Assembly (NCBI GenBank): GCA_027858995.1 | Contig: JAQIBP010000034.1 | Span: 1 to 64,000 of the forward strand | Origin: Deltaproteobacteria bacterium | Lineage (GTDB): Bacteria > Desulfobacterota > Desulfobacteria > Desulfobacterales > Desulfobacteraceae | Length of the DNA stretch: 64,000 bases | Reading direction: 5' to 3' | Part shown: in pieces, positions 1 to 64,000 of the stretch | Numbering within the stretch: the stretch's first letter is position 1 | Layout of the letters: each line of letters starts with the position of its first letter | Position numbers and translations under genes: made by a program | The notes under the pieces: model-generated | Databases searched by the model: none | The model's input: the letters and a program-made list of their open reading frames with translations, nothing else | Told to the model about the DNA's origin: nothing

Positions 1-20
1 TTTTAAGCTTGAAATTAAGG

Positions 21-90
21 AGTGGACATGACCATTATCCAAATTTTTTGTATTAGCCGTACAAGATTGGAGAATATAATCATGTCCACT
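21..90. repeat. 10-bp inverted repeat around the transposase start
   Basis: AGTGGACATG at 21-30 and its exact reverse complement CATGTCCACT at 81-90 flank a 50-base loop. Each arm contains one of the two candidate ATG start codons of the transposase, at 28 and 82. In mRNA the arms could pair and hide the start region. The repeat could also be part of the left end of the insertion sequence; the rest of that end lies outside or at the edge of the window. Confidence 0.5.
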
Positions 91-1296
91 AGTTTTGTAT
101 ACCATGCTTTAGGCCTACGTGACCAGTTTTATAAAAGAACCCTATTTTTTGGTGGTGCTGTTATTATTGAAGTATTTCCCAAACCCGAAGCAATAAGATG
201 CCCTGAATGTCACTCCAGATCTGTTAAAAAAAGGGGAACAATCCAGCGGAATATTCGTACAATTCCAATAGGTTCCAAACCCGTCCTTCTTCGTGCAATT
301 ATCCAGAGAATCTGGTGTCCTTTCTGCCAATTTGTACGTCAAATTAAGCTTTCATTTTCAAATAAAGGAAAAAGCTATACCAGATCTTTTGAAAGATATG
401 TAATAGAATTATCCCAGCTCATGACAATTAAAGATATTGCCAATCATCTTCGCATCAGTTGGGATACAATCAAAGAAATCCAGAAAGCTCATTTGAAACA
501 GCGTTATAAAAGGATAAAACTCAAAAATATCAAGCGGATTGCAATTGATGAAATCTCCATAGGAAAAGGACATCAATATTTAACCATTGTGATGGATTTG
601 CAAACTGGCCGTATTATTCATGTTGATAAAGGAAAGGGTGGAGACGCTTTAAAGACGTTTTGGAAAAAAGTCAAACTCTCAAAAGCTCAAATCCAAGCTG
701 TAAGCATTGATATGTCTCCTGCATACCTGAGTGCAGTTGTTGAAAATTTACCCAATGTGCCAATTGTTTTTGACAGGTTTCATGTTGTGAAATTATTCAA
801 TGAAAAATTATCTAATTTCAGACGAGATCTTTACAATCATCTTTCTAATTCTGATGAACAAAAATTGATCAAAGGGACCCGTTGGCTACTATTAAAAAAT
901 CCGGAAAATCTTCAAAATGATAAGAAGGAGCCTGAGCGACTTAAAAAAGCACTTGAAATCAACCAACCCCTATCAACAGTCTACTATATGAAGGAAGAAC
1001 TCAGGCAAATTTGGGATCAGCCAGATAAAGAGACCGCCGAAAAGGTAGTCAGCAACTGGATTAATCTTGCCAATGTCTCAAATATTCCTGTGCTTAAAAA
1101 GTTTGCCAAAACGTTGTCTATACATAAAATTAGAATCCTTGCCTATTATGATTTTTTTATTTCAACAGGGCCTTTAGAAGAAACCAATAACAAAATTAAA
1201 ACTATGAAACGGAAAGCCTATGGATATCGTGATTTTGAATTTTTCAAATTGAAGCTTTTTGATCTTCATAACAAAAAGTACGCGTTAATCGGATGA
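82..1296 (+). CDS. ISL3-family transposase
   Basis: DDE-type transposase of an ISL3 insertion sequence, 404 aa from the chosen start. An N-terminal zinc ribbon has Cys40/Cys43 (CPEC) and Cys79/Cys82 (CPFC). A helix-turn-helix region follows near residues 115-150 (MTIKDIANHLRIS). The catalytic core shows Asp in IDEISIGKG, Asp in SIDMSPAYL and Glu in LEETNNKIKT. The C-terminus KKYALIG matches the usual family end, so the gene looks complete. The ATG at 82 starts the usual family N-terminus (MSTSF) and has GGAG at 69-72. An upstream in-frame ATG at 28 has a stronger AAGGAG at 17-22 and would add 18 residues. Its stop codon overlaps the start of the next gene, leaving no room for a right terminal repeat, which is odd for an autonomous element. 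Confidence 0.93.
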   Translation: MSTSFVYHALGLRDQFYKRTLFFGGAVIIEVFPKPEAIRCPECHSRSVKKRGTIQRNIRTIPIGSKPVLLRAIIQRIWCPFCQFVRQIKLSFSNKGKSYTRSFERYVIELSQLMTIKDIANHLRISWDTIKEIQKAHLKQRYKRIKLKNIKRIAIDEISIGKGHQYLTIVMDLQTGRIIHVDKGKGGDALKTFWKKVKLSKAQIQAVSIDMSPAYLSAVVENLPNVPIVFDRFHVVKLFNEKLSNFRRDLYNHLSNSDEQKLIKGTRWLLLKNPENLQNDKKEPERLKKALEINQPLSTVYYMKEELRQIWDQPDKETAEKVVSNWINLANVSNIPVLKKFAKTLSIHKIRILAYYDFFISTGPLEETNNKIKTMKRKAYGYRDFEFFKLKLFDLHNKKYALIG

Positions 1297-2135
1297 ACCA
1301 TTTTTTATCTGTAGTTTATGGACTTGGTGCAGCACTGAGCTTTGGTGCCGGTGATTTTGCCGGCGGTATTGCCACAAAAAAAAGTCCGGTATTTACAGTA
1401 ATTATTTTTTCACAGATAACAGGCGGATTAATGCTTCTTGCACTGGCCGTTATCTTAAATCAGAACTTTTCAAGCATATATGATTTTTTTCTCGGCTGCC
1501 TTGCAGGTATATGCGGTACAATGGGGCTTACCTGCCTTTACAAAGGGCTTTCCACAAGTAAAATGGGCCTTGTGGCTCCTGTGGCTGCTGTTGTAAGTGC
1601 TGTTTTTCCGGTTATAGTTGGTATCTTTATTCAAGGATGGCCTACTATCCTCCAGCTTACAGGATTTGGGCTGGCAATTATTGCAGTCTGGCTTTTATCA
1701 GGAGGAGGAGCCAAAGCCCCGATGTGCCTTGGTGATTTAAAGCTGCCTGTTGCTGCCGGTCTGGGATTTGGCATGTTTTTTATAATCATCAGCCAGGTGT
1801 CAGCTGATTCTATCCTATGGCCGTTAATATCAGCAAGAGTTGCTTCAATCGTACTGTTTTTCCCCATTGCAAAAATAAAACAAAAATATATTATTCCGTC
1901 AAAAGAAAATTTTCTAATGATTATTCTGGCTGGAGGATGTGATGCAGCTGGAAATATATTTTTTGTCCTTGCTGCAAATATCGGCAGATTAGATATATCA
2001 GTTATTGTAACATCACTCTATCCTGCAATAACTGTTTTACTGGCCTGGGTTGTTTTAAAAGAAAAATTGGCAAAAACACAATGGACAGGGTTCTGGATTG
2101 TTCTTTTTGCATTAATGCTCATTGCACAAAATTAA
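1293..2135 (+). CDS. EamA/DMT-family membrane transporter
   Basis: Inner-membrane protein of the drug/metabolite transporter superfamily, 280 aa, with about ten hydrophobic segments arranged as two EamA repeats (roughly 1-135 and 150-280). The second repeat ends with the typical TSLYPAITVLLAWVVLKE segment. The substrate cannot be read from sequence; relatives export amino acids, metabolites or small drugs. The ATG at 1293 overlaps the transposase stop as ATGA, an arrangement typical of translational coupling, so expression may depend on transposase transcription. The N-terminus looks natural rather than truncated. It ends convergently with the helicase gene, the two stop codons overlapping. 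Confidence 0.85.
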   Translation: MNHFLSVVYGLGAALSFGAGDFAGGIATKKSPVFTVIIFSQITGGLMLLALAVILNQNFSSIYDFFLGCLAGICGTMGLTCLYKGLSTSKMGLVAPVAAVVSAVFPVIVGIFIQGWPTILQLTGFGLAIIAVWLLSGGGAKAPMCLGDLKLPVAAGLGFGMFFIIISQVSADSILWPLISARVASIVLFFPIAKIKQKYIIPSKENFLMIILAGGCDAAGNIFFVLAANIGRLDISVIVTSLYPAITVLLAWVVLKEKLAKTQWTGFWIVLFALMLIAQN

Positions 2136-3574
2136 TTTTGCTTGTAGTTTTTTGGTTTGTGTTTCCCTTTAAAAGGTTTCCTTTTTTTATGCTTGGGTTT
2201 TGAATGATATTTTTTCACAGGTTTTGGAAGAGGCTTATCTAATGACTCGGAGGGATACTCACACTCTATTTTATTGCCCAGCACCTCTTCAATTTTTGGA
2301 ATAAAAAAGGAACTCATTTCATCGGCAAAGCTGATGGATGTTCCGGTTGCTCCAGCTCTCCCTGTTCTACCAATCCTGTGGATATAGTGTTCAGGCTCAA
2401 AGGGAAGATCATAATTAATAACATGACTGATATTTTTAATATGCAGTCCACGGGCAGCCACATCAGTTGCAACAAGGATATTGATACTGCCGTTTTTAAA
2501 ACTGTTCAAAACTCTAAATCGCTTGTCCTGGGCAACATCCCCTGAAAGTACGCTGCATTTTTGTCCATATCTATCAAGCTCTGTTGACAATTTTCTTGCA
2601 GTATCTTTACGGTTTACAAACAACAGTACCCTTTTTAATTTTTCATCATTAATCAGGTTGTAGACATGTTTGAATTTGTCTTTTTCAGTTGAAATATAAA
2701 TGATCTGATTAATGGTGTCGGCTGCTGCATGTTCCGGTTCAATCTCTATTTGAACCTTGCTCTCGGTTGTCCAGCTGTCTGCCAGCCTTAAAACCTCCGA
2801 GGTTAAGGTCGCAGAAAAGAAAAGAGTCTGTCTTTTGTTTTTATGGGGAGTTTTTAAAATAATTTTTCGGACATCCGGGATAAAACCCATATCCAGCATA
2901 CGATCGGCTTCATCAAGAACAACAATTTCCACTCTGGAAGGATTGATCAATCTTTTATTCATAAAATCAATGAAACGACCAGGAGTTGCCACAATAACAT
3001 CAACGGGTTTTGCTTTCAGCATATCCTGTTGCTTTTTATAACCAGTGCCGCCAAAAACAGCTATAATTCTTAAATTTGTATATTTTGCAAGGGATTTAAA
3101 ATCTTTTTCAATCTGGTGAGCAAGTTCTCTTGTGGGTGCGAGAATTAATGCTCTTGGCTCCCCATTTTTATTTTTAAATGCTTTTTTTAAAAATCTTGTA
3201 ATAATAGTGATGATGAAGCTGGCACTTTTTCCAGTGCCTGTCTGGGCTTTGGCAGTGGCATCCTTGCCATCTAAGGTGTGAGTTAGAAGCTTTGCCTGAA
3301 TAGGAGTGCAGTATTCAAATTTTAGATCTGCAACAGCATGCATTACGCCCATGGGCAGATCAAAGTCATGGAATCGTGTCTTTCCTTTTTTTGGTTCCAC
3401 AGGAAAGTCGTTTATTGACCAGTTCTTCTTTTTAGACTTTTTATATTGTTTTTTGGGTGGTTCTGGTATGGATCTTTGTTGCGATGCCAGGGCAGCAGAA
3501 TGTAAGGATGGAGAAGGGTCGGCCTCCTTTTTTTTGTTGAAAAGTGTTTTAAGAAATATAATAAGTTTTTTCAA
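2132..3574 (-). CDS. DEAD-box ATP-dependent RNA helicase, RhlB/RhlE-like
   Basis: Cytoplasmic RNA helicase of 480 aa. All core motifs are visible: Q motif before residue 95 (CTPIQAKLL), Walker A AQTGTGKS (about 110-117), PTRELAHQ (147-154), VLDEADRMLDMGF, FSAT, DVAARGLHI and HRIGRTGR. Basic, low-complexity tails lie at both ends: Lys/Ser/Pro-rich residues 1-68, and a C-terminal lysine-rich stretch from about residue 445 that probably binds RNA. Such helicases act in mRNA decay, ribosome assembly or cold adaptation. The CTPIQA Q-motif and overall size recall RhlB, but no degradosome-binding segment can be claimed. A second, shorter DEAD helicase lies at 59818-61086. Confidence 0.93.
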   Translation of the reverse strand: MKKLIIFLKTLFNKKKEADPSPSLHSAALASQQRSIPEPPKKQYKKSKKKNWSINDFPVEPKKGKTRFHDFDLPMGVMHAVADLKFEYCTPIQAKLLTHTLDGKDATAKAQTGTGKSASFIITIITRFLKKAFKNKNGEPRALILAPTRELAHQIEKDFKSLAKYTNLRIIAVFGGTGYKKQQDMLKAKPVDVIVATPGRFIDFMNKRLINPSRVEIVVLDEADRMLDMGFIPDVRKIILKTPHKNKRQTLFFSATLTSEVLRLADSWTTESKVQIEIEPEHAAADTINQIIYISTEKDKFKHVYNLINDEKLKRVLLFVNRKDTARKLSTELDRYGQKCSVLSGDVAQDKRFRVLNSFKNGSINILVATDVAARGLHIKNISHVINYDLPFEPEHYIHRIGRTGRAGATGTSISFADEMSSFFIPKIEEVLGNKIECEYPSESLDKPLPKPVKKYHSKPKHKKRKPFKGKHKPKNYKQN

Positions 3575-3689
3575 TTGTTACTTTCTTTTATAGGGTTTTA
3601 TCAAATTAAAATATAAGATATCTGTCTGGTGCCATTGGTTATTAACAGAAAGTCAGTCATTTGTGAAGCTAAAATTGATAAAACTATCT

Positions 3690-4787
3690 TTATGAACTCT
3701 TTAGAACAGTGAATAGTTCAACCTTTTTATCTCTTCCTCTTAAATCTTTCTCTCCCAATGATTTGATTTGAAATTTTGAACCAAGATTCAACTTTTCCAT
3801 CAAATCATGGGAAATAAGCAAGTCGACCTTATAGTAATTGCAGAGCCCTTGAATACGGGCAGTTGTGTTGAGTACGTCACCAGTAAAAATAATTGCCTTT
3901 TTAATTACACCTATCTCTCCAGTGGTAACTTTCCCAAAATGGAAACCTGCTTTGAATGTTGGCAATAAACCAAATTTTACATTGTATTTTTCAGCCTGTT
4001 TAGTGAGGGAATCTCTTATGGCATAAAAACATTGCACACAATTATTATTGTGCAATCCGGGTTTAAGCTTCCATGAAACAACAATTTCATCACCGATATA
4101 TTGATAAATTTCTCCTGAGTACTCAATTATGGAATCTGATAAATCAGAGTAATATTCCCGAAGCAGTTCAAAGTACCTCACATGACCGAGCTTCTCAGCT
4201 ATTGTTGTGGAGGATTTCATGTCCAGAAACATAAAAATTCTCTCTTCTTCAGTTGGTGTGTGATACTTTCCGGTAAAAAAATTTATCAATACTTCCTGTC
4301 CTAGATTATCACTTACTTCAGCATAAAACAGTGACAGAGGAATGATCGCAGAAATGTACAACACAACACTCCAAAAGGCAAAATTTGATAAAAAAGCCCA
4401 AAGGCTAAACCATACATCTTTATCAAATAAATTTGTTTGAAGTTTTACTGAATTACCTATGAGTGTAAAAACCAACAGAAATATAAATATTATTACTAAA
4501 TAAATTGTTGTTTTATATGCAATTTTTTTACTGAAACAAGTCTGAGTGAACAGTTTGCTAAGATATAGTATTTCAATTGTTCCTAAAAATAATCCAGTAA
4601 CAAGGGTGGAAGCGGCATTTATAAAAATCATCCCGGAAAAATTATAAGGATTTTTAGTTGAAGGATAATAGCCAAGATCCCCAAGAACTCCTTTCTCTAT
4701 TATTGAAAAAATAAGGCCGGAGATTACCCAGAACACACCGAATGGAATGATTCGGGAAATATTCCTTTTTATTTTAGGAGACAGCAT
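3690..4787 (-). CDS. Membrane-anchored class III adenylate/guanylate cyclase-like protein
   Basis: 365 aa: four predicted transmembrane helices in the first 170 residues, then a class III nucleotide cyclase domain (about 180-345). Metal-binding aspartates are present in FLDMKSST and YIGDEIVVSW, and the transition-state Asn/Arg pair in NTTARIQ. At the purine-selecting positions, where adenylate cyclases usually carry Lys and Asp or Thr, I read Gln (IYQYIGDE) and an aliphatic residue (AIIFTGDV). Substrate choice is therefore uncertain. The likely product is cAMP or another cyclic nucleotide made at the inner membrane. It stands alone between the helicase and the quinone reductase operon, and no CRP-like partner is visible nearby. 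Confidence 0.85.
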   Translation of the reverse strand: MLSPKIKRNISRIIPFGVFWVISGLIFSIIEKGVLGDLGYYPSTKNPYNFSGMIFINAASTLVTGLFLGTIEILYLSKLFTQTCFSKKIAYKTTIYLVIIFIFLLVFTLIGNSVKLQTNLFDKDVWFSLWAFLSNFAFWSVVLYISAIIPLSLFYAEVSDNLGQEVLINFFTGKYHTPTEEERIFMFLDMKSSTTIAEKLGHVRYFELLREYYSDLSDSIIEYSGEIYQYIGDEIVVSWKLKPGLHNNNCVQCFYAIRDSLTKQAEKYNVKFGLLPTFKAGFHFGKVTTGEIGVIKKAIIFTGDVLNTTARIQGLCNYYKVDLLISHDLMEKLNLGSKFQIKSLGEKDLRGRDKKVELFTVLKSS

Positions 4788-4801
4788 TTTTATATTGTCC
4801 C

Positions 4802-5380
4802 TTAGTCCCTTTGACCTATGTCATAGCATCTGTTTATCCATTTTTGCCTTGTAGTTTCTGATGACATTTTTACAGAACCAAAATATGTCTTTGCAACTGG
4901 CTTTATCCCGCAGAAATTAAGAATATCTTTCATCATTTTGTATCCTGGATCACCTATAATCCATTTGTAAAAAATAGGGGGTGTATCCACTGTACTAATT
5001 ATTCTGGCTGATTTATTATTAAGAAATTTGTCCCAGGCAACAATATGTTTGCTTTTCTTGTATTTGAATGCAAATCCAGGCAAAAAGGTTCTTTCAATAA
5101 ATGCCTTTAATAAAGCAGGAGGAGTTGCCCACCATGTAGGATAGACAAAAACCAGATGGTCACACCACTTGATTTTTTCCTGAGCATCTTTTATATCAGG
5201 CTCCATGGTTTGTTCTTTTAAATACCCATTTTCAAGGAATGGAGCAAAGTCAAGTTCATTGACACTAATTTTTTCTATTTCACTGCCTGAAGCTATAGCA
5301 CCTTCACGATATCTTTCTGACAGATATGCACAAAAACTTTCATTTGAAGGATGCCCTAGTATTACGACTGTTTTTTTCAT
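4802..5380 (-). CDS. NAD(P)H:quinone oxidoreductase-like flavodoxin-fold protein
   Basis: 192-aa cytoplasmic FMN/FAD enzyme of the MdaB/KefF/YwrO group, which reduces quinones or electrophiles by two electrons using NAD(P)H. Visible features are the N-terminal beta strand and flavin loop (VVILGHPSNESFC), the family motif FVYPTWWATPPALLKAF and the FLPGFAF segment. The open frame extends 46 codons further upstream into merR, but ATG 5380 is preferred because it begins the family N-terminus and has AAGGAA upstream. It is the last gene of a DUF4386-MerR-oxidoreductase operon, 13 bases after merR. A clear paralogue is at 14191-14781 under a different regulator. Confidence 0.9.
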   Translation of the reverse strand: MKKTVVILGHPSNESFCAYLSERYREGAIASGSEIEKISVNELDFAPFLENGYLKEQTMEPDIKDAQEKIKWCDHLVFVYPTWWATPPALLKAFIERTFLPGFAFKYKKSKHIVAWDKFLNNKSARIISTVDTPPIFYKWIIGDPGYKMMKDILNFCGIKPVAKTYFGSVKMSSETTRQKWINRCYDIGQRD

Positions 5381-5393
5381 CTGTTTTTCCTTT

Positions 5394-6257
5394 TTAATCC
5401 TTTGTCGATAAATTATAAACAGGCACCTGCAATTCCAGAACCGGCTCTTTCTGCAGTTTCCCATCCATATGTGCGGGACCTGATAAACGTATTTCACGCA
5501 GTGGAGGAGCAGGTACATACTGGTGAGTACCTGTCCAGGTCAAAAGTGCGATGATCGCCGCTGACATTTCGCTGAAAGGCCCTTTATATATTAAGGCGGC
5601 TGCAGATTCAAGGGGCGGCAGCTCCCTGAATATAATTTTATCGTTAATAGCTTTATGGTCTATGTATTCATTGTCAACAATGACAGACATCTCTATATCA
5701 AGGTCTGTTTCAGAATACTCTTTGTTGTGGTACATAGCTATTTCAGGCTGTACCGGTTTGATCTTGTGCTGCTTTAGACCTTGATACAACTGCTGGTATA
5801 AAGATTCGCAATAATGCCCCATTTCCGAGGCTTTTGACACCACCTGCCGAATTGATGCAATGGTTTGAGCCGGTACTGATTTAACTACAATTTCATAGGG
5901 ACAGGGTTGATCCTGCTGTTCAATTTGCTGCAGCCGGGCCGCTACGTTAGCCAGCCTGGTTTTGTTTGCTGCAAAATCCTGCTCAATTTCAGCATGTTTA
6001 AGTTTTAGCATACCGCGCAGTTGTTCAACAGGAATGGTTTCATCCTCTTTTATTAATTCAGAAACCTGCTGAAGACCTAAACCCAGATCTTTCATGGCAA
6101 TAATCCTATGCAGTTGAGCTAACTGCTCAACGGAATAGTAGCGGTATCCTGTCCATTGATCTACCTCATTGGGAATAAGCAGTCCTATTTTATCATAGTG
6201 CCGCAGCATTCGGGTTGATACCTGTCCCAATTTTGAGAAATCACCAATTTTAAACAT
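5394..6257 (-). CDS. MerR-family regulator with GyrI-like effector domain
   Basis: 287-aa transcription activator. The winged helix-turn-helix occupies residues 1-70 (MFKIGDFSKLGQVSTRMLRH, then RYYSVEQLAQL). A dimerising coiled coil follows at about 75-115, then a GyrI/BmrR-type effector-binding domain (about 120-285) that in relatives binds hydrophobic cationic drugs or lignin-like compounds. It lies between the DUF4386 gene and the quinone reductase gene, all on the minus strand with short gaps. A 19-bp-spacer promoter upstream of the first gene (7129-7159) is the form MerR proteins activate, so self-activation of the whole operon is the natural reading. Confidence 0.9.
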   Translation of the reverse strand: MFKIGDFSKLGQVSTRMLRHYDKIGLLIPNEVDQWTGYRYYSVEQLAQLHRIIAMKDLGLGLQQVSELIKEDETIPVEQLRGMLKLKHAEIEQDFAANKTRLANVAARLQQIEQQDQPCPYEIVVKSVPAQTIASIRQVVSKASEMGHYCESLYQQLYQGLKQHKIKPVQPEIAMYHNKEYSETDLDIEMSVIVDNEYIDHKAINDKIIFRELPPLESAAALIYKGPFSEMSAAIIALLTWTGTHQYVPAPPLREIRLSGPAHMDGKLQKEPVLELQVPVYNLSTKD

Positions 6258-6302
6258 TATAACTCCTTAAATTTCTCCCAAGCCCCTGAATTTTAATATT
6301 AA

Positions 6303-7076
6303 TCACATAATAGAAGGAATAACAACAATTATCCATATTACAGCAGAAATTGCAGCAGTTTTCCATCCAACAGCCATGCCTGTTTGTGTCTCTTCATTGG
6401 TATAAAACAGGGAGATTGCCACTATGACAAGCCAGATATTCCATGCTGCATTGACAGGCCAGCTAAGTTCGCCAAATATAGTTAAAAAACCGCCCAATGG
6501 CTCCATGCTCATAGGAAAACTGAGCAGACCGATTATAACAGCAGCCCAGCCAATGCCATGGCTGAATAGTTTATGTTTAACCATTATAATACCGATCAAT
6601 GTTGTCCATGCTGCCTGGCATACAAAGCCCAAATGTTCGCCAACAGCCATACCGGCATAACGATTCAACATTCCCTCAACAAATGCTATTGTCTCCATTG
6701 GCACATTGTTGTCCATTGCACTGGCAAAGTATGGAACAACAATGGGCCAGCGGATAAAGCCCAGTACCTGGAAAATACCGGTTAAGATGCCAAAAACAGT
6801 TGCCAGCATCATTAGACTGCTTTTATTGACATCAAACAGATGATGCAGGAACACTGAAAGAGTGATCTGGGTGAAACCCGTTAGAGCCAGCAGATAGTAA
6901 ACAGGAATAATGATACTGCTGTTTTCAGTAAAAAGTGTCAGGCGATAATCAGCTGACAGGCGTAAAATATCCGGGAACTCAAATACAATCGCTAAAATAT
7001 TGAATCCAATACCCAAAATAAAAGTGTGAATAATAATGGTAACAGCTGTAACCCGATAGTTGGTTTTTGTAATCAT
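6303..7076 (-). CDS. DUF4386-type integral membrane protein
   Basis: 257 aa with about seven hydrophobic helices. The region with FGILTGIFQVLGFIRWPIV is typical of the DUF4386 family, whose function is unknown. It is the first gene of the MerR-controlled operon and is preceded by a strong AGGAGG-like ribosome site (complement of CCTCCTC at 7084-7090). Its place ahead of a drug-sensing regulator and a quinone reductase suggests a membrane role in resistance to hydrophobic or electrophilic compounds. That role is inferred only from context. Confidence 0.75.
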   Translation of the reverse strand: MITKTNYRVTAVTIIIHTFILGIGFNILAIVFEFPDILRLSADYRLTLFTENSSIIIPVYYLLALTGFTQITLSVFLHHLFDVNKSSLMMLATVFGILTGIFQVLGFIRWPIVVPYFASAMDNNVPMETIAFVEGMLNRYAGMAVGEHLGFVCQAAWTTLIGIIMVKHKLFSHGIGWAAVIIGLLSFPMSMEPLGGFLTIFGELSWPVNAAWNIWLVIVAISLFYTNEETQTGMAVGWKTAAISAVIWIIVVIPSIM

Positions 7077-7128
7077 GATAAGCCCTCCTCGTAAAGATAT
7101 TAATAAAAAAACTTATGCGTATGAATTA

Positions 7129-7159
7129 ACCCTACACTTTGACACAATGTTAAGGTCAA
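7129..7159 (-). promoter_or_regulatory. MerR-type promoter with 19-bp spacer
   Basis: Reading the minus strand, TTGACC (complement of 7154-7159) and TAGGGT (complement of 7129-7134) are separated by exactly 19 bases, the elongated spacer that MerR-family activators require. The spacer region holds an imperfect dyad of the form ACYTTRACA-N3-TGTYAARGT. The downstream operon encodes a MerR regulator, which supports the assignment. The -10 match is weak, as is common for activator-dependent promoters. Confidence 0.6.
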
Positions 7160-7223
7160 GGCTTTTTAAGATTTTTTTTAAAAAATGATTTGATACTCAA
7201 ATTATAGCCAGGGAAAAATTAAC

Positions 7224-7253
7224 TTGACATATGTCACCGTTTGGTGATATACA
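7224..7253 (+). promoter_or_regulatory. Promoter and operator of the first tetR gene
   Basis: TTGACA at 7224-7229 and TATACA at 7248-7253 form a sigma-70-type promoter with an 18-base spacer. Between them lies the dyad GTCACCGTTTGGTGAT (7233-7248; core TCACC-N4-GGTGA perfect). A near copy lies downstream of the same regulator at 7939-7954. A repressor bound here would block RNA polymerase, so autoregulation is likely. Confidence 0.65.
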
Positions 7254-7289
7254 GTGCATCCATTGTTTAAAAGTACGTTTGGAGAAAAG

Positions 7290-7916
7290 ATGGAAAAGAA
7301 ACAGCAGTTGAAAATCAGGGATAAAAAAATCACAAGCAGACGCTTGATAAATGCTGTGGGAAGTCTTCTGGCAAAAAAAGGGTTTGTGGGTGTAGGTGTT
7401 AATGCAGTAGCAAGGGAAGCCGGCGTTGATAAAGTTTTAATCTATCGCTATTTTGGGGGGCTTGAAGGGTTGATTACAGCATTTGCAAAAGAGGGTGATT
7501 TCTGGCCGTCTGCCCTGGAGCTTGCAGGGGGTGATCTGCAAAAATTTTCTCAAATGCCTCTGGATGAAAGATTATCTTGCTTTGGATCTAATTTTTTTCA
7601 GGCACTAAAAAAAAGACCTGTAACTCAGGCTATAATGGCATGGGAGATGATTGAACCAAATGGGTTGACCGAAGAGCTGGAACGAATTAGAGAAGAAGGT
7701 ATTATGGAGTTTTTTAAAATGTTTTTTACCAGAGAAGAAATCAATTTTGATCTTCAGGCAGTTATAATGCTGTTCGGAGCAGGGATAAGTTATCTTGTCA
7801 TACGTTCCAACCATATTGATGTTTTTGGCGGACTCGAACTTAACTCTGATGAGGGATGGAAGCGCATGGAAAAAGCTTTTGAAAATATTACCCACGGTAT
7901 TTTGAATAACAGATAG
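7290..7916 (+). CDS. TetR/AcrR-family transcriptional regulator
   Basis: 208-aa repressor. The N-terminal helix-turn-helix spans about residues 20-65 (VAREAGVDKVLIYRYFGGLE), followed by an all-helical ligand domain without a recognisable ligand signature. The ATG at 7290 is preferred over an upstream in-frame codon at 7254 because GGAG sits at 7281-7284 and the upstream frame overlaps the promoter. It probably represses itself and the downstream nitroreductase-like gene, since both are preceded by the same GTCACC-type dyad. It is transcribed away from the MerR operon. Confidence 0.88.
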   Translation: MEKKQQLKIRDKKITSRRLINAVGSLLAKKGFVGVGVNAVAREAGVDKVLIYRYFGGLEGLITAFAKEGDFWPSALELAGGDLQKFSQMPLDERLSCFGSNFFQALKKRPVTQAIMAWEMIEPNGLTEELERIREEGIMEFFKMFFTREEINFDLQAVIMLFGAGISYLVIRSNHIDVFGGLELNSDEGWKRMEKAFENITHGILNNR

Positions 7917-7938
7917 CATATATTTTTTGTTAAAAAAA

Positions 7939-7954
7939 GTCACCATTTAGTGAC
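7939..7954 (+). promoter_or_regulatory. Second copy of the TetR operator
   Basis: GTCACCATTTAGTGAC is a 16-base dyad with 5-bp perfect arms. It matches the operator at 7233-7248 in its first half-site and its spacing. It sits between the tetR stop and the ribosome site of the 7976 gene, so the same repressor probably controls that gene. No separate -35/-10 is obvious here. Confidence 0.6.
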
Positions 7955-7975
7955 AAATAAAAAAGAGGAGTAAAG

Positions 7976-9097
7976 ATGGATAGAAGAGATTTTATTAAAA
8001 AAAGCATGGCATCGGTAACTTTAATTGCAGGATCAGGTATGTTACTGCCATCCTGCAAAAAAGATTTAAGATCTGAGTTGATGGGTATTGATCGTGTCCA
8101 GGGAAAACCAGCTCAACTGGATAATGATGGCTATAAAATTTTATACTATGCATCTTTGGCCCCAAGCGGTCATAACAGTCAGCCCTGGTTTGTTAAAATA
8201 ATCAGTAAAACTCAATGGGTAATCGGATCAGATTCTGACAGGTGGCTGCTTCAGGTCGATGGAGAAAACAGAGAAACCATGCTTGCTTTGGGTGCTTTTA
8301 TAGAAAACCTTGCCCAGGCTGCAAATGCCTTTGGCTATGCTGTGGAGACAACAATAATTGCAAAAGAGAGGTTTGATTCTGATGTGGTAAAAATTGACCT
8401 TGTGAAATCAAAGGCATTGAATATCCCATTGCAGAGAATTCTTACAAGAAGAACCGTGAGAAGCCATCTGCTCTCTAAAGAACTAAATGCATCAGATGTG
8501 AATGATTTTTCAAAATCTGCTGATGGTCATCTTTCATATTTTCCAGTCGGAACAGAGCATGCCGATTTTATTAATAAAGCTGAAGTGGATAATTATACTG
8601 TTCAATCTGAAAATAAAAAAGCTATGGAAGAGCTGGCTTTATGGATTCGTTTTCATGATGACAAAGCCAGAAAATTTCGAGACGGTCTTACTGTTGATGG
8701 TATGGAAATTTCAGGATTTGCCGGATGGTATGTCAGTCATTTTATGGATAATAAAGATGTGATGACTAAAGCTTTCAGTGATAAGGGCATTGAAAAAACA
8801 AAAAAGCAGGTCACAGAAGGAGCAGGCTGGCTTGTAATCACCAGTGATGGCAATAGAGTTAAAGATCTTATAGAAACCGGAAGAAGATTCCAGAGAATGG
8901 CCTTGACAGCACGGGAAAAAATGATTGCCATTCACCCCATGACCCAGGTACTGGAAGAGAAAAATGGTCAAAAGCATATAAAAAAAGAGCATGAGGCGGG
9001 TGTTATTCCCCAATTTATGCTCAGGATAGGGTATTTAAATAAATATCCTGATTCTGTTTCCTTAAGAAGACCGGTTGAATGGTTTGTCAGGAGTTAG
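7976..9097 (+). CDS. Exported nitroreductase-like (Acg-type) flavoprotein
   Basis: 373 aa. The N-terminus has a twin-arginine signal (RRDFIKKS), a hydrophobic stretch and LLPSC, which could be a lipobox with Cys27. This suggests Tat export and possibly lipid anchoring. The body resembles the Acg/nitroreductase group: SLAPSGHNSQPWFV near residues 60-73 is the typical flavin-contacting start, and the family is long compared with single-domain nitroreductases. It probably reduces or sequesters flavin-linked substrates outside the cytoplasm. The TetR operator at 7939-7954 lies just upstream. The true substrate is unknown. Confidence 0.75.
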   Translation: MDRRDFIKKSMASVTLIAGSGMLLPSCKKDLRSELMGIDRVQGKPAQLDNDGYKILYYASLAPSGHNSQPWFVKIISKTQWVIGSDSDRWLLQVDGENRETMLALGAFIENLAQAANAFGYAVETTIIAKERFDSDVVKIDLVKSKALNIPLQRILTRRTVRSHLLSKELNASDVNDFSKSADGHLSYFPVGTEHADFINKAEVDNYTVQSENKKAMEELALWIRFHDDKARKFRDGLTVDGMEISGFAGWYVSHFMDNKDVMTKAFSDKGIEKTKKQVTEGAGWLVITSDGNRVKDLIETGRRFQRMALTAREKMIAIHPMTQVLEEKNGQKHIKKEHEAGVIPQFMLRIGYLNKYPDSVSLRRPVEWFVRS

Positions 9098-9140
9098 GAT
9101 ACATACGCCTTGTTATTGTTTAAACAGCAATTAAATAAAC

Positions 9141-9772
9141 TTGTTAATTTTTCGGTGGCAGCAAAACAAAGAACTTGATTTTGAGCTGATTAATATTTCA
9201 AGTCCCATTAAAAAAATTAAAAATGATCTGGAATATTTTCAAAAGATTGTGGACCAAATGGTCCGGGTAGATGCTATTATCTGGTCATTTACGGTTTATT
9301 ACGCCTTGATACCCTCCCAGATGAAGCGATTTATTGAACTCTTATTTGAAAGATGTGATTCAGACATTTTTAAGGATAAATATACCACGTCATTTACCAT
9401 TTCCATTAATTTTTTGATCATACTGCCCACAATTACATGCATGGTGTGTGTGAAGATCTGGGGTTCCAATATGCTAAAAGTGATTCAGCCCATATGGATG
9501 ACTTTCCTCAAAAAAAGATTCGGAAAAGACTGTCCAATTCCATGTTTTCATTTTTTCTTTCCATCAAACCTGTAAGAAAGAAGATACATCAAGAATTTAT
9601 ACCAGGTATGGTTGCACCCTATAAAAAAGTTTTAAAAAAACTGTAATCACAGATTGGACAGCCTGCTTTTCATGCTGGACAAAAACAGTGGGCGAATATA
9701 TCTTTAAAGATAATATGAATGAGCTTCAGCTGAAACTCAGAAAAGCAAAAGCTTTTTATCAAGGATTCAATT
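9141..9772 (+). pseudogene. Decayed two-domain flavodoxin/NAD(P)H oxidoreductase
   Basis: Remnant of a multi-domain flavodoxin-family oxidoreductase. The first piece (9141 onward) carries AIIWSFTVYYALIPSQMKRF and DIFKDKYTTSFTISINF. At the T run 9410-9415 the frame must shift by one base to continue as FDHTAHNYMHGVCEDLG, ending at 9646. A further shift near 9643 leads to VITDWTACFSCWTKTVGEY and on to about 9767, which is the start of a second flavodoxin domain in full-length relatives. The N-terminal flavin loop is missing. With at least two frameshifts and truncation at both ends it cannot make a working enzyme. The next gene's ribosome site lies inside its tail. Confidence 0.75.
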
Positions 9773-10774
9773 GTGTATATTGCATTCAAAAATATTAATA
9801 AAAAAGTCTGTTATTTTTTAAGAGAATCATTTTTTTTAAATGATGAATTAGATTTTCGAGATCTTTTTGATCTTGGCTCTGATCCTTCGGATTTTATAAT
9901 TTATCCGGGCGGTAATGCTTTTTATATTGATGAAATTGTGGAAAATTCACTTGAAAAAGCAGGTGCCAGCTTTGAATATGATGTGCTGGAAGATCTGTTC
10001 TGGCCGTGGGTAAGACCGGATATCAAAAGAGCTGTTGAAACCTTCAGGAACCGTTCATCCTCACAGACCAGGACCGGGATCAATCTTGAGATTAATGACA
10101 AGGCAAGAGCCTGTATTAAAAAATCAGTAAATAATTTAGATAAAAGGCGCATGCATTTTTTAAAATTCGGCAATATGGACCAGGGACCTGTTGAAAATAT
10201 GCCAGAGGTTTTGTTTAAAAATCTTATGGGGAAATCCAGGGATGAGATGGAGCAGTATTTAATGGCCAAGGAGTTTGTTTTAAATGTGCAGGAACTTAAA
10301 TCTTATGTATATACCATTTTTAATCTCCAGGAATTTTTCCAGGGATTTATGGCGAAAAAAATGCCGCATGTTTTAGACCAGGAAAGGGTGGATGAATATT
10401 TTATCCAGCAATTGTGCAGTATAAACAGGGAGGTCTTCCATAAAGATCAATCTCTTCACGAATATCTGCAACGCTATGCATACATGTTTTTTGACTATGA
10501 ATATGCACACACTACCCTGCTGGAAGAGCTTTATAATGATTTCAGGTTCAGGCATCGTTTTTATAAATCTCCGGAACCAAAGACATTTTTTCATAAAAGT
10601 CGTGCTCTTAAGATATTTAACCTTACCAGCCAGGAGTTGAAAACCATGGACAAATCTTCCCTTGCAAGAGTTTACAGAAAACTTGCCTATGAGCACCATC
10701 CTGACAAAGGCGGTTCAAAAGAAAAATTTATTGAAATCAACAATGCTTATCAAAGCCTGCTTCAAATGCTTTAA
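9773..10774 (+). CDS. Protein with C-terminal DnaJ (J) domain
   Basis: 333 aa. The last 60 residues form a J domain with the diagnostic HPD in YEHHPDKGGSKEKFIEINNAY, which stimulates DnaK-type ATPases. The first 270 residues match nothing I recognise; they are rich in acidic and aromatic residues with no signal peptide or membrane helix. There is no Gly/Phe linker or zinc finger, so this is a class C co-chaperone. GTG 9773 is the start, with AAGGA at 9761-9765, inside the decayed flavodoxin gene. The client is unknown. Confidence 0.8.
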   Translation: MYIAFKNINKKVCYFLRESFFLNDELDFRDLFDLGSDPSDFIIYPGGNAFYIDEIVENSLEKAGASFEYDVLEDLFWPWVRPDIKRAVETFRNRSSSQTRTGINLEINDKARACIKKSVNNLDKRRMHFLKFGNMDQGPVENMPEVLFKNLMGKSRDEMEQYLMAKEFVLNVQELKSYVYTIFNLQEFFQGFMAKKMPHVLDQERVDEYFIQQLCSINREVFHKDQSLHEYLQRYAYMFFDYEYAHTTLLEELYNDFRFRHRFYKSPEPKTFFHKSRALKIFNLTSQELKTMDKSSLARVYRKLAYEHHPDKGGSKEKFIEINNAYQSLLQML

Positions 10775-10808
10775 GAAATAAATATGGAACCTGTTAAAGG
10801 AAAACTTC

Positions 10809-10837
10809 TTGACTTTAATAGACGACCGGTCTATTAT
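10809..10837 (+). promoter_or_regulatory. Promoter with NemR-like operator
   Basis: TTGACT (10809-10814) and TATTAT (10832-10837) are 17 bases apart. Overlapping the spacer and the -10 is the palindrome AATAGAC-GACCG-GTCTATT (10817-10835), with perfect 7-bp arms. It closely resembles the TAGACC-N4-GGTCTA box that I recall for E. coli NemR. The regulator two genes downstream (11412) is NemR/AcuR-like in sequence, so it probably represses this PPOX-tetR operon. Confidence 0.7.
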
Positions 10838-10900
10838 TACTGCTATTGTCTATTATATTTGCATTTTATGTAATTACTAAAATAAAAAGGAGAAGTTAAA

Positions 10901-11353
10901 ATGTCAGCAAAAGAAACCATGAATCAAGTGCTTAAATCCTATAATTTAATGCATATTGCCACAATCGATGCCAATGGTCTGCCATGTGTCAGAGGTGTTG
11001 ATTTTGCCTTAAGCGATAAGGAAAATATTTTGTATTTTGTGACCCGTAAGGATTCAAGAAAAGTCAGCCAGATTAAAACTAATAATAATGTAGCATTTGC
11101 AATTGATAAAGATTGTCCTGAATTCAAAGACCTTGCAGTGGTAAAATATATTAAGGGAACCGGAACAGCTTCCATTATTGATGGTCCTGATGAAATGAAA
11201 AAAGCATTTGGACTGTTAATGGCAAAATTTCCGTTCCTGGCAGATCTTCCTGGAGATCCTTCAGATTTTGCAGGAATCAGGGTTGAATTGCAAAATATCC
11301 TGGTAACAGACAACACTATAAGTTTTGGGGATACTGAAGAAATTAATTTTTAA
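10901..11353 (+). CDS. Pyridoxamine 5'-phosphate oxidase-fold flavoprotein
   Basis: 150-aa split-barrel protein. Features include the N-terminal HIATIDANGLPCVRGV strand pair and RKDSRKVSQIKTNNNVAFAI, typical of the PPOX-like family that binds FMN, F420 or heme. It is too short and divergent to be PdxH itself. It lies downstream of a NemR-like operator and 58 bases ahead of the tetR gene that probably controls it. A detoxifying or redox-sensing reductase is plausible; the substrate is not readable. Confidence 0.8.
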   Translation: MSAKETMNQVLKSYNLMHIATIDANGLPCVRGVDFALSDKENILYFVTRKDSRKVSQIKTNNNVAFAIDKDCPEFKDLAVVKYIKGTGTASIIDGPDEMKKAFGLLMAKFPFLADLPGDPSDFAGIRVELQNILVTDNTISFGDTEEINF

Positions 11354-11411
11354 GACACAAAATAAAAAGATTTTGTTATACACTATTCAAAATATTTTCT
11401 TTTGAAAAGAT

Positions 11412-11999
11412 ATGAAGCAGGATACAAAACAAAAAATAATTCAGGCTGGTGCCAAGATTATTCACCGAAAGGGGTATAACCATACCGGCATCCAAGAGGT
11501 ACTTAAAGCTGCCGGGGTTCCTAAGGGATCATTTTATTTTTATTTTAATAATAAAGAAGATTTCGGACTTCATGTTATAGATTTTTTTAATAATATGCTT
11601 TTAGGAATGGTAGAGCCTGTTATTAGCGACAAAAACATTTCACCTGTCAGGCGGCTTGAAAACCTTTTTGATCTATTTATTGAAATATTTCAAACTCTTG
11701 ATTATACGTGCGGATGCCCTATTGGAAATCTATCCCAGGAAATGGGTGATTTGAGCCCTGCATTCAGTGCCAAGCTAACCGATGCAGTTAAACTCATGGT
11801 CGAAATGTACAAAGATATTCTTGATGAAGCAAAGGATCAAAATTTGATTAATAAACATATTACTACAAAAGAAACAGCAGATTTTATTGTATCATCCTGG
11901 CATGGAGCACTTATCAGGATGAAAATTGTCAAGGGGATTAAACCTTTGGAACTACATAAACGTTTTATTTTGAATTCTCTACAATACCCGGCAGCCTGA
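11412..11999 (+). CDS. TetR-family regulator, NemR/AcuR-like
   Basis: 195-aa repressor with helix-turn-helix IQEVLKAAGVPKGSFYFYF (about 26-44), which is characteristic of the NemR/AcuR branch. The ligand domain carries YTCGCPIGNLSQEMGDLSPAF near residues 98-118. The cysteines fall where NemR has its redox-sensing Cys, so it may sense electrophiles or reactive chlorine/sulfur species by thiol chemistry (inference). It follows the PPOX gene and is probably autoregulated through the palindrome at 10817-10835. Confidence 0.88.
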   Translation: MKQDTKQKIIQAGAKIIHRKGYNHTGIQEVLKAAGVPKGSFYFYFNNKEDFGLHVIDFFNNMLLGMVEPVISDKNISPVRRLENLFDLFIEIFQTLDYTCGCPIGNLSQEMGDLSPAFSAKLTDAVKLMVEMYKDILDEAKDQNLINKHITTKETADFIVSSWHGALIRMKIVKGIKPLELHKRFILNSLQYPAA

Positions 12000-12034
12000 T
12001 AATATCTTACTCATTCAATCTAAGGAGACCTGTC

Positions 12035-13375
12035 ATGGTACAAAAAAATCACCCTGATATAATCTGGTTTAATGAACATTCTGATGATACCCGTCAATCC
12101 TCGACCAATAAAAAAATTGAATATTCATATTTAAAAGAACTGGCTGCAAAGGCTGGAGCCAATGATTGTGGAATTACTGATATTAATAGTCCTGAACTTG
12201 TGGAAGAAAAAAGGGATATATTATCAATTTATCCGGTAACCCGCAGCCTTTTAAGTGTGGTTACCAATTTGAATCGTGAAAATGTAAGATGTGTCTCTCG
12301 GTCTGTTTCTGACCTTGAATTCATGACAGGAATGGAAAAGTCAAATGAGGTTTTAAAAAAACTTGCCAGGATGTTAAAGCAGAAAAATATAAACTCGGTA
12401 CATCCTTCAGCAGGATTTCCCATGGATCTGACAAAATGGCCTGGTAAAATGTGGCAGGTTTCCCATAAAATAGTTGCAATAGCTGCAGGTCTCGGTCAGC
12501 TTGGACATAACAGGCTTTTGATTCATCCTGTTTTTGGCAATTATATAATTCTTGGAACACTGCTCATTGATCAAGAGGTGTCTGAATATGATAAGCCCCT
12601 GGATTATAATCCCTGCATTAAGTGCCAACTTTGTGTGTCTGCCTGCCCCACTGGTGCCATAGGGAGTGATGGGAGTTTTGCTTTTGTAAATTGCATGACT
12701 CATAATTACAGGGATCGTTTGGGTGGATTTTCTGACTGGATGGAAAATATAATTAAAAGTAAAAGTGTAAAACAATACCGCCAAAAGGTCAGTGATTCTG
12801 AAACTGTTTCAATGTGGCAAAGTTTAAGTTATGGAATATGCAATAAATCTTCATATTGCATGGCTGTATGCCCGGCAGGAAAAGATAATATAGGGCAATT
12901 TCTGACTGAAAAAAAAACGTATATTAAAAACGTGGTCAAGCCTTTGCAGGAGAACACTGAAACCATATATGTCATACCTGAATCTGATGCACAAGTTTAT
13001 GTTAAAAAAAAATATCCCCATAAAAAACTTAAAGTAGTTGGTTCTGGTATCAGGCCTGCCACTGTAGTGAGTTTTATAGACAGCCTTGAATTAAGTTTTC
13101 AAAAAGGCAGATCCAAAGGACTTGAAGCAACTTATCACTTTACCTTTACCGGTGATGAACAAATCAAGGCAAGTGTGGATATTAAAAACATGAAGCTCAG
13201 TGTCGAGTACGGACATATTGGAAAACCAGATATCTCAATAATTGCAGATACAGTGACATGGCTTTCTTTTCTTGCAAAGGAAAAAAATTTATTATTGGCA
13301 TTGATTCAGAGAAAAATTAAAATCAAGGGATCACCAGTACTAATGAAACGTTTTGCCAAATGCTTTCCTTTGTAG
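12035..13375 (+). CDS. Fe-S oxidoreductase (QueG/dehalogenase-like) fused to an SCP2 domain
   Basis: 446 aa. Residues 30-290 resemble the cobalamin-type epoxyqueuosine reductase/reductive dehalogenase fold, with GLGQLGHNRLLIHPVFG (152-168). They are followed by a ferredoxin-like motif with Cys194, 197, 200, 204 and a second set including Cys269, 275 and 279 (CMAVCP). The last ~110 residues (FTFTGDEQIKASVDI onward) look like a sterol-carrier-protein-2 fold, a hydrophobic ligand pocket. The fusion suggests reduction of a lipophilic substrate. AAGGAG precedes ATG 12035. It follows the NemR-like gene by 35 bases and may share its operon. The exact reaction is unknown. Confidence 0.75.
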   Translation: MVQKNHPDIIWFNEHSDDTRQSSTNKKIEYSYLKELAAKAGANDCGITDINSPELVEEKRDILSIYPVTRSLLSVVTNLNRENVRCVSRSVSDLEFMTGMEKSNEVLKKLARMLKQKNINSVHPSAGFPMDLTKWPGKMWQVSHKIVAIAAGLGQLGHNRLLIHPVFGNYIILGTLLIDQEVSEYDKPLDYNPCIKCQLCVSACPTGAIGSDGSFAFVNCMTHNYRDRLGGFSDWMENIIKSKSVKQYRQKVSDSETVSMWQSLSYGICNKSSYCMAVCPAGKDNIGQFLTEKKTYIKNVVKPLQENTETIYVIPESDAQVYVKKKYPHKKLKVVGSGIRPATVVSFIDSLELSFQKGRSKGLEATYHFTFTGDEQIKASVDIKNMKLSVEYGHIGKPDISIIADTVTWLSFLAKEKNLLLALIQRKIKIKGSPVLMKRFAKCFPL

Positions 13376-13394
13376 CTTTTTGGGCTGTCGATAC

Positions 13395-13443
13395 TTGACA
13401 CCTCTTTAAAAATTCACTATATATAGATTGACCGGCCAGTTAA
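13395..13443 (+). promoter_or_regulatory. Promoter and operator of the third tetR gene
   Basis: TTGACA (13395-13400) and TATATA (13418-13423) have a 17-base spacer, a near-consensus promoter. Just downstream, TTGACCGGCCAGTTAA (13428-13443) is a dyad with six of eight positions symmetric. Its half-sites (TTGACYGG, CCAGTT) recur upstream of the 14191 gene with a different centre. Repression at the transcription start is likely. Confidence 0.65.
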
Positions 13444-13459
13444 CAATAAGGAGGCACTG

Positions 13460-14083
13460 GTGAGCAAAACACGAGATCCCGAATCCACACGAAACTCAAT
13501 TATGAAAGCCGCAGAACAGATTTTTGTCCAGCAGGGGTTTGCAGCCACTTCTATGAGCTCAATTGCCAGGAAAGCCAATGTTACCAAAAGTCTTATCCAT
13601 CACCACTTTGGCACTAAAAAAAACCTTTGGAATGAAATCAAGCACAGACAGTTTTCTCAATTTGCCAGCGTGCAAAGTTCACTGCTTGAATCCTCTGACA
13701 TGGATACGGGCCTGTTGAAAGAATCTATTATCCAGTATTTCAGGTTTCTCCAAAAAAATCCACAGCACTCCCGGTTTTTGCTTTGGATGAAGATAGAAGC
13801 CGATGACACCTGTGGTGACATGGCAAATGAAATGACAAACTTAGGCATAAAAAGTCTTCAAAAAGCTCAGGAAAAAGGTTTATTACGAAGCGATGTGGAC
13901 CCTTTATTCATATTGATGATTTTTTTGGGGATGGCTGAGCTATGGTTTGAGACAAAACACCAGTTTCTACGTCCAGGTATTGAATCAGAAGTGGAATATG
14001 ATCATGCAGATGAGGCCTATTTAGAAGCAATGCTGGAGATTTTTTTCAAGGGAGTACTTCCCCGGGAAAATAGTTCAGATTAA
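13460..14083 (+). CDS. TetR/AcrR-family transcriptional regulator
   Basis: 207 aa. The helix-turn-helix MSSIARKANVTKSLIHHHF lies near residues 31-49, followed by a helical ligand domain. Start GTG 13460 has AAGGAGG at 13448-13454 with ideal spacing. A dyad operator overlaps its leader and a stronger palindrome precedes the next gene (14133-14146), so it probably controls itself and the quinone reductase at 14191. The ligand is unknown. Confidence 0.9.
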   Translation: MSKTRDPESTRNSIMKAAEQIFVQQGFAATSMSSIARKANVTKSLIHHHFGTKKNLWNEIKHRQFSQFASVQSSLLESSDMDTGLLKESIIQYFRFLQKNPQHSRFLLWMKIEADDTCGDMANEMTNLGIKSLQKAQEKGLLRSDVDPLFILMIFLGMAELWFETKHQFLRPGIESEVEYDHADEAYLEAMLEIFFKGVLPRENSSD

Positions 14084-14123
14084 ATACAGGCTATAAAATA
14101 AATCAAATGAGTAAAAAAATGAC

Positions 14124-14153
14124 TCGACATTGACTGGTCGACCAGTTTATTAT
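14124..14153 (+). promoter_or_regulatory. Promoter with perfect 14-bp palindromic operator
   Basis: TCGACA (14124-14129) and TATTAT (14148-14153) are 18 bases apart. Between them lies ACTGGTCGACCAGT (14133-14146), a perfect palindrome. Extended half-sites TTGACTGG and CCAGTTTA match those at 13428-13443 except for four extra central bases. It is a probable operator for the TetR encoded immediately upstream. Confidence 0.65.
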
Positions 14154-14190
14154 CCGATTTTCAATTTATTGGGGTTAAGGAGGTAGAATT

Positions 14191-14781
14191 ATGGTTACTC
14201 AAAAGGGAAAGGTACTTATTATTCAAGGCAACCCAATCAGCGGCAGCTTTTGCGATGCTTTGGCCAAAGCCTATAAAAGGGGTGCTTCTGATGTAAATGC
14301 TGAAATTAAAGAAATTATTATCAGGGAAATAGAGTTTAATCCCAATCTTCCATTTGGCTATAAAAAGGAGGTTGAACTTGAGCGGGGACTGATTGAATCC
14401 CAGGCATTGATTAAATGGGCCAATCATCTGGTATTTGTCTATCCGACCTGGTGGGGAACTATGCCGGCAATGTTAAAAGGTTTTATCGACAGGGTGTTTT
14501 TGCCCGGATTTACCTTCCAATATCGAAAAGACTCGGTATGGTGGGATAAGCTGTTAAAGGGAAAATCTGCCCGGATTATCGTCACAATGGATACACCGCC
14601 ATGGTATTATTTGCTGTTCTATGGCCGTCCCGGCCACAATGCTATTAAAAAGTCAATCTTAGAATTTTGTGGGATCAAACCGGTAAAAATCAGCTCCATA
14701 GGACCGGTAAAACATTCAAAAAAGAGCAAAAAAGAAGCCTGGTTGAACAATGTTCAGAATCTTGGTGAAAAACTGGCATAA
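14191..14781 (+). CDS. NAD(P)H:quinone oxidoreductase-like flavodoxin-fold protein
   Basis: 196-aa flavin enzyme, paralogous to the product of 4802-5380. Both share FVYPTWW followed by an ML/LLK helix, the FLPGF turn, SARII...DTPP and FCGIKPV. It probably catalyses two-electron reduction of quinones or electrophiles with NAD(P)H in the cytoplasm. AAGGAGG at 14176-14182 precedes ATG 14191. It is controlled by a palindromic operator next to a tetR gene, whereas its paralogue sits in a MerR operon, so the cell can raise the same activity in response to different signals. Confidence 0.9.
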   Translation: MVTQKGKVLIIQGNPISGSFCDALAKAYKRGASDVNAEIKEIIIREIEFNPNLPFGYKKEVELERGLIESQALIKWANHLVFVYPTWWGTMPAMLKGFIDRVFLPGFTFQYRKDSVWWDKLLKGKSARIIVTMDTPPWYYLLFYGRPGHNAIKKSILEFCGIKPVKISSIGPVKHSKKSKKEAWLNNVQNLGEKLA

Positions 14782-14862
14782 AGAGATTTTCAGGTGAAAA
14801 ATTAATAGACATGCAAAATCATTTAGTTCTTGATCAACATTAACAAACACAAAGGAGAGCCA

Positions 14863-15257
14863 TTGAAAAATAAAAAGATATTAATGACCTTAAATTTTTG
14901 CACTGGTGTGGGAATAACATTTTACTGGCTGCTCGTATTTACAGGAGTTTCCCAGTTAAAGAAATAGTGCCGGGTTACAAAAATTGATTTATGTCATTTC
15001 CACTGGCAGATTTATGGATTGCAGTTTGCGCTTTTTTGTCTTTTAAATATTTAAAGCCAAATGATGATAAGGCAATATTATTCGGTCTCCTGGCGGGGTC
15101 CGGATTGATTTTTTTAGGATTATATGCCTTTTTATATGGGATAAATACAGGTTTGATTTTTATTTTGACCATGGATGAAATCATTGAAATTGGTATAAAA
15201 ATTTATTGCTTAACCGTTGGTACTTACTTAATTGTGAATTTATGGAAAGCACGGTAG
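14863..15257 (+). pseudogene. Disrupted small membrane protein gene
   Basis: TTG 14863, with AAAGGAGAG at 14851-14859, opens a 34-codon frame (ILMTLNFCTGVGITFYWLLV) ending at 14967. In the next frame the sequence continues smoothly as FPVKEIVPGYKN, then TGA at 14985-14987, then FMSFPLADLWIAVCAFLS and on to 15257. Restoring one base in the T run near 14948 and reading the TGA as Trp gives one coherent four-helix membrane protein of about 130 aa. Two lesions make a pseudogene likely. The distal 88-codon frame from ATG 14991 could still be translated. The family is unknown to me. Confidence 0.6.
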
Positions 15258-15382
15258 CCATCAATAAATATCAATCTTGTTTTTTTGTTTCTGAAAAATT
15301 TGTAAGTTTATGTTGTTTTTTATGACAGAATAATCAAAAATAATACTGTTTTTTTGTCTATAATCAGGAGATTCCCCAAAAA

Positions 15383-16684
15383 ATGGGTGAACAAGTCAGC
15401 AAGCAAAAGATTGGAAATGACAGTTCTTTAGCTTTAGCTTTAGCTATTGGTATTATGCTTTCACCAGATACCCTTGCCATGCTGGGAAATTTTTTTGGAA
15501 AAACAGGGAATAGAGGATTTCTCTTAATTATTTTCAGTTTAATAATCTATTTAATTTTATTTTCACAATACAAACATTTTTTCATTTTTTTATCTGATAT
15601 TAAGATGTTAAAAAAAACTGTGGGAACTACTCCTGCCTTTTTCCCTTTTTTTGTTAAAAGTATAGCTGTTATTTTTCTATCAACCGGACTCCTGGTATCT
15701 TCAGGGTTTGTATTCAATGAAGTGTTTTTATACTGGTTTCCCAATTTCGGATTTGCATTTATTTTATTGGGATTGCTACTTGGTCTGCAATTATTACCAG
15801 TTAAGGTGGCTCTCTATTCACAAGTCGCCTTTTGTGTCATTTCAATTTCAGCCCTTTTAGTTTTAATCATTTCAGGAATCATGCAAGCCGATCAATTGAT
15901 TGATTTGAAACCGGGAGATATTGACTATTCGACTAATGGTTTTGGATTAGGTGCATATTTTCTGCCCCTGCTGTTTTTTATCGGTTTTGAGATGGGCTTT
16001 CCTATTTGGAATAAATCAGATCAGGATGTCCCCCAAAAAAACAGTATATTATTTGTGGTTGTTATATTCATGAGCATGCTCTTTATCCTGTGGGGTTATG
16101 TTTTGCTTTTATATATTCCCATGGAAAAATTGATGAACACCAACATTCCCCATATGATCGCTGCAAAAAATATACTGGGTGCTCCAGGCAGGTTTATTAT
16201 GGGAATAATTGTTATTTCAGGGTCTCTGGCTGCTGTTAATGCTCTTTTTACAACTATCTCACAACAGGGATCAATGCTTTTGCAAATAAAGATGCTGCCA
16301 GGTAATATAAAAATATCCAAAATTATCATTTTATCTTTAACTTTAATTATCGCTGGTATGATGGCAGGGGGTATGGCTGGTGCAGAAGAGCTTGAAACCT
16401 TTATAAGGGCATCACTGATTCTCTGGCTGATATCATATTCAATGATATCAATTTCTTATATTTTTATATTGAGCAAGTCGAACAAAAGGTATCATACCAA
16501 TTTTTTATTAAAAACAGTAATAAGTGTAATGTGCTTATTGATATTGGGAATCACCATCCTTATATTAACTCTAATGGATGACAAGTCCATTCTAATTTTT
16601 AAGTTTTTGGGAGTGGCACTTTTCATAAGTCTCATTCCAGGTTTTATTCTTATGTTAAGAGATGCTAAAGCTTTTAAAAGATAG
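15383..16684 (+). CDS. APC-superfamily permease-like membrane protein
   Basis: 433 aa with about twelve hydrophobic helices and few charged loops. The fold pattern (unwound first helix region LAIGIMLSPDTLAMLG, then FFIGFEMGFPIWNKSDQDVP around helix 6) resembles amino-acid/polyamine/organocation permeases. The substrate cannot be inferred. AGGAG at 15366-15370 is 12 bases from the ATG, rather far, so initiation may be weak. It lies between the disrupted membrane gene and the selenorhodanese candidate, 42 bases ahead of the latter, possibly co-transcribed. Confidence 0.7.
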   Translation: MGEQVSKQKIGNDSSLALALAIGIMLSPDTLAMLGNFFGKTGNRGFLLIIFSLIIYLILFSQYKHFFIFLSDIKMLKKTVGTTPAFFPFFVKSIAVIFLSTGLLVSSGFVFNEVFLYWFPNFGFAFILLGLLLGLQLLPVKVALYSQVAFCVISISALLVLIISGIMQADQLIDLKPGDIDYSTNGFGLGAYFLPLLFFIGFEMGFPIWNKSDQDVPQKNSILFVVVIFMSMLFILWGYVLLLYIPMEKLMNTNIPHMIAAKNILGAPGRFIMGIIVISGSLAAVNALFTTISQQGSMLLQIKMLPGNIKISKIIILSLTLIIAGMMAGGMAGAEELETFIRASLILWLISYSMISISYIFILSKSNKRYHTNFLLKTVISVMCLLILGITILILTLMDDKSILIFKFLGVALFISLIPGFILMLRDAKAFKR

Positions 16685-16726
16685 AGTTATAAATTAATTT
16701 TTAAATAAAATTTAGGAGGAAAAGAA

Positions 16727-17140
16727 ATGAAACTATTAAGAAAAAGAACGTTTTTGACACTATTTATATTGGCTGCTGTTTTTACACTGCTGGCTTCAAC
16801 AAGTGCTGTGGCAAATGTTGATAGAATGACCAAAGAAGAATTAAAACAAATCATGGGAGAAGAGACTGTCTTGATTCTTGACGTACGAGCCGGTCGAGAT
16901 TGGAGCTCATCTGAATTGAAAATCAAAGGATCTGAGCGTGTTTCGCCGCAGGATTTCAAATCCTGGTCAAATAGATATCCCAAAGATAAGACTTTGGTTT
17001 TATATTGTGCATGATCCAGCGAAGCTACAAGTGCCGGTCTGGCACAAAAATTATTGTCAAATGGATATACTAAGGTTTATGCACTGAAAGGCGGCTGGAA
17101 AGAGTGGTTCAGGGCAAAATTCCCTGTTGAAGACAAATAA
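16727..17140 (+). CDS. Exported rhodanese, probable selenoprotein (UGA = Sec96)
   Basis: 137 aa if the in-frame TGA at 17012-17014 is read as selenocysteine. Residues 1-29 form a signal peptide (basic start, hydrophobic core, cleavage after AVA), so the protein acts in the periplasm. The rhodanese domain spans LILDVRAGRDW to the end, with VLYCA-U-SSEATSAGL at the active-site loop. Relatives I know have YCACPNEATSA, so Sec replaces a conserved Cys. The frame stays open after the TGA for 41 codons of good rhodanese sequence (KVYALKGGWKEWF) to TAA 17138-17140. A SECIS-like hairpin lies at 17031-17045. AGGAGG precedes ATG 16727. If the TGA were a true stop, the product would lose half its domain. 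The likely role is sulfur or selenium transfer, or thiol redox, outside the cytoplasm. Confidence 0.82.
17012..17045 (+). other. In-frame UGA and bacterial SECIS-like hairpin
   Basis: UGA at 17012-17014 is followed after 16 bases by GTGCC-GGTCT-GGCAC (17031-17045), a perfect 5-bp GC-rich stem with a five-base loop. Bacterial SECIS elements sit directly downstream of the UGA and need G at the loop start. The E. coli fdhF SECIS loop is also GGUCU at a similar distance (18 bases from UGA to loop there, 21 here). The stem is short and no clear lower helix was found, the main weakness. Confidence 0.75.
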
Positions 17141-17170
17141 GTTTTATGTATAAAAACAGAGGAGGACAAA

Positions 17171-17536
17171 TTGGCAGAGAAAAATGAATTAATTAAAAAT
17201 ATTCCATTTTCAGAAGCTGTAAATATTACAGAGCTTGTAGATTATGAGGAGGGAAGAGTTGTATCCAGGACACTGACCAGCAAATCAAACATCAATATTA
17301 CACTGTTTGCTTTTGACAAAGAGGAGGAGATCAGTGCCCATACATCGCCGGGTGATGCCATGATACAGATCCTTGACGGGGAAGCGTTGATAAATATTGA
17401 CGGGGAAAAGATTGCAGCTGTTACAGGACAGGTTGTTGTTATGCCTGCAAATGTTCCCCATTCTGTTAGTGCTGTGACTCAGTTTAAGATGATACTGACT
17501 GTGGTTAAACAACCAGTCGGAATTCAGGGGTTATAG
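17171..17536 (+). CDS. Small cupin-domain protein
   Basis: 121 aa, single cupin barrel. Cupin motif 1 shows EISAHTSPGDAMIQILDGEA (partly degenerate histidines) and motif 2 MPANVPHSVSA. Metal binding by His in both motifs is likely, but the reaction is unknown. The start is TTG 17171 with GGAGG at 17161-17165. It lies 30 bases after the selenorhodanese and is probably in the same transcript. It ends convergently with the ThiS-like gene. Confidence 0.82.
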   Translation: MAEKNELIKNIPFSEAVNITELVDYEEGRVVSRTLTSKSNINITLFAFDKEEEISAHTSPGDAMIQILDGEALINIDGEKIAAVTGQVVVMPANVPHSVSAVTQFKMILTVVKQPVGIQGL

Positions 17537-17564
17537 CGATAGAAAAAGTAAAGAAAAAATGAAT

Positions 17565-17762
17565 TTATCCTCCTGCAACAAGGGGAAGCAGTTGAATTTT
17601 TGAGTTGTCTGGAATAATGGTTTCTTTAAATTTTGGGCTTGAAACAAGCCTGCCGTTAAGGCGGACAACTGAACAGAACTCTACATTATCAAGTGTTTTT
17701 AAAAGAGCTGCAATGGTCAGGTTGTTTGACCATTGCAGCTCTTTTTCATCAACTTCAATCAT
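17565..17762 (-). CDS. MoaD/ThiS-family sulfur-carrier protein
   Basis: 65 aa with a ubiquitin-like fold pattern and the essential C-terminal Gly-Gly (LLPLVAGG), the site of adenylation and thiocarboxylation. MoaD-like carriers supply sulfur for the pterin dithiolene of Mo/W cofactors. It starts 3 bases after the AOR stop and is evidently translated with it, so a dedicated role in tungstopterin supply or AOR maturation is likely. Similar carriers are commonly found next to AOR genes. Confidence 0.85.
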   Translation of the reverse strand: MIEVDEKELQWSNNLTIAALLKTLDNVEFCSVVRLNGRLVSSPKFKETIIPDNSKIQLLPLVAGG

Positions 17763-17765
17763 TGT

Positions 17766-19904
17766 TTATTCAACACCGCTCTTTTTCAAAATTTCCAAAA
17801 CTTCAGGAAAATCAATACCAAGACGTTTTACAGTTTTAACAGTGGGGATTCCGTTTTTTGTCCATCCGCGGCGTTCATAAACTGCATCTGTCAGCAGTTC
17901 ATACTGCTCTTCTCTTTTCTCTCTTAATACAGCTGTTTTCTTTTTTGTATCCATACCGCTTATATCCATGCTGTATTTTTCTTTGAGCTGCGTATCATAA
18001 AGTTCCTGTCTTGATTCATATTCTTCTTCAGTCACAGGCCCCATGGCTCTATAGGGAATGGTATCATGTTCCCTTGTTCCATATCCCATTTTAAGATTAA
18101 AAACTCTCTGGAAATTATAAACAGCCTCACTCATGGCAATGAGACCATCACTATCTGTTTTTTTGCCAGTAATTGCGCTGAAAAAGTCTGCATACCATCC
18201 TATGTGTTTAACAACTTTTGCAGGTTCTGGATTGTCTTTATTGTCTTCAGGAACAACATCATTCCAGGGAAGCTTGCAAAGACCGCAAAGACCGAACCAG
18301 GTTCTGAACATGGGAAACCAGTGAAGGGCTTCTGCTTTGTCCTCAAAGCTTGGCATGAAATTATGAACCATATCAAGGAAGATAAGCCAGGCTTCATCAT
18401 GCTGGGGGCCCTTGAGGGCAAGACCGTAGCCGCCCTGCTGTGCCAGAGATTCCTTGGTAATGTATTCAGAGAATTCAAGGCCTTTGGATTCCATGCCAAT
18501 ATCCTGCATAAAGGCCATGTCTGCTCCAAAGTCCTTTGCAAAGATTTCTTTCATCTTTCTGACGCCTTTGCCCACGATAATACCAAATCCTTCGCCCTTT
18601 GCCATCTGATGAATGATTTCAAGGGTATTGAATCTATTTCCAAAGCTTAAATCCATTCCATTTGTATGTTTGGTTGTAATCTGGCTGTTTTCAAAGCACT
18701 CCATGACAAATCCAATGGAAGTCCCCACGGAAATAGTATCCATGCCATAGGCATCACAATAAAAATTAATCTCAAGAATGGTCTGGGCATCAAAGATTCC
18801 AAGATTGGAACCGCATCCAGCAACAGTCTCATACTCAGGTCCGTCAACAAATACTTTTTTACCTTTGTAAGGTCCAGTAAAAGGTGAAAAATCTTTTACT
18901 CCATGGGAACAGGCTACAGCACAGCCTTTCCAGCAGCCGTCAAAACCTTTATCAAAAATTAGTTCAAAAGCCTCTTCTCCTATAAGCTTACTCTTAGGGT
19001 GTGAACCAAATTTAAAGTTATTAACCGGCAGGCAGTCATGATCATTCATTATTGGTACAATATGGGTGGTTCCCACAAGCGCCATGCGATTCTGCTTTGG
19101 ATCAAGCTCATTAATCTCTTTTGCATAAGTTTTAGTAACAAGTTTCATTGCATCCAGATCAGAAGGATTATTTGATTTCATGGAAATTGGAGCATATCTT
19201 GCCACGATGGCTTTAACTTTTTTATCAGCAAAAACAGTTCCAATACCACCTCGACCGGCCTGTTTATATCTCACTCTTTTACGCCCGGCATCCCACCATG
19301 AAAAGTTAAGACAGCCGAAAAATGTATTTTCAGCTCCAGGCCCTGCGCTTACAACAGAAACATTAACAGGTTTGTCTTCGTCAAAATGGTGGGTCAAACT
19401 ATTTGAAAGTTCATAGGAATCTTGTGGAAGGTTTTTGGCTTCAAAGATTTTGATTCTGTTTTCGATTCCGTCAATGAGAATAACAGTATCTTCCTTTGCT
19501 TTGCCGTCAACCTGAAGAACATCAAAGCCGGAAAATTTTTTATAGGGTCCAAAATATCCTCCAACATTAGAATCAATGGGAATTCCTGTTAAAGGAGAAA
19601 TAGAAGTTACAATACTTTTTCCGCCGCCTGGATAGCCGGGAGTTCCGCCAAGAGGGCCGGAAGAAATACAGATTGCATTTTCAGGGTCATTCCATTTTGT
19701 ATCCCCGGAAACCGCATTCCACATCAGCCATAAATCATACCCTTTCCCTCCGATAAATTTATCTTTTATCTTCTCTTCGATTGGCTTTATAATGATATCA
19801 TTTGCATCAAGATTAATGCGAAGGGATTGATCTGTATATCCTTTTTCTATCTCTGCTTTTTCATAGGAAATGGCTGTCATCTCTTTTAAATTAATTTGTC
19901 CCAT
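17766..19904 (-). CDS. Aldehyde:ferredoxin oxidoreductase family (tungsten/molybdenum)
   Basis: 712 aa, longer than the roughly 600-aa archaeal AOR. N-terminal pterin-binding signatures are KFIGGKGYDLWLMW and SSGPLGGTPGYPGGGKS (about 81-97). The [4Fe-4S] ligands are Cys324, Cys328, Cys332 (CWKGCAVAC) and a distal Cys in FGLCGLCKLPW. DTIS in CDAYGMDTIS is the second pterin loop. AOR enzymes interconvert aldehydes or carboxylates, or in BamB relatives reduce aromatic acyl-CoA, with ferredoxin. The sequence looks closer to classical AOR than to BamB, but the substrate is not decidable. AAAGGAG precedes ATG 19904. A ThiS-like gene follows. Confidence 0.9.
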   Translation of the reverse strand: MGQINLKEMTAISYEKAEIEKGYTDQSLRINLDANDIIIKPIEEKIKDKFIGGKGYDLWLMWNAVSGDTKWNDPENAICISSGPLGGTPGYPGGGKSIVTSISPLTGIPIDSNVGGYFGPYKKFSGFDVLQVDGKAKEDTVILIDGIENRIKIFEAKNLPQDSYELSNSLTHHFDEDKPVNVSVVSAGPGAENTFFGCLNFSWWDAGRKRVRYKQAGRGGIGTVFADKKVKAIVARYAPISMKSNNPSDLDAMKLVTKTYAKEINELDPKQNRMALVGTTHIVPIMNDHDCLPVNNFKFGSHPKSKLIGEEAFELIFDKGFDGCWKGCAVACSHGVKDFSPFTGPYKGKKVFVDGPEYETVAGCGSNLGIFDAQTILEINFYCDAYGMDTISVGTSIGFVMECFENSQITTKHTNGMDLSFGNRFNTLEIIHQMAKGEGFGIIVGKGVRKMKEIFAKDFGADMAFMQDIGMESKGLEFSEYITKESLAQQGGYGLALKGPQHDEAWLIFLDMVHNFMPSFEDKAEALHWFPMFRTWFGLCGLCKLPWNDVVPEDNKDNPEPAKVVKHIGWYADFFSAITGKKTDSDGLIAMSEAVYNFQRVFNLKMGYGTREHDTIPYRAMGPVTEEEYESRQELYDTQLKEKYSMDISGMDTKKKTAVLREKREEQYELLTDAVYERRGWTKNGIPTVKTVKRLGIDFPEVLEILKKSGVE

Positions 19905-20128
19905 CTTGGTTACTCCTTTGGAAATTTTTTTAAATCATTTGCGGTTAAAGTCTGTAAATTATAATTTACGGATATTTTTTTTAGGTGGCATAGTATCATA
20001 TATTTGGATTTAAGTATATCAACTTGCAGGCAAAAATTTACCTGGAAATTAATGGTCGCCATATATGATTTCTACAATACCAAGTCATTGTCACATGAAG
20101 CTATTTAGGTTTAAATATGTAAAAAACC

Positions 20129-20157
20129 TTGACTTTTCACACTATTCATAGTTTATC
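20129..20157 (+). promoter_or_regulatory. Possible promoter of the yggT-divIVA-pilT region
   Basis: TTGACT (20129-20134) and TTTATC (20152-20157) have a 17-base spacer and lie 43 bases before the yggT ATG. The -10 match is weak. The rest of 19905-20200 shows no gene. Confidence 0.35.
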
Positions 20158-20200
20158 AGAAAGTTGGAAGTGATAAAATAATATAATAAAGGTAATATAA

Positions 20201-20500
20201 ATGCTCATATTTGCAAATTTTTTTGAAGCCACAGCAGTTGTTCTTGATTATGCACTGAATATTTATATGTGGATTGTTATTGCAGGAGCTGTTTTGTCAT
20301 GGGTAAGTCCTGATCCTTACAATCCTATTGTAAGATTTATCAATACAGCCACAGAACCAGTGTTTTACCAAATCAGAAAAAGGCTTCCTGTAAGTTTTGG
20401 AGGGCTTGACTTGTCTCCTATTATTGTAATTCTCGCTATTATTTTTCTCCAGACATTTGTTGTAAACAGTCTTCACGGGCTGGCACGGTCAATAGTATAA
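20201..20500 (+). CDS. YggT-family membrane protein
   Basis: 99 aa with two hydrophobic helices flanking an amphipathic loop. AGAVLSWVSPDPYNPIVRFI and TATEPVFYQIRKRLP are hallmarks of YggT/YlmG. The family is implicated in division, membrane organisation or osmotic tolerance in bacteria and plastids. It lies 30 bases before a DivIVA-domain gene, a pairing widely conserved near division genes. Confidence 0.9.
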   Translation: MLIFANFFEATAVVLDYALNIYMWIVIAGAVLSWVSPDPYNPIVRFINTATEPVFYQIRKRLPVSFGGLDLSPIIVILAIIFLQTFVVNSLHGLARSIV

Positions 20501-20530
20501 TAGAGGTATAAAAAGAGAGGAATCCTAATT

Positions 20531-21031
20531 ATGGGTATAACGCCATTGGTTGTTCAGCAAAAAGAGTTTACAACAAGATTCAGAGGGTTTGATGTACAGG
20601 AAGTGGACATTTTCCTTGAAGACATTACAACAGAACTTGCTAATTTAAATAATGCCATTCAAACTATTAAAGAAAAAAATCACCTGCTGAACCTGGAGAA
20701 TCAGGGATACAAAAAAAGAGAAAGCTCTATGAAAAATGCCATGATCCAGTCCCAGAAAGTTCTGGATCAGATGAAGGCAAATGCTCAAAAATCTTCCCAG
20801 GTGATCATAGCTAATGCAGAAGTTCAAGCAGAGAAAATGTTGAACAGAGCACATAAAAGATTGTCCCAGCTTCACAGCGATATTATTGAGCTCAAACGTC
20901 AACGGATTCAGCTTGAAATGCAGATCAGTGCAGTACTTGATTCCCATTCAAAAATGCTTGAAATGACAAAGGAAGAAAACAAGGCTGCAGATGAGACTGA
21001 TTCTACTATAAAATTTATTAAACGAGCATGA
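20531..21031 (+). CDS. DivIVA-domain coiled-coil protein
   Basis: 166 aa. The DivIVA N-terminal domain is clear (TPLVVQQKEFTTRFRGFDVQ, then EVDIFLEDI), the part that binds membrane curvature. A long coiled coil (about 35-150) and a short basic tail follow. DivIVA-type proteins organise poles and septa. In Desulfobacterota they are usually next to yggT, as here. AGAGAGGAA precedes ATG 20531. Confidence 0.88.
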   Translation: MGITPLVVQQKEFTTRFRGFDVQEVDIFLEDITTELANLNNAIQTIKEKNHLLNLENQGYKKRESSMKNAMIQSQKVLDQMKANAQKSSQVIIANAEVQAEKMLNRAHKRLSQLHSDIIELKRQRIQLEMQISAVLDSHSKMLEMTKEENKAADETDSTIKFIKRA

Positions 21032-21151
21032 GCTATTAAATTTGAGTTTTTAATTATGAATTATATAAAAACAGGAAATCAATAATTAAACAAGGAATAA
21101 ATCATTAATGCAAAAATTTAGAATTATGCATTAAAAAGTAGAGGTGACAGA

Positions 21152-22234
21152 ATGGCTGAAATTGATGCCTTTTTTAAATTATTGCATGAACAGGGAGCTT
21201 CGGATCTTCATCTGGCTTCTGGGCAGCAGCCGGCATTAAGAATTTATGGTGAGATTGAACGTATAAAATATGATGTTTTAACCAGTGATAAATTAAGAAG
21301 TCTTTTATATGAAATAACCTCCCAGGAAAAGATAAAAGTTTTTGAAGAGACCGGAGATGTGGATTTTGGATATGAAATCCCAGGGCTTGCCAGATACAGG
21401 GCAAATTATTTCATGCAGAAAAACGGTATCTCAGCTGTATTCCGTGAGATTCCTTCGGAGATTTTGACTGCAGAACAGCTTGGACTTCCTTCTGTGATTT
21501 CAAAACTTGCTGACCTTCCAAGGGGTCTTGTCCTTGTAACCGGACCAACAGGTTCTGGTAAATCAACTACTATTGCCGCTGTTATTGATCAAGCCAACCG
21601 GACTAGAAAAGATCATATTATTACACTTGAAGATCCCATAGAGTTTGTACACAGGAGTCAAAAGAGTATTGTCAGCCACAGGGAGGTAGGACTGCATACT
21701 GAAACATTTGCATCAGCATTGAGAGGGGCATTGCGCGAAGATCCAGATATTATTCTTGTTGGTGAATTAAGGGATTTGGAGACCACTGCTCTTGCCATAG
21801 AAGCCTCTTCCACAGGTCATCTTGTATTTGGTACCCTGCATACATCAAGTGCTGCTAAAACCGTTGACAGAATTATTGAAATGTTTCCGGCGACTGAACA
21901 GGCTCAGATACGATCTACACTGGCAGATGGTCTAAGAGCCATTGTTGCCCAGACTTTGTTTAAAAGAGTTGATATAAAAGGCAGATGCGCAGCATTGGAA
22001 ATTCTCGTAGCAACACCGGCTGTGCGTAATCTTATCCGGGAAGCTAAAACTCATCAGGTACCATCCATGATTCAAACAGGAAAGCAATATGGAATGCAGC
22101 TGTTGGATGATGCCATCATGAGTTTGTACCAAAAGCGTTGGATAAGCGCTGATGATGCATATAGCAAGGCAAATAATAAATCCCTGTTCAGACCATTTTT
22201 GAAAAATAAACCATCTGATTTTACAGAAGCTTAA
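21152..22234 (+). CDS. pilT: Type IV pilus twitching-motility ATPase PilT
   Basis: 360-aa hexameric retraction ATPase of the GspE/PilT family. The start GASDLHLASGQQPALRI is typical. Walker A is GPTGSGKST (about 130-138). The Asp box (ITLEDPIEFVH), Walker B region (DPDIILVGELRD) and His box (GHLVFGTLHT) are all intact. It powers pilus disassembly at the inner membrane. A second ATPase follows 31 bases later. The alignment complex is encoded separately at 40-45 kb. Assembly ATPase pilB is not in the window. Confidence 0.92.
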   Translation: MAEIDAFFKLLHEQGASDLHLASGQQPALRIYGEIERIKYDVLTSDKLRSLLYEITSQEKIKVFEETGDVDFGYEIPGLARYRANYFMQKNGISAVFREIPSEILTAEQLGLPSVISKLADLPRGLVLVTGPTGSGKSTTIAAVIDQANRTRKDHIITLEDPIEFVHRSQKSIVSHREVGLHTETFASALRGALREDPDIILVGELRDLETTALAIEASSTGHLVFGTLHTSSAAKTVDRIIEMFPATEQAQIRSTLADGLRAIVAQTLFKRVDIKGRCAALEILVATPAVRNLIREAKTHQVPSMIQTGKQYGMQLLDDAIMSLYQKRWISADDAYSKANNKSLFRPFLKNKPSDFTEA

Positions 22235-22265
22235 AATTATTTTATAAAGTTAACAGGAAAATGGA

Positions 22266-23429
22266 ATGAAAAAACAGCAAATTGATCATATCCTTTCCAA
22301 AATGCTGGAATCCCATGACAATGTTTCAGATTTGAATTTTACACCGGGTAAACCTCTACAGGTTGAAAGTTCAGGGGAGCTGGTTACAGTGGATATGGAC
22401 CCGCCTTTTGAAATACTTACTCCTTTTCAGACTGAAATAGTTGCTCTGAACCTGATTGATAATAGTCGGAAATTGACTGAAACTCTTATCAGAGAGGGAT
22501 CTTGTGACCTCTCCTACCAGCTTGGAGATAAAGCCCGTTTCAGGGTGAACATATTTTCAAGATCAGGTAAGTATTCCATTGTTTTAAGAAAACTTGAAAC
22601 AAAAATTCCAACTATTAAAAATCTGGATCTTCCCAAGGCTTTCTACACCATGGCAGAAGAAAAAAATGGTATTATTTTTGTCACAGGAGCTACAGGTTCT
22701 GGTAAAACAACATCCCTTGCTGCATTGCTCGATAAAATAAACACAAGTAAATCAGTTCATGTGATAACCCTTGAAGATCCAATTGAATACCAGCATTCCC
22801 AAAAAAAATCCACTTTTAACCAGCGGGAACTTGGAGCTGATTTTGATACCTTTGCAAGAGGTTTAAGAGCTGCTTTGCGCCAGGCTCCAAAGGTGATTCT
22901 TGTGGGAGAAATGCGGGATCGGGAAACTGTGGAAATAGGTCTTGCAGCAGCTGAAACAGGTCATCTTGTTCTCTCAACACTGCACACTGTTGATTCAGGT
23001 CAAACTATTAACCGTGTTCTTGGGATGTTTTCCTCTGAAGAGGAGAGACAGATCAGGATTCGTCTTGCAGATTCATTAAGATGGATCGTATCCCAGAGAT
23101 TATTACCAAAACTTGGAGGAGGCAGGGTGGCTGCCTTTGAAGTTATGGCAACTAATCTCAGGGTAAAAGATTCTGTCCTGCATGGAGAATCCGAAGGAAA
23201 GACATTCAATGATATCATTACTGCAGGCAAAGCACAGGGTATGATCTCCTTTGATGAATATATAGTTTCACTTTATGAAGAGGGGAAGATCAATGAGGAT
23301 ATAGCCACATCCTATGCTTCAAGAAAAGATGTTGTAGGGCGGGGTATTGATTCAATCAAGAGTACCAGGGGACAGACCACTACAAATATTGACTCATTGG
23401 AACTTGATCGTGGATACCAGGGGAATTAA
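22266..23429 (+). CDS. PilT/PilU-type ATPase
   Basis: 387 aa, paralogous to the preceding PilT. The motifs are GATGSGKTTS (Walker A), ITLEDPIEYQH (Asp box), PKVILVGEMRD (Walker B) and GHLVLSTLHT (His box). Being second in the pair and with a longer, non-conserved C-terminal tail (residues 355-387, Thr/Ser-rich), it fills the place of PilU, the PilT-dependent accessory retraction motor. That function is inferred from order. The N-terminal domain is more divergent than in PilT. It lies 3 bases from the next gene. Confidence 0.85.
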   Translation: MKKQQIDHILSKMLESHDNVSDLNFTPGKPLQVESSGELVTVDMDPPFEILTPFQTEIVALNLIDNSRKLTETLIREGSCDLSYQLGDKARFRVNIFSRSGKYSIVLRKLETKIPTIKNLDLPKAFYTMAEEKNGIIFVTGATGSGKTTSLAALLDKINTSKSVHVITLEDPIEYQHSQKKSTFNQRELGADFDTFARGLRAALRQAPKVILVGEMRDRETVEIGLAAAETGHLVLSTLHTVDSGQTINRVLGMFSSEEERQIRIRLADSLRWIVSQRLLPKLGGGRVAAFEVMATNLRVKDSVLHGESEGKTFNDIITAGKAQGMISFDEYIVSLYEEGKINEDIATSYASRKDVVGRGIDSIKSTRGQTTTNIDSLELDRGYQGN

Positions 23430-23432
23430 ACT

Positions 23433-24026
23433 ATGGATGTGACATGTAAAAACTGTAAACTCAAATTAACTATTCCAGATCACAAAATTTCAAAAGATAA
23501 GGATTCAAAATTTAAATGTCCGAAATGCAAAGAACAGATCAAAATCCCAGTTGTGAAACCGGTAAAGCAAAATTTTAATTTTCCCCTTGATAAAGAACTA
23601 AATACTCTTGCGCTTGTCTGTGTCAGCAGTGGTGATTTACAAAAAAAGATCTATTCTGTTGTCAGCAGTATTGGCTTTGATGCCAAGGGAGTCACAACAA
23701 CAAAAGAGGCATTGAAAGAACTTGAATACCATATTTATCCCCTTGTTATAATTGATGAAGCTTTTGATCAGAACAGGGGAGTTGAAGGTATTATTGCTAA
23801 ACTAAATACCATTGATATGTCTTTAAGGCGTAAAATCTGTCTTGTTTTAATAAGCAAAAAATTTAATAGCAATGATCATATGTCTGCGTTGCACACAAGT
23901 GTCAACAGTATTGTCGGCATCAATGATATCGAACATCTTACAAATTTTTTGTCCAATATCTTCACAGAGCATAAAAATTTTTACACTATATATAATGCAT
24001 CTTTGAAACTGTCAGAACGAACATAG
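23433..24026 (+). CDS. Zinc-ribbon protein with receiver-like domain
   Basis: 197 aa. The N-terminus is an MJ0042-type zinc ribbon with CKNC (residues 5-8) and CPKC (about 30-33). From about residue 65 a receiver-like alpha/beta domain follows (LALVCVSSGDLQKKIYSVVS, PLVIIDEAFDQN), with an Asp at the usual phosphoacceptor strand end but without the typical switch residues clearly visible. It is tightly coupled to the two retraction ATPases, suggesting a regulatory or scaffold role in pilus or gliding control (inference). Confidence 0.7.
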   Translation: MDVTCKNCKLKLTIPDHKISKDKDSKFKCPKCKEQIKIPVVKPVKQNFNFPLDKELNTLALVCVSSGDLQKKIYSVVSSIGFDAKGVTTTKEALKELEYHIYPLVIIDEAFDQNRGVEGIIAKLNTIDMSLRRKICLVLISKKFNSNDHMSALHTSVNSIVGINDIEHLTNFLSNIFTEHKNFYTIYNASLKLSERT

Positions 24027-24033
24027 AAGAGGG

Positions 24034-24927
24034 GTGCCAAGCTTAATTTTTATGACCCGGCAATGGTATGAACCTTTAAATTTTTCCGAATGGTTAAAAA
24101 GGGCTTTCTCTTTTTTAAATATTGCAGTCTTCATGATCACTGCAACTTTTCTGGTTTCCGAGTTACGCTTTGACTGGTTTGAAAACCTTGTTGGTTCTTA
24201 TCTCGCTTCAACCAATGAGTTCCGTCCTCAAACAGGAGTTATCTGGGAGGCTGGGAAACATACTACCAATGCCCATGAATATCTAAATAAAATTATTAAT
24301 AAAAAAGAGGATACACAGCACAATGTTCATAAAGCCTCCTCTTTTTTAAACCTTATTTCAGATATTTTACCCGGTGAATGGGTCACTTTGGAAAAAAATC
24401 ATTTTCAAACCCTCTATCTGACCCTTGAAAAATCCATGGCAGATAAAATTATTGAGCCTGCTCAACTTGTCTGGCTGCTTAAAGGCAGTATGCTTGACAG
24501 AATATTTTGTGAGGGTATTCCAGGTGGCATTAAAATTTATTTTATTGATTCTGAAAACAGGGTTATCAAACAGATTGATTTTGAAAAACAATTTATTCTT
24601 GAGATTGAAAGCGCTCAACAGGCTGTGACAGGAGAATTTTCCGAGATAGAAGAATTTTCAGGGCGTATTTATACAGCAGAAAATTTTTTTGATGCTGTGT
24701 TTAAACTGCCCCCTGATATATTGCCTGACCTTATAGTAAACCCTGAAATTTTATTGGCACAGGCGGGTAAAATCATCAATATTGGTATTTGGAATGTATC
24801 ACAGAACGGTTATATTAAACTCGGCTTTGAATTTGAAGAACAGGGTGCTAAGAAAATTGTTTTTATAAAAGGTCGGGAGTGGGCTGTATGGCAGCTTAGT
24901 CTCTATCTTCAGGGAGGTGAAAATTGA
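24034..24927 (+). CDS. Unknown membrane-anchored protein ahead of PBP1A
   Basis: 297 aa, no family recognised. One hydrophobic helix near residues 26-44 (FLNIAVFMITATFLVSEL) suggests an N-terminally anchored protein with most of its mass outside or at the membrane. GTG 24034 was taken because the reading frame fills the gap after the previous stop (24026); ATG 24052 is an alternative but has no ribosome site. It overlaps the PBP1A start by four bases, so the two are translationally coupled. A role in peptidoglycan synthesis is suggested only by this coupling. Confidence 0.6.
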   Translation: MPSLIFMTRQWYEPLNFSEWLKRAFSFLNIAVFMITATFLVSELRFDWFENLVGSYLASTNEFRPQTGVIWEAGKHTTNAHEYLNKIINKKEDTQHNVHKASSFLNLISDILPGEWVTLEKNHFQTLYLTLEKSMADKIIEPAQLVWLLKGSMLDRIFCEGIPGGIKIYFIDSENRVIKQIDFEKQFILEIESAQQAVTGEFSEIEEFSGRIYTAENFFDAVFKLPPDILPDLIVNPEILLAQAGKIINIGIWNVSQNGYIKLGFEFEEQGAKKIVFIKGREWAVWQLSLYLQGGEN

Positions 24928-26951
24928 ATTGCCTCCTAAAAGTTTTAAAATTTTTCCGTTTTTTTTTGTTTTTCGGTTTAATCCTTGTCTCACTGGCAGG
25001 TCTTGTCGGGATGTTTCTGGTATTTTATGCAGCTAAAGATCTTCCACAACTTCCCACTCCTTTAAGCCGAATTATTGAAAGACCCCAGACCCAGATTTAT
25101 GCCTCAAACGGCCAGGTGCTGACCACAATTGGGACCAGGAAAACTATTCCTTTGAACATGGTATCTCAGGATTTTATTAATGCAATCATAGCAACAGAAG
25201 ATCACAGATTTTTCGAGCACCATGGGATTAATAAACTTCGAACTTTAAAAGCACTTTATATAACTCTTTTTCAATCAGGAAGGGTTCAGGGAGCCTCTAC
25301 CATAACCCAGCAGCTTGCTAAAAATCTTTTTTTCAGTTTTAAGCAAACATATAAACGCAAATTCAAAGAACTGCTTGTGGCCCTGCAGATTGAAGCATCC
25401 AATACTAAAGAGGAAATTTTACATGCCTATATAAATCAGATCTATTTTGGTGCAGGAGCTCAAGGAATTGAAAAAGCTTCAAGACAATTTTTTGGTAAAT
25501 CAGCACTTAAATTAAAACTGCCAGAGGCAGCATTGCTAGCAGGTCTGCCTAAATCTCCAACAAATTATAATCCATACAGGCATTTGGATCGGGCAATAAA
25601 AAGGCGTGATATAGTTTTGAGACGAATGGCGCAGGTGGGCTTTATATCTGATCTTGAATACCAGCAGGCAAGGTTGGTGAAGCCGGAACTTTATCGTGAA
25701 AAAACAGATTCAAGAACAGGAAGTTATTTTCTGGATGCTTTGATAAGCCAGTTGATTGAAAAATATGGTGAAGATGTTGTATTTCATGGCGGCATCAAGG
25801 TATTTTCCACAATTGACACAAAACTGCAGTCCTATGCCCGCAAATCTTTAACAAAAGGTCTTGAAAAACTTGATACCATGATGGGTATTAGGAATGAGAA
25901 TTCAGAACACCCCCAGGGGGCAATTGTGGCTATTGATGCTGGTTCAGGAGCTGTTAAAGTTTTAATCGGGGGTAGAGATTATTATAAAAGTGAATTTAAC
26001 AGGGCGATAAATAGTTTCAGACAACCGGGAAGCGGTTTTAAACCCTTTCTTTATTATTCAGCATTTAAAAACCTTGGATACTATCCTGGAACAGTTATGA
26101 CGGATCAGCCTGTTATTATACCCGTAAAAGGAGCCCCGGACTGGGAACCTCAAAATTTTGGCAAAGCCTTTACAGGCAATATGATCTTAAAAAAGGCTTT
26201 GTATAAATCTGTTAATACCATTGCAGCTCAGATTGTGGAAAAGGTTGGTCCTGCTGCGGTTAATAATACTGCCAGAATATGTGGCATTAAAAGCCCCTTA
26301 AAAGATGTATATTCCGTGGCACTGGGAACTTCTGATGTAACACCTTTTGAACTTGCATCGGCTTATACTGTTTTTGCAAATCTTGGAGTTCTGCATGAAC
26401 CTTTTCTCTTTTGGAGGGTGGAAGATGCCTTTGGAAGAATTATTTTTGAGCACATTGTTCAGGAAAAAAGGGTGCTTGACCCTGCCATTGCTTATCAGGT
26501 TGTGGATATGATGAAATCAGTTATTCAACATGGTTCGGGGAGATCCATCCGGAAGCTTGGATTTAACCGCCCTGCAGCAGGCAAAACAGGAACTACAGAC
26601 CATTATAAAGATGCATGGTTTACAGGATTTACGCCCACGCTTTGCACATCTGTATGGACAGGCTTTGATAGGAAAAAAACTTTGGTTGATGTTAACAGTG
26701 TAGGTATAACAGGTGGCAGAAGCGCAGCACCGATCTGGGCTGACTTCATGATACAAGCATTGAAATCAGATCCGGAAAGAGATTTTCCGATTCCTGATAA
26801 TATAAGGTTTGAAAAAGCAGATACAAGAACAGGGTGCATTACAGATAGAGAGGAAACTGCTTTTGAAGATAGTGAAAACATTGAAGTTCTGCAGGTGCCC
26901 TTAAAACCGGAACAGCATTTGTGTATGAAAGAGGAACAAGACGGGCCATGA
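24924..26951 (+). CDS. Class A penicillin-binding protein (PBP1A type)
   Basis: 675-aa bifunctional peptidoglycan synthase. One membrane anchor lies at about residues 9-33. The glycosyltransferase 51 domain shows ATEDHRFFEHHG (catalytic Glu), QGASTITQQLAKN and INQIYFGAGAQGIE. The transpeptidase domain has SGFKPF (Ser and Lys of SxxK), KSVN (SxN) and KTGTT. It polymerises and cross-links glycan strands in the periplasm. The start is TTG 24924 with GGGAGG at 24912-24917. It overlaps both neighbours, indicating a tight operon with the orphan upstream gene and the SPOR-domain gene downstream. Confidence 0.93.
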   Translation: MNCLLKVLKFFRFFLFFGLILVSLAGLVGMFLVFYAAKDLPQLPTPLSRIIERPQTQIYASNGQVLTTIGTRKTIPLNMVSQDFINAIIATEDHRFFEHHGINKLRTLKALYITLFQSGRVQGASTITQQLAKNLFFSFKQTYKRKFKELLVALQIEASNTKEEILHAYINQIYFGAGAQGIEKASRQFFGKSALKLKLPEAALLAGLPKSPTNYNPYRHLDRAIKRRDIVLRRMAQVGFISDLEYQQARLVKPELYREKTDSRTGSYFLDALISQLIEKYGEDVVFHGGIKVFSTIDTKLQSYARKSLTKGLEKLDTMMGIRNENSEHPQGAIVAIDAGSGAVKVLIGGRDYYKSEFNRAINSFRQPGSGFKPFLYYSAFKNLGYYPGTVMTDQPVIIPVKGAPDWEPQNFGKAFTGNMILKKALYKSVNTIAAQIVEKVGPAAVNNTARICGIKSPLKDVYSVALGTSDVTPFELASAYTVFANLGVLHEPFLFWRVEDAFGRIIFEHIVQEKRVLDPAIAYQVVDMMKSVIQHGSGRSIRKLGFNRPAAGKTGTTDHYKDAWFTGFTPTLCTSVWTGFDRKKTLVDVNSVGITGGRSAAPIWADFMIQALKSDPERDFPIPDNIRFEKADTRTGCITDREETAFEDSENIEVLQVPLKPEQHLCMKEEQDGP

Positions 26952-28210
26952 TCTGGATATTAAGAAATATCAGCGTTCATTTATGGATAACAACTCTGTT
27001 TGCCATTCCGTTGAGCTTTTATCTTCTGCCTGGACTTGCAGAATTTTTTCCGGGAATTAATCCTTTAATTACAGGAGTTGTGACCATAGCAGGCGTGATA
27101 GTTACAATCAGCTTTTTAATGGATTTGACAGCTAAGAAAATAATTACAAATTTGATTAAGGAAGGGCATGCCTGGGAGAGATCAGGGATTTTTAATAAAG
27201 CTGATAAAAATTATACTAAAGCCTTAAGGATTTATGATACCTTCCTGCTATGGCCATTTGCTCCAAAGAAAACAGCCCAAAGGATATCAGGTGCCATTGC
27301 AAAATTTAACTTAAACTCTTCCGTTGAAAATATAAATTTTAAGCTTGGGACACTTGTCTATCTCAAAGTAAATCCAGCAGACAAAGACATTGCACACCTC
27401 TGGCTGACCAGGTTAAGAAAATCCAGTATTATAACATCATTGGAGCAGGAGATATTGTCCATGCTTGCTGAAAGATATTATAGTAATAAAGTTTTATCAA
27501 TCTTGATACTCGATATTTTTTTGGGTTTGGAAAGAGAAGATTTTACAGCCAAAAAACTTTACCAGCATGTTTTAAGTGATCCTGAATTGAAACATGGATA
27601 TGCAGAAAAAATTGAGGCTTTGATTGGCAAACCAGAGGATACTCTTCAAAGAGAGGTGTCGTTTCAATTTTTTGATAAAAAACCAGTGAAAAAAATTGAA
27701 ATTGGTAAAAAAGTACAAATGCTCTTTAAAAAAGGTGTCTCTTTCCTGCAGAGTTTATGTTTTTTTGTGGGTGGTAGTCTTAGGTCTTTAATATTATCTG
27801 TTGCAAGGGTGTATACTTATATAAAGCAAAATGAGAAAACTCGATTTTATTTAAAGGCGGGTTTTCTTACACTTGTATCCGGTTTGCTTCTGTTTTTTAT
27901 GGTAAGTAGCATATCCCATATTTTTAAATCAAGAACCATTGAAAAAGAAAAAATTAAAACACACATCCAGGTGTTCAAGCCCTTGACTATTCAGGTGGCA
28001 GCCTATTTAAAGCCCAAACATGCTCAAAGATATGTTGACATTTTAAAGAAAAAAGAAATTGATGCCAGAATCAAAAAAGTATATGGTGGCGGAAAAACCT
28101 GGTTTGTGGTCCGTGTTTCAGAATTCACAGATAAAGAGAGTGCTGCAGCCTATGGCCAGAAATTAAAAAAACAAAAAATTATTGATGATTTTTTTGTTAA
28201 TAATAAATAA
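26948..28210 (+). CDS. Membrane protein with C-terminal SPOR domain
   Basis: 420 aa from ATG 26948, which overlaps the PBP stop as ATGA; an upstream in-frame codon at 26921 is less likely. Two hydrophobic helices lie near the N-terminus, then a TPR-like cytoplasmic stretch (EGHAWERSGIFNKADKNYTK). A third helix lies near residue 305, and the final 75 residues match a SPOR fold (LTIQVAAYLKPKHAQRYVDI, then WFVVRVSEF). SPOR domains bind denuded glycan strands at septa. Encoded with PBP1A, it may guide or regulate this synthase at division sites. Confidence 0.75.
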   Translation: MIWILRNISVHLWITTLFAIPLSFYLLPGLAEFFPGINPLITGVVTIAGVIVTISFLMDLTAKKIITNLIKEGHAWERSGIFNKADKNYTKALRIYDTFLLWPFAPKKTAQRISGAIAKFNLNSSVENINFKLGTLVYLKVNPADKDIAHLWLTRLRKSSIITSLEQEILSMLAERYYSNKVLSILILDIFLGLEREDFTAKKLYQHVLSDPELKHGYAEKIEALIGKPEDTLQREVSFQFFDKKPVKKIEIGKKVQMLFKKGVSFLQSLCFFVGGSLRSLILSVARVYTYIKQNEKTRFYLKAGFLTLVSGLLLFFMVSSISHIFKSRTIEKEKIKTHIQVFKPLTIQVAAYLKPKHAQRYVDILKKKEIDARIKKVYGGGKTWFVVRVSEFTDKESAAAYGQKLKKQKIIDDFFVNNK

Positions 28211-28250
28211 ATTATAAACTGATTTGACACTTAAATGAAAGGAGAACAAC

Positions 28251-28547
28251 ATGGTTATAATTTCCGATGTCACCTATCCACCTGAAAGCACAAAAGAGAT
28301 TGCAAAAAGATATCTTAAAGCGCCTGTCCTGCCGACTTTTTTAACTAAAAAAGGACCCTATATTGCACCGAGTGTAACAGGCGGCATGCACTCCATTACC
28401 TATTATGAGCTGGAAAATGATAAACTTGCAGAAGGTCTGCAGGCCATTGGTGAAAGTCTTGCCATATATTTTGGGGTGCCAGGATATCAATATGAAGTCA
28501 AACCATACTTTGAGCTTGAAGAGGGCTTAGGTATCCTTGGTTTATAA
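28251..28547 (+). CDS. Conserved small protein, unknown function
   Basis: 98 aa with no recognised domain. Its alternating strands and helices (VIISDVTYPPESTKEIAKRY at the start; AIYFGVPGYQYEVKPYFE near the end) give the look of a ferredoxin-like alpha/beta barrel dimer. AAAGGAG precedes ATG 28251. It ends 6 bases before the CoA-transferase alpha gene and is surely co-transcribed. I recall similar proteins in Desulfobacterota beside acyl-CoA genes, without a function. Confidence 0.7.
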   Translation: MVIISDVTYPPESTKEIAKRYLKAPVLPTFLTKKGPYIAPSVTGGMHSITYYELENDKLAEGLQAIGESLAIYFGVPGYQYEVKPYFELEEGLGILGL

Positions 28548-28553
28548 AAAAAT

Positions 28554-29504
28554 ATGGACCTGAAAGAAGCAGTCAGGCAATATGTAAAACATGGATGCCA
28601 TCTATCTATTGGCGGGTTTACCATTAACAGAAATCCCATGGCTGCAGTCTATGAAATAATAAGGCAGAAGATTAAAGATATCCATCTTTATGCCCACTCC
28701 AATGGGCAGGGTGTTGATGAACTTGTGGGAGCAGGCTGTATCTCCTGTCTTGAAATTGCCTATGGGGGGAGCGGTAAATTTGCATCCACATGTATAAGGT
28801 TTAAAAAGGCTGTTCAGGAAAAAAAGATAAAAATAGAAGATTACTCCAATTATCAGATGAGTCTGCGTTTCCTTGCAGGGTCAATGGGCATTGCCTTTCT
28901 TCCCACAAGATCTTCTCTAGGCAGTGATATTATAAACAGATGGGGTTTCTCCCGTGAATTCAGGCAAGAGAATCCAAGGCTTCCTGACCAGAAACTAATT
29001 GTGATGGAAAATCCTTTTGAAAACTGGTGTGATACAAAAAAAATAGTACTGGTACCGGCAATTATTCCTGATGTCACCATTATTCATGTGCAGAAAGCTG
29101 ATGTGCGGGGAAATTGCAGGATAGAGGGATTGACATTTGCTGATGTTGAGCAGGCAAAAGCAGCAAAAAATCTGATCGTCACATGTGAAGAGGTTGTTGA
29201 TGAAAACTATCTTAAAAGTGATCCTGACAGGAATCAGATTCCTTTTCTACATGCCAGTGCTGTTATTCACATACCACATGGAGCATATCCATGTGCATGC
29301 TATGGATATTATGATTATGATCCGATTTTTTTAAAGGATTATGCTAAGGCAGCCGGAGATGACATACAGTATCACAAATATATTCAAGAGAGTATTTTAA
29401 ATAATTCAACTCACGACGATTTTCTTGACTATATTGGCAAAGATCGTCTTAAACTCATTGCAGCAGATAAAGATTATGGTTATGCAAAGAATCTGGTAAG
29501 ATAA
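28554..29504 (+). CDS. CoA-transferase subunit A, glutaconate CoA-transferase-like
   Basis: 316 aa, family I CoA-transferase alpha subunit. The start (DGxx-like HGCHLSIGGFTINRNPMAAV) and the GSxx-region (YGGSGKFASTCIRF) match the GctA/CatI type. Together with the beta subunit it moves CoA between carboxylic acids. The substrate is not readable; degradation of aromatic or dicarboxylic acids is a reasonable possibility in this organism type. No ribosome site is obvious beyond the AT-rich AAAAAATATGG, suggesting coupling to the upstream small gene. Confidence 0.88.
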   Translation: MDLKEAVRQYVKHGCHLSIGGFTINRNPMAAVYEIIRQKIKDIHLYAHSNGQGVDELVGAGCISCLEIAYGGSGKFASTCIRFKKAVQEKKIKIEDYSNYQMSLRFLAGSMGIAFLPTRSSLGSDIINRWGFSREFRQENPRLPDQKLIVMENPFENWCDTKKIVLVPAIIPDVTIIHVQKADVRGNCRIEGLTFADVEQAKAAKNLIVTCEEVVDENYLKSDPDRNQIPFLHASAVIHIPHGAYPCACYGYYDYDPIFLKDYAKAAGDDIQYHKYIQESILNNSTHDDFLDYIGKDRLKLIAADKDYGYAKNLVR

Positions 29505-29519
29505 ATGCATTTTTGAATT

Positions 29520-30281
29520 ATGGGTTATACATTAAAGGAAATGATGGCCATTGCAGCAGCAAGAGAGATCCAGAACAGTGATGTTGTGTTCTGCGGTACG
29601 GGAATCTCAATGCTTGCTGCCATGGCTGCAAAAAATATCAATGCTCCTGAAAGTACTATTTTTTTTGAAACCGGTGCTATTGACTCAAAACTCGAAGATT
29701 TACCGCTTGCAGTGAGTGATTCCAGGATAATGTATCAGGCTTCATCCAATGGAGGACTTCTTGATTCATTTGCCTTTATGCAGAACAGGTTTACAGGAAA
29801 ACATGTTGTGGGTATTCTCGGTGCTGCTCAAATTGATATTTACGGTAATTTAAATTCAACTGTGATTGGCGATTATAATGCTCCTGATGTCAGATTCTCA
29901 GGAAGTGGAGGAGCCTGTGATGTTGCCTCTTTTGTGTCAAAAACCATAATATTCATGAAACTTGAAAAACGAAAATTCAAACTCAAACTTGATTATCTCA
30001 CAAGCCCTGGATATCTTGATGGTCCTGATGGCCGGGAAAAAGCAGGACTTCCTGAAGGTGGTCCTTACAGGGTGATTACAGATATGGGAGTTATGGGTTT
30101 TGATGGAGATTCGAAAAAGATGTTTTTAAAAGGATACTATCCTGGGATATCATCTGGAAAAATTTTAGAAAACATGGAGTTTAATATTGATATTTCCAGG
30201 GCAGAAAAGATGGATGCCCCAACCCCGGGAGAACTAACTCTTTTAAGGGAAAAATGTGATCCCCAGGGTTTAATTCTGTAA
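29520..30281 (+). CDS. CoA-transferase subunit B, glutaconate CoA-transferase-like
   Basis: 253 aa, beta subunit partner. In GctB the catalytic Glu lies in an E-x-G segment, here seen as FFETGAIDSK. The glycine-rich FSGSGGACDVASF is the typical CoA-loop region. It is 15 bases downstream of the alpha subunit. Its last 12 bases overlap the stop region of the oppositely oriented M23 remnant. A functional heteromer is expected. Confidence 0.88.
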   Translation: MGYTLKEMMAIAAAREIQNSDVVFCGTGISMLAAMAAKNINAPESTIFFETGAIDSKLEDLPLAVSDSRIMYQASSNGGLLDSFAFMQNRFTGKHVVGILGAAQIDIYGNLNSTVIGDYNAPDVRFSGSGGACDVASFVSKTIIFMKLEKRKFKLKLDYLTSPGYLDGPDGREKAGLPEGGPYRVITDMGVMGFDGDSKKMFLKGYYPGISSGKILENMEFNIDISRAEKMDAPTPGELTLLREKCDPQGLIL

Positions 30282-30595
30282 AGAAGCAAGTTGCTGCTCA
30301 GCTAACATTCTATTAGACAACAGAATTGTTTTTGCGATAAACTGATCCATCTCCTTTGTTTTAACAGGCTTTTCAGATGGAGACTTATGTTTGAGCGGGT
30401 CCACGTAGCTGCCGTTTTTTTCATCTGAAAACATAAATGAGGTCCTGTGGCATATCCTGTCATGCCTACATAACCAATTATATCACCCTGCATGACCCGT
30501 TTGTTTTTTTCCATATCTTTTCCAAATTTGCACATATGATAATAACTGGTGGTATATCCATGTTCCTTGTGATTTATAATAATTTTTGATCAGCT
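30270..30595 (-). pseudogene. Remnant of an M23 (LytM) endopeptidase gene
   Basis: The minus strand encodes IIINHKEHGYTTSYYHMCKF, then RVMQGDIIGYVGMTGYATG and PHLCFQMKK, the C-terminal catalytic part of an M23 peptidase. The expected HLHF zinc motif reads HLCF. At the A7 run (complement of 30415-30421) the frame must shift by one to continue as NGSYVDPLKHKSPSEKPVKT and reach the TAA at 30270. Upstream of about 30595 the homology ends abruptly. Truncation, frameshift and loss of a zinc ligand mark a dead gene. Confidence 0.75.
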
Positions 30596-30817
30596 CAGTA
30601 ATATATACAAAAAATAAATTTTGTTAAAGTACTATTTCATAAACTTTATTACTTCATAATGACTTCATATTATTTCAAATTTTATACCAGGGGAGGATTA
30701 AATGATATTAAATGGACTTTACTTTTAGTCTATAAAAGGGTTTTCAGTGCAGAACGGCATACAGTTTTATGCAAAATATTTTTTTGATTTCAATATTGAT
30801 GTTTATATTTAAACACT

Positions 30818-30840
30818 ATTATTGATATGACATCAATAAT
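30818..30840. repeat. 9-bp perfect inverted repeat
   Basis: ATTATTGAT-ATGAC-ATCAATAAT is a perfect 9-bp dyad just downstream of the dus stop codon. It lacks a T tract on the dus strand, so it is a weak terminator candidate; it could also be a protein-binding site. The remainder of 30596-30853 is AT-rich without a gene. Confidence 0.4.
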
Positions 30841-30853
30841 TGTATGGTACCAG

Positions 30854-31867
30854 TTATAAAAACAGATTAATGTTTGGTTTTGAGAGAGTTTCCGGGCTGG
30901 CTTCAAATACCATATCAATATTTTGTTTCATAGCATCCATTGTTTGGGCAGGCATAAGTTTTTTTAAAATCTGATGCCCGAATTTAAAGTTGGCACAAAA
31001 ATAGGGGGCAAATTTTTTAAATAGTTTAACTGCAAAATGATCATCATAATGCTCTAAAAGAATATCTGTCATCCTCATGGCAGTGGTAAAAAAAATATCT
31101 TTTTGTGGAGAAAAACCTTTTGTCCACTGTGCAAAAATCCATGGTCTTGCAACAGCCATTCTGCCCACAGATAACCCTTGACAAAATGTCTGTTCAATCA
31201 TCTTAATACCATCCTTCTCCTGGAAAATATTACCATTACCAAAAACAGGAATATCAACAGCATGTTGTACAAGTTTTATGACATTCCACTGGGGAGGGCG
31301 GCTTCTCCTGTCTGGGGCAATTCTTGGATGGAATGTCAAAGCATCGGCGCCGGCATCTTCAAAACATTTTGCCATATCAACAGCAATTTGAGGATTATTA
31401 TCCCATCCGGTTCTGAATTTTATAAATAGAGGGATTGACACGCATTCTCTTACGGTTTTTACAATTTTTGATGAAAGAGCAGGGTCTTTTAATAAAGCCG
31501 CGCCACAGCCCTGTTTGCATATTGCTGCCACAGAACATCCAAAATTGAGGTCAACTCCAAAAAATCCCTCTTTTTCTATTCGTATTGCTGCCTTTGCCAT
31601 GCTTTTGGGGTCGGATCCAAATATCTGGCATACAAGATGTTTAAGTTCTTCTCTCCTCCATTTAAAAACCAATGAAGTCTCTGGGTTTTCCTGGGGAACA
31701 GCCTTTGCACTGCACATTCCTGTAAAAAGCAGGCCAAACCCTCCAAATTCTGATATGAGCTGCCTTAAAGCAATATGCCCAAGACCTGCCATGGGTGCAA
31801 GAACAATCCTGTTATTAATTATATGATTTTTTATTGTTAAATCTTTTAAAAGATACTGTGAAAGCAT
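30854..31867 (-). CDS. tRNA-dihydrouridine synthase family protein
   Basis: 337-aa flavoenzyme of the Dus family, which reduces specific uridines in tRNA using FMN and NADPH. The visible motifs are NRIVLAPMAGLGHIALRQL at the start and the catalytic Cys region NFGCSVAAICKQGCGAALL. FKFRTGWD and FGNGNIF are FMN phosphate-binding segments. It is most similar to the DusB/DusC type. It stands alone, with the M23 remnant downstream. Confidence 0.9.
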   Translation of the reverse strand: MLSQYLLKDLTIKNHIINNRIVLAPMAGLGHIALRQLISEFGGFGLLFTGMCSAKAVPQENPETSLVFKWRREELKHLVCQIFGSDPKSMAKAAIRIEKEGFFGVDLNFGCSVAAICKQGCGAALLKDPALSSKIVKTVRECVSIPLFIKFRTGWDNNPQIAVDMAKCFEDAGADALTFHPRIAPDRRSRPPQWNVIKLVQHAVDIPVFGNGNIFQEKDGIKMIEQTFCQGLSVGRMAVARPWIFAQWTKGFSPQKDIFFTTAMRMTDILLEHYDDHFAVKLFKKFAPYFCANFKFGHQILKKLMPAQTMDAMKQNIDMVFEASPETLSKPNINLFL

Positions 31868-32008
31868 AGGGCCTTTATTATTTATTTTTTTTATAGAGTA
31901 GTAAACCTTTTTTGAAGTGCTTGTCCAGTTTTTTTGCAGTTTCTATCTCCTTGACATAACCTTACAGCTATAATATTTTAAAATGTTATTTTTGAAGGAA
32001 TGAGAATT

Positions 32009-32983
32009 ATGATCAATACGCATGAGAAGGAAAAAAAGCAGTTTAAAAGATTGTTTCAACAGCAGGGTGTTGATCAGTTTGATTTAAGGTTCCAGATTCT
32101 GGAGGCTTTTTTAAAACTTGAGCATCATGTAACCGTTGACGATGTCTTGACGCAGTTAAACAAAGATAAAATCAAGCTTGATAAAGGCTTTGTATTAAAC
32201 AGCATGGAGCTTTTGAGCAGGTTTGGATTTGCCAGCAAAATGGAGTTTGATGATAAAGAGACTCAATATGAACACAGACACCTTGGATTGCACCATGACC
32301 ATATGGTTTGTACCAAATGTGGTAATATAGTAGAATTTAAAGATGAAGCCTTAGAAAAACAACAGCTTAAGCTTGCAGATGCCTATGGATTTCTTATGCT
32401 GCAGCATAAAATGGAAATATACGGTATTTGCTCCAGGTGTATGAAAAATCGTGATATTCTTGTTTCTCTTCACAAAGCTAAGCCGGGAGAAAAGCTCATT
32501 GTAAAAGAGTTTGAAGCTGGTAAAAATATGCAGCTTCGAATATCTTCCATGGGACTTAGAATCGGGGATTTAATTGAAATTGTTTCAAATGGTTTTGGTG
32601 GTCAGGTGGTAATTGCCATCGGTGAAAACCGTCTGGTTCTTGGTAAGGGCATGGCAGAAAAAATCAGGGTTCAGCCTTTTAATGAGGCAGCGGTAGAAGA
32701 TCCTGCAACTGAACAGGAATCAAAGCATTCTGTTCTGTCGACCATAATGCTCAGTCAGATGAAAACCGGCCAGGAAGGAATTATTCGTAAAGTTTCAGGG
32801 GAAGGACTTTTGCGGCGCAGACTGCTTGAGATGGGAATTAACAGAGGGTCAAAAATATATGTTGAAAAATATGCCCCGCTTAAAGACCCAATAGAACTTG
32901 TGATTAAAGGCTATCATATATCTCTCAGAATTGAAGAAGCAGCAACTATTATTGTTGAAAATGTAAAATATAAAAAAAGATGA
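32009..32983 (+). CDS. Fur-FeoA-FeoA fusion regulator
   Basis: 324 aa with three modules. Residues 1-150 form a Fur-family repressor: winged helix (RFQILEAFLKLEHHVTVDDV), HHDHMVCTKCGNIVEF metal/zinc segment and a second Cys pair (GICSRC) for structural zinc. Two FeoA SH3-like domains follow at about 155-225 and 245-322 (RISSMGLRIGD and RRLLEMGINRGSKI). The fusion ties iron sensing to the partner of FeoB, encoded 1 base downstream. ATG 32009 is preferred, 9 bases after AAGGA (31995-31999); ATG 32000 is too close to it. It probably both represses the operon and supports Fe(II) uptake. Confidence 0.85.
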   Translation: MINTHEKEKKQFKRLFQQQGVDQFDLRFQILEAFLKLEHHVTVDDVLTQLNKDKIKLDKGFVLNSMELLSRFGFASKMEFDDKETQYEHRHLGLHHDHMVCTKCGNIVEFKDEALEKQQLKLADAYGFLMLQHKMEIYGICSRCMKNRDILVSLHKAKPGEKLIVKEFEAGKNMQLRISSMGLRIGDLIEIVSNGFGGQVVIAIGENRLVLGKGMAEKIRVQPFNEAAVEDPATEQESKHSVLSTIMLSQMKTGQEGIIRKVSGEGLLRRRLLEMGINRGSKIYVEKYAPLKDPIELVIKGYHISLRIEEAATIIVENVKYKKR

Positions 32984-32984
32984 T

Positions 32985-35156
32985 ATGCGAAAAAAAATAA
33001 CAATTGCCCTTGCAGGAAATCCAAATTGCGGCAAAACAACCATATTCAACAATCTAACAGGTGCAAGGCAGAAGGTTGGCAACTGGCCCGGCGTTACTGT
33101 GGAGAAAAAAGAGGGAAGACTAAAATATAAGGAGTATGACTTAAATATTGTTGATCTTCCAGGTACTTACAGCCTTACACCATTTTCAATTGAAGAGATT
33201 ACAGCGAGGGATTTTATTTTAAATGAAAATCCGGATATTGTTATAAATATTATTGATGCTTCAAGTCTTGAGAGAAGTCTTTTTCTTGCCATTCAGATCA
33301 TGGAACTTGGGCGGCCGGCTTTGTTTGTGCTGAACATGGCAGATGTTGCAGAGGCAAAAGGAATCAGGATTGATGAAAAAAAACTGTCCCAATTGCTGGG
33401 ACTGCCTGTTGTATTCACCATTGGAAACAAAAACAGGGGGATTGACGGCCTTGTTAAAGAAGCGATTGAAGAAGTTAACAGATTTGATAAAGGCAAAGAG
33501 AGTCGTGACGTAAAATACAGCAAGGAGATTGAAAGGTGTATTTCAAGGGTTAAAACGAGAATTCTTGAAAATAACATAAATATTGATGGAGCTTTGAGAT
33601 GGAATGCAATTAAACTTCTTGAAGATGATAAGATTGTTAAAAATAGATTTCAAAATCTCTCTTCAAAGGCATCAAAAGATATTTTTCAAACAGCCAAAGA
33701 GTGCCGGAAAAGAGTATATGACCTGTTCGAAGATGATTTTGAAATTGTATTAACAGATGACAGATATGGTGTTATTGCGGGAATTATAAAAGAGACGGTA
33801 ACTAATCTTGCAATTAAGAGGATTGATATATCACGCAATATTGACCTTGTACTGACAAACAGATTTTTGGGAATACCAGTATTTATATTTTTTATCTGGG
33901 CAATGTTTCAACTGTCATTCAACCTTGGGGCATACCCCATGGAGTGGATAGATATGTCTATTTCAGCAGTTTGCGGCATTCTGGATAAAAATTTGCCGGC
34001 CTCTATGCTTAAAGATCTTTTATTAGATGGTGTAATTGCTGGGATTGGCAGTGTCATTATCTTTCTTCCCAATATTCTTATTCTCTTTTTTTGTATCGCT
34101 CTTTTTGAAGATACTGGCTATATGGCACGGGCTGCTTTTTTAATGGACAGGGTCATGCATACCTCCGGGCTGCACGGAAAATCTTTTATTCCAATGCTAA
34201 TGGGGTTTGGCTGCAGTGTTCCAGCCATTATGGCAACCAAAACACTGGAGAGTCCAAAAGATAGAATTCTAACAATTTTGATGACACCTTTCATGTCCTG
34301 TTCAGCAAAACTCCCTGTTTATATTGTACTTGCCGGCAGTTTTTTTGCACAAAAAGCGGGAACGGTTATATTTGTTTTGTATTTTACAGGTATTGTCATA
34401 GCTATTTTATCGGGGCGTCTTTTAAGGGCTGTTTTTTTTAAGGGCCAGGAAGCCCCATTTATTATGGAATTGCCTCCATACAGGATGCCTATGCTGAAAA
34501 GCCTTTTGATCCATATGTGGGACAGGAGCAAAATGTTTTTAAAAAAAATGGGCGGGGTTATTTTAGTTGGCTCAATTATTATCTGGGCACTTTCAAGTTT
34601 TCCAAAATCAATTTCCTACAGTGTGGATTTTGATAAACAATTAAATGAAATTAAATATGATTTTTCCCAAATAATTGCTGAGGCAAGTGATGATAAAACA
34701 GAAGAATTAACCATGCAATTTAATTTAGAAATTAAAAATATTGAAAATAGAAAAGAGCTGGAACGGGTTTCTAAATCATATATCGGTCAAATTGGAAAAG
34801 CCTTGGAACCCTTTTTTGCACCAATTGGAATAGGGTGGCAGGCAAGCGTAGCGCTTGTTACAGGTTTTGTTGCCAAAGAGGTTGTTGTCAGTACCATGGG
34901 CGTGTTATATGGGGTTGGCAGTGATGAGGGAAACACTCTTGGCAAAGCACTTAAGGAATCAGGAATGACAGCACTATCTGCTTTATCCATGATGATTTTT
35001 GTTTTATTGTATGTACCTTGTTTTGCTACTGTTGTGACAATTTACAGAGAAACTTCAGCAAAATGGGCAGGATTTAACTTGATATATACAACTATGGTTG
35101 CATGGGGTGCCTCTTTTCTGGTATACCAAACTGGAGTAATATTAGGGGCAGGTTGA
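32985..35156 (+). CDS. feoB: Ferrous iron transporter FeoB
   Basis: 723 aa. The N-terminal GTPase has G1 AGNPNCGKTT, switch region QKVGNWPGVTVEKK, G3 DLPGTYSL and G4 NMAD. A helical GDI-like linker leads to the membrane part with about ten helices, including two gate motifs (GFGCSVPAIMATKT and YVPCFATV). It takes up Fe(II) across the inner membrane. It begins 1 base after the Fur-FeoA-FeoA gene, so the two are one operon. Confidence 0.95.
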   Translation: MRKKITIALAGNPNCGKTTIFNNLTGARQKVGNWPGVTVEKKEGRLKYKEYDLNIVDLPGTYSLTPFSIEEITARDFILNENPDIVINIIDASSLERSLFLAIQIMELGRPALFVLNMADVAEAKGIRIDEKKLSQLLGLPVVFTIGNKNRGIDGLVKEAIEEVNRFDKGKESRDVKYSKEIERCISRVKTRILENNINIDGALRWNAIKLLEDDKIVKNRFQNLSSKASKDIFQTAKECRKRVYDLFEDDFEIVLTDDRYGVIAGIIKETVTNLAIKRIDISRNIDLVLTNRFLGIPVFIFFIWAMFQLSFNLGAYPMEWIDMSISAVCGILDKNLPASMLKDLLLDGVIAGIGSVIIFLPNILILFFCIALFEDTGYMARAAFLMDRVMHTSGLHGKSFIPMLMGFGCSVPAIMATKTLESPKDRILTILMTPFMSCSAKLPVYIVLAGSFFAQKAGTVIFVLYFTGIVIAILSGRLLRAVFFKGQEAPFIMELPPYRMPMLKSLLIHMWDRSKMFLKKMGGVILVGSIIIWALSSFPKSISYSVDFDKQLNEIKYDFSQIIAEASDDKTEELTMQFNLEIKNIENRKELERVSKSYIGQIGKALEPFFAPIGIGWQASVALVTGFVAKEVVVSTMGVLYGVGSDEGNTLGKALKESGMTALSALSMMIFVLLYVPCFATVVTIYRETSAKWAGFNLIYTTMVAWGASFLVYQTGVILGAG

Positions 35157-35219
35157 AAAAATGAGGCCTTTAAAGAGAGGATATTGGAATCGTTTGACAG
35201 GTGTAACGGCTTGTCAACA

Positions 35220-35290
35220 CAACAGGCTGTTACAGAACAAAGAATTTTTTCAACACAAAATTGGAAAAATTGGCGTTTTGTAACAACCTG
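35220..35290. repeat. MITE-like element, family A, copy 1
   Basis: 71 bp with terminal inverted repeats: CAACAGGCTGTTACAGAAC at the left and GTTTTGTAACAACCTG at the right. The centre (ATTTTTTCAACACAAAATTGG) is related to copies at 36587-36731 and 58411-58484. It lies in the leader of the SH3 gene. There is no coding capacity. Confidence 0.7.
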
Positions 35291-35305
35291 ACAAGGGAGA
35301 TTTTT

Positions 35306-35764
35306 ATGAATAAGTTGTATATAAGAACGGTCATTAAAATTATAATTATCACCCTGGCAGTTTTCATGATCATGCCGGGATTGGTTTTTGCACAACAAAG
35401 AGCTACTGTAACCGCAAGTATTGCCAATATGCGCTCGGGTCCCGGGACAAAATATGATGTATTATGGCAGGTGGAGCAGTATCACCCTGTCATAATAGTT
35501 AAAAAGAGAGAGAATTGGTATAAAATCAAGGATTTTGAAAATGATGAGGCATGGATTCATAAATCTCTTCTTGGCAAGGTTCAGGGCGTAATCACGGTAA
35601 AAGAAAAATGTAATATCAGATCAAAAGCAACAACTAAAAGCACTGTTTTGTTTACAGTTGAAAAGGGAGTGCCGTTTAAGGTTCTTGAAAAAAAAGGGAA
35701 CTGGCTTAAAATTGAACATGCAGATGGAGATGTTGGCTGGATTTTTAAAACACTGGTATGGTGA
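35306..35764 (+). CDS. Exported protein with two bacterial SH3 domains
   Basis: 152 aa from ATG 35306 (GGGAG at 35295-35299). Residues 1-30 form a signal peptide ending at FAQQ. Two SH3b repeats follow: ASIANMRSGPGTKYDVLWQV, and CNIRSKATTKSTVLFTVEKG near the C-terminus, each with a downstream WYKI/WLKI strand. Such periplasmic SH3 modules bind peptidoglycan or cell-wall peptides. A family A MITE lies directly upstream. The partner enzyme is unknown. Confidence 0.85.
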   Translation: MNKLYIRTVIKIIIITLAVFMIMPGLVFAQQRATVTASIANMRSGPGTKYDVLWQVEQYHPVIIVKKRENWYKIKDFENDEAWIHKSLLGKVQGVITVKEKCNIRSKATTKSTVLFTVEKGVPFKVLEKKGNWLKIEHADGDVGWIFKTLVW

Positions 35765-35794
35765 TTATTCTTTAATATAAAAAGGAATTAAATA

Positions 35795-36475
35795 ATGTCA
35801 GAACAAAAAGTGTCAAATGAACGGAGAAGAGAACTTACACAAATAGATCCATTTCAAGCAAGCCTTTTAAAGGCGATGAACTATGCAAAAGAGTATAAAA
35901 AACAATTAATTTTCATTGCCGGGGCTTTTATTCTGGTGGCTATTGTTTTTGCATCGGTTATGTATAGTTTCCAAAAGGCTGAAAACAGTGCTGCAATGCT
36001 TGTAACCCGGGCATTAACCAAATATAATAAAGCTGATGATCCTCAAAAAGGTTATATTGAAATTGAAAATGATTTTAAAACTATTTTTACAGATTTTTCT
36101 AATACAGTTGCAGGCAAACAGGCTTTAGTTCAATTTGCTAAAATATGTTATGATGCTTCAAAGTTTGATCAAAGTTATAAATATTATAAAGAGGCCTTTG
36201 AAGTATTTAAAAATGATGCTTTGATGGAAAATTTTCTTTTATCATCACTGGGGCATGCATGCCTTGCCAGAAAAGATCTTGATGAAGCCAGAAAATATTT
36301 TACGCAAATCGAACTGGGGGAAAGTGATCTTTTAAAGGATGAAGCAACGTTTATTCTGGCAATGTTGAATGAAACTGCTGATAATGTTATTGAAAGTAAA
36401 AAGTTGTATAAACAGATTGTGACGGAATATGAAAATTCAATGTATATTCCCATTGCCCAAAGTAAAATCAATTAG
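35795..36475 (+). CDS. YfgM-like tetratricopeptide membrane protein
   Basis: 226 aa. A basic cytoplasmic N-terminus is followed by one transmembrane helix (about 39-60) and then TPR-like helices in the periplasm (about 70-226; KICYDASKFDQSYKYYKEAF). This resembles YfgM, an ancillary subunit of the SecYEG translocon and periplasmic chaperone network. It lies 30 bases after the SH3-domain gene. Confidence 0.75.
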   Translation: MSEQKVSNERRRELTQIDPFQASLLKAMNYAKEYKKQLIFIAGAFILVAIVFASVMYSFQKAENSAAMLVTRALTKYNKADDPQKGYIEIENDFKTIFTDFSNTVAGKQALVQFAKICYDASKFDQSYKYYKEAFEVFKNDALMENFLLSSLGHACLARKDLDEARKYFTQIELGESDLLKDEATFILAMLNETADNVIESKKLYKQIVTEYENSMYIPIAQSKIN

Positions 36476-36586
36476 TTTGAATAATAATACACTTATCTAC
36501 TTTGCTGCTTCAAAATATTGAAATCCTCATGGTATTATAGTACTCCGGTTTCAAGATTGTTTGCGCCTCGTATATGAGCAAGTCGT

Positions 36587-36731
36587 AACAGGCTGTTACA
36601 GAACAGATAATTTTTTCAAGTTCAAGGCGGAAAATAAATTTGACCACAGGCATACATTCAGTATTCCGAGGATCAAATTTACTTTTCCAACGCTGAAATT
36701 GGGGAAATAAGCGTTTTGTAACAGCCTGTTG
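36587..36731. repeat. MITE-like element, family A, copy 2 (long form)
   Basis: 145 bp. The terminal inverted repeat AACAGGCTGTTACAGAAC matches the complement of GTTTTGTAACAGCCTGTTG at the right end with a single mismatch. An inner inverted pair, GGAAAATAAATTTGA and TCAAATTTACTTTTCC, makes the whole element strongly foldable. About 75 bases of the middle are absent from copies 1 and 3. Confidence 0.78.
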
Positions 36732-36764
36732 AGCTAAATTCAAGTTTGCAGTGTCTGCAAAACT

Positions 36765-36796
36765 AAAAAAGGCTGCTTTGTTAAGCAGCCTTTTTT
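36765..36796. terminator. Bidirectional intrinsic terminator
   Basis: A6, GGCTGCTT (36771-36778), loop TGTT, AAGCAGCC (36783-36790), T6. The 8-bp GC-rich stem with U tracts on both strands can stop transcription from the plus-strand YfgM-like gene and from the minus strand. Apart from this, 36797-36935 holds no gene or clear element. Confidence 0.85.
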
Positions 36797-36935
36797 AGAA
36801 AAGGAAAAAAAGATGAAAAAACTAACATTCGGTTAGTAAATATTTAATACTGCAAATCTCTTGCCACAATATGAAAATATTTGTTTTTTATTAAAAAAAG
36901 TTATAACCAATTGATCTTAAATCGTTTTTACCTAC

Positions 36936-36977
36936 CCCTGACATTTTGATTGGTTACCCTGACGTTTTGATTGGTTA
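36936..36977. repeat. 21-bp tandem duplication
   Basis: CCCTGACATTTTGATTGGTTA (36936-36956) is followed directly by the same 21 bases with one change, A to G (36957-36977). It is intergenic, ahead of the terminator of the two-component genes. The function is unknown. Confidence 0.8.
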
Positions 36978-36987
36978 TCAAAAACAG

Positions 36988-37019
36988 AAGGCAAAGTTCA
37001 AGATTTTGAACTTTGCCTT
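36988..37019 (-). terminator. Long hairpin, probable terminator of the two-component operon
   Basis: AAGGCAAAGTTCAA (36988-37001), loop GATT, TTGAACTTTGCCTT (37006-37019): a perfect 14-bp stem. On the minus strand it is followed by CTGTTTTTGATAACC, a U-rich run. It lies about 150 bases after the stop of the sigma-54 regulator, which is transcribed in that direction. The interval 37020-37168 shows nothing else. Confidence 0.65.
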
Positions 37020-37168
37020 AACAATATGGATTGGGTTTAAGATTTAACTATTTGAAAATATAAGTTAAAATTATACTATTTGCAATGGTTTAAAATTGTG
37101 AACATAAAACATTTTAAAATTAAGAGGGTTTATTTGTCAGGATACACTATTAAATTTCTCATACCTCT

Positions 37169-38536
37169 TTATCCCAGATTAAATTTTTTGAGCTTTTGAT
37201 TCAGACCGCTTTTGCCTATCCCAAGAAGTTGAGCAGCTTTTGTCTGTACATTGCCTGAAAGTTTCATTGCTCTTTGTATCATCCTTTTTTCAATGGCAGT
37301 CAGGGTCTCTGCAAGGCCGACATCCTGTGGAATACCATCTAAGTCAAGAAAAGAAGAGATATTCTGCCTGATCTGCAATGGAAGATCTGAAGGAGTTATC
37401 ATATCCCTGCTGCCCAGAAGGATGCAGCGTTCTATTATATTTTCAAGTTCCCTGACATTGCCTTTCCATTGATAATCGCATAAAATTTTTACAGCTTCCG
37501 GGGTGATCCCGGATACTCTGCTTTCAGATTGCCGGTCATTGGTATATTTGTCGACAAAATGTTTAATTAACAAAGGAATATCCTCGGAGCGTTCCCGAAG
37601 GGGAGGCATTACAGTCTTGACAACATTGAGCCTGTAATATAGATCTTCCCGGAAATTTCCATTTTTAACTTCATTTTCAAGGTTCTTATTGGTGGCTGCA
37701 ATCAAACGGAAATCCACAGGGATAGGTAATGTCCCTCCAACTCGCTCAATTGTTTTTTCCTGGAGAACCCTTAATAATTTAGTCTGGAGAGAAATGGGAA
37801 GTTCACCAATTTCATCAAGAAAAAGAGTTCCTTGATCTGAAATTTCAAACCGTCCTTTTTTTAAAGCGCTGGCTCCGGTAAAGGCTCCTTTTTCATGTCC
37901 AAACAGTTCACTTTCCAGAAGAGTTTCAGCAAATGCAGAGCAGTTGACAGCAATTAGAGGTTTATTTCTCCGTGGACTGTTGTAATGCAGGGATTTTGCA
38001 ACCAGCTCTTTTCCTGTACCGCTTTCACCTTCAATTAGCACACTGGCATTTGAAGGTGCTACTTTTTTAATAATTTCATAAATTTCCTGCATGGGTCTGC
38101 TTTTCCCGATGATATTATCAAAGCTGTATCTTGAGCTGATGGCATCTTTTAACCTGCTGTTTTCTTGAACAATTTTGTAAATCGAGAGAGCTTTGGTAAT
38201 GTATGCAATGAGCGCTTGATTTTCAAATGGCTTGAGAATAAAGGTGTATGCACCCCTGTGCATGGCATCCACAGCTTTTTCAACACTTCCGTAAGCTGTC
38301 ATAATGATAACAGGAAGATCCGGGTTAATCTCTTTGATTTTTTCAAGCAGTTGAATGCCACTCATTCCAGGCATTTTTACATCGGTTAAAATAAGATCTA
38401 TGATTTCATTGTTTAAAATATCAAGCGCTTCCATTCCACTGGAAGCTGTAAAAGATGTATATCCTTCCTCTTGAAGTATTTCTCCAATGATCATGGTATA
38501 GTTTTTTTCATCGTCAACAATCAGGATGTTTTCCAT
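37169..38536 (-). CDS. NtrC-family sigma-54 response regulator
   Basis: 455 aa. The receiver domain (1-120) has the phosphoacceptor Asp in LILTDVKMPG. The AAA+ domain carries Walker A GESGTGKE, the sigma-54 contact motif ELFGHEKGAFTGA and Walker B TLFLDEIGELP. A Fis-type helix-turn-helix closes the protein (KAAQLLGIGKSGLNQKLKKF). It activates sigma-54 promoters when phosphorylated by the kinase encoded 14 bases upstream. The pair lies next to pilMNOPQ, but nothing in the sequence proves PilR function; it is closest to the ZraR/AtoC type. Confidence 0.93.
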   Translation of the reverse strand: MENILIVDDEKNYTMIIGEILQEEGYTSFTASSGMEALDILNNEIIDLILTDVKMPGMSGIQLLEKIKEINPDLPVIIMTAYGSVEKAVDAMHRGAYTFILKPFENQALIAYITKALSIYKIVQENSRLKDAISSRYSFDNIIGKSRPMQEIYEIIKKVAPSNASVLIEGESGTGKELVAKSLHYNSPRRNKPLIAVNCSAFAETLLESELFGHEKGAFTGASALKKGRFEISDQGTLFLDEIGELPISLQTKLLRVLQEKTIERVGGTLPIPVDFRLIAATNKNLENEVKNGNFREDLYYRLNVVKTVMPPLRERSEDIPLLIKHFVDKYTNDRQSESRVSGITPEAVKILCDYQWKGNVRELENIIERCILLGSRDMITPSDLPLQIRQNISSFLDLDGIPQDVGLAETLTAIEKRMIQRAMKLSGNVQTKAAQLLGIGKSGLNQKLKKFNLG

Positions 38537-38550
38537 TTTTAATTTACCTT

Positions 38551-39966
38551 TTAAACTGGAAGTATTATTTCCACGTTTGTGCCATTTGGTTTGGCATTAG
38601 ATATTGTAATTGTTCCATTATGAGCTTCAATTATATTTTTTACAATACCAAGACCAAGACCTGTCCCCCTGTCCTTTGAGGTGAAAAATGGTGTCCATAT
38701 TTTTTTTAAAATATCCTCTTTTATCCCTTCTCCGTTATCAATAAAATTAATAATAATATTCCCTGAATTGTATACTGTTTTTATAGTAAGGCAACCATTG
38801 TCTTCTAAAGATTGGAAAGCATTAAGCAAAATATTTAGAAATGCCTGATAAAGCATTGCATTGTCAGCCATTATTCCAGGTAAATTTTGAGCGATCTCTT
38901 TGGAAATATTAAAAGTTTTCTCTTCTATATGCGGGTTCAGGTAAGCTAAGTTTTTTTCTATAATTTCTTCAACCACGCAGGGGCGAAGATCAGGGATTTT
39001 AGGTTTTGCAAAATTCAAAAAATCTGTAATAATATTATCTAGTCTTCCAGACTCTTCAACTATTATATCAAGTATATTATTTTCGGCATCTAATTTTGCC
39101 ATTTTATTCTTTAGTAATTGAGCAGAGCTTTTTATAATTCCAAGGGGATTTCTTATCTCATGTGATACTCCTGCTGTCATTTCACCAATGGCTGACAAAT
39201 GTTCAGCCTGATGAAGTTTTTCTTCAAGTTTAAGTCGTTCTTCAGCTCTTTGCTCTATAATTTTTTCTCCATGTTTAACTAAAAATCTGAGCACCAGAAA
39301 AAGTACTCCCATTACAATAGCGCACGATCCTATAATCAATCCCTGGAGTTTGAAAATTTTTTTATAATCATCTGAAACATCCCTGATAATTTCAACCACA
39401 CCCATTACTGGGCCGGTTAAAGAAGGTGATAGTTGTTTTTCAGCTTGTAAAGGAGCAAAGGTGACTATCTTTGTTTCCTGGGGAAACCAGAACAGTAATT
39501 CCAGAAAGTTGCCCTGCTGTAAAAGCCTTGATGTCGCTTCTCTTTTTAAAGCTTTTTCATAATGAACACCGCCAGCATTTTTTTGTCCTATTAGATCTTT
39601 ATCAAAACTATAGGAGATAATATTATTTTCATCATAAATGGATACCATTTCCACATTAAAACTATGCAGAGTTGACCTGACTACCTTATCCATTAGAACA
39701 AATTGTTCCTTTTCTCTTAATCTGATCTTTCCATATTTAATTAAAACAGGGAGCATGAATCTTGAAATAACTTGATGATTAAGGTTTTCAACAAGGAGAG
39801 ATGCATACTCTTCACTTTTTTCCAGAAGAATATTCCTTACCCAGTGTGCATTTAATGCCGAGATAACAATAGTCGCCGCAAGCATAATCGCCAAAGAGGA
39901 AAATGTAAAGAACTTGACCAGCCTGAATGGTTTAATAACCTGTGTATTATTAGTTTTTTGTAACAT
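38551..39966 (-). CDS. Membrane sensor histidine kinase
   Basis: 471 aa. Two transmembrane helices (about 18-40 and 208-228) bracket a periplasmic sensor domain (41-205). A coiled linker leads to the HisKA phosphorylation box with His in GVSHEIRNPLGIIKSSAQL, and the ATPase domain with N box (FLNILLNAFQSL), G1 (FIDNGEGI) and G2 (GTGLGLGIVKNI). It is cotranscribed with the sigma-54 response regulator. The sensor region resembles none I can name; the signal is unknown. Confidence 0.92.
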   Translation of the reverse strand: MLQKTNNTQVIKPFRLVKFFTFSSLAIMLAATIVISALNAHWVRNILLEKSEEYASLLVENLNHQVISRFMLPVLIKYGKIRLREKEQFVLMDKVVRSTLHSFNVEMVSIYDENNIISYSFDKDLIGQKNAGGVHYEKALKREATSRLLQQGNFLELLFWFPQETKIVTFAPLQAEKQLSPSLTGPVMGVVEIIRDVSDDYKKIFKLQGLIIGSCAIVMGVLFLVLRFLVKHGEKIIEQRAEERLKLEEKLHQAEHLSAIGEMTAGVSHEIRNPLGIIKSSAQLLKNKMAKLDAENNILDIIVEESGRLDNIITDFLNFAKPKIPDLRPCVVEEIIEKNLAYLNPHIEEKTFNISKEIAQNLPGIMADNAMLYQAFLNILLNAFQSLEDNGCLTIKTVYNSGNIIINFIDNGEGIKEDILKKIWTPFFTSKDRGTGLGLGIVKNIIEAHNGTITISNAKPNGTNVEIILPV

Positions 39967-40168
39967 TTATTTCATAGTTTTTTAGTTTTTAAATTAATAA
40001 TTATTTATTTATTTTACTGCTAATTTAGTAAAACAACATGATTATGCTTGACTTTACAATAATATCGTATCAAAGTATAGTCATATTGATGGTAGATAGC
40101 AATATTAAAAAGGTTGATAGAATGTACCTGAATTTGAACTGGTTTTACCTTACTGATTGTGAAAGTGT

Positions 40169-41224
40169 ATGATATTTGGGAAAAAAGATCATCTCGTTGG
40201 TCTGGACATTGGCTCTTCTTTTATTAAAGTTGCTGAGATCAAAGTAACAGGGAAAGGACATGTCTTAAATAAATTTGGCATGAGTCGGATCACACCAGGC
40301 AGCATTGTAGAAGGCAGAATTGTCAGGGTAGAAGACCTTGCAAATGATATTAAATCTCTTTTTAAATCCCAGAAAATCCGTGAGAAAAATGTTGCAATTT
40401 CTACAGGTGGACACTCTGTTGTAATTAAAACCATTAATACATCAAAAAAATCGGAAAAAGAGTTGCACGAGACAATATATTCTGAAGCAGAACAATATAT
40501 TCCCTATGATATTAATGATGTGAATATCGATTATCAGATCCTGGGCGAAAGTGAGTTCTCCCCTGATCAGATAAATGTACTGCTTGTTGCGGTTAAAAAA
40601 GATCTTGTGGCTGAATATATTGATCTGATTCATAAAGCAGGTTTAAGTCCAAAAATAATTGATGTTGACACTTTTGCTCTCCAGAATATCTATGAAATAC
40701 TTCCCTATAAAAACAGGGAAAAAATCACACTGTTGATTGATGTGGGAGCCTCAAAAACTTCTTTGAATATCTTGAAAGCAAATATATCATTAATGATGCA
40801 GGATAATGTGTCTGGAACAGATCAGATTATAGAAGAAATATGTGATCAGTATGATATGAGCATTGATGATGCATATCGTGCTGTAAATGGAGAGACTAAT
40901 ACAATTGACCAGGACAAAATTCAGGAGATAAGTTTAAAAATTGCACAATCATGGTGTTCGGAAATATGTGAAGCTGTCAATACTTATCAATCAGGTAGCA
41001 ATGATGAAAAAGTGGAAAATGTTGTTTTAAGTGGTGGAGGCGTCTTTGTAGAAGGATTTAAGGAGGGTCTAATGTCTGAACTTGATGCTGATGTATCAAT
41101 AATTAATCCTTTTGAAGCCTTGACTTTCAATGAACAAAAATTTTCAGACTCTTTTATAACCAAAGCAAGCCCCCTCGCACCAATAGCCATAGGGCTTGCA
41201 TTAAGAAGAGTAGATGATAAATGA
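40169..41224 (+). CDS. pilM: Type IV pilus inner-membrane platform protein PilM
   Basis: 351-aa cytoplasmic actin-like ATPase. It starts with the phosphate-1 motif LVGLDIGSSFIKVAEIK and contains TLLIDVGASKTSLNIL and VLSGGGVFVEGF (adenosine motif). It binds the PilN N-terminus and links the assembly ATPases to the alignment complex. It is the first of five overlapping or closely spaced pil genes in standard order. A TTGACT at 40048-40053 could be a -35, but a good -10 was not found. Confidence 0.93.
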   Translation: MIFGKKDHLVGLDIGSSFIKVAEIKVTGKGHVLNKFGMSRITPGSIVEGRIVRVEDLANDIKSLFKSQKIREKNVAISTGGHSVVIKTINTSKKSEKELHETIYSEAEQYIPYDINDVNIDYQILGESEFSPDQINVLLVAVKKDLVAEYIDLIHKAGLSPKIIDVDTFALQNIYEILPYKNREKITLLIDVGASKTSLNILKANISLMMQDNVSGTDQIIEEICDQYDMSIDDAYRAVNGETNTIDQDKIQEISLKIAQSWCSEICEAVNTYQSGSNDEKVENVVLSGGGVFVEGFKEGLMSELDADVSIINPFEALTFNEQKFSDSFITKASPLAPIAIGLALRRVDDK

Positions 41225-41808
41225 TAAAAATTAATCTTTTACCATTTAGAGTTGCCAGAAAAAAAGAGAATATCAGAAAACAGATATCCATCTTTTTATT
41301 AGTTGTTTTATTAACAGGGGTGGCACTTTTGTGGTACACTCTGTCCATTAATAAACAAATTGTAAGCATAAAAGAAAAAACAAAACAGATAGATTATCAA
41401 GTTGCGATATATAAAGAAAAAGTTGATCGGGTAAATCAAATTAAAAGAGATCTGAAAATACTTAAAGAAAAGCTTGTAATTATATCTTCCCTGAAAAAAC
41501 AGAAAAAAAAACAGTTAATGTTGTTTGATGATATGACAGATCTTATTATTCCAACGCGAATGTGGCTTGAAAGTTTTAAAACAGATAAAAACAGTGTTAC
41601 CATAAAAGGGATTGCATTTGATAATCCCACCATTGCTGATTTCATGGAAAAGCTTGAAAAATCATCACTTTTTTCCACAGTTGATTTAAAAACAGCAAAA
41701 ATAAAGAAATTTAAAAACAATATCATGCTGAAATCATTTGAATTGCTTTGTCAAAAAGAAATACCCCAAAACAAAAAAGCTAAAAATGCAAAGCAGGGCA
41801 AAAAATGA
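41221..41808 (+). CDS. pilN: Type IV pilus alignment protein PilN
   Basis: 195 aa. The N-terminus MIKINLLPFR is the PilM-binding INLLP motif. One transmembrane helix (about 22-42) follows, then a coiled coil and a ferredoxin-like periplasmic domain that pairs with PilO. It overlaps pilM by four bases and pilO by four bases. Confidence 0.93.
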   Translation: MIKINLLPFRVARKKENIRKQISIFLLVVLLTGVALLWYTLSINKQIVSIKEKTKQIDYQVAIYKEKVDRVNQIKRDLKILKEKLVIISSLKKQKKKQLMLFDDMTDLIIPTRMWLESFKTDKNSVTIKGIAFDNPTIADFMEKLEKSSLFSTVDLKTAKIKKFKNNIMLKSFELLCQKEIPQNKKAKNAKQGKK

Positions 41809-42449
41809 GCAAAGAGAATAGTAAAATAAAAGAATTCTCAGAAAAGTTTGCTGTCTTGTTTGAACAAATCGGAGAGCTTACAAAGGTTCAACGCCTGCTT
41901 ATCTGCTTTTTAACCTTTGCTCTAATCGGTGGTGCCTATTATTATTTTATTTTTATGCCAAAGCATGAGGAATTAAAAAAAGTTAAAAATCAATATCAAC
42001 GTCAGCTTAAGAGCCTTGCAACATATAAGAAAAAGGCTTCTGAAATTGTAAAATATGAGAAATTAATGGCCAAGACTAAAGAGGAGTTTAATGTTGCCAC
42101 AAAAGCGCTGCCGGATAAACGCGAGCTTCCGTCATTGTTAACTGGTGTTTCCAATGCAGGGAGTAATGCAGGCCTGGCATTTCACCTGTTCAAACCTGAT
42201 AATGAGGTCATTAGAGATTTTTATAAAGAGTTTTCTATTTCCATAAAGGTCGTGGGCAGGTATCATCAAATTACAGATTTTCTCTATCAAATTACAAGGC
42301 TTAATAGAATTGTCAATATTAATAACGTTCACGTGAAAAATATAAACCGAAGCAAAAAGTTGGAAATGAGCTGTAAAGCGGTTACTTATATGTTTGTTGA
42401 GAAAAAAGAATCACAGAATAAAAACAATCGGAAAAAAAGAAAAAAATAG
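41805..42449 (+). CDS. pilO: Type IV pilus alignment protein PilO
   Basis: 214 aa with one membrane helix (about 28-48), a coiled coil (50-90) and a periplasmic ferredoxin-like domain (KALPDKRELPSLLTGVSNAG onward). It forms the PilN/PilO scaffold that joins the inner-membrane platform to PilP and PilQ. It is identified by order, length and domain layout. The C-terminus is lysine-rich. Confidence 0.92.
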   Translation: MSKENSKIKEFSEKFAVLFEQIGELTKVQRLLICFLTFALIGGAYYYFIFMPKHEELKKVKNQYQRQLKSLATYKKKASEIVKYEKLMAKTKEEFNVATKALPDKRELPSLLTGVSNAGSNAGLAFHLFKPDNEVIRDFYKEFSISIKVVGRYHQITDFLYQITRLNRIVNINNVHVKNINRSKKLEMSCKAVTYMFVEKKESQNKNNRKKRKK

Positions 42450-42475
42450 GGATTAGGGATAAAAGAATATTTATA

Positions 42476-43114
42476 ATGATATATAGATTAAAAATAATTT
42501 TCTTAATTTTAGTATTTGGTCTGTTGCTTATGACTGTGGCATGTGAAGATAAGTCACAGTTACAGAAAAAATCAACACCACATACGGTCTCTGGGAAAAT
42601 CTCCCAGCCTGTTACTAAAACTACCCTTAAAAAAGATGTCGGTAAAAAGAATTTAAGCTCCACAAAAGAGTCAAATGCTAAAACAAAAATATCCCTCCCT
42701 GAAATAAAAATTAAGGATAAATTAGTAGAGCAAAAAGAGAGCGAACATTATGATTCCAAGGGGAAAATTAATCCGTTTACACCTTTAATTCAGGAAACAC
42801 CTTCAAAGGAGGATAAACCTGTTGTTGACAATAGACCAAAAAGAATTTTAACTCCCCTTGAAAAAATTGAATTGAGCCAGATCCGTCTTGTTGCTGTTAT
42901 AATAATGAAAAACAGGAGCATTGCAATGGTGGAAGAAGCCAGTGGAAAAGGATATGAGGTGGAAATTGGTACTTATATTGGAAAAAATCAGGGAAAAGTA
43001 TTTGAAATAAGAAAAAGCAGTATAGTAGTCAAAGAGCTTGTCAAAGATTTTAAAGGAAGGCTCAAAGAGCGAGTTAAGGAAATAAAACTTCATAAACAAG
43101 ATGGTGAGGGATAA
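42476..43114 (+). CDS. pilP: Type IV pilus lipoprotein PilP
   Basis: 212 aa. A lipoprotein signal with TVAC (Cys near residue 23) is followed by a disordered basic linker and the C-terminal HR/beta-sandwich domain (LTPLEKIELSQIRLVAVI, then AMVEEASGKGYEVEIGTYIG). It bridges PilNO and the PilQ secretin. A 26-base gap separates it from pilO and 1 base from the chosen pilQ start. Confidence 0.92.
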   Translation: MIYRLKIIFLILVFGLLLMTVACEDKSQLQKKSTPHTVSGKISQPVTKTTLKKDVGKKNLSSTKESNAKTKISLPEIKIKDKLVEQKESEHYDSKGKINPFTPLIQETPSKEDKPVVDNRPKRILTPLEKIELSQIRLVAVIIMKNRSIAMVEEASGKGYEVEIGTYIGKNQGKVFEIRKSSIVVKELVKDFKGRLKERVKEIKLHKQDGEG

Positions 43115-43115
43115 T

Positions 43116-45461
43116 ATGTGTTTTTTTCAAAAGGGAAAACTCAAAAGTACAGTTAAATTATTGGGAATGCTTTTGGCTGTATTCATTTTTGCCGGGTGTG
43201 CTGCTCAGGACAGTGAAAAAGCTCATACTTCTGAGAAAATACAGTCTGAAACACCTGAAAAAACCAGTAACCTTGCTGCTGATACAGAAGGCAGACAGAT
43301 AAGTTCTGTAAGTGTTGATCAGGATAATGAAAATATTTATATTATTATTAAGGGGAATCAAAAATTAGTTTATACATCAATAAAACAATCTTTTCCTTTT
43401 GGGATTGCTGTTTACCTGCCGGAAACTGTATTTGCCCATGATTATAAAACTACCATTCCTGAGAATAAGAACATTAGTGATCTTATTGTAAGCTATGTTG
43501 ATAAAGAAAAAACAACCATAAAAGTTGAAATTTTGTTAAATAAGGATTTTGACTATGAAGTGATAGAAAGTGATGGTATGTTGAAATTAACACTTTCAGG
43601 GAATATGGAGGAAACCCTTGTAAAAGCTGATGAAAAACTTGAGACCTCGCCTGATATTAAGACATCACCTGATGAGGAAAAAACTATTCAAAAAATTATT
43701 GCGCAAGAAGAGATTATCATTCCTGATACAACAGCAATAATGACTAATATTGAGTTTAATACAATGGAAGATGGAAAATCAGATATTGTTATTCAAACCA
43801 ACCATCCTGTAAAATATGATATTACCCAGGAAGATAATAATAAATTATATCTCAATCTTTATAATACAATTATTCCTGATTATCATAAACGGCCTATTAT
43901 AACAGAATATTTTAAATCTGCAGTTGAAAGATTGATGCCCTTGCAGATTCCAGGAAATAAGAAAACAGCCAGAATTGAGATAATGATAAGGGAGCAGGTT
44001 CCATATCGAATTATTCGTGGGAAAAATACTGTTTCAATATTTTTTGAGCCGTCCACCATAGAACCACCTGAGTTCAAAAAAGCAAAGAAAAAGGTTGCCA
44101 GTGGTACTGAACTTCAGATGGTTGAGACCACCCAAAAAGCAGCTGAACTTAATGACGAGTCACAAGCTGTTGTAAAGGAGCGGAGCATTGAAGAGGAGAT
44201 TTTTGGTCCTAAAAAGAAATATACCGGTGAAAAAATCAAACTGGATTTTTATGAAACTGATGTAAAAAATGTATTCAGAATTTTAAGAAGTGTTGGCAAG
44301 CTGAATTTTGCCATTGATAAGAATGTTGATGGTAAAGTAACTTTAACGCTCGAGGATCCGGTTCCATGGGATCAGGTACTTGACCTTGTATTGAAGATGA
44401 ATAATCTCGGTATGAAAAAAGAGGGGAATGTTATCCGTATTGCAACCCTTGATACATTGAACAAAGAAGAAAAGTTGATTCAGGAAGCTATTGCAGCAAG
44501 ACAAGAATCTATTAAGCAGAAAAAGAATCTTGAACCTCTGATTACAGATTATATACCCATCAATTATTCAGATGCAGCTTCTGATGTTAAGCCTCATATA
44601 GATCAGATTCTTTCAGAAGGGAGGGGTAAGATAAGTGTTGATACTCGAACCAATATGATTATCATGACTGATACCCAGGCAAAAGTTGATCAGGCGAGGG
44701 AACTGATTTACCGCTTGGATCGGGTCACTCCGCAAATCATGATTGAAGCAAAAGTGGTGGAGGTAACAAAGGAGTTTTCACGAGAGTTGGGAATAGGGTT
44801 AAATTTTTCAAATGACCCTAATGTCACATCAGGTTTCATACAAGATTTTGGTGTATCTCTTAATCATCCAACTTCTTCTAATTCAAGCAGTTTAGATTTT
44901 TCTTTTTTCAGAGTGTTTGGTTCCCACCTAGCTGCACTTAACGCTCAACTGAGGGCTTCTGAAATAAAAGGAGATTCAAAAATTGTGTCTTCCCCCCGAA
45001 TTCTTACACTGGACAATGAAAGTGCAACAATAAAACAGGGCGAGGAGGTGGCATATCTTGAACGGGATGATACAGGGGGTTCTGCAGTAAAATTTAAAAA
45101 TGCTGATTTGCTGTTGGACGTCACTCCCCATGTGACACCGGATAAAAGAATTTCAATGAAAATTCATTTAACAAAAAATAGTGTTAAACCAAACACTAAT
45201 CCTCCGACTATTAATACCAATGAAGTGGATACCGAGCTTTTGGTAAATAATAATGACACCATTGTAATTGGCGGAATAGTAACAACAACGGGTGGGGGGA
45301 GCAGTTCCGGGATGCCTTATCTTTCCGAGATTCCTGTTCTGGGAAGACTTTTTAGAACGGATACAGATAGAGATGATAGAAAGGAACTCTTAATCTTTAT
45401 AACACCTTCGATTGTTCAGTTGGACCAGAAAAGAAATGATTTTAAATCTAAAAATCAGTAA
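43116..45461 (+). CDS. pilQ: Type IV pilus secretin PilQ
   Basis: 781 aa from ATG 43116, which has GAGGG five bases upstream; an in-frame ATG at 43101 overlaps pilP and is less likely. A signal sequence with a lipobox-like FAGC is followed by two AMIN domains (about 60-160 and 210-325). Next come a secretin short domain (IKLDFYETDVKNVFRILRSV), an N-domain, and the outer-membrane secretin core from IMIEAKVVEVTKEFSRELGI to LLIFITPSIV. It forms the outer-membrane channel for the pilus. Its end overlaps the opposing TPR gene by 14 bases. Confidence 0.95.
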   Translation: MCFFQKGKLKSTVKLLGMLLAVFIFAGCAAQDSEKAHTSEKIQSETPEKTSNLAADTEGRQISSVSVDQDNENIYIIIKGNQKLVYTSIKQSFPFGIAVYLPETVFAHDYKTTIPENKNISDLIVSYVDKEKTTIKVEILLNKDFDYEVIESDGMLKLTLSGNMEETLVKADEKLETSPDIKTSPDEEKTIQKIIAQEEIIIPDTTAIMTNIEFNTMEDGKSDIVIQTNHPVKYDITQEDNNKLYLNLYNTIIPDYHKRPIITEYFKSAVERLMPLQIPGNKKTARIEIMIREQVPYRIIRGKNTVSIFFEPSTIEPPEFKKAKKKVASGTELQMVETTQKAAELNDESQAVVKERSIEEEIFGPKKKYTGEKIKLDFYETDVKNVFRILRSVGKLNFAIDKNVDGKVTLTLEDPVPWDQVLDLVLKMNNLGMKKEGNVIRIATLDTLNKEEKLIQEAIAARQESIKQKKNLEPLITDYIPINYSDAASDVKPHIDQILSEGRGKISVDTRTNMIIMTDTQAKVDQARELIYRLDRVTPQIMIEAKVVEVTKEFSRELGIGLNFSNDPNVTSGFIQDFGVSLNHPTSSNSSSLDFSFFRVFGSHLAALNAQLRASEIKGDSKIVSSPRILTLDNESATIKQGEEVAYLERDDTGGSAVKFKNADLLLDVTPHVTPDKRISMKIHLTKNSVKPNTNPPTINTNEVDTELLVNNNDTIVIGGIVTTTGGGSSSGMPYLSEIPVLGRLFRTDTDRDDRKELLIFITPSIVQLDQKRNDFKSKNQ

Positions 45462-46209
45462 GTTGTACAATTCTCTCTTTTGCTTCTCTTGAAAGAGGTG
45501 ATGTTGGAGGAGCAAGCTTTACTACAAGCTCCCATGATTTTTTCGCCTGCCCATATTTTTTTAATGCTTCATAGGTTTTTGCAAGATCAGAATGAAGAAT
45601 AGCTGCTCCCGGTTTTTGCATAAGATTATAATGAAGGAATCTAAGTGCCTGGCTGTAATGTTCCATTTTAATATAAATGGATGCTATACCATGAAGGGCA
45701 ACGAGAAAGTCAGGTTTTATATCCAAAGCCTGTTTAAAGTATGATTTTGCCTGTTTATACATATCCTGGTGAAAATATACCCAGCCAAGGTTGGACAGAG
45801 GCATTTCAGGGGTTGCATATAAGATATTTTCTGATACTTCTTTAAAACACTCAATTGCCAAATCCCATTTTTTTTGTTTAAGGTAGGCCGCTCCCAGGTT
45901 GTTTTTTGCATGAATATAATCAGGTTTGTTAGTTAATGCTGTTTTAAAAGACTCTTCAGCCAGTTTGTATCGTTTCTTGACAAGATAAACAAGCCCAATG
46001 CTGTTATTAAGGTAAGGATCATCAGGGATTGTTTTTTGAGCTTTGAGAAGTGTTTTTAAAGCAGCAGTATATTGGCCTGAATTATAATATTCCTCACCAA
46101 GCCTTTGGGTTGCAACAGCAATCTCTTTTTTTTTTTGTGAATCCATACTTTTCGATGCACACGATGCAAAAAGAAGAAGAGCGAGAAAGAGGCAGCATAA
46201 ATTTTTCAT
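45448..46209 (-). CDS. TPR lipoprotein, PilF/PilW-like
   Basis: 253 aa. Lipoprotein signal with LFASCAS (Cys near residue 17), then about five tetratricopeptide repeats (AALKTLLKAQKTIPDDPYLN, YKLAEESFKTALTNKPDYIH and so on). PilF/PilW lipoproteins chaperone PilQ assembly in the outer membrane. The location tail-to-tail with pilQ supports that role, but it is on the opposite strand. It is co-directional with and 14 bases after the LysM-like gene. Confidence 0.82.
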   Translation of the reverse strand: MKNLCCLFLALLLFASCASKSMDSQKKKEIAVATQRLGEEYYNSGQYTAALKTLLKAQKTIPDDPYLNNSIGLVYLVKKRYKLAEESFKTALTNKPDYIHAKNNLGAAYLKQKKWDLAIECFKEVSENILYATPEMPLSNLGWVYFHQDMYKQAKSYFKQALDIKPDFLVALHGIASIYIKMEHYSQALRFLHYNLMQKPGAAILHSDLAKTYEALKKYGQAKKSWELVVKLAPPTSPLSREAKERIVQLTDF

Positions 46210-46223
46210 GTGGATATTTTCCT

Positions 46224-47702
46224 TTACTCTATTTGTGACCTGTTTTTTGTGGTCAGTATTTTTATATTCTCTTTTTCTAAATATTTTTGTGAATCAATGC
46301 TTAATGGTTCAATAGAGATAAATATTTTATCATGGTTTTTAACTGCATACAGGCCATGAATAGTCTGGACCCTCCCCTGATCAGAAAAAGAGGGATTTTC
46401 CCATGTTGTATATCCAAGGGATGAGAACAGTTGTTGTGCAATTTCCAGGGGGGCCATTTTTGGTGTCAGGGACAGAATTGTAAATTCTCTTTTTTCCAGT
46501 GCTTTTAAAGCGACACCATAAACATTTCCAAAATTAATTAACAGGTCTGTATCATCCTGCCTTATAACTCTGCCGAATTTTGCCTCAAGATTTATATTGT
46601 TAATTGTGAATGGTATTTTTGCATCTGGAATATAATCATAATCAGTTTGGCTCATGAGTTGTTCAATATCTTTTTTATATTCTCTTGCGATACTGTATTT
46701 TTTCAGGTTTTTATTTTTGCCCATGGATTTTATTTTATCAAGGGTTTCAGATATCAATTGAGTTTTTATACCCTTCCAATAAGTTTGTACATATTCAAGC
46801 AGTTCAGCATTTACATTGTTGCCTGATATAATCAATACTTTGGAACCATCATCGCTTTCTATAACTGGAGAATATGATAAATCCAGGACTTTACTGGAGC
46901 CATCTCTCCCTGGAAAATACATTTTACCCTGGTTCAAAAGTGTACCGCCAATCAGTGCAGAATATTTTTTTAATTGTGCCAGTTCATGAGCATCAATTTT
47001 GCGTTTCACATCTGCAATTTTTTCTCTCTTTGTTTCACCGATTGGAATTTTTCCTGATAAAATAGATTTAAACCATGATTGTGATTTGATTGAGGGGTCA
47101 GGCAGATAAATATCAGCTCCTTCATATATGATATTTATATTTTTTATGCCAGGGTTTGTTAGTTTGAATGCCTGTATACCCTCTTTTGACAATGCTCCAC
47201 CTATTTCCAGGAATTCTTTATCAATCAGGTTTGAAATTGTCTCTCCCTTTTTAATTTTATGCTTTTGAATAAATGGTTTTAGATCCAAATTCTCAACCAT
47301 TGCTGAAAATTCTATAACTGGAATATCAATTTTTCCAGGAGAGCTTTGTTCATACTCTTCCTTTTTTATTTTTTTTAAGGGGATAAGGATATTTATTCCA
47401 GGTTCAATTGCGTCGACATTGTTAATCTCCGGATTGATTTTTTGAAAAATTATGATGAACTGGGGAAAATCCTGTTCTGATATTTCCCCTTTTTTCCTGA
47501 AAATTTTATATAACCAGTCATCTTTGCTGACTATATATGGCTCACACAGGACGTCTTCATCATTGAATTTAAAAATAGAGTACTGTTTATAAGAAGTTTT
47601 TACCCCTTTTGCTTGAGAACAGGGTACAAATGGAGGCATAATATAAGCATAGAGTGCTGTGATAATAATAACAGATATTTTAAAAGGTGAAATTTTTCTC
47701 AT
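46224..47702 (-). CDS. Exported LysM-like protein near the pilus genes
   Basis: 492 aa. Signal peptide (1-31), then two LysM-like segments: CEPYIVSKDDWLYKIFRKKG with EPGINILIPL, and IQKHKIKKGETISNLIDKEF with YEGADIYLPD. This indicates peptidoglycan binding. A central basic coiled region and a C-terminal domain without recognised homology follow. Its operon with a PilF-like lipoprotein facing pilQ suggests a wall-anchoring factor for the pilus channel, comparable in idea to FimV or TsaP (inference). Confidence 0.65.
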   Translation of the reverse strand: MRKISPFKISVIIITALYAYIMPPFVPCSQAKGVKTSYKQYSIFKFNDEDVLCEPYIVSKDDWLYKIFRKKGEISEQDFPQFIIIFQKINPEINNVDAIEPGINILIPLKKIKKEEYEQSSPGKIDIPVIEFSAMVENLDLKPFIQKHKIKKGETISNLIDKEFLEIGGALSKEGIQAFKLTNPGIKNINIIYEGADIYLPDPSIKSQSWFKSILSGKIPIGETKREKIADVKRKIDAHELAQLKKYSALIGGTLLNQGKMYFPGRDGSSKVLDLSYSPVIESDDGSKVLIISGNNVNAELLEYVQTYWKGIKTQLISETLDKIKSMGKNKNLKKYSIAREYKKDIEQLMSQTDYDYIPDAKIPFTINNINLEAKFGRVIRQDDTDLLINFGNVYGVALKALEKREFTILSLTPKMAPLEIAQQLFSSLGYTTWENPSFSDQGRVQTIHGLYAVKNHDKIFISIEPLSIDSQKYLEKENIKILTTKNRSQIE

Positions 47703-47754
47703 AATTTTATATAAAAGAGCAATTTTAAATTTATAATTCCTTCTAAGTTTATTT

Positions 47755-47792
47755 ACGGGCAGAGATATGTCAACACACTGGGTTCTGCCCGT
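47755..47792 (-). terminator. Hairpin after thrC
   Basis: ACGGGCAGA (47755-47763) and TCTGCCCGT (47784-47792) form a perfect 9-bp stem with a 20-base loop, just after the thrC stop on the minus strand. The following bases (AAATAAAC) are only weakly U-rich, so termination would be modest. Confidence 0.5.
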
Positions 47793-47797
47793 GGCAG

Positions 47798-49303
47798 TTA
47801 TAAAGATACTTTTAAATTTAACCTTCTGGCAATTTTATCGGAAATATTTTTTACAAACTTTTGCAAATCTTTTTGTCCAAGTCGTTTTTTTTGAGATGGT
47901 GTTATGTCTTGATTATCAGGCATGATTAAACTGGGCAGATTTATCTTATCTGGATCAGGATTTATCTTATAATCTTCTGGTATGGCTGATTTAAAATAGA
48001 GATCCTGAAATTCTGAAAATTTAATCGAATGGGCTGTTGCGTCAAGAATAGCTGTCTCCTGACCTGTAATAATATCTAACTCTATTGCTTTTACAAGTCC
48101 TGCAAGACATTCTCCTCCCTGAGTACAGGCAATATGCCCATTCTTATTGGCTGTAAGCTGCCAGTCCATTATTGATTGTTCTGTAACCTGAACAAAGAAA
48201 ACGTTTTGATAATTTGTAAATGTATTATATTCTTTAGTAATTTTTATCACCCTGGGCATAGATACAGGGTTCCCAATCATTGCTGCCTGGGCAACGCTTG
48301 GTTTTGTGTTTACAGGTATAAATTTTCGTCTGGTTTCATCTGGTTCAATATAGTATTGGAAAACAGGGTCAGCATGCTCTGACTGAACACCAATAATCTT
48401 GGGCAGGCAATTGATAATATCAGCTTTATAAAATTTAATAAATCCATTCATCACAGCAGAAATATTGCCTGCATTTCCAATGGGAACAATGACAACTCTA
48501 TTTTTCATATCCCACTCAAAATCCTGGGCAATTTCATATGAATATGATTCCTGGCCAAGAATTCGCCAGGCATTTTTGGAATTTAAAAGCGCTACTGAAT
48601 ATTTGTCTGCAAGGTGTTCAACAATTTTCATGCAGTCATCAAAGACTCCTGGAATTTCAAAAACTTGTGCACCGCTTCCCAGGGGTTGTGAAAGCTGCTG
48701 AGAGGTTACTTTTTTATGGGGCAGAAGAACAGCAGATTTTATTAAAGGAGATAGGTAAGATGCGTATAATGCTGCTGCAGCCGAAGTGTCTCCTGTGGAG
48801 GCACACACTGCAATAACATCAGATACAAGGTTTTGATCGATAAGATATTTAATACTTGATATTGCACTTGCCATGCCCCGATCCTTAAAAGAGGCACTTG
48901 GATTCTGCCCGTCATTTTTATAGAAAAAAGAGAGCCCCACTTTTTTTTTCAGATTTTCATTGGCTTCAACAACAGGGGTATGGCCTTCTCCAAGATAGAT
49001 AACAGACTCCAGAGGGATACACGATCCAAGAAATTCATGATATCTGTATATCCCTTTAAGAGCTGGTATTTTCAACATTTTCCTGAAATCAAAGATTTGC
49101 TGCCATGTTGCTCCCGGGATCTTGTGTAAATCTTTCTCATTTCTATCCTCAATCAGCAGAACCTCATTACATTCAGGGCATACATATAAAAGTTTATCAA
49201 GTGAGTGTTCAGCCAAACATCCAAGGCATTTATAATAGAGTTCACCCCCAGCCTTAGGTATGATAAAGGATCTTATCTCTTTTGGGAACAAATCAAGCAT
49301 CAT
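47798..49303 (-). CDS. thrC: Threonine synthase
   Basis: 501-aa PLP enzyme converting O-phosphohomoserine to threonine. The PLP lysine is in SASFKDRGM. The phosphate/glycine loop is PIGNAGNISAV, and STGDTSAAAALYAS is the substrate loop. An unusual N-terminal zinc-ribbon-like segment has CLGC and CPEC. The start ATG 49303 has AGAAGG nine bases upstream; the open frame extends to 49339 inside serS. The coding region overlaps the serS end by 11 bases, so the two genes are cotranscribed. Confidence 0.9.
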   Translation of the reverse strand: MMLDLFPKEIRSFIIPKAGGELYYKCLGCLAEHSLDKLLYVCPECNEVLLIEDRNEKDLHKIPGATWQQIFDFRKMLKIPALKGIYRYHEFLGSCIPLESVIYLGEGHTPVVEANENLKKKVGLSFFYKNDGQNPSASFKDRGMASAISSIKYLIDQNLVSDVIAVCASTGDTSAAAALYASYLSPLIKSAVLLPHKKVTSQQLSQPLGSGAQVFEIPGVFDDCMKIVEHLADKYSVALLNSKNAWRILGQESYSYEIAQDFEWDMKNRVVIVPIGNAGNISAVMNGFIKFYKADIINCLPKIIGVQSEHADPVFQYYIEPDETRRKFIPVNTKPSVAQAAMIGNPVSMPRVIKITKEYNTFTNYQNVFFVQVTEQSIMDWQLTANKNGHIACTQGGECLAGLVKAIELDIITGQETAILDATAHSIKFSEFQDLYFKSAIPEDYKINPDPDKINLPSLIMPDNQDITPSQKKRLGQKDLQKFVKNISDKIARRLNLKVSL

Positions 49304-50585
49304 TCTGGATAACCTTCTGTCCTCCCATATAAGATACAAGAGCGTCTGGGATTATAACTGATCCGTCAGCCTGTTGATAGTTTTCCAATATGGCTGCAAA
49401 TGTCCTGCCCACAGCCAGTCCTGATCCATTTAAGGTGTGGACATATTCTGGTTTTCTTTTACCTCTCCTTCTGAATCGTATGCCTGCACGCCTGGCCTGG
49501 AAATCCAGACAGTTACTGCATGAAGAGATTTCCCTGTATTTGCCTTTGCCACTGTCCTGGCCTGGCATCCATACTTCTATATCAAAGGTTTTTGTCGCAG
49601 AAAAACCTAAGTCTCCTGTGCAAAGTGTGACCACCTGGTAGGGCAGTTCGAGGAGCTGAAGGATTTTCTCAGCATTGGCAAGCATAGAATCCAACTCATC
49701 AAATGATGTTTCAGGGGTTGTTAATTTAACCATTTCCACCTTATTAAACTGATGAAGCCGGATTAATCCTCTTGTATCCCGTCCATAGGAACCTGCCTCA
49801 GACCTGAAACAGGGTGTAAAAGCTGTAAATTTGCAGGGGAGCATTGACTCATCAATAATTTCGTCAGCATAAATATTGGTCATTGGAACTTCAGAGGTTG
49901 GAATCAGGTAGTAATCCAATCCTGCAAGCTTGAAAAGATCTTCTTCAAACTTGGGCAGTTGTCCTGTTCCAGTCATACATTTTTTGTTTACAATAAAAGG
50001 TGGCAAAATTTCAGCGTAACCATGTTGTGATGTATGGATATCAAGCATGAAGTTAATAAGCGCTCGTTCAAGTTTTGCCCCTGCCTTAAGATAGAGAGCA
50101 AATCTGGCTCCTGCAAGCTTGGCTGCCCTTGTAAAATCAAGTATATTTAAGTCCTCACCAAGGGTCCAGTGTGATTGGACTTTAAAGTCGAATTCTTTTG
50201 CTGTGCCATGGGTTTTTTCAAGCCGGTTTTCACTGTCATCTTCTCCCATGGGTACATCTTCATGGGGAATATTTGGAAGAGAGACAAGAAAAGCATAAAG
50301 ATCTTCTTCAATGGTTAAAAGCTCTTTATCAAGTTTTTTGATGCTTTCAGAGACAAGTCTCATTTCACCAATGGGTGTTTTTGCATTTTTCCCTGATTTT
50401 TTCATTGCTGCAATATCATCTGAGACAACATTTCTCTTATGTCTTAAAGCTTCAATCTCCAGAAGAAGAGCTTTCCGTTTATCATCATTTTTTAAAAAAG
50501 AGGTAAAATTAATTTTTGCTCTTCTTTTTGCCATTCCTTTTTTAACATCTTCAATATTATTTTTTACAAATTTTAAATCCAGCAT
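49293..50585 (-). CDS. serS: Seryl-tRNA synthetase
   Basis: 430-aa class II synthetase charging tRNA-Ser. The N-terminal coiled-coil arm (about 30-105) that grips the tRNA long arm is present. The core follows with TGTGQLPKFEEDLFKL, motif 2 (FRSEAGSYGRDTRGLIRLHQ) and motif 3 (LNGSGLAVGRTFAAILENYQ). It has standard length. No T-box or other leader was seen upstream. Confidence 0.96.
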   Translation of the reverse strand: MLDLKFVKNNIEDVKKGMAKRRAKINFTSFLKNDDKRKALLLEIEALRHKRNVVSDDIAAMKKSGKNAKTPIGEMRLVSESIKKLDKELLTIEEDLYAFLVSLPNIPHEDVPMGEDDSENRLEKTHGTAKEFDFKVQSHWTLGEDLNILDFTRAAKLAGARFALYLKAGAKLERALINFMLDIHTSQHGYAEILPPFIVNKKCMTGTGQLPKFEEDLFKLAGLDYYLIPTSEVPMTNIYADEIIDESMLPCKFTAFTPCFRSEAGSYGRDTRGLIRLHQFNKVEMVKLTTPETSFDELDSMLANAEKILQLLELPYQVVTLCTGDLGFSATKTFDIEVWMPGQDSGKGKYREISSCSNCLDFQARRAGIRFRRRGKRKPEYVHTLNGSGLAVGRTFAAILENYQQADGSVIIPDALVSYMGGQKVIQNDA

Positions 50586-50690
50586 TTTCTATCGGTTGAC
50601 CTTTTTTGTAATCGCTTTAAGTTCTTATTTTAAAAGATTTTATAAACAATTACACCTGATATCACGAGGTGTATAAACAGTCAATGATTA

Positions 50691-50722
50691 TTGACGTTGA
50701 CAATTTGTCTCTTGTGTATAAT
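50691..50722 (+). promoter_or_regulatory. Possible promoter of the 5-FCL gene
   Basis: TATAAT at 50717-50722 is a perfect -10. Two candidate -35 boxes, TTGACG (50691-50696) and TTGACA (50697-50702), give spacers of 20 and 14 bases, neither ideal. A 7-bp inverted repeat TACACCT-N9-AGGTGTA lies just upstream at 50651-50673. Confidence 0.4.
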
Positions 50723-50762
50723 ATTTGCTAAAAAGTTTTTGCAAATAAAAGGAATAGTGGTG

Positions 50763-51350
50763 ATGAATGAAATAAAGAATACAAAAAACAGTAATCTATC
50801 AACAGTGGCTGAACGATTGGACAAGTTTACAAAGGAAGAACTTGCTCAAAAGCATGAAATAATTGAGAGCAGGCTTTTTGAGTTTGCCAATTTTATGGAA
50901 TCCCAGATGGTGTTTTTATATACTCCGGTAAATGGTGAAATCTCTACTGAAAACATTATAAAAAAAGCATTACAAATAGAAAAACAGCTTGTTTTACCTG
51001 CCCTTACCACTACGAAAAATGTTATCAGTCTTTATAAAATCACAAATTATAATAAAGACCTTGTAACAGGTGTCAATGATATTCTGGAACCGGATATTAA
51101 AAAATGTAAAAAAATACCATTGGAAGATATTGATATTGCTATTATCCCGGGACTTGCATTTGATGATAAGGGTGGCAGGGTAGGATTTGGCAATAATTAT
51201 TACCGCAGATTGATCTCAAAACTTCCAGAAACATGCAGGAAAATATCCCTTGCCTATGAAGAACAGGTGGTTGATCAGATCCAGATGGAGTCAAGAAAAT
51301 ATACTGTTGATATTATTATTACAGATAAACGGATAATATATAAGATTTAA
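50763..51350 (+). CDS. 5-formyltetrahydrofolate cyclo-ligase family protein
   Basis: 195 aa. The family converts 5-formyl-THF to 5,10-methenyl-THF with ATP. Visible are the C-terminal motif AIIPGLAFDDKGGRVGFGNN with YYRR, and YEEQVVDQIQ. ATG 50763 follows AAAGGA at 50748-50753; an upstream frame from 50691 overlaps the promoter. No 6S RNA is evident in the short leader. Confidence 0.85.
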   Translation: MNEIKNTKNSNLSTVAERLDKFTKEELAQKHEIIESRLFEFANFMESQMVFLYTPVNGEISTENIIKKALQIEKQLVLPALTTTKNVISLYKITNYNKDLVTGVNDILEPDIKKCKKIPLEDIDIAIIPGLAFDDKGGRVGFGNNYYRRLISKLPETCRKISLAYEEQVVDQIQMESRKYTVDIIITDKRIIYKI

Positions 51351-52361
51351 TTAAAAATTATCATCCTTGTTGACAGCTTTATCAAATTTTTTTAAATCAG
51401 GAGTTTTCCCCATTACAATCAAGGTATCCTTTGGTTCAATCAATGTTTCAAAGTGAGGATTGAAAAGCATCTCTCCTGATACCTTTTTTATGGCTATAAT
51501 AATTAGATTGAAATCTTGTCTGATTTTAGAATCTTTAAGTGCAATATTAGTATATTTTGATCTTTTTGGTATAAAAAGTTCCTCAATTTGTATGGCCTCT
51601 TTTCTCCTGGAGAGTGCTATGTTAAGAAAACTGCTTACACTGGGTCTTAACAGTTGTAATCCCATTGATACAGCGCCTATATCATAAGGAGATTCAACAC
51701 GGTTGGCACCAGCAACTATGAGTTTGTTTTTCACATCACTGCTGCTTGCACGGGCTAAAATAAAAATATCTGAATTAAGCTGTCTTGCTGTTAAAACAAG
51801 AAAAACATTGGCGATATCTGTTCCAAGAGCAGCAATTAGAAAGGAAGCTTTTTTAATACCTGCTTTTTCAAGAAAAGTTTCATCAGATACATCCCCATGA
51901 ATATAATGCAGCTTGTCTTTTTCCAATATTTCAATAAGTTTGTCGTCTTTTTCCATTACAACAATATCACCTGTCTCTTCTTTAATCAGCCTGCACAAAA
52001 CTCTCCCAATACGGCCGTATCCACATACAATATAATGGTTTTTTAACTTCCTGATTTTTTTATTCAATCGATTTCTCCCCAAAAGAGTTTGTACTTCTCC
52101 TTCAACAACAGCCTGGATGATGATTCCTGTAATATAAAGAAAATATCCAACACCTGCGATCATGACAAAGATCGTAAATATTTTTCCAGCTGCACTTGTT
52201 TCATGGACCTCCATAAAACCGACAGTAGTAACAGTTAGGGCGGTCATATAGGCAGCATCAAGAAAATTCCAGTGTTCAATTATCATATATCCAGCCACAC
52301 CAATAAAAAAAATGATCCAGGAGACAATAATCGCTCTTATGATTTGTTGAAGTCTGTTCAT
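51351..52361 (-). CDS. Two-helix potassium channel with RCK (TrkA-N) domains
   Basis: 336 aa. Two transmembrane helices flank a pore with filter TVTTVGFMEV, a Gly-Phe variant of the K+ filter. A Rossmann RCK domain follows (IVCGYGRIGRVLCRLI, about 108-235), then a TrkA-C domain (about 250-330). It gates K+ by nucleotide or ions. ATG 52361 starts the pore helix sensibly; a TTG at 52391 is possible. Neither has a clear ribosome site. Its stop abuts that of 5-FCL. Confidence 0.87.
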   Translation of the reverse strand: MNRLQQIIRAIIVSWIIFFIGVAGYMIIEHWNFLDAAYMTALTVTTVGFMEVHETSAAGKIFTIFVMIAGVGYFLYITGIIIQAVVEGEVQTLLGRNRLNKKIRKLKNHYIVCGYGRIGRVLCRLIKEETGDIVVMEKDDKLIEILEKDKLHYIHGDVSDETFLEKAGIKKASFLIAALGTDIANVFLVLTARQLNSDIFILARASSSDVKNKLIVAGANRVESPYDIGAVSMGLQLLRPSVSSFLNIALSRRKEAIQIEELFIPKRSKYTNIALKDSKIRQDFNLIIIAIKKVSGEMLFNPHFETLIEPKDTLIVMGKTPDLKKFDKAVNKDDNF

Positions 52362-52468
52362 AGATTTTATAGATACAAATCTTATGGACAAAAAGCAAGA
52401 TAAGATTACAGCCTGTAAAGCATAGTATCTGCTTGACGGGCGTATTGGTTGCTGATATTTAAGAGGCT

Positions 52469-53125
52469 ATGAAAGATGAATCAAAAAAGTTTGTTCGCTG
52501 GCGCCGTGAAATGGTTGAGAAACAAATTGCTTCAAGGGGAGTTACAGATCCACAGGTTCTCGACGCAATGTCTAAGGTACAAAGGCACTTGTTTGTTAGT
52601 GAAGCCCTTGTTGACAGCGCCTACGGAGATTTTCCGCTTCCCATTGGTGAAGGTCAGACAATTTCCCAGCCATATATTATTGCTGAGATGACCCAGAGCC
52701 TTGATTTAAAAGGTCATGAACGAGTTCTTGAAATCGGTACGGGCTCAGGATATCAGGCAGCTGTGTTGTCCAGGATTGTTTACAAAGTATATACCATAGA
52801 GAGAAATCATGCTCTCTTTTTACAGACAAGAAAGCTTTTTGATAAACTTAAATATTATAATATTGTCACAAGATACTCTGATGGGACCCAGGGTTGGAGT
52901 GAGCAAGCCCCTTTTGATGCCATTATTGTTACAGCAGGAGGGCAGGAAATTCCTTCACCGTTGATTCAGCAGCTTTCAACGGGTGGATGTCTTGTCATGC
53001 CGGTGGGTGGCAGTAATTTCCAGGAATTGTTAAAGCTTGAAAAGACCAAAGACGGGATAAAAACAACAAACCTTGGTGGATGTAGATTTGTGAAATTGAT
53101 TGGTCAGTATGGTTGGGATAGATGA
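52469..53125 (+). CDS. pcm: Protein-L-isoaspartate O-methyltransferase
   Basis: 218-aa repair enzyme that methylates isoaspartyl residues using S-adenosylmethionine. SAM motif I is VLEIGTGSGYQAAVL, preceded by GEGQTISQPYIIAEMTQ, the characteristic PCMT segment, and followed by PFDAIIVTAGGQEIP. Its length is normal. AAGAGG lies only two bases from ATG 52469, so initiation may be weak. Confidence 0.94.
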   Translation: MKDESKKFVRWRREMVEKQIASRGVTDPQVLDAMSKVQRHLFVSEALVDSAYGDFPLPIGEGQTISQPYIIAEMTQSLDLKGHERVLEIGTGSGYQAAVLSRIVYKVYTIERNHALFLQTRKLFDKLKYYNIVTRYSDGTQGWSEQAPFDAIIVTAGGQEIPSPLIQQLSTGGCLVMPVGGSNFQELLKLEKTKDGIKTTNLGGCRFVKLIGQYGWDR

Positions 53126-53142
53126 TATGACCCGCAAAAAAA

Positions 53143-54276
53143 ATGAATAAAAAAAACAACCATCAACTGTCTTTAATAAAAGAACTTCTTATTGGTTTCT
53201 GTCTTGGAGCTGCGAATATAATCCCAGGAGTTTCCGGTGGTACATTTCTTCTGATTTTTAAAATTTATGAGCGTGTTTTTTCTATTTTGAACAATATTAA
53301 TAGAACCAACATTTTTTACATCCTCTCCTCAATTATCAAAATTATTTTTAAGCCTGACAAATCAGATTCACTAAATATATTTTTTGAATTTTTAAAAAAG
53401 AAAGATTTTATTTTTCTGTTGAAATTAATAACAGGAGCAGTAATTGCTATTCTCTGTCTTTCAAGTTTGATGAAATATTTAATTGTTCATCAATTTTGTG
53501 CTACATATTCACTGTTTTTCGGATTGATTTTAATTTCCATCATAATCCCTGTAAAAATGTTGAAAACTAAAAGAATCTATCTGATCTTATTTGTGGCTTG
53601 TGGTGCTCTTGCAACTATCTATGTCAGCTATGCAGTCAATCCCTATGATAAAATAAAAAAAAAATCAGAATATTATGAAACACAATATTCACAATCAGAC
53701 CATGATATTACAAATGAAAAACAAGGAGTTAAAATTTTCTCTTTTACAGATAAGTATACCTTTAATGAATATATATATGCTCTAACCTGTGGAGCAATTG
53801 CTATTTCAGCAATGGTGCTGCCAGGCATAAGCGGCTCACTGGTTCTTATTTTAATGGGGGAATATTTTGCTGTTGTCTCTGCAATAGCAGGACTTGGAAC
53901 ATTGAACCTGGATAATATGGCATTCCTCGGGTGTTTTACAATTGGTATTATTTTTGGCGGTCTTATTTTTGCAAGAGTTGTAAATTTTGTCTTAAAACGA
54001 TTTTATAACGCAACAATGGCATTTCTTACAGGATTGATGGCAGGCTCTCTATATGCCTTATGGCCCTTTAAAAAAAGTATAATAATGGCACAGCAATATA
54101 TTAAGCAGGATGGTGTTGTGAGTATTGTAGACAATGCAAGGATTTATACCAATATTAATGAGCTGCCGGTTATGGGAGAACAACTATATATTTCAGGTTT
54201 TTTTTTCATCTCAGGATGTATCATCATGCTGATTTTTATAAAAAAAGAGTTCAAGACTAAAGTGATTCCGGGGTAA
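53143..54276 (+). CDS. DUF368 family polyprenyl-phosphate transporter (PopT-like)
   Basis: 377 aa, nine or so membrane helices. The two family signatures are GAANIIPGVSGGTFLLIFKI and AISAMVLPGISGSLVLILMG, an inverted-repeat pair. DUF368 proteins have been identified as undecaprenyl-phosphate flippases that recycle the lipid carrier for wall and polysaccharide synthesis. A charged loop at about 165-205 is longer than I expect. It follows pcm by 17 bases and overlaps the opposing epmA-like gene by 20 bases. Confidence 0.85.
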   Translation: MNKKNNHQLSLIKELLIGFCLGAANIIPGVSGGTFLLIFKIYERVFSILNNINRTNIFYILSSIIKIIFKPDKSDSLNIFFEFLKKKDFIFLLKLITGAVIAILCLSSLMKYLIVHQFCATYSLFFGLILISIIIPVKMLKTKRIYLILFVACGALATIYVSYAVNPYDKIKKKSEYYETQYSQSDHDITNEKQGVKIFSFTDKYTFNEYIYALTCGAIAISAMVLPGISGSLVLILMGEYFAVVSAIAGLGTLNLDNMAFLGCFTIGIIFGGLIFARVVNFVLKRFYNATMAFLTGLMAGSLYALWPFKKSIIMAQQYIKQDGVVSIVDNARIYTNINELPVMGEQLYISGFFFISGCIIMLIFIKKEFKTKVIPG

Positions 54277-55153
54277 AAGCCACCACATCATCAATAGAGT
54301 CTGTATTGCAGAAAATCATGACAAGTCTGTCAATTCCGAGGGCGATTCCTGCACACTCTGGCATGGTTTCAATATCTTTAAGAAACTTATCAGGCATGGG
54401 AAGAGAGTTCATATTATTAAAATGGCGTATATGATTTTCTTTTTCAAAGCGTAATTTTTGTTCAACAGGATCTATCAGTTCAGAAAATCCATTGGCAAGC
54501 TCAATACCGGCTATATAGAATTCAAATCTTTGGGCATATTCAGTATTTTCAGGTTTGAGTTTTGAAAGTGATGCAAGGCTTGCTGGATAATCACACAAAA
54601 AAGCAGGTGTTTTATTACCAAGGCAGGGCTCTATTTGAAAACTTATGATTTCATCAAAACAATTGTCATTTAAGGCTCTACCAAGGGATTTGTCAGCAAA
54701 GTTTTCAAAAGCCTGCTCCACAGTGATTGTCTGCCACTGTCTGTCTAAAGCTATGGTTCTATCCTGATATTTAATCTGGTTTCCCAGGCCAAGCCTTGCA
54801 GCAATAAAGTTTATCAACTCTTTGCATTGAGCCATTAAATCAAAATAAGTATCATCTTTTGTGTACCATTCAAGCATGGTCAGTTCCGGCAGATGGTGTG
54901 GCCCGCTTTCATTTTTTCTAAAGCATTTGCAGATCTGAAAAATTTTGTCAAAACCCTTTGATAACAACCTTTTCATGTATAATTCAGGAGAAGCCTGCAG
55001 ATAACATCCTTCTGTGGTTACAGGCTCAATATTGGCTTCAGGAATGATATTGGGAGATCTTATGGGGGTTTCTACTTCAAGATAGTGATTAAGAGTAAAA
55101 AAATCCCTTATGGCTTGGATTACAAAGGATCTTATTTCAAGTTGTTTATGCAT
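54257..55153 (-). CDS. epmA: EF-P lysyltransferase EpmA-like (truncated class II LysRS)
   Basis: 298 aa: the class II lysyl-tRNA synthetase catalytic core without the anticodon-binding domain, as in EpmA/PoxA/GenX. The motifs are VETPIRSPNIIPEA (motif 1), FRKNESGPHHLPELTMLEW (motif 2) and GIALGIDRLVMIF (motif 3). EpmA attaches beta-lysine to elongation factor P, relieving proline stalling. No epmB or efp is visible in the window. Confidence 0.87.
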   Translation of the reverse strand: MHKQLEIRSFVIQAIRDFFTLNHYLEVETPIRSPNIIPEANIEPVTTEGCYLQASPELYMKRLLSKGFDKIFQICKCFRKNESGPHHLPELTMLEWYTKDDTYFDLMAQCKELINFIAARLGLGNQIKYQDRTIALDRQWQTITVEQAFENFADKSLGRALNDNCFDEIISFQIEPCLGNKTPAFLCDYPASLASLSKLKPENTEYAQRFEFYIAGIELANGFSELIDPVEQKLRFEKENHIRHFNNMNSLPMPDKFLKDIETMPECAGIALGIDRLVMIFCNTDSIDDVVAFTPESL

Positions 55154-55154
55154 C

Positions 55155-56465
55155 TCATTTTATTTCATAAATATCTTTTGTTCTATCCTGTAAAAAGATT
55201 TTATTGAATTTATTTTTATCTGCCTGGTCAAAAAATTTATATCCCTGTTCAACACATGATTGACAGGCATTAATAGGAATATGCACCCCAAGAATATTAT
55301 AACCTGAAGTTGCTTTGGAATCAATTTGGAAACTGCCGCCGCAGTCTTGGCAGATTCTTATTTTTTCTTTTTGCCGCTCAAAGATATTGTCAGTATCATA
55401 AAATATTTCTCTATGCCTGACCTGAAAATCTCCGGGAGTACCCTCTTTTTGCCTCATTTTGTCTCTCTGGTTCCAGAATGTGTTGATAATATTTGTGGTT
55501 TTTTTGATTTTGTCTGTAATACTTACAGATTGTTTAAGACGTCCGGGGTTAAAATCAGGCTCAACAACACCTGAATAATCAAGTCCTGCCATGGCGAGGA
55601 TAATTCCGAGATTTACATAGGGCAAAGCATCTTCAATTGAGTATCCACCCTCAAGAACAGCAATATCAGGTTTTAAAAGGCGGGTTAGTTCTGCATAGCC
55701 CTGGGCTGAAAAATTCATATTGGTTAATGGGTCAGTATAATGGTTATCCTGTCCTGCAGAGTTTACAATAAGATCCGGCTTAAATTCCTCAAGAATCGGT
55801 AATACACAGTTATTAATAACATAAAGATATCCTTCTGTAGAAGTGCCTGGAGGCAATGGTATATTCAAGTTTGATCCCTTTGCATTGGGTCCTCCCAGTT
55901 CATTTGGGAACCCGGAGCCCGGATACATGGTTCTTCCGTCCTGGTGCAGGGAGATAAACAAGACATCGGGATCATGCCAGAATATATCATTGGAGCCATC
56001 ACCATGATGGCAGTCTGTATCAACCACGGCTATTCTCTTTTTACCAAATTGTGATCTTATATATTCCACCATGATAGCCTCCATATTGATGTGGCAAAAA
56101 CCTCTGCCGCCATGGGAAACTCTCATTGCGTGGTGACCGGGAGGTCTAACCAGTGCAAAACCTGTCTTTACTTCCTTGTTTAAAACAGCATTGGCAATGG
56201 CCTTGGCACCTCCTGCACTTATAAGGTGGGATTCAGTAGTAACTGTTTTTTCATCGGGAACACAAAAATGTGCCCGCCTGATATCCTGTTCAGTAACAAG
56301 CTCAGGTTTATATTCAATAATTCCATCAATATCAAAAATCCCTTCTTCCATAACCTGATCCTGGGTATATAAAAGCCTCTCTTCTCTTTCAGGATGGGTG
56401 GGGTCTATTGCCCAGTCAAATGCAGGGAAAAATACAAGACCTGTTTTGTTTACCGCTTTTAACAT
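55155..56465 (-). CDS. Histone-deacetylase-family amidohydrolase with C-terminal zinc ribbon
   Basis: 436 aa from ATG 56465 (GAGG at 56471-56474); a GTG at 56471 is less likely. The HDAC-like domain (about 10-320) shows RPPGHHA, VDTDCHHGDG (zinc and charge relay) and SAGQDNHY, so it is probably an active deacetylase of small amides, such as acetylpolyamines or acetoin-type substrates. Residues about 380-420 add a four-Cys unit (CQDC and CQSC), a likely zinc ribbon that is not part of the usual enzyme. It ends 1 base before epmA. Confidence 0.85.
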   Translation of the reverse strand: MLKAVNKTGLVFFPAFDWAIDPTHPEREERLLYTQDQVMEEGIFDIDGIIEYKPELVTEQDIRRAHFCVPDEKTVTTESHLISAGGAKAIANAVLNKEVKTGFALVRPPGHHAMRVSHGGRGFCHINMEAIMVEYIRSQFGKKRIAVVDTDCHHGDGSNDIFWHDPDVLFISLHQDGRTMYPGSGFPNELGGPNAKGSNLNIPLPPGTSTEGYLYVINNCVLPILEEFKPDLIVNSAGQDNHYTDPLTNMNFSAQGYAELTRLLKPDIAVLEGGYSIEDALPYVNLGIILAMAGLDYSGVVEPDFNPGRLKQSVSITDKIKKTTNIINTFWNQRDKMRQKEGTPGDFQVRHREIFYDTDNIFERQKEKIRICQDCGGSFQIDSKATSGYNILGVHIPINACQSCVEQGYKFFDQADKNKFNKIFLQDRTKDIYEIK

Positions 56466-56486
56466 TATCACCTCATAAAATTATTG

Positions 56487-56630
56487 TGAGACCTTTGAAT
56501 AACGTCCCCTTTTGCCCAATTGTCACGGAATATAAAAATTATAATCCTCAAAATACTTTATGTATTCCTCCGGTTATAATTTTCATCTTCCTTGCACTAA
56601 AACAAAATTGAACATTATTCAAAAGTCTCA
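56487..56630. repeat. MITE-like palindromic element, family B
   Basis: 144 bp. The ends TGAGACCTTTGAATAACGTC (56487) and GACTTTTGAATAATGTTC (complement of the right end) form an imperfect terminal inverted repeat of about 21 bp. An inner pair, AAAATTATAATCC and GGTTATAATTTT, extends the fold. A possible 3-bp target duplication (TTG) flanks it. The last three bases, read on the minus strand, are the TGA stop of the neighbouring hydantoinase-like gene. Confidence 0.72.
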
Positions 56631-58301
56631 TTGTATGACCTTTTCAAAACCTTTTATCAAACCGGGTTTGAGCTGCATTTTTGTCCTGAATATTTTACCT
56701 TTTGGTGAAAAATTTCGCACAATATTAAATTTTTGAAATTCAACCACTTCCACATCATTAAGATTGTCATCATCAGCACCGGAATTAACAGCTTTCTCTT
56801 TTAACAGTGTATGGGCTGTTTCAATTAAATCATCCTCTGAAAATGATTTGGAAATGGGTTCTGCAAAATCTTCTTCATGGGCAGTTAAAATACCCTGTTC
56901 TGTATCTGCATTTAAAGTTACTTCACAGGTGGTTCTGGCAAGAGCTGCACCAATGGCATTTGCCACGGATGATTCCGGAACAGCAATGGTTTCAATATTA
57001 TAGATCTCTTCTATTTTTTTGGCAAAGTATCTGGCAGGACCACCAAGCAGCAGTATCTTCTTAGGGTTGATTTTATATCCTTCAAGGAATTCATGAACCG
57101 TATATACAGGTTTGGAGTTTATTTGATCCATCATTTTATAGGTTTTTTTCAAAATAGTGGAACAGCATTGTCTGAATATTTTATCAGCTGCTTCTTTATC
57201 TGTCATGCCAAGTTTTTCTGCAATTTTATCAATGCCTTTTTGTGAATTGTTTTGGTCTCCTTCATCCATTAACCCAAGTACAATCAAAGCATCGGTGGGA
57301 GTTGGTTCAGGCCCTCCAAATGCCATGGCAGGTCCTTTGCGGTCAGGACCGATTATAAGTTCATTCTCTTTTACCCTGACAACACTGTCACCTCCAATTC
57401 CATCTGAGTCTGTTCTAAGAGATCGTATCAGGCTTTTATACCTGCCTCGTTTGATTCCCACAGGTTCAAGCAAGGGTGCTTTATCTACAAGAAAAGCAAT
57501 ATCAGTGGTTGTGCCACCTATATCAAGAACAATAGCATCCTGGCCTTCTGGAGCGTAGGGAATAGCTCCCATAATACTTGCAGCAGGTCCTGATAATACA
57601 GTTTGACCCGGAAAAGCCATTGAAGCTTTAAGGGACATAGTGCCGCCGTCAGCTTTAAGTATTTGAATGGGCACTTTTAAGCCCTTCTCTTCAAGGGAGA
57701 GTTTCACCGCCTCAAAAAATGATTTATGAAGAGAAAATACAGCAGCATTCAGATGTGTTGTTGCTATTCTTCTGGGGAAATTCAGGTTGCCTGAAACATG
57801 ATGACCTAAGAATATTTTTTTAAAATACCTGTTTAAAACTCTTTTAATAAGTATTTCATGGCTTGGATTTCTAACACTGAATTTGCCTACAACACCAACA
57901 TATTCAATACCGGCCTTTTTCATTTTTTTGGCAATATCTTCGATTTCCATCTCGTTTACTGCGGCTTTCTGGATCCCTCGATGATTGATGGAGCCTGCTA
58001 CGCAATAGTAGTGATCATCTGTTTTAAAAGCGTTCGGGTCAATTCCCGGACCGGCAGATACAATCATTCCAACCTGGTTCATATTCTGCTGAACAATTGC
58101 ATTGGTTGTCAATGTAGTTGAAATGACAACCCGTTTAATATCGTCTGGATCAATACTGTCCAAAAGTTGGGTAAAGGCCGAGAGGATTGTGTCGAAAAGA
58201 TTTGCAGAATCAGTGGACACCTTGAGTTTTTTTTCAATACCATTGCGGCTTAACACAACAGCATCTGTGTGTGTTCCGCCAACATCTATTCCTATAATCA
58301 T
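56628..58301 (-). CDS. Hydantoinase/oxoprolinase A-family protein
   Basis: 557 aa of the ASKHA ATPase fold. The phosphate-1 loop is IGIDVGGTHTDAVVL, STTLTTNAIVQ follows, and IVLDIGGTTTDIAFLV is phosphate-2. The family (HyuA, oxoprolinase, acetone carboxylase subunit) cleaves cyclic amides or activates substrates with ATP, usually with a HyuB partner. None is adjacent here. The stop codon is supplied by the end of a family B MITE, so the native C-terminus may have been altered slightly. Confidence 0.87.
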   Translation of the reverse strand: MIIGIDVGGTHTDAVVLSRNGIEKKLKVSTDSANLFDTILSAFTQLLDSIDPDDIKRVVISTTLTTNAIVQQNMNQVGMIVSAGPGIDPNAFKTDDHYYCVAGSINHRGIQKAAVNEMEIEDIAKKMKKAGIEYVGVVGKFSVRNPSHEILIKRVLNRYFKKIFLGHHVSGNLNFPRRIATTHLNAAVFSLHKSFFEAVKLSLEEKGLKVPIQILKADGGTMSLKASMAFPGQTVLSGPAASIMGAIPYAPEGQDAIVLDIGGTTTDIAFLVDKAPLLEPVGIKRGRYKSLIRSLRTDSDGIGGDSVVRVKENELIIGPDRKGPAMAFGGPEPTPTDALIVLGLMDEGDQNNSQKGIDKIAEKLGMTDKEAADKIFRQCCSTILKKTYKMMDQINSKPVYTVHEFLEGYKINPKKILLLGGPARYFAKKIEEIYNIETIAVPESSVANAIGAALARTTCEVTLNADTEQGILTAHEEDFAEPISKSFSEDDLIETAHTLLKEKAVNSGADDDNLNDVEVVEFQKFNIVRNFSPKGKIFRTKMQLKPGLIKGFEKVIQ

Positions 58302-58410
58302 TGCCTGCCCCTAAATTTTTTTCAACCAATATAAAGTGCTTTCCATGATGCAAAAGCTTGTCAGAAAAGCTGTGTATTGTCAATCAGATTTTCAATATGT
58401 TATAGGCTGT

Positions 58411-58484
58411 CAACAGGCTGTTACATAATGCAAATTTTTCCAACGCCGAAATTGGGAAAATTGGGGTTGTGTAACAGACTGTCG
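58411..58484. repeat. MITE-like element, family A, copy 3
   Basis: About 74 bp. CAACAGGCTGTTACATAA at the left and TTGTGTAACAGACTGTCG at the right are imperfect inverted repeats. The middle (TTTTTCCAACGCCGAAATTG) matches the right part of copy 2. It lies between the divergent hydantoinase-like and crotonase genes, within the 58302-58580 gap that otherwise shows only the AAGGAG of the crotonase. Confidence 0.68.
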
Positions 58485-58580
58485 GGATTGTTTTTAAACT
58501 TGAATTAGCAGGCAATTTAATTTATTAATTCATAACAGTGTTTACTTTTAAGAATAAATTGGCTTTTAAGGAGTTAAGAT

Positions 58581-59303
58581 ATGGCAATAATTGAGTGGGA
58601 AAAAAATGAATCAGTAGCTGTTATTAACATGTGCAATGGTACTAATAAACAGAATCTTGAGTTTGTCGAGAAGATGAATCAATGCTTTGATGAAATAATA
58701 GAAGATAAAGAAATCTGTGCAATTGTTCTTACTTCCATTGATAAAAAAAATTTTTCCCAGGGTATTGATGTTGAATGGCTGGGGCAGAAAATGAATGATC
58801 AGGATTTTGACAGTATAAAATCATTTATGTATGGAATGAATACAATATTTAAACGCATACTGCTCATGCCATTCCCTGTAATTGCTGCCATTAACGGTCA
58901 CGCCTTTGGCAATGGCGCCATGCTCGCCTGCACCTGTGATTTTAGATTCATGACAAAGGATAAGGGCTTTTTTTGCTTTCCTGAAGTGGATATAAATATA
59001 CCTTTTCTTCCTGGAATGATTGCATTTGTCAGAAAATCTATTCCTGAATATAAATTTAATGAAATGATTTTATCTGGCAAGCGCGTGGTGGCTGAAGAAT
59101 TAGAAGAAAGCCATGTAATTGTCAAGGCATGTGACAACAAAGAGCAGCTTTTTGAAGAGACCATTGCATTTGCCAGAACATTTACTAAAAAGCGGCCGAT
59201 TTTTGGAGAGTTGAAGAAACGGATGCATAAAAATATTATTAAAGTCATGGAGATTGAAGATAAGAAACAGATTGATTCCCTGAATCTATTTATCCAGGAT
59301 TGA
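58581..59303 (+). CDS. Enoyl-CoA hydratase/isomerase (crotonase) family protein
   Basis: 240 aa. The crotonase fold is seen in FSQGIDVEWL (the oxyanion/CoA segment, where many have the SAG-type motif) and PVIAAINGHAFGNGAMLACTCDFRF (residues about 96-120), the second oxyanion hole. At the position of the second catalytic Glu I see PEVDINIPF. It could be an isomerase, a hydratase or a dehydratase; the type is undecided. AAGGAG precedes ATG 58581. Confidence 0.85.
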   Translation: MAIIEWEKNESVAVINMCNGTNKQNLEFVEKMNQCFDEIIEDKEICAIVLTSIDKKNFSQGIDVEWLGQKMNDQDFDSIKSFMYGMNTIFKRILLMPFPVIAAINGHAFGNGAMLACTCDFRFMTKDKGFFCFPEVDINIPFLPGMIAFVRKSIPEYKFNEMILSGKRVVAEELEESHVIVKACDNKEQLFEETIAFARTFTKKRPIFGELKKRMHKNIIKVMEIEDKKQIDSLNLFIQD

Positions 59304-59528
59304 TAAGATAAAGGAAACAGACTCCTATGTTTATATCAGGTGTTGTGATTGTGAAAATTTTATTAATCCTGACTTTAGACAGAGTACCAGAAGTCAACGC
59401 CTAAAAATTTAATCAGGATTTGATCTGGTATCATTGATGATCTGAACACCTTATGGCAGTTTCCATATGAATAATTATCCTTAAGTGTCGAGTTTGCCTA
59501 ACGTGATTATTTTTGCGTAATTCAAAAT

Positions 59529-59672
59529 TTAATCAATTGAAGGAGAGGTATTCTCATCTTGCTCGACAGATTTTTTTTTCTTTTCCAGTTTGCGTTGTTT
59601 TTTTTCTTCTTTTTTCTTTTTCTTTGCTAATTCTTTCTGACGCTTTTCATATGAATAATTTGGTTTAAACAA
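59529..59672 (-). CDS. Small Lys/Glu-rich conserved protein
   Basis: 47 aa from TTG 59672, with GAGG at 59681-59684 eight bases upstream. It reads FKPNYSYEKRQKELAKKKKK, then a Lys/Glu run and an acidic tail ending SIDstop. The N-terminal pattern PNYSYEKRQKELAKK recurs in short proteins of many proteobacteria and may bind RNA. It follows the rhlE-type helicase gene on the same strand, in keeping with an RNA-linked function. It is too short for most gene finders. Confidence 0.65.
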   Translation of the reverse strand: MFKPNYSYEKRQKELAKKKKKEEKKQRKLEKKKKSVEQDENTSPSID

Positions 59673-59763
59673 GATTAAATCCTCATTCCTTAAAGTTTTG
59701 TGTTAGATGCAAAAATAAGGTTGCGTAAAAACAAGACCCCATATGGAGCATTTTATTATATAA

Positions 59764-59810
59764 CCGAGGTATCATTTGATACCTCGGCTGAAAGTCCGGG
59801 TGTCCGGACT
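59764..59810 (-). terminator. Two hairpins downstream of the rhlE-type gene
   Basis: CCGAGGTATC-ATTT-GATACCTCGG (59764-59787) is a perfect 10-bp stem, and AGTCCGG-GTGT-CCGGACT (59793-59810) a perfect 7-bp stem. Both lie just after the helicase stop on the minus strand. An AU-rich run follows the distal hairpin. Termination or mRNA 3'-end protection is likely. Confidence 0.65.
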
Positions 59811-59817
59811 AAATCGA

Positions 59818-61086
59818 TTATGACCGCGCTGTTCTGCGTTTAGCTGAAGCCAAGGAAAAAAAGCCGCTCTGTTGATTCCTGCCCCGCCCGCCCGCAGCAG
59901 GTTTCTTTCTTCTCGGCGCTTGCCGTGGAAAGCGTTTTCTTTTTTCTTCATTCACCGTTTCTTTAGGATCCCAGGCAAAACCAGGGATTGCCTGGCGGTG
60001 CAGCTTTTTGCCCATATTCCGTTCAATGAGAGATACCATCTTGCTGTCTTCCTGGCAAGCAAAAATAAAAGCCTTACCTGTCTGCTCTGCACGTCCCGTG
60101 CGTCCGGTGCGGTGGGTATATGTTTCAGCTGTATCCGGCACATCATAGTTGACGACATGAGAAATTTTTTGCACGTCAATCCCTCGTGCAGCAATATCTG
60201 TTGCAACCAGAATTTTGAAGGTACCATCCTTAAAACCGTTCAGCGCCGTTTGACGCTTTAACTGGGAGAGATTGCCCTGAATTGAAGTGGCACTGAAACC
60301 AGCTTTATGCAACTGCAGGGCCAGGCTTTTCGCTTTGTGTTTGGTACGGGTAAAGACCAGGGTGCTCTTCATTTGCTCTTTCTGGATAATGCTTTTAAGC
60401 AGAGAGATCTTTTTCTCTTTTGCAACCTGAAACAGGACATGGGAAATTGCACGGATAGGTTGGGTGTGGTTGATTTGAACAGATGTTGGATTTTTTAAAA
60501 TATTTTCCGCAAGGTGCCGGATTTCCTTGGGCATGGTAGCGGAAAAAACCAGGGATTGACGTTTCAAGGGCAATAGCTTGATGATCCTGCGTATATCCGG
60601 AAGAAATCCTTTGTCAAACATATGGTCTGCTTCATCAAGGACCAGCGCTTCAACAGCGTTCAGAGAGAAAGCCTTGTCATTAAGAAGATCCAGCAGGCGG
60701 CCAGGGCAGGCAACGATAATCTCCACACCTTTGCGAATTGCTTTTATCTGGGGATACTTACCCACACCTCCATAAATGGAAAGGCTGCGCAGGCCAGTTT
60801 TTTCCCCCATTTTGCTGATATCGGCATGGATTTGTTCGGCCAATTCCCTGGTGGGAGCCACAACCAATGCCCGAACTTTTTTGCGGGGACCATCCAGCAA
60901 GCGCTGGAGAAGAGGCAAGACAAAAGCGGCCGTCTTTCCTGTTCCGGTCTGGGCCAAGCCAAGAATGTCCCGGCCTTCAAGTATCGGGGGAATAGCCTCT
61001 TTCTGTATCGGGGTGGGGTTAATAAATCCGCAGGCTGCAATGCCAGCGTCTATTTTAGGGTCAAATTTAAAATTTTTAAAACTCAT
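59818..61086 (-). CDS. DEAD-box RNA helicase, RhlE-type
   Basis: 422 aa. The core motifs are PTPIQKEAIPPIL, Walker A AQTGTGKT, PTRELAEQ, VLDEADHMFDKGF, FSAT, TDIAARGIDV and HRTGRTGR, then a basic, Arg/Lys/Gly-rich tail (about 370-422) typical of RhlE. The gene looks more GC-rich than its neighbours, hinting at transfer. The 5' region (61087-61300) contains hairpins and a tiny open frame, so post-transcriptional control, for example by cold, is possible. Confidence 0.93.
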   Translation of the reverse strand: MSFKNFKFDPKIDAGIAACGFINPTPIQKEAIPPILEGRDILGLAQTGTGKTAAFVLPLLQRLLDGPRKKVRALVVAPTRELAEQIHADISKMGEKTGLRSLSIYGGVGKYPQIKAIRKGVEIIVACPGRLLDLLNDKAFSLNAVEALVLDEADHMFDKGFLPDIRRIIKLLPLKRQSLVFSATMPKEIRHLAENILKNPTSVQINHTQPIRAISHVLFQVAKEKKISLLKSIIQKEQMKSTLVFTRTKHKAKSLALQLHKAGFSATSIQGNLSQLKRQTALNGFKDGTFKILVATDIAARGIDVQKISHVVNYDVPDTAETYTHRTGRTGRAEQTGKAFIFACQEDSKMVSLIERNMGKKLHRQAIPGFAWDPKETVNEEKRKRFPRQAPRRKKPAAGGRGRNQQSGFFSLASAKRRTARS

Positions 61087-61116
61087 TAATACTCCTATGT
61101 ATTCTGTAATGATCTG

Positions 61117-61163
61117 CCAGGGCGCTTCCCTGGTTTATAGATCTGCGGATTCAATAGAATCCG
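61117..61163 (-). promoter_or_regulatory. Structured leader of the rhlE-type gene
   Basis: Two hairpins lie in the presumed 5' untranslated region: CGGATTC-AATA-GAATCCG (61146-61163) and CCAGGG-CGCTT-CCCTGG (61117-61133). The first, read on the plus strand, is followed by a T run (61166-61173) and would be a terminator for plus-strand transcripts, though no plus-strand gene precedes it. The rest of 61164-61584 holds only the 24-codon frame described separately. Confidence 0.4.
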
Positions 61164-61213
61164 TAATTTTTTTGGTTTTATGAAAAATATCTGGACGGGT
61201 TATATCAGGAGAG

Positions 61214-61285
61214 TCAGGGCAGTCGACAGATCAAGGACCGGTTCGGCTCTGCTAAAATGTGATAAAGGTTCTTTCTATGTGTCAT
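61214..61285 (-). CDS. Possible 23-aa leader peptide
   Basis: A 24-codon frame with a strong ribosome site (AGGAG, complement of 61293-61297, seven bases before the ATG) lies upstream of the rhlE-type gene on the same strand. It encodes MTHRKNLYHILAEPNRSLIC and RLP. No homologue is known to me. It may be a leader peptide for control of the helicase, or a chance frame. Confidence 0.28.
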   Translation of the reverse strand: MTHRKNLYHILAEPNRSLICRLP

Positions 61286-61584
61286 TTGGTTTCTCCTGGT
61301 TTTTTTTGAATCATCAGAAACTTCGACGGCAACGAATGCTGTTAACCAGGACAATCTTGAAGTGAAAATTTGATTCTACTAATATAATATCAAAGTGCAT
61401 CATACACTATTGCACAGATATTGCAATAAATTTAAAAAAAAGATCAAAAGGGTCAAGCTCATATTGTTTTTATACATCAAAGGCTTTAACAAATCGTTTC
61501 AAATTTATACAAAGGTAAACTCAAAGATACTTGCGTGATCAATTATCAGGCTGTGGTTCACGATAGAGCAGATAAATTATCCTG

Positions 61585-62082
61585 TTATCTGACTTTAGGA
61601 TATTTTTCCATAAGTTTGAGTTTAACAGGTTCAGGCACCATGTCACTGATATCTCCACCAAACTGGGCAGCTTCCTTGATAATGGATGAGCTTGTGAAAA
61701 TCCATCGAAGTCCGGTCATTAAAAAAACGGACTGTACCTCTTTGTTGAGTTTTCTATTCATTAATGCCATTTGAAATTCACTTTCAAAATCTGAGATAGC
61801 TCTCATTCCTCTGATAATGGCTGTGGCATTTTTCATTTTTGCGTAATCCACAAGAAGCCCGCCAAAAGCATCCACCTTTATTAAATTTTCACCATTAAAG
61901 CATTTCTTTGTCATTTTAACCCTTTCATCTACAGAGAATAATGCTTTTTTAGAAGGATTATGTAAAATAGCAATAATTACCCTGTCAAAAAGTTCCAGGG
62001 CACGTTTTATAATGTCAATATGGCCATTGGTTAAGGGATCAAAAGACCCAGGATAAATTGCAATTCTTTCTTTGTTTGCCAT
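61585..62082 (-). CDS. coaD: Phosphopantetheine adenylyltransferase
   Basis: 165 aa, catalyses the fourth step of coenzyme A synthesis (4'-phosphopantetheine + ATP to dephospho-CoA). The nucleotidyltransferase motif is YPGSFDPLTNGHIDII (T/HxGH), with IIRGMRAISDFESEFQMALMN the typical CoaD segment. It starts 3 bases after rsmD; the rsmD-coaD order is conserved in many bacteria. Confidence 0.96.
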   Translation of the reverse strand: MANKERIAIYPGSFDPLTNGHIDIIKRALELFDRVIIAILHNPSKKALFSVDERVKMTKKCFNGENLIKVDAFGGLLVDYAKMKNATAIIRGMRAISDFESEFQMALMNRKLNKEVQSVFLMTGLRWIFTSSSIIKEAAQFGGDISDMVPEPVKLKLMEKYPKVR

Positions 62083-62085
62083 TGA

Positions 62086-62628
62086 TCAACCTTTCTTAAT
62101 AAATGAAATAATTGTTTTTGAATATTTTTTTTGTCTGTAAATGTCAAGACCTGTACCTGTAATATTCAGGTTTTCTTTATGTGATTGTTCAGTAATAATG
62201 ATACTGTCTTTGCCAAGATGATTGAAAAAGGAATCTTTTTGAAAGATATGCTCAATAAATTTATTGCCATAGGGAGGATCTATAAAAATAAAGTCAAAAG
62301 ATTGATCATGGAGGGTTTTTGGGATACCTTTCTTAATAATATCACAATCTAAAATCAAAGCTTTGTCTTCCAGACCACAAAGCTGCAGGTTTTCATGAAT
62401 AACATCACAGGACAGATCGACAAATGTGGCATGATCTGCTCCCCGGCTCAATGTTTCTATACCCAATGCCCCTGTCCCAGCAAAAAGATCAAGCACTTTT
62501 GCTTTTTTTATTTGAGGCCCAAGGATATTAAACAGAGCCTCTCTTACACGATCTGATGTGGGGCGTATCTTAGATCCGTGCATTTTGACAAGTTTTCTGC
62601 CTTTGCAATCTCCGCTGATGATTCTCAT
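62086..62628 (-). CDS. rsmD: 16S rRNA (guanine966-N2)-methyltransferase
   Basis: 180 aa. The motifs are MRIISGDCKGRKL and PTSDRVREALFNIL near the start, SAM motif VLDLFAGTGALGIETLSRGA and catalytic FIFIDPPYG. It methylates G966 in the 30S subunit. It is cotranscribed with coaD and follows the sigma-54 regulator by about 80 bases. Confidence 0.94.
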   Translation of the reverse strand: MRIISGDCKGRKLVKMHGSKIRPTSDRVREALFNILGPQIKKAKVLDLFAGTGALGIETLSRGADHATFVDLSCDVIHENLQLCGLEDKALILDCDIIKKGIPKTLHDQSFDFIFIDPPYGNKFIEHIFQKDSFFNHLGKDSIIITEQSHKENLNITGTGLDIYRQKKYSKTIISFIKKG

Positions 62629-62709
62629 TCTATTTTTAAATTGTTAATTATGAGTTTTTGATTTTGGATTAATGAAAACTCCCATTTTAAAAATGGCATG
62701 ATTTGCTCA

Positions 62710-64000
62710 TTAAATATTTTTTTTTATGTGTTTTACAGAGGTACCAAGTTTTTTGGCTGTGGATTTTAAATCGCCTCCCTCTTCAGAAAGTTTTTGTTTT
62801 ATAAATTGTGCTTCAAAATGTTTTTTAGCCTGGTTCAGGTTGTCTTCATAAATTGAAAGATCTTTTCCTGTTATCTGGATTGGTTTGTATTCAGTATTAT
62901 AAGGCTGAGGCATATCTGCAATATCAATCATGTCTTGTTTAACCATTATGGCAAGTCTTTCAACAAGGTTTTTTAATTCCCTTACATTACCGGGCCATTC
63001 ATAGGCGGTAAGGAGTTCGAGAGCATTTTCAGAGATAGTTTTCTTGTTTTCTGAAGATTGTTTGGATAAATTGTCAAGAAATGTATCCACAAGTTGTGGA
63101 ATATCTTCTTTTCTATCCCTTAACGGCGGAACATGAATAGGTATTACATTAAGCCTGAAATAAAGATCCTGTCTGAAATTACCAGCCTTGATCTCTTTTT
63201 CAAGGTCTTTATTTGATGAAGCAATAAGTCTGAAATCCATGTGAAGGGTTCTGCCTCCGCCAATTCTTTGAAAGGTCTTTGATTCCAGAGTTCTCAAGAT
63301 TTTTGCCTGGGTCTTGATATTCATATCTCCTATTTCATCAAGAAAGAGTGTTCCTTCAGAGGCAAGTTCAAATTTACCTTTGTTTTTTGATCTTGCCTCC
63401 TTAAAGGCACCTTTTTCATGACCAAAAAGTTCACTGTCAAGAGTTTTTTCTGGAATGGCAGCACAATTGATTATAATAAAGGGTTGTTCAGGTCTTAAGC
63501 TGAATTGATGAATAGTTCTTGCAACCATCTCTTTTCCTGTGCCATTTTCACCTGTAATCAATATGGATGCATCTGAAGGGGCAGAATTCATGACCTCTCC
63601 ATATAGTTTTTGAACAGCAGGACTGGCTCCTGTAATTGAGTTTTTTTCAATACTCTTTTTTCTCAGGTAGATGTTTTCTTCTTCAAGTTTTCTAAAGTTT
63701 AAAGCATTATTGATGGTAACCATGATTTTATCAATGGAGAGAGGTTTTTCCAGGAAATCATAAGCTCCTGATTTTGTGGCATCAACTGCAGATTCAATAG
63801 TACCATGTCCTGTAATCATCACCACAGGAAGATGAGGTGATGTTTTTTTTATCTCTTTTAAAGTTTCGATTCCATCCATTCCAGGCATCCATATGTCAAG
63901 AAGAACTATATCAGGTGATTGTTTTTCTATCATTTTTAATGCTTCATATCCGTTAAAAGCATGCATGACTTCAAATCCATCGTCTGATAAAATTCCTTCA
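62710..64000 (-). CDS. NtrC/NtrX-family sigma-54 response regulator (5' end cut by the window)
   Basis: About 430 residues visible; the first residues lie beyond 64000. The receiver shows phosphoacceptor Asp in VLLDIWMPGMDG and K in KPLSID. The AAA+ domain has ITGENGTGKE and TLFLDEIGDM. The sigma-54 contact loop reads GHEKGAFKEARS, where GAFTGA is usual: the Thr and Gly are replaced by Lys and Glu. A Fis-like HTH ends the protein (DLKSTAKKLGTSVKHIKKNI). The altered GAFTGA resembles NtrX-type regulators that may not activate sigma-54 in the normal way. Confidence 0.9.
   Translation of the reverse strand, partial: EGILSDDGFEVMHAFNGYEALKMIEKQSPDIVLLDIWMPGMDGIETLKEIKKTSPHLPVVMITGHGTIESAVDATKSGAYDFLEKPLSIDKIMVTINNALNFRKLEEENIYLRKKSIEKNSITGASPAVQKLYGEVMNSAPSDASILITGENGTGKEMVARTIHQFSLRPEQPFIIINCAAIPEKTLDSELFGHEKGAFKEARSKNKGKFELASEGTLFLDEIGDMNIKTQAKILRTLESKTFQRIGGGRTLHMDFRLIASSNKDLEKEIKAGNFRQDLYFRLNVIPIHVPPLRDRKEDIPQLVDTFLDNLSKQSSENKKTISENALELLTAYEWPGNVRELKNLVERLAIMVKQDMIDIADMPQPYNTEYKPIQITGKDLSIYEDNLNQAKKHFEAQFIKQKLSEEGGDLKSTAKKLGTSVKHIKKNI

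Follow-up and report, generated by a model that had tools for sequence, protein, structure and literature searches.

A predicted selenocysteine-containing rhodanese of the NF041203 family, with a SECIS hairpin and an upstream permease-like gene

The window (the whole stretch of DNA that was analysed, 64,000 nucleotides long) carries a short rhodanese gene whose reading frame contains a TGA, preceded by a gene for a membrane protein and followed by a cupin gene and a convergent ThiS and AOR pair. The features are the following:

15383..16684, plus strand: protein of 433 aa resembling permeases of the APC superfamily, gene ending 42 nt 5' of the rhodanese gene
16714..16719, plus strand: Shine-Dalgarno sequence AGGAGG, 7 nt 5' of the ATG (direct reading)
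16727..17140, plus strand: putative Sec-containing rhodanese gene, start ATG at 16727, 137 residues with the TGA read as Sec96
16727..16816, plus strand: likely Sec-type signal peptide, residues 1-30, recognised by eye (KLLRKR, a hydrophobic run, AVA-N)
17006..17008, plus strand: TGT, codon of Cys94, with which the CxU pair of the active-site loop begins
17012..17014, plus strand: TGA, codon 96, the predicted selenocysteine codon, also TGA in same-genus and same-order relatives
17031..17045, plus strand: apical hairpin of a bacterial SECIS, GTGCC-GGTCT-GGCAC, beginning 16 nt downstream of the TGA, with a covarying stem; it folds as drawn
17138-17140, plus strand: TAA, stop codon of the rhodanese gene
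17171-17536: cupin, beginning 30 nt after the rhodanese stop
17565-19904, minus strand: ThiS and AOR, convergent with the rhodanese gene

The rhodanese frame is open both before and after the TGA at 17012-17014, and under the standard code it stops at residue 95, which is where a standard annotation would cut the protein off. The original prediction, that an in-frame TGA at 17012 is followed by an open frame, is thus borne out by the coordinates of the ATG, the TGA and the TAA. Inspection of related sequences finds hydrophobic leaders at their start as well, and the product is predicted to be exported and to fold as one GlpE-like rhodanese domain.

The protein matches the curated family NF041203 (rhodanese_LYCAU, rhodanese-related (seleno)protein) with 182.2 bits (cut-off 115) over positions 3-126 of the 126 in the profile, and it matches PF00581 with 57.5 bits (cut-off 22.2). 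The motif that names the family is present as LVLYCAU, the TGA providing the second residue of the CxU pair, and the gene shares with the family the single Sec and the SECIS directly 3' of it. No defining difference was found: the loop of the window protein is YCAUSSEATSA, with CAUSSEATSA where CAUPNE is commoner. This form of rhodanese has been tabulated before. In a 2026 review it appears as "Rhodanese-like domain-containing protein form 3" (NF041203, CxU, 1 Sec), with a reference to Zhang & Gladyshev 2005 (PMC13188914), and a 2022 review has the same CxU form (PMC9312934). The statement that Sec-rhodaneses had already been predicted was therefore right, down to the exact CxU form, and family membership together with these listings makes the gene a further member of a known family and not a discovery; the literature searched yielded no biochemistry for NF041203. 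Another rhodanese-type selenoprotein, TsoB (NF045694, rhodanese/DsbD fusion-like), was considered and rejected, as the match of 30 bits lies far under the 805-bit cut-off and TsoB is a multi-domain protein with two Sec residues (UxxxxU), whereas the window protein has 137 residues and one Sec.

When 395 genomes of the phylum were searched with NF041203, 61 contained members above the cut-off, mostly with one internal TGA; about 80 loci were collected and 78 distinct members tallied. TGA occupies the column of Sec96 in 67 of the 78, the complete tally being 57 CxU, 10 UxU, 2 CxC, 7 with Ser and 2 with Ala (L087 is counted as UxU, and in L111 the U is shifted by one). The expectation of a Cys/Sec alternation in this column held in so far as two members carry Cys; what did not hold is the idea of Cys as the norm, since Sec in most members makes Sec the "normal" residue of the family.

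The ten UxU relatives (L080, L087, L096, L097, L099, L100, L106, L127, L132 and L136) come from four or more families of the phylum and have two in-frame TGAs (YUxU) 6 nt apart with one hairpin. These variants with two TGAs were not found in a non-exhaustive literature search, in which the reviews give CxU with 1 Sec.

The proposed signal for recoding lies where it had been predicted. The perfect stem of GTGCC (17031-17035) and GGCAC (17041-17045), the loop GGTCT (17036-17040) and the interval of 16 bases after the UGA are all confirmed by the coordinates. The SECIS of E. coli fdhF has the same GGTCT apical loop at a similar spacing, 18 nt after the UGA (NC_000913) and 21 nt here, so the statement that the two distances are nearly the same also holds; fdhF has a longer stem with a bulge, whereas that of the window is an unbulged 5-bp stem, and the host proteins are unrelated. 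The folding energy of the single window sequence is unremarkable (z -0.38, not significant). Of the 2775 TGA trinucleotides in the window, only 10 are followed by a SECIS-like stem of 5 bp that is GC-rich and has a G in its loop, and trials of synonymous recoding regenerate the window stem in 5.5% of cases and that of each family sequence in about 6%.

Of the 66 TGA members that were scored, 65 have the complete 5-bp stem at +16; of the 11 members without TGA, 1 has it. Codon choice follows the hairpin closely in the TGA members: the Ser at codon +6 is AGY in 66 of 67, the Ala at codon +7 is GCC in 63 of 63 (pool 0.46), and the Ala at codon +10 is GCA or GCG in 63 of 63 (pool 0.41). Synonymous compensation is seen where codons +6 and +10 pair through their third bases (T-A in 41 sequences, C-G in 20, mismatched types in 2). 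GC content accounts for part of this pattern, the mean GC3 being 0.63 in the T-A group and 0.74 in the C-G group; both types occur inside the high-GC set. Since the 66-67 TGA sequences are related by descent, the P values are nominal. Judged on sequence comparison, the evidence that the hairpin goes beyond chance is nonetheless decisive. The element also appears to shape the protein: codon +8 of the TGA members always has G as its middle base, the guanosine of the apical loop, and the residue is for that reason limited to Arg, Ser, Gly or Trp, which makes the family an example of an RNA element that sets the sequence of a protein. One CxS member (L061, G192:C171) has TCA in place of the TGA and a 5-bp hairpin that is still intact, possibly a recent loss of Sec.

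The source genome (97.1% complete, 0.5% contamination) has what is needed to read UGA as selenocysteine. The search proposed for selA, selB, selC and selD found the complete set: a tRNA-Sec with anticodon TCA (75.6 bits, gathering score 47), selA (538 bits), selB (350 bits) and selD (366 bits). The selD gene (L026, contig C151) itself has an in-frame TGA (GCG GGC TGA GCT GCT), that is, the selenophosphate synthetase is a selenoprotein, so that recoding of UGA is required in this genome regardless of the rhodanese.

Two readings would remove the selenocysteine altogether. If the TGA were an ordinary stop, the gene would encode a truncated rhodanese or be a pseudogene, with its 3' half an untranslated remnant, as the end of the ORF at residue 95 under the standard code would allow; if it were a sequencing or assembly error, a TGC, TGT or TGG would have been turned into TGA, for which the division of the assembly into 172 contigs can be cited. 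The closest comparison bears on both. The same-genus orthologue (L145/L151) is 80% identical, has an identical hairpin and keeps the TGA, the frame and the TAA stop; dN/dS between the two genes is 0.11 downstream of the TGA, a sign of purifying selection on those codons, and 0.17 on its upstream side, and the two sequences cease to be similar at the TAA. Error and decay are thereby excluded, and the doubt about the TGA that resequencing was meant to settle is answered by an independent genome of the genus. Within the genus, 3 of the 25 other genomes have the gene with its TGA, and more independent genomes, at the family and order level, have the triplet in the same place. An ordinary stop would leave unaccounted for the 67 relatives with TGA at this very codon, the covarying hairpin and the complete Sec machinery, and it is given a chance that is close to negligible; an error, which would have to recur together with a hairpin that covaries with the TGA, is more improbable still. 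The preferred reading, that codon 96 encodes selenocysteine and the protein is a selenoprotein of the NF041203 family, is assigned a probability of roughly 0.96 from these sequence comparisons; it is a clean and statistically well-founded predicted selenoprotein in a taxonomically broad family.

A structure model of residues 31-137, built with Cys in place of Sec and from four sequences only, is that of a rhodanese domain (pLDDT 86.9). It matches E. coli GlpE (1gmx) with Z 15.4 and an rmsd of 2.1 Å over 103 aligned residues, and many solved rhodaneses match it at Z 13-17. The loop at model positions 64-69, between the strand 59-63 and the helix 70-81, contains Cys94 and Sec96, and it is at this strand-helix loop that rhodaneses hold their catalytic Cys. 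The two residues compete for the equivalent place: phmmer aligns Sec96 with Cys65 of GlpE, at a weak similarity (E 3.3e-4), and a global alignment with another rhodanese of the same genome (L001) puts Cys94 at the catalytic position, a disagreement that arises because a two-residue indel fits either way. Compared with the canonical six-residue CxxGxR, the loop C94-A-U96-S-S-E-A-T has Thr in place of Arg. GlpE, a single-domain thiosulfate sulfurtransferase, thus shares the single-domain rhodanese fold with the window protein, and differs from it in using Cys, where the window protein has a CxU pair, a predicted export signal and a weakly similar sequence.

The novelty implied for the surroundings of the gene, an exported rhodanese beside a cupin and facing an AOR/ThiS pair, did not survive comparison, as these neighbours are not conserved. 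Relatives of the cupin and of ThiS were found near none of the 78 other members, AOR-like genes of low identity occur near 2 of the 78, and none of the three lies beside the rhodanese in seven close relatives; all three were rejected as partners. The cupin of the window may still be co-transcribed with the rhodanese, as it starts 30 nt after the stop.

What recurs next to the rhodanese is the gene upstream, a probable operon partner. A permease homologue on the same strand precedes the rhodanese in 11 of the 78 distinct loci and, among seven additional relatives, in five (16 in total), that is, beside a minority of the family. The 433-aa membrane protein of the window has no match in Pfam or NCBIfam; its relatives, to which it is 25-31% identical, match PF13520/TIGR00909 (amino-acid permeases of the APC superfamily), and by sequence the gene at 15383-16684 appears to belong with divergent APC-superfamily permeases that are linked to Sec-rhodaneses. 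A non-exhaustive search of the literature found no description of this linkage. Together with the UxU variants, the permease offers a concrete handle on the function of the family.

A rhodanese fold alone is no proof of sulfurtransferase activity. The best guess, to which about even odds are given, is that the protein transfers or reduces sulfane sulfur outside the cytoplasm by means of a Cys-x-Sec pair in its active-site loop. On strong comparative evidence, SelB and tRNA-Sec are predicted to decode UGA-96 as selenocysteine, directed by the hairpin. In the proposed mechanism, the selenolate of Sec or the thiolate of Cys would capture sulfane sulfur from a donor such as thiosulfate, a polysulfide or a persulfide, although the element captured might be either sulfur or selenium. 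The partner two residues away would then resolve the adduct as a Cys-Sec selenenylsulfide, which would free sulfide or hand the sulfur on, and a reductant would reset the enzyme. The permease encoded directly upstream probably transports a related sulfur compound.

A strong competitor, held with a confidence a little short of even, accepts the Sec and sees in the protein a thiol-selenol redox enzyme built on the rhodanese fold, not a sulfur transferase; the substrates of such a CxU oxidoreductase would be disulfides, peroxides or selenium/metal oxyanions. In favour of this reading, a selenenylsulfide can form within the CxU pair, Thr stands in place of the canonical loop Arg, and the resemblance of the upstream neighbour to amino-acid transporters would suit traffic in cystine or cysteine; moreover, redox roles are expected for most uncharacterised selenoproteins (PMC9312934). 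On the other side, the rest of the context of the rhodanese active-site loop is kept, and the gene has no fused redox domain. A wider proposal is put forward as speculation, with doubt prevailing: NF041203 rhodaneses and the adjacent APC-type permease might work together as a relay for sulfur (or selenium) in the periplasm of Desulfobacterota-like bacteria, and a change from CxU to UxU in several lineages would have given the first diselenide-capable double-Sec rhodanese loops, one hairpin serving two UGA codons 6 nt apart.

Other rhodaneses were encountered in the course of the searches. Five loci (L062-L066) hold degenerate CxS/SxS paralogues, the Sec form being also present in two of their three genomes; some of these paralogues adjoin a gene for a small exported protein, which is conserved at three loci. 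A search of plasmids for relatives returned distant ordinary rhodaneses only. The source genome itself contains a second rhodanese with a TGA at the canonical catalytic position (L001, C71:73041-73295, VLVYUAVGGRSRVAA), likely another Sec-rhodanese of a different form. It also encodes an exported rhodanese of three domains (L002/L004/L007, C95:6378-7262), with CQGPTUK (TGA) in domain 1 and CGGLKC in domain 2, which suggests an alternation of Cys and Sec between the domains of one protein.
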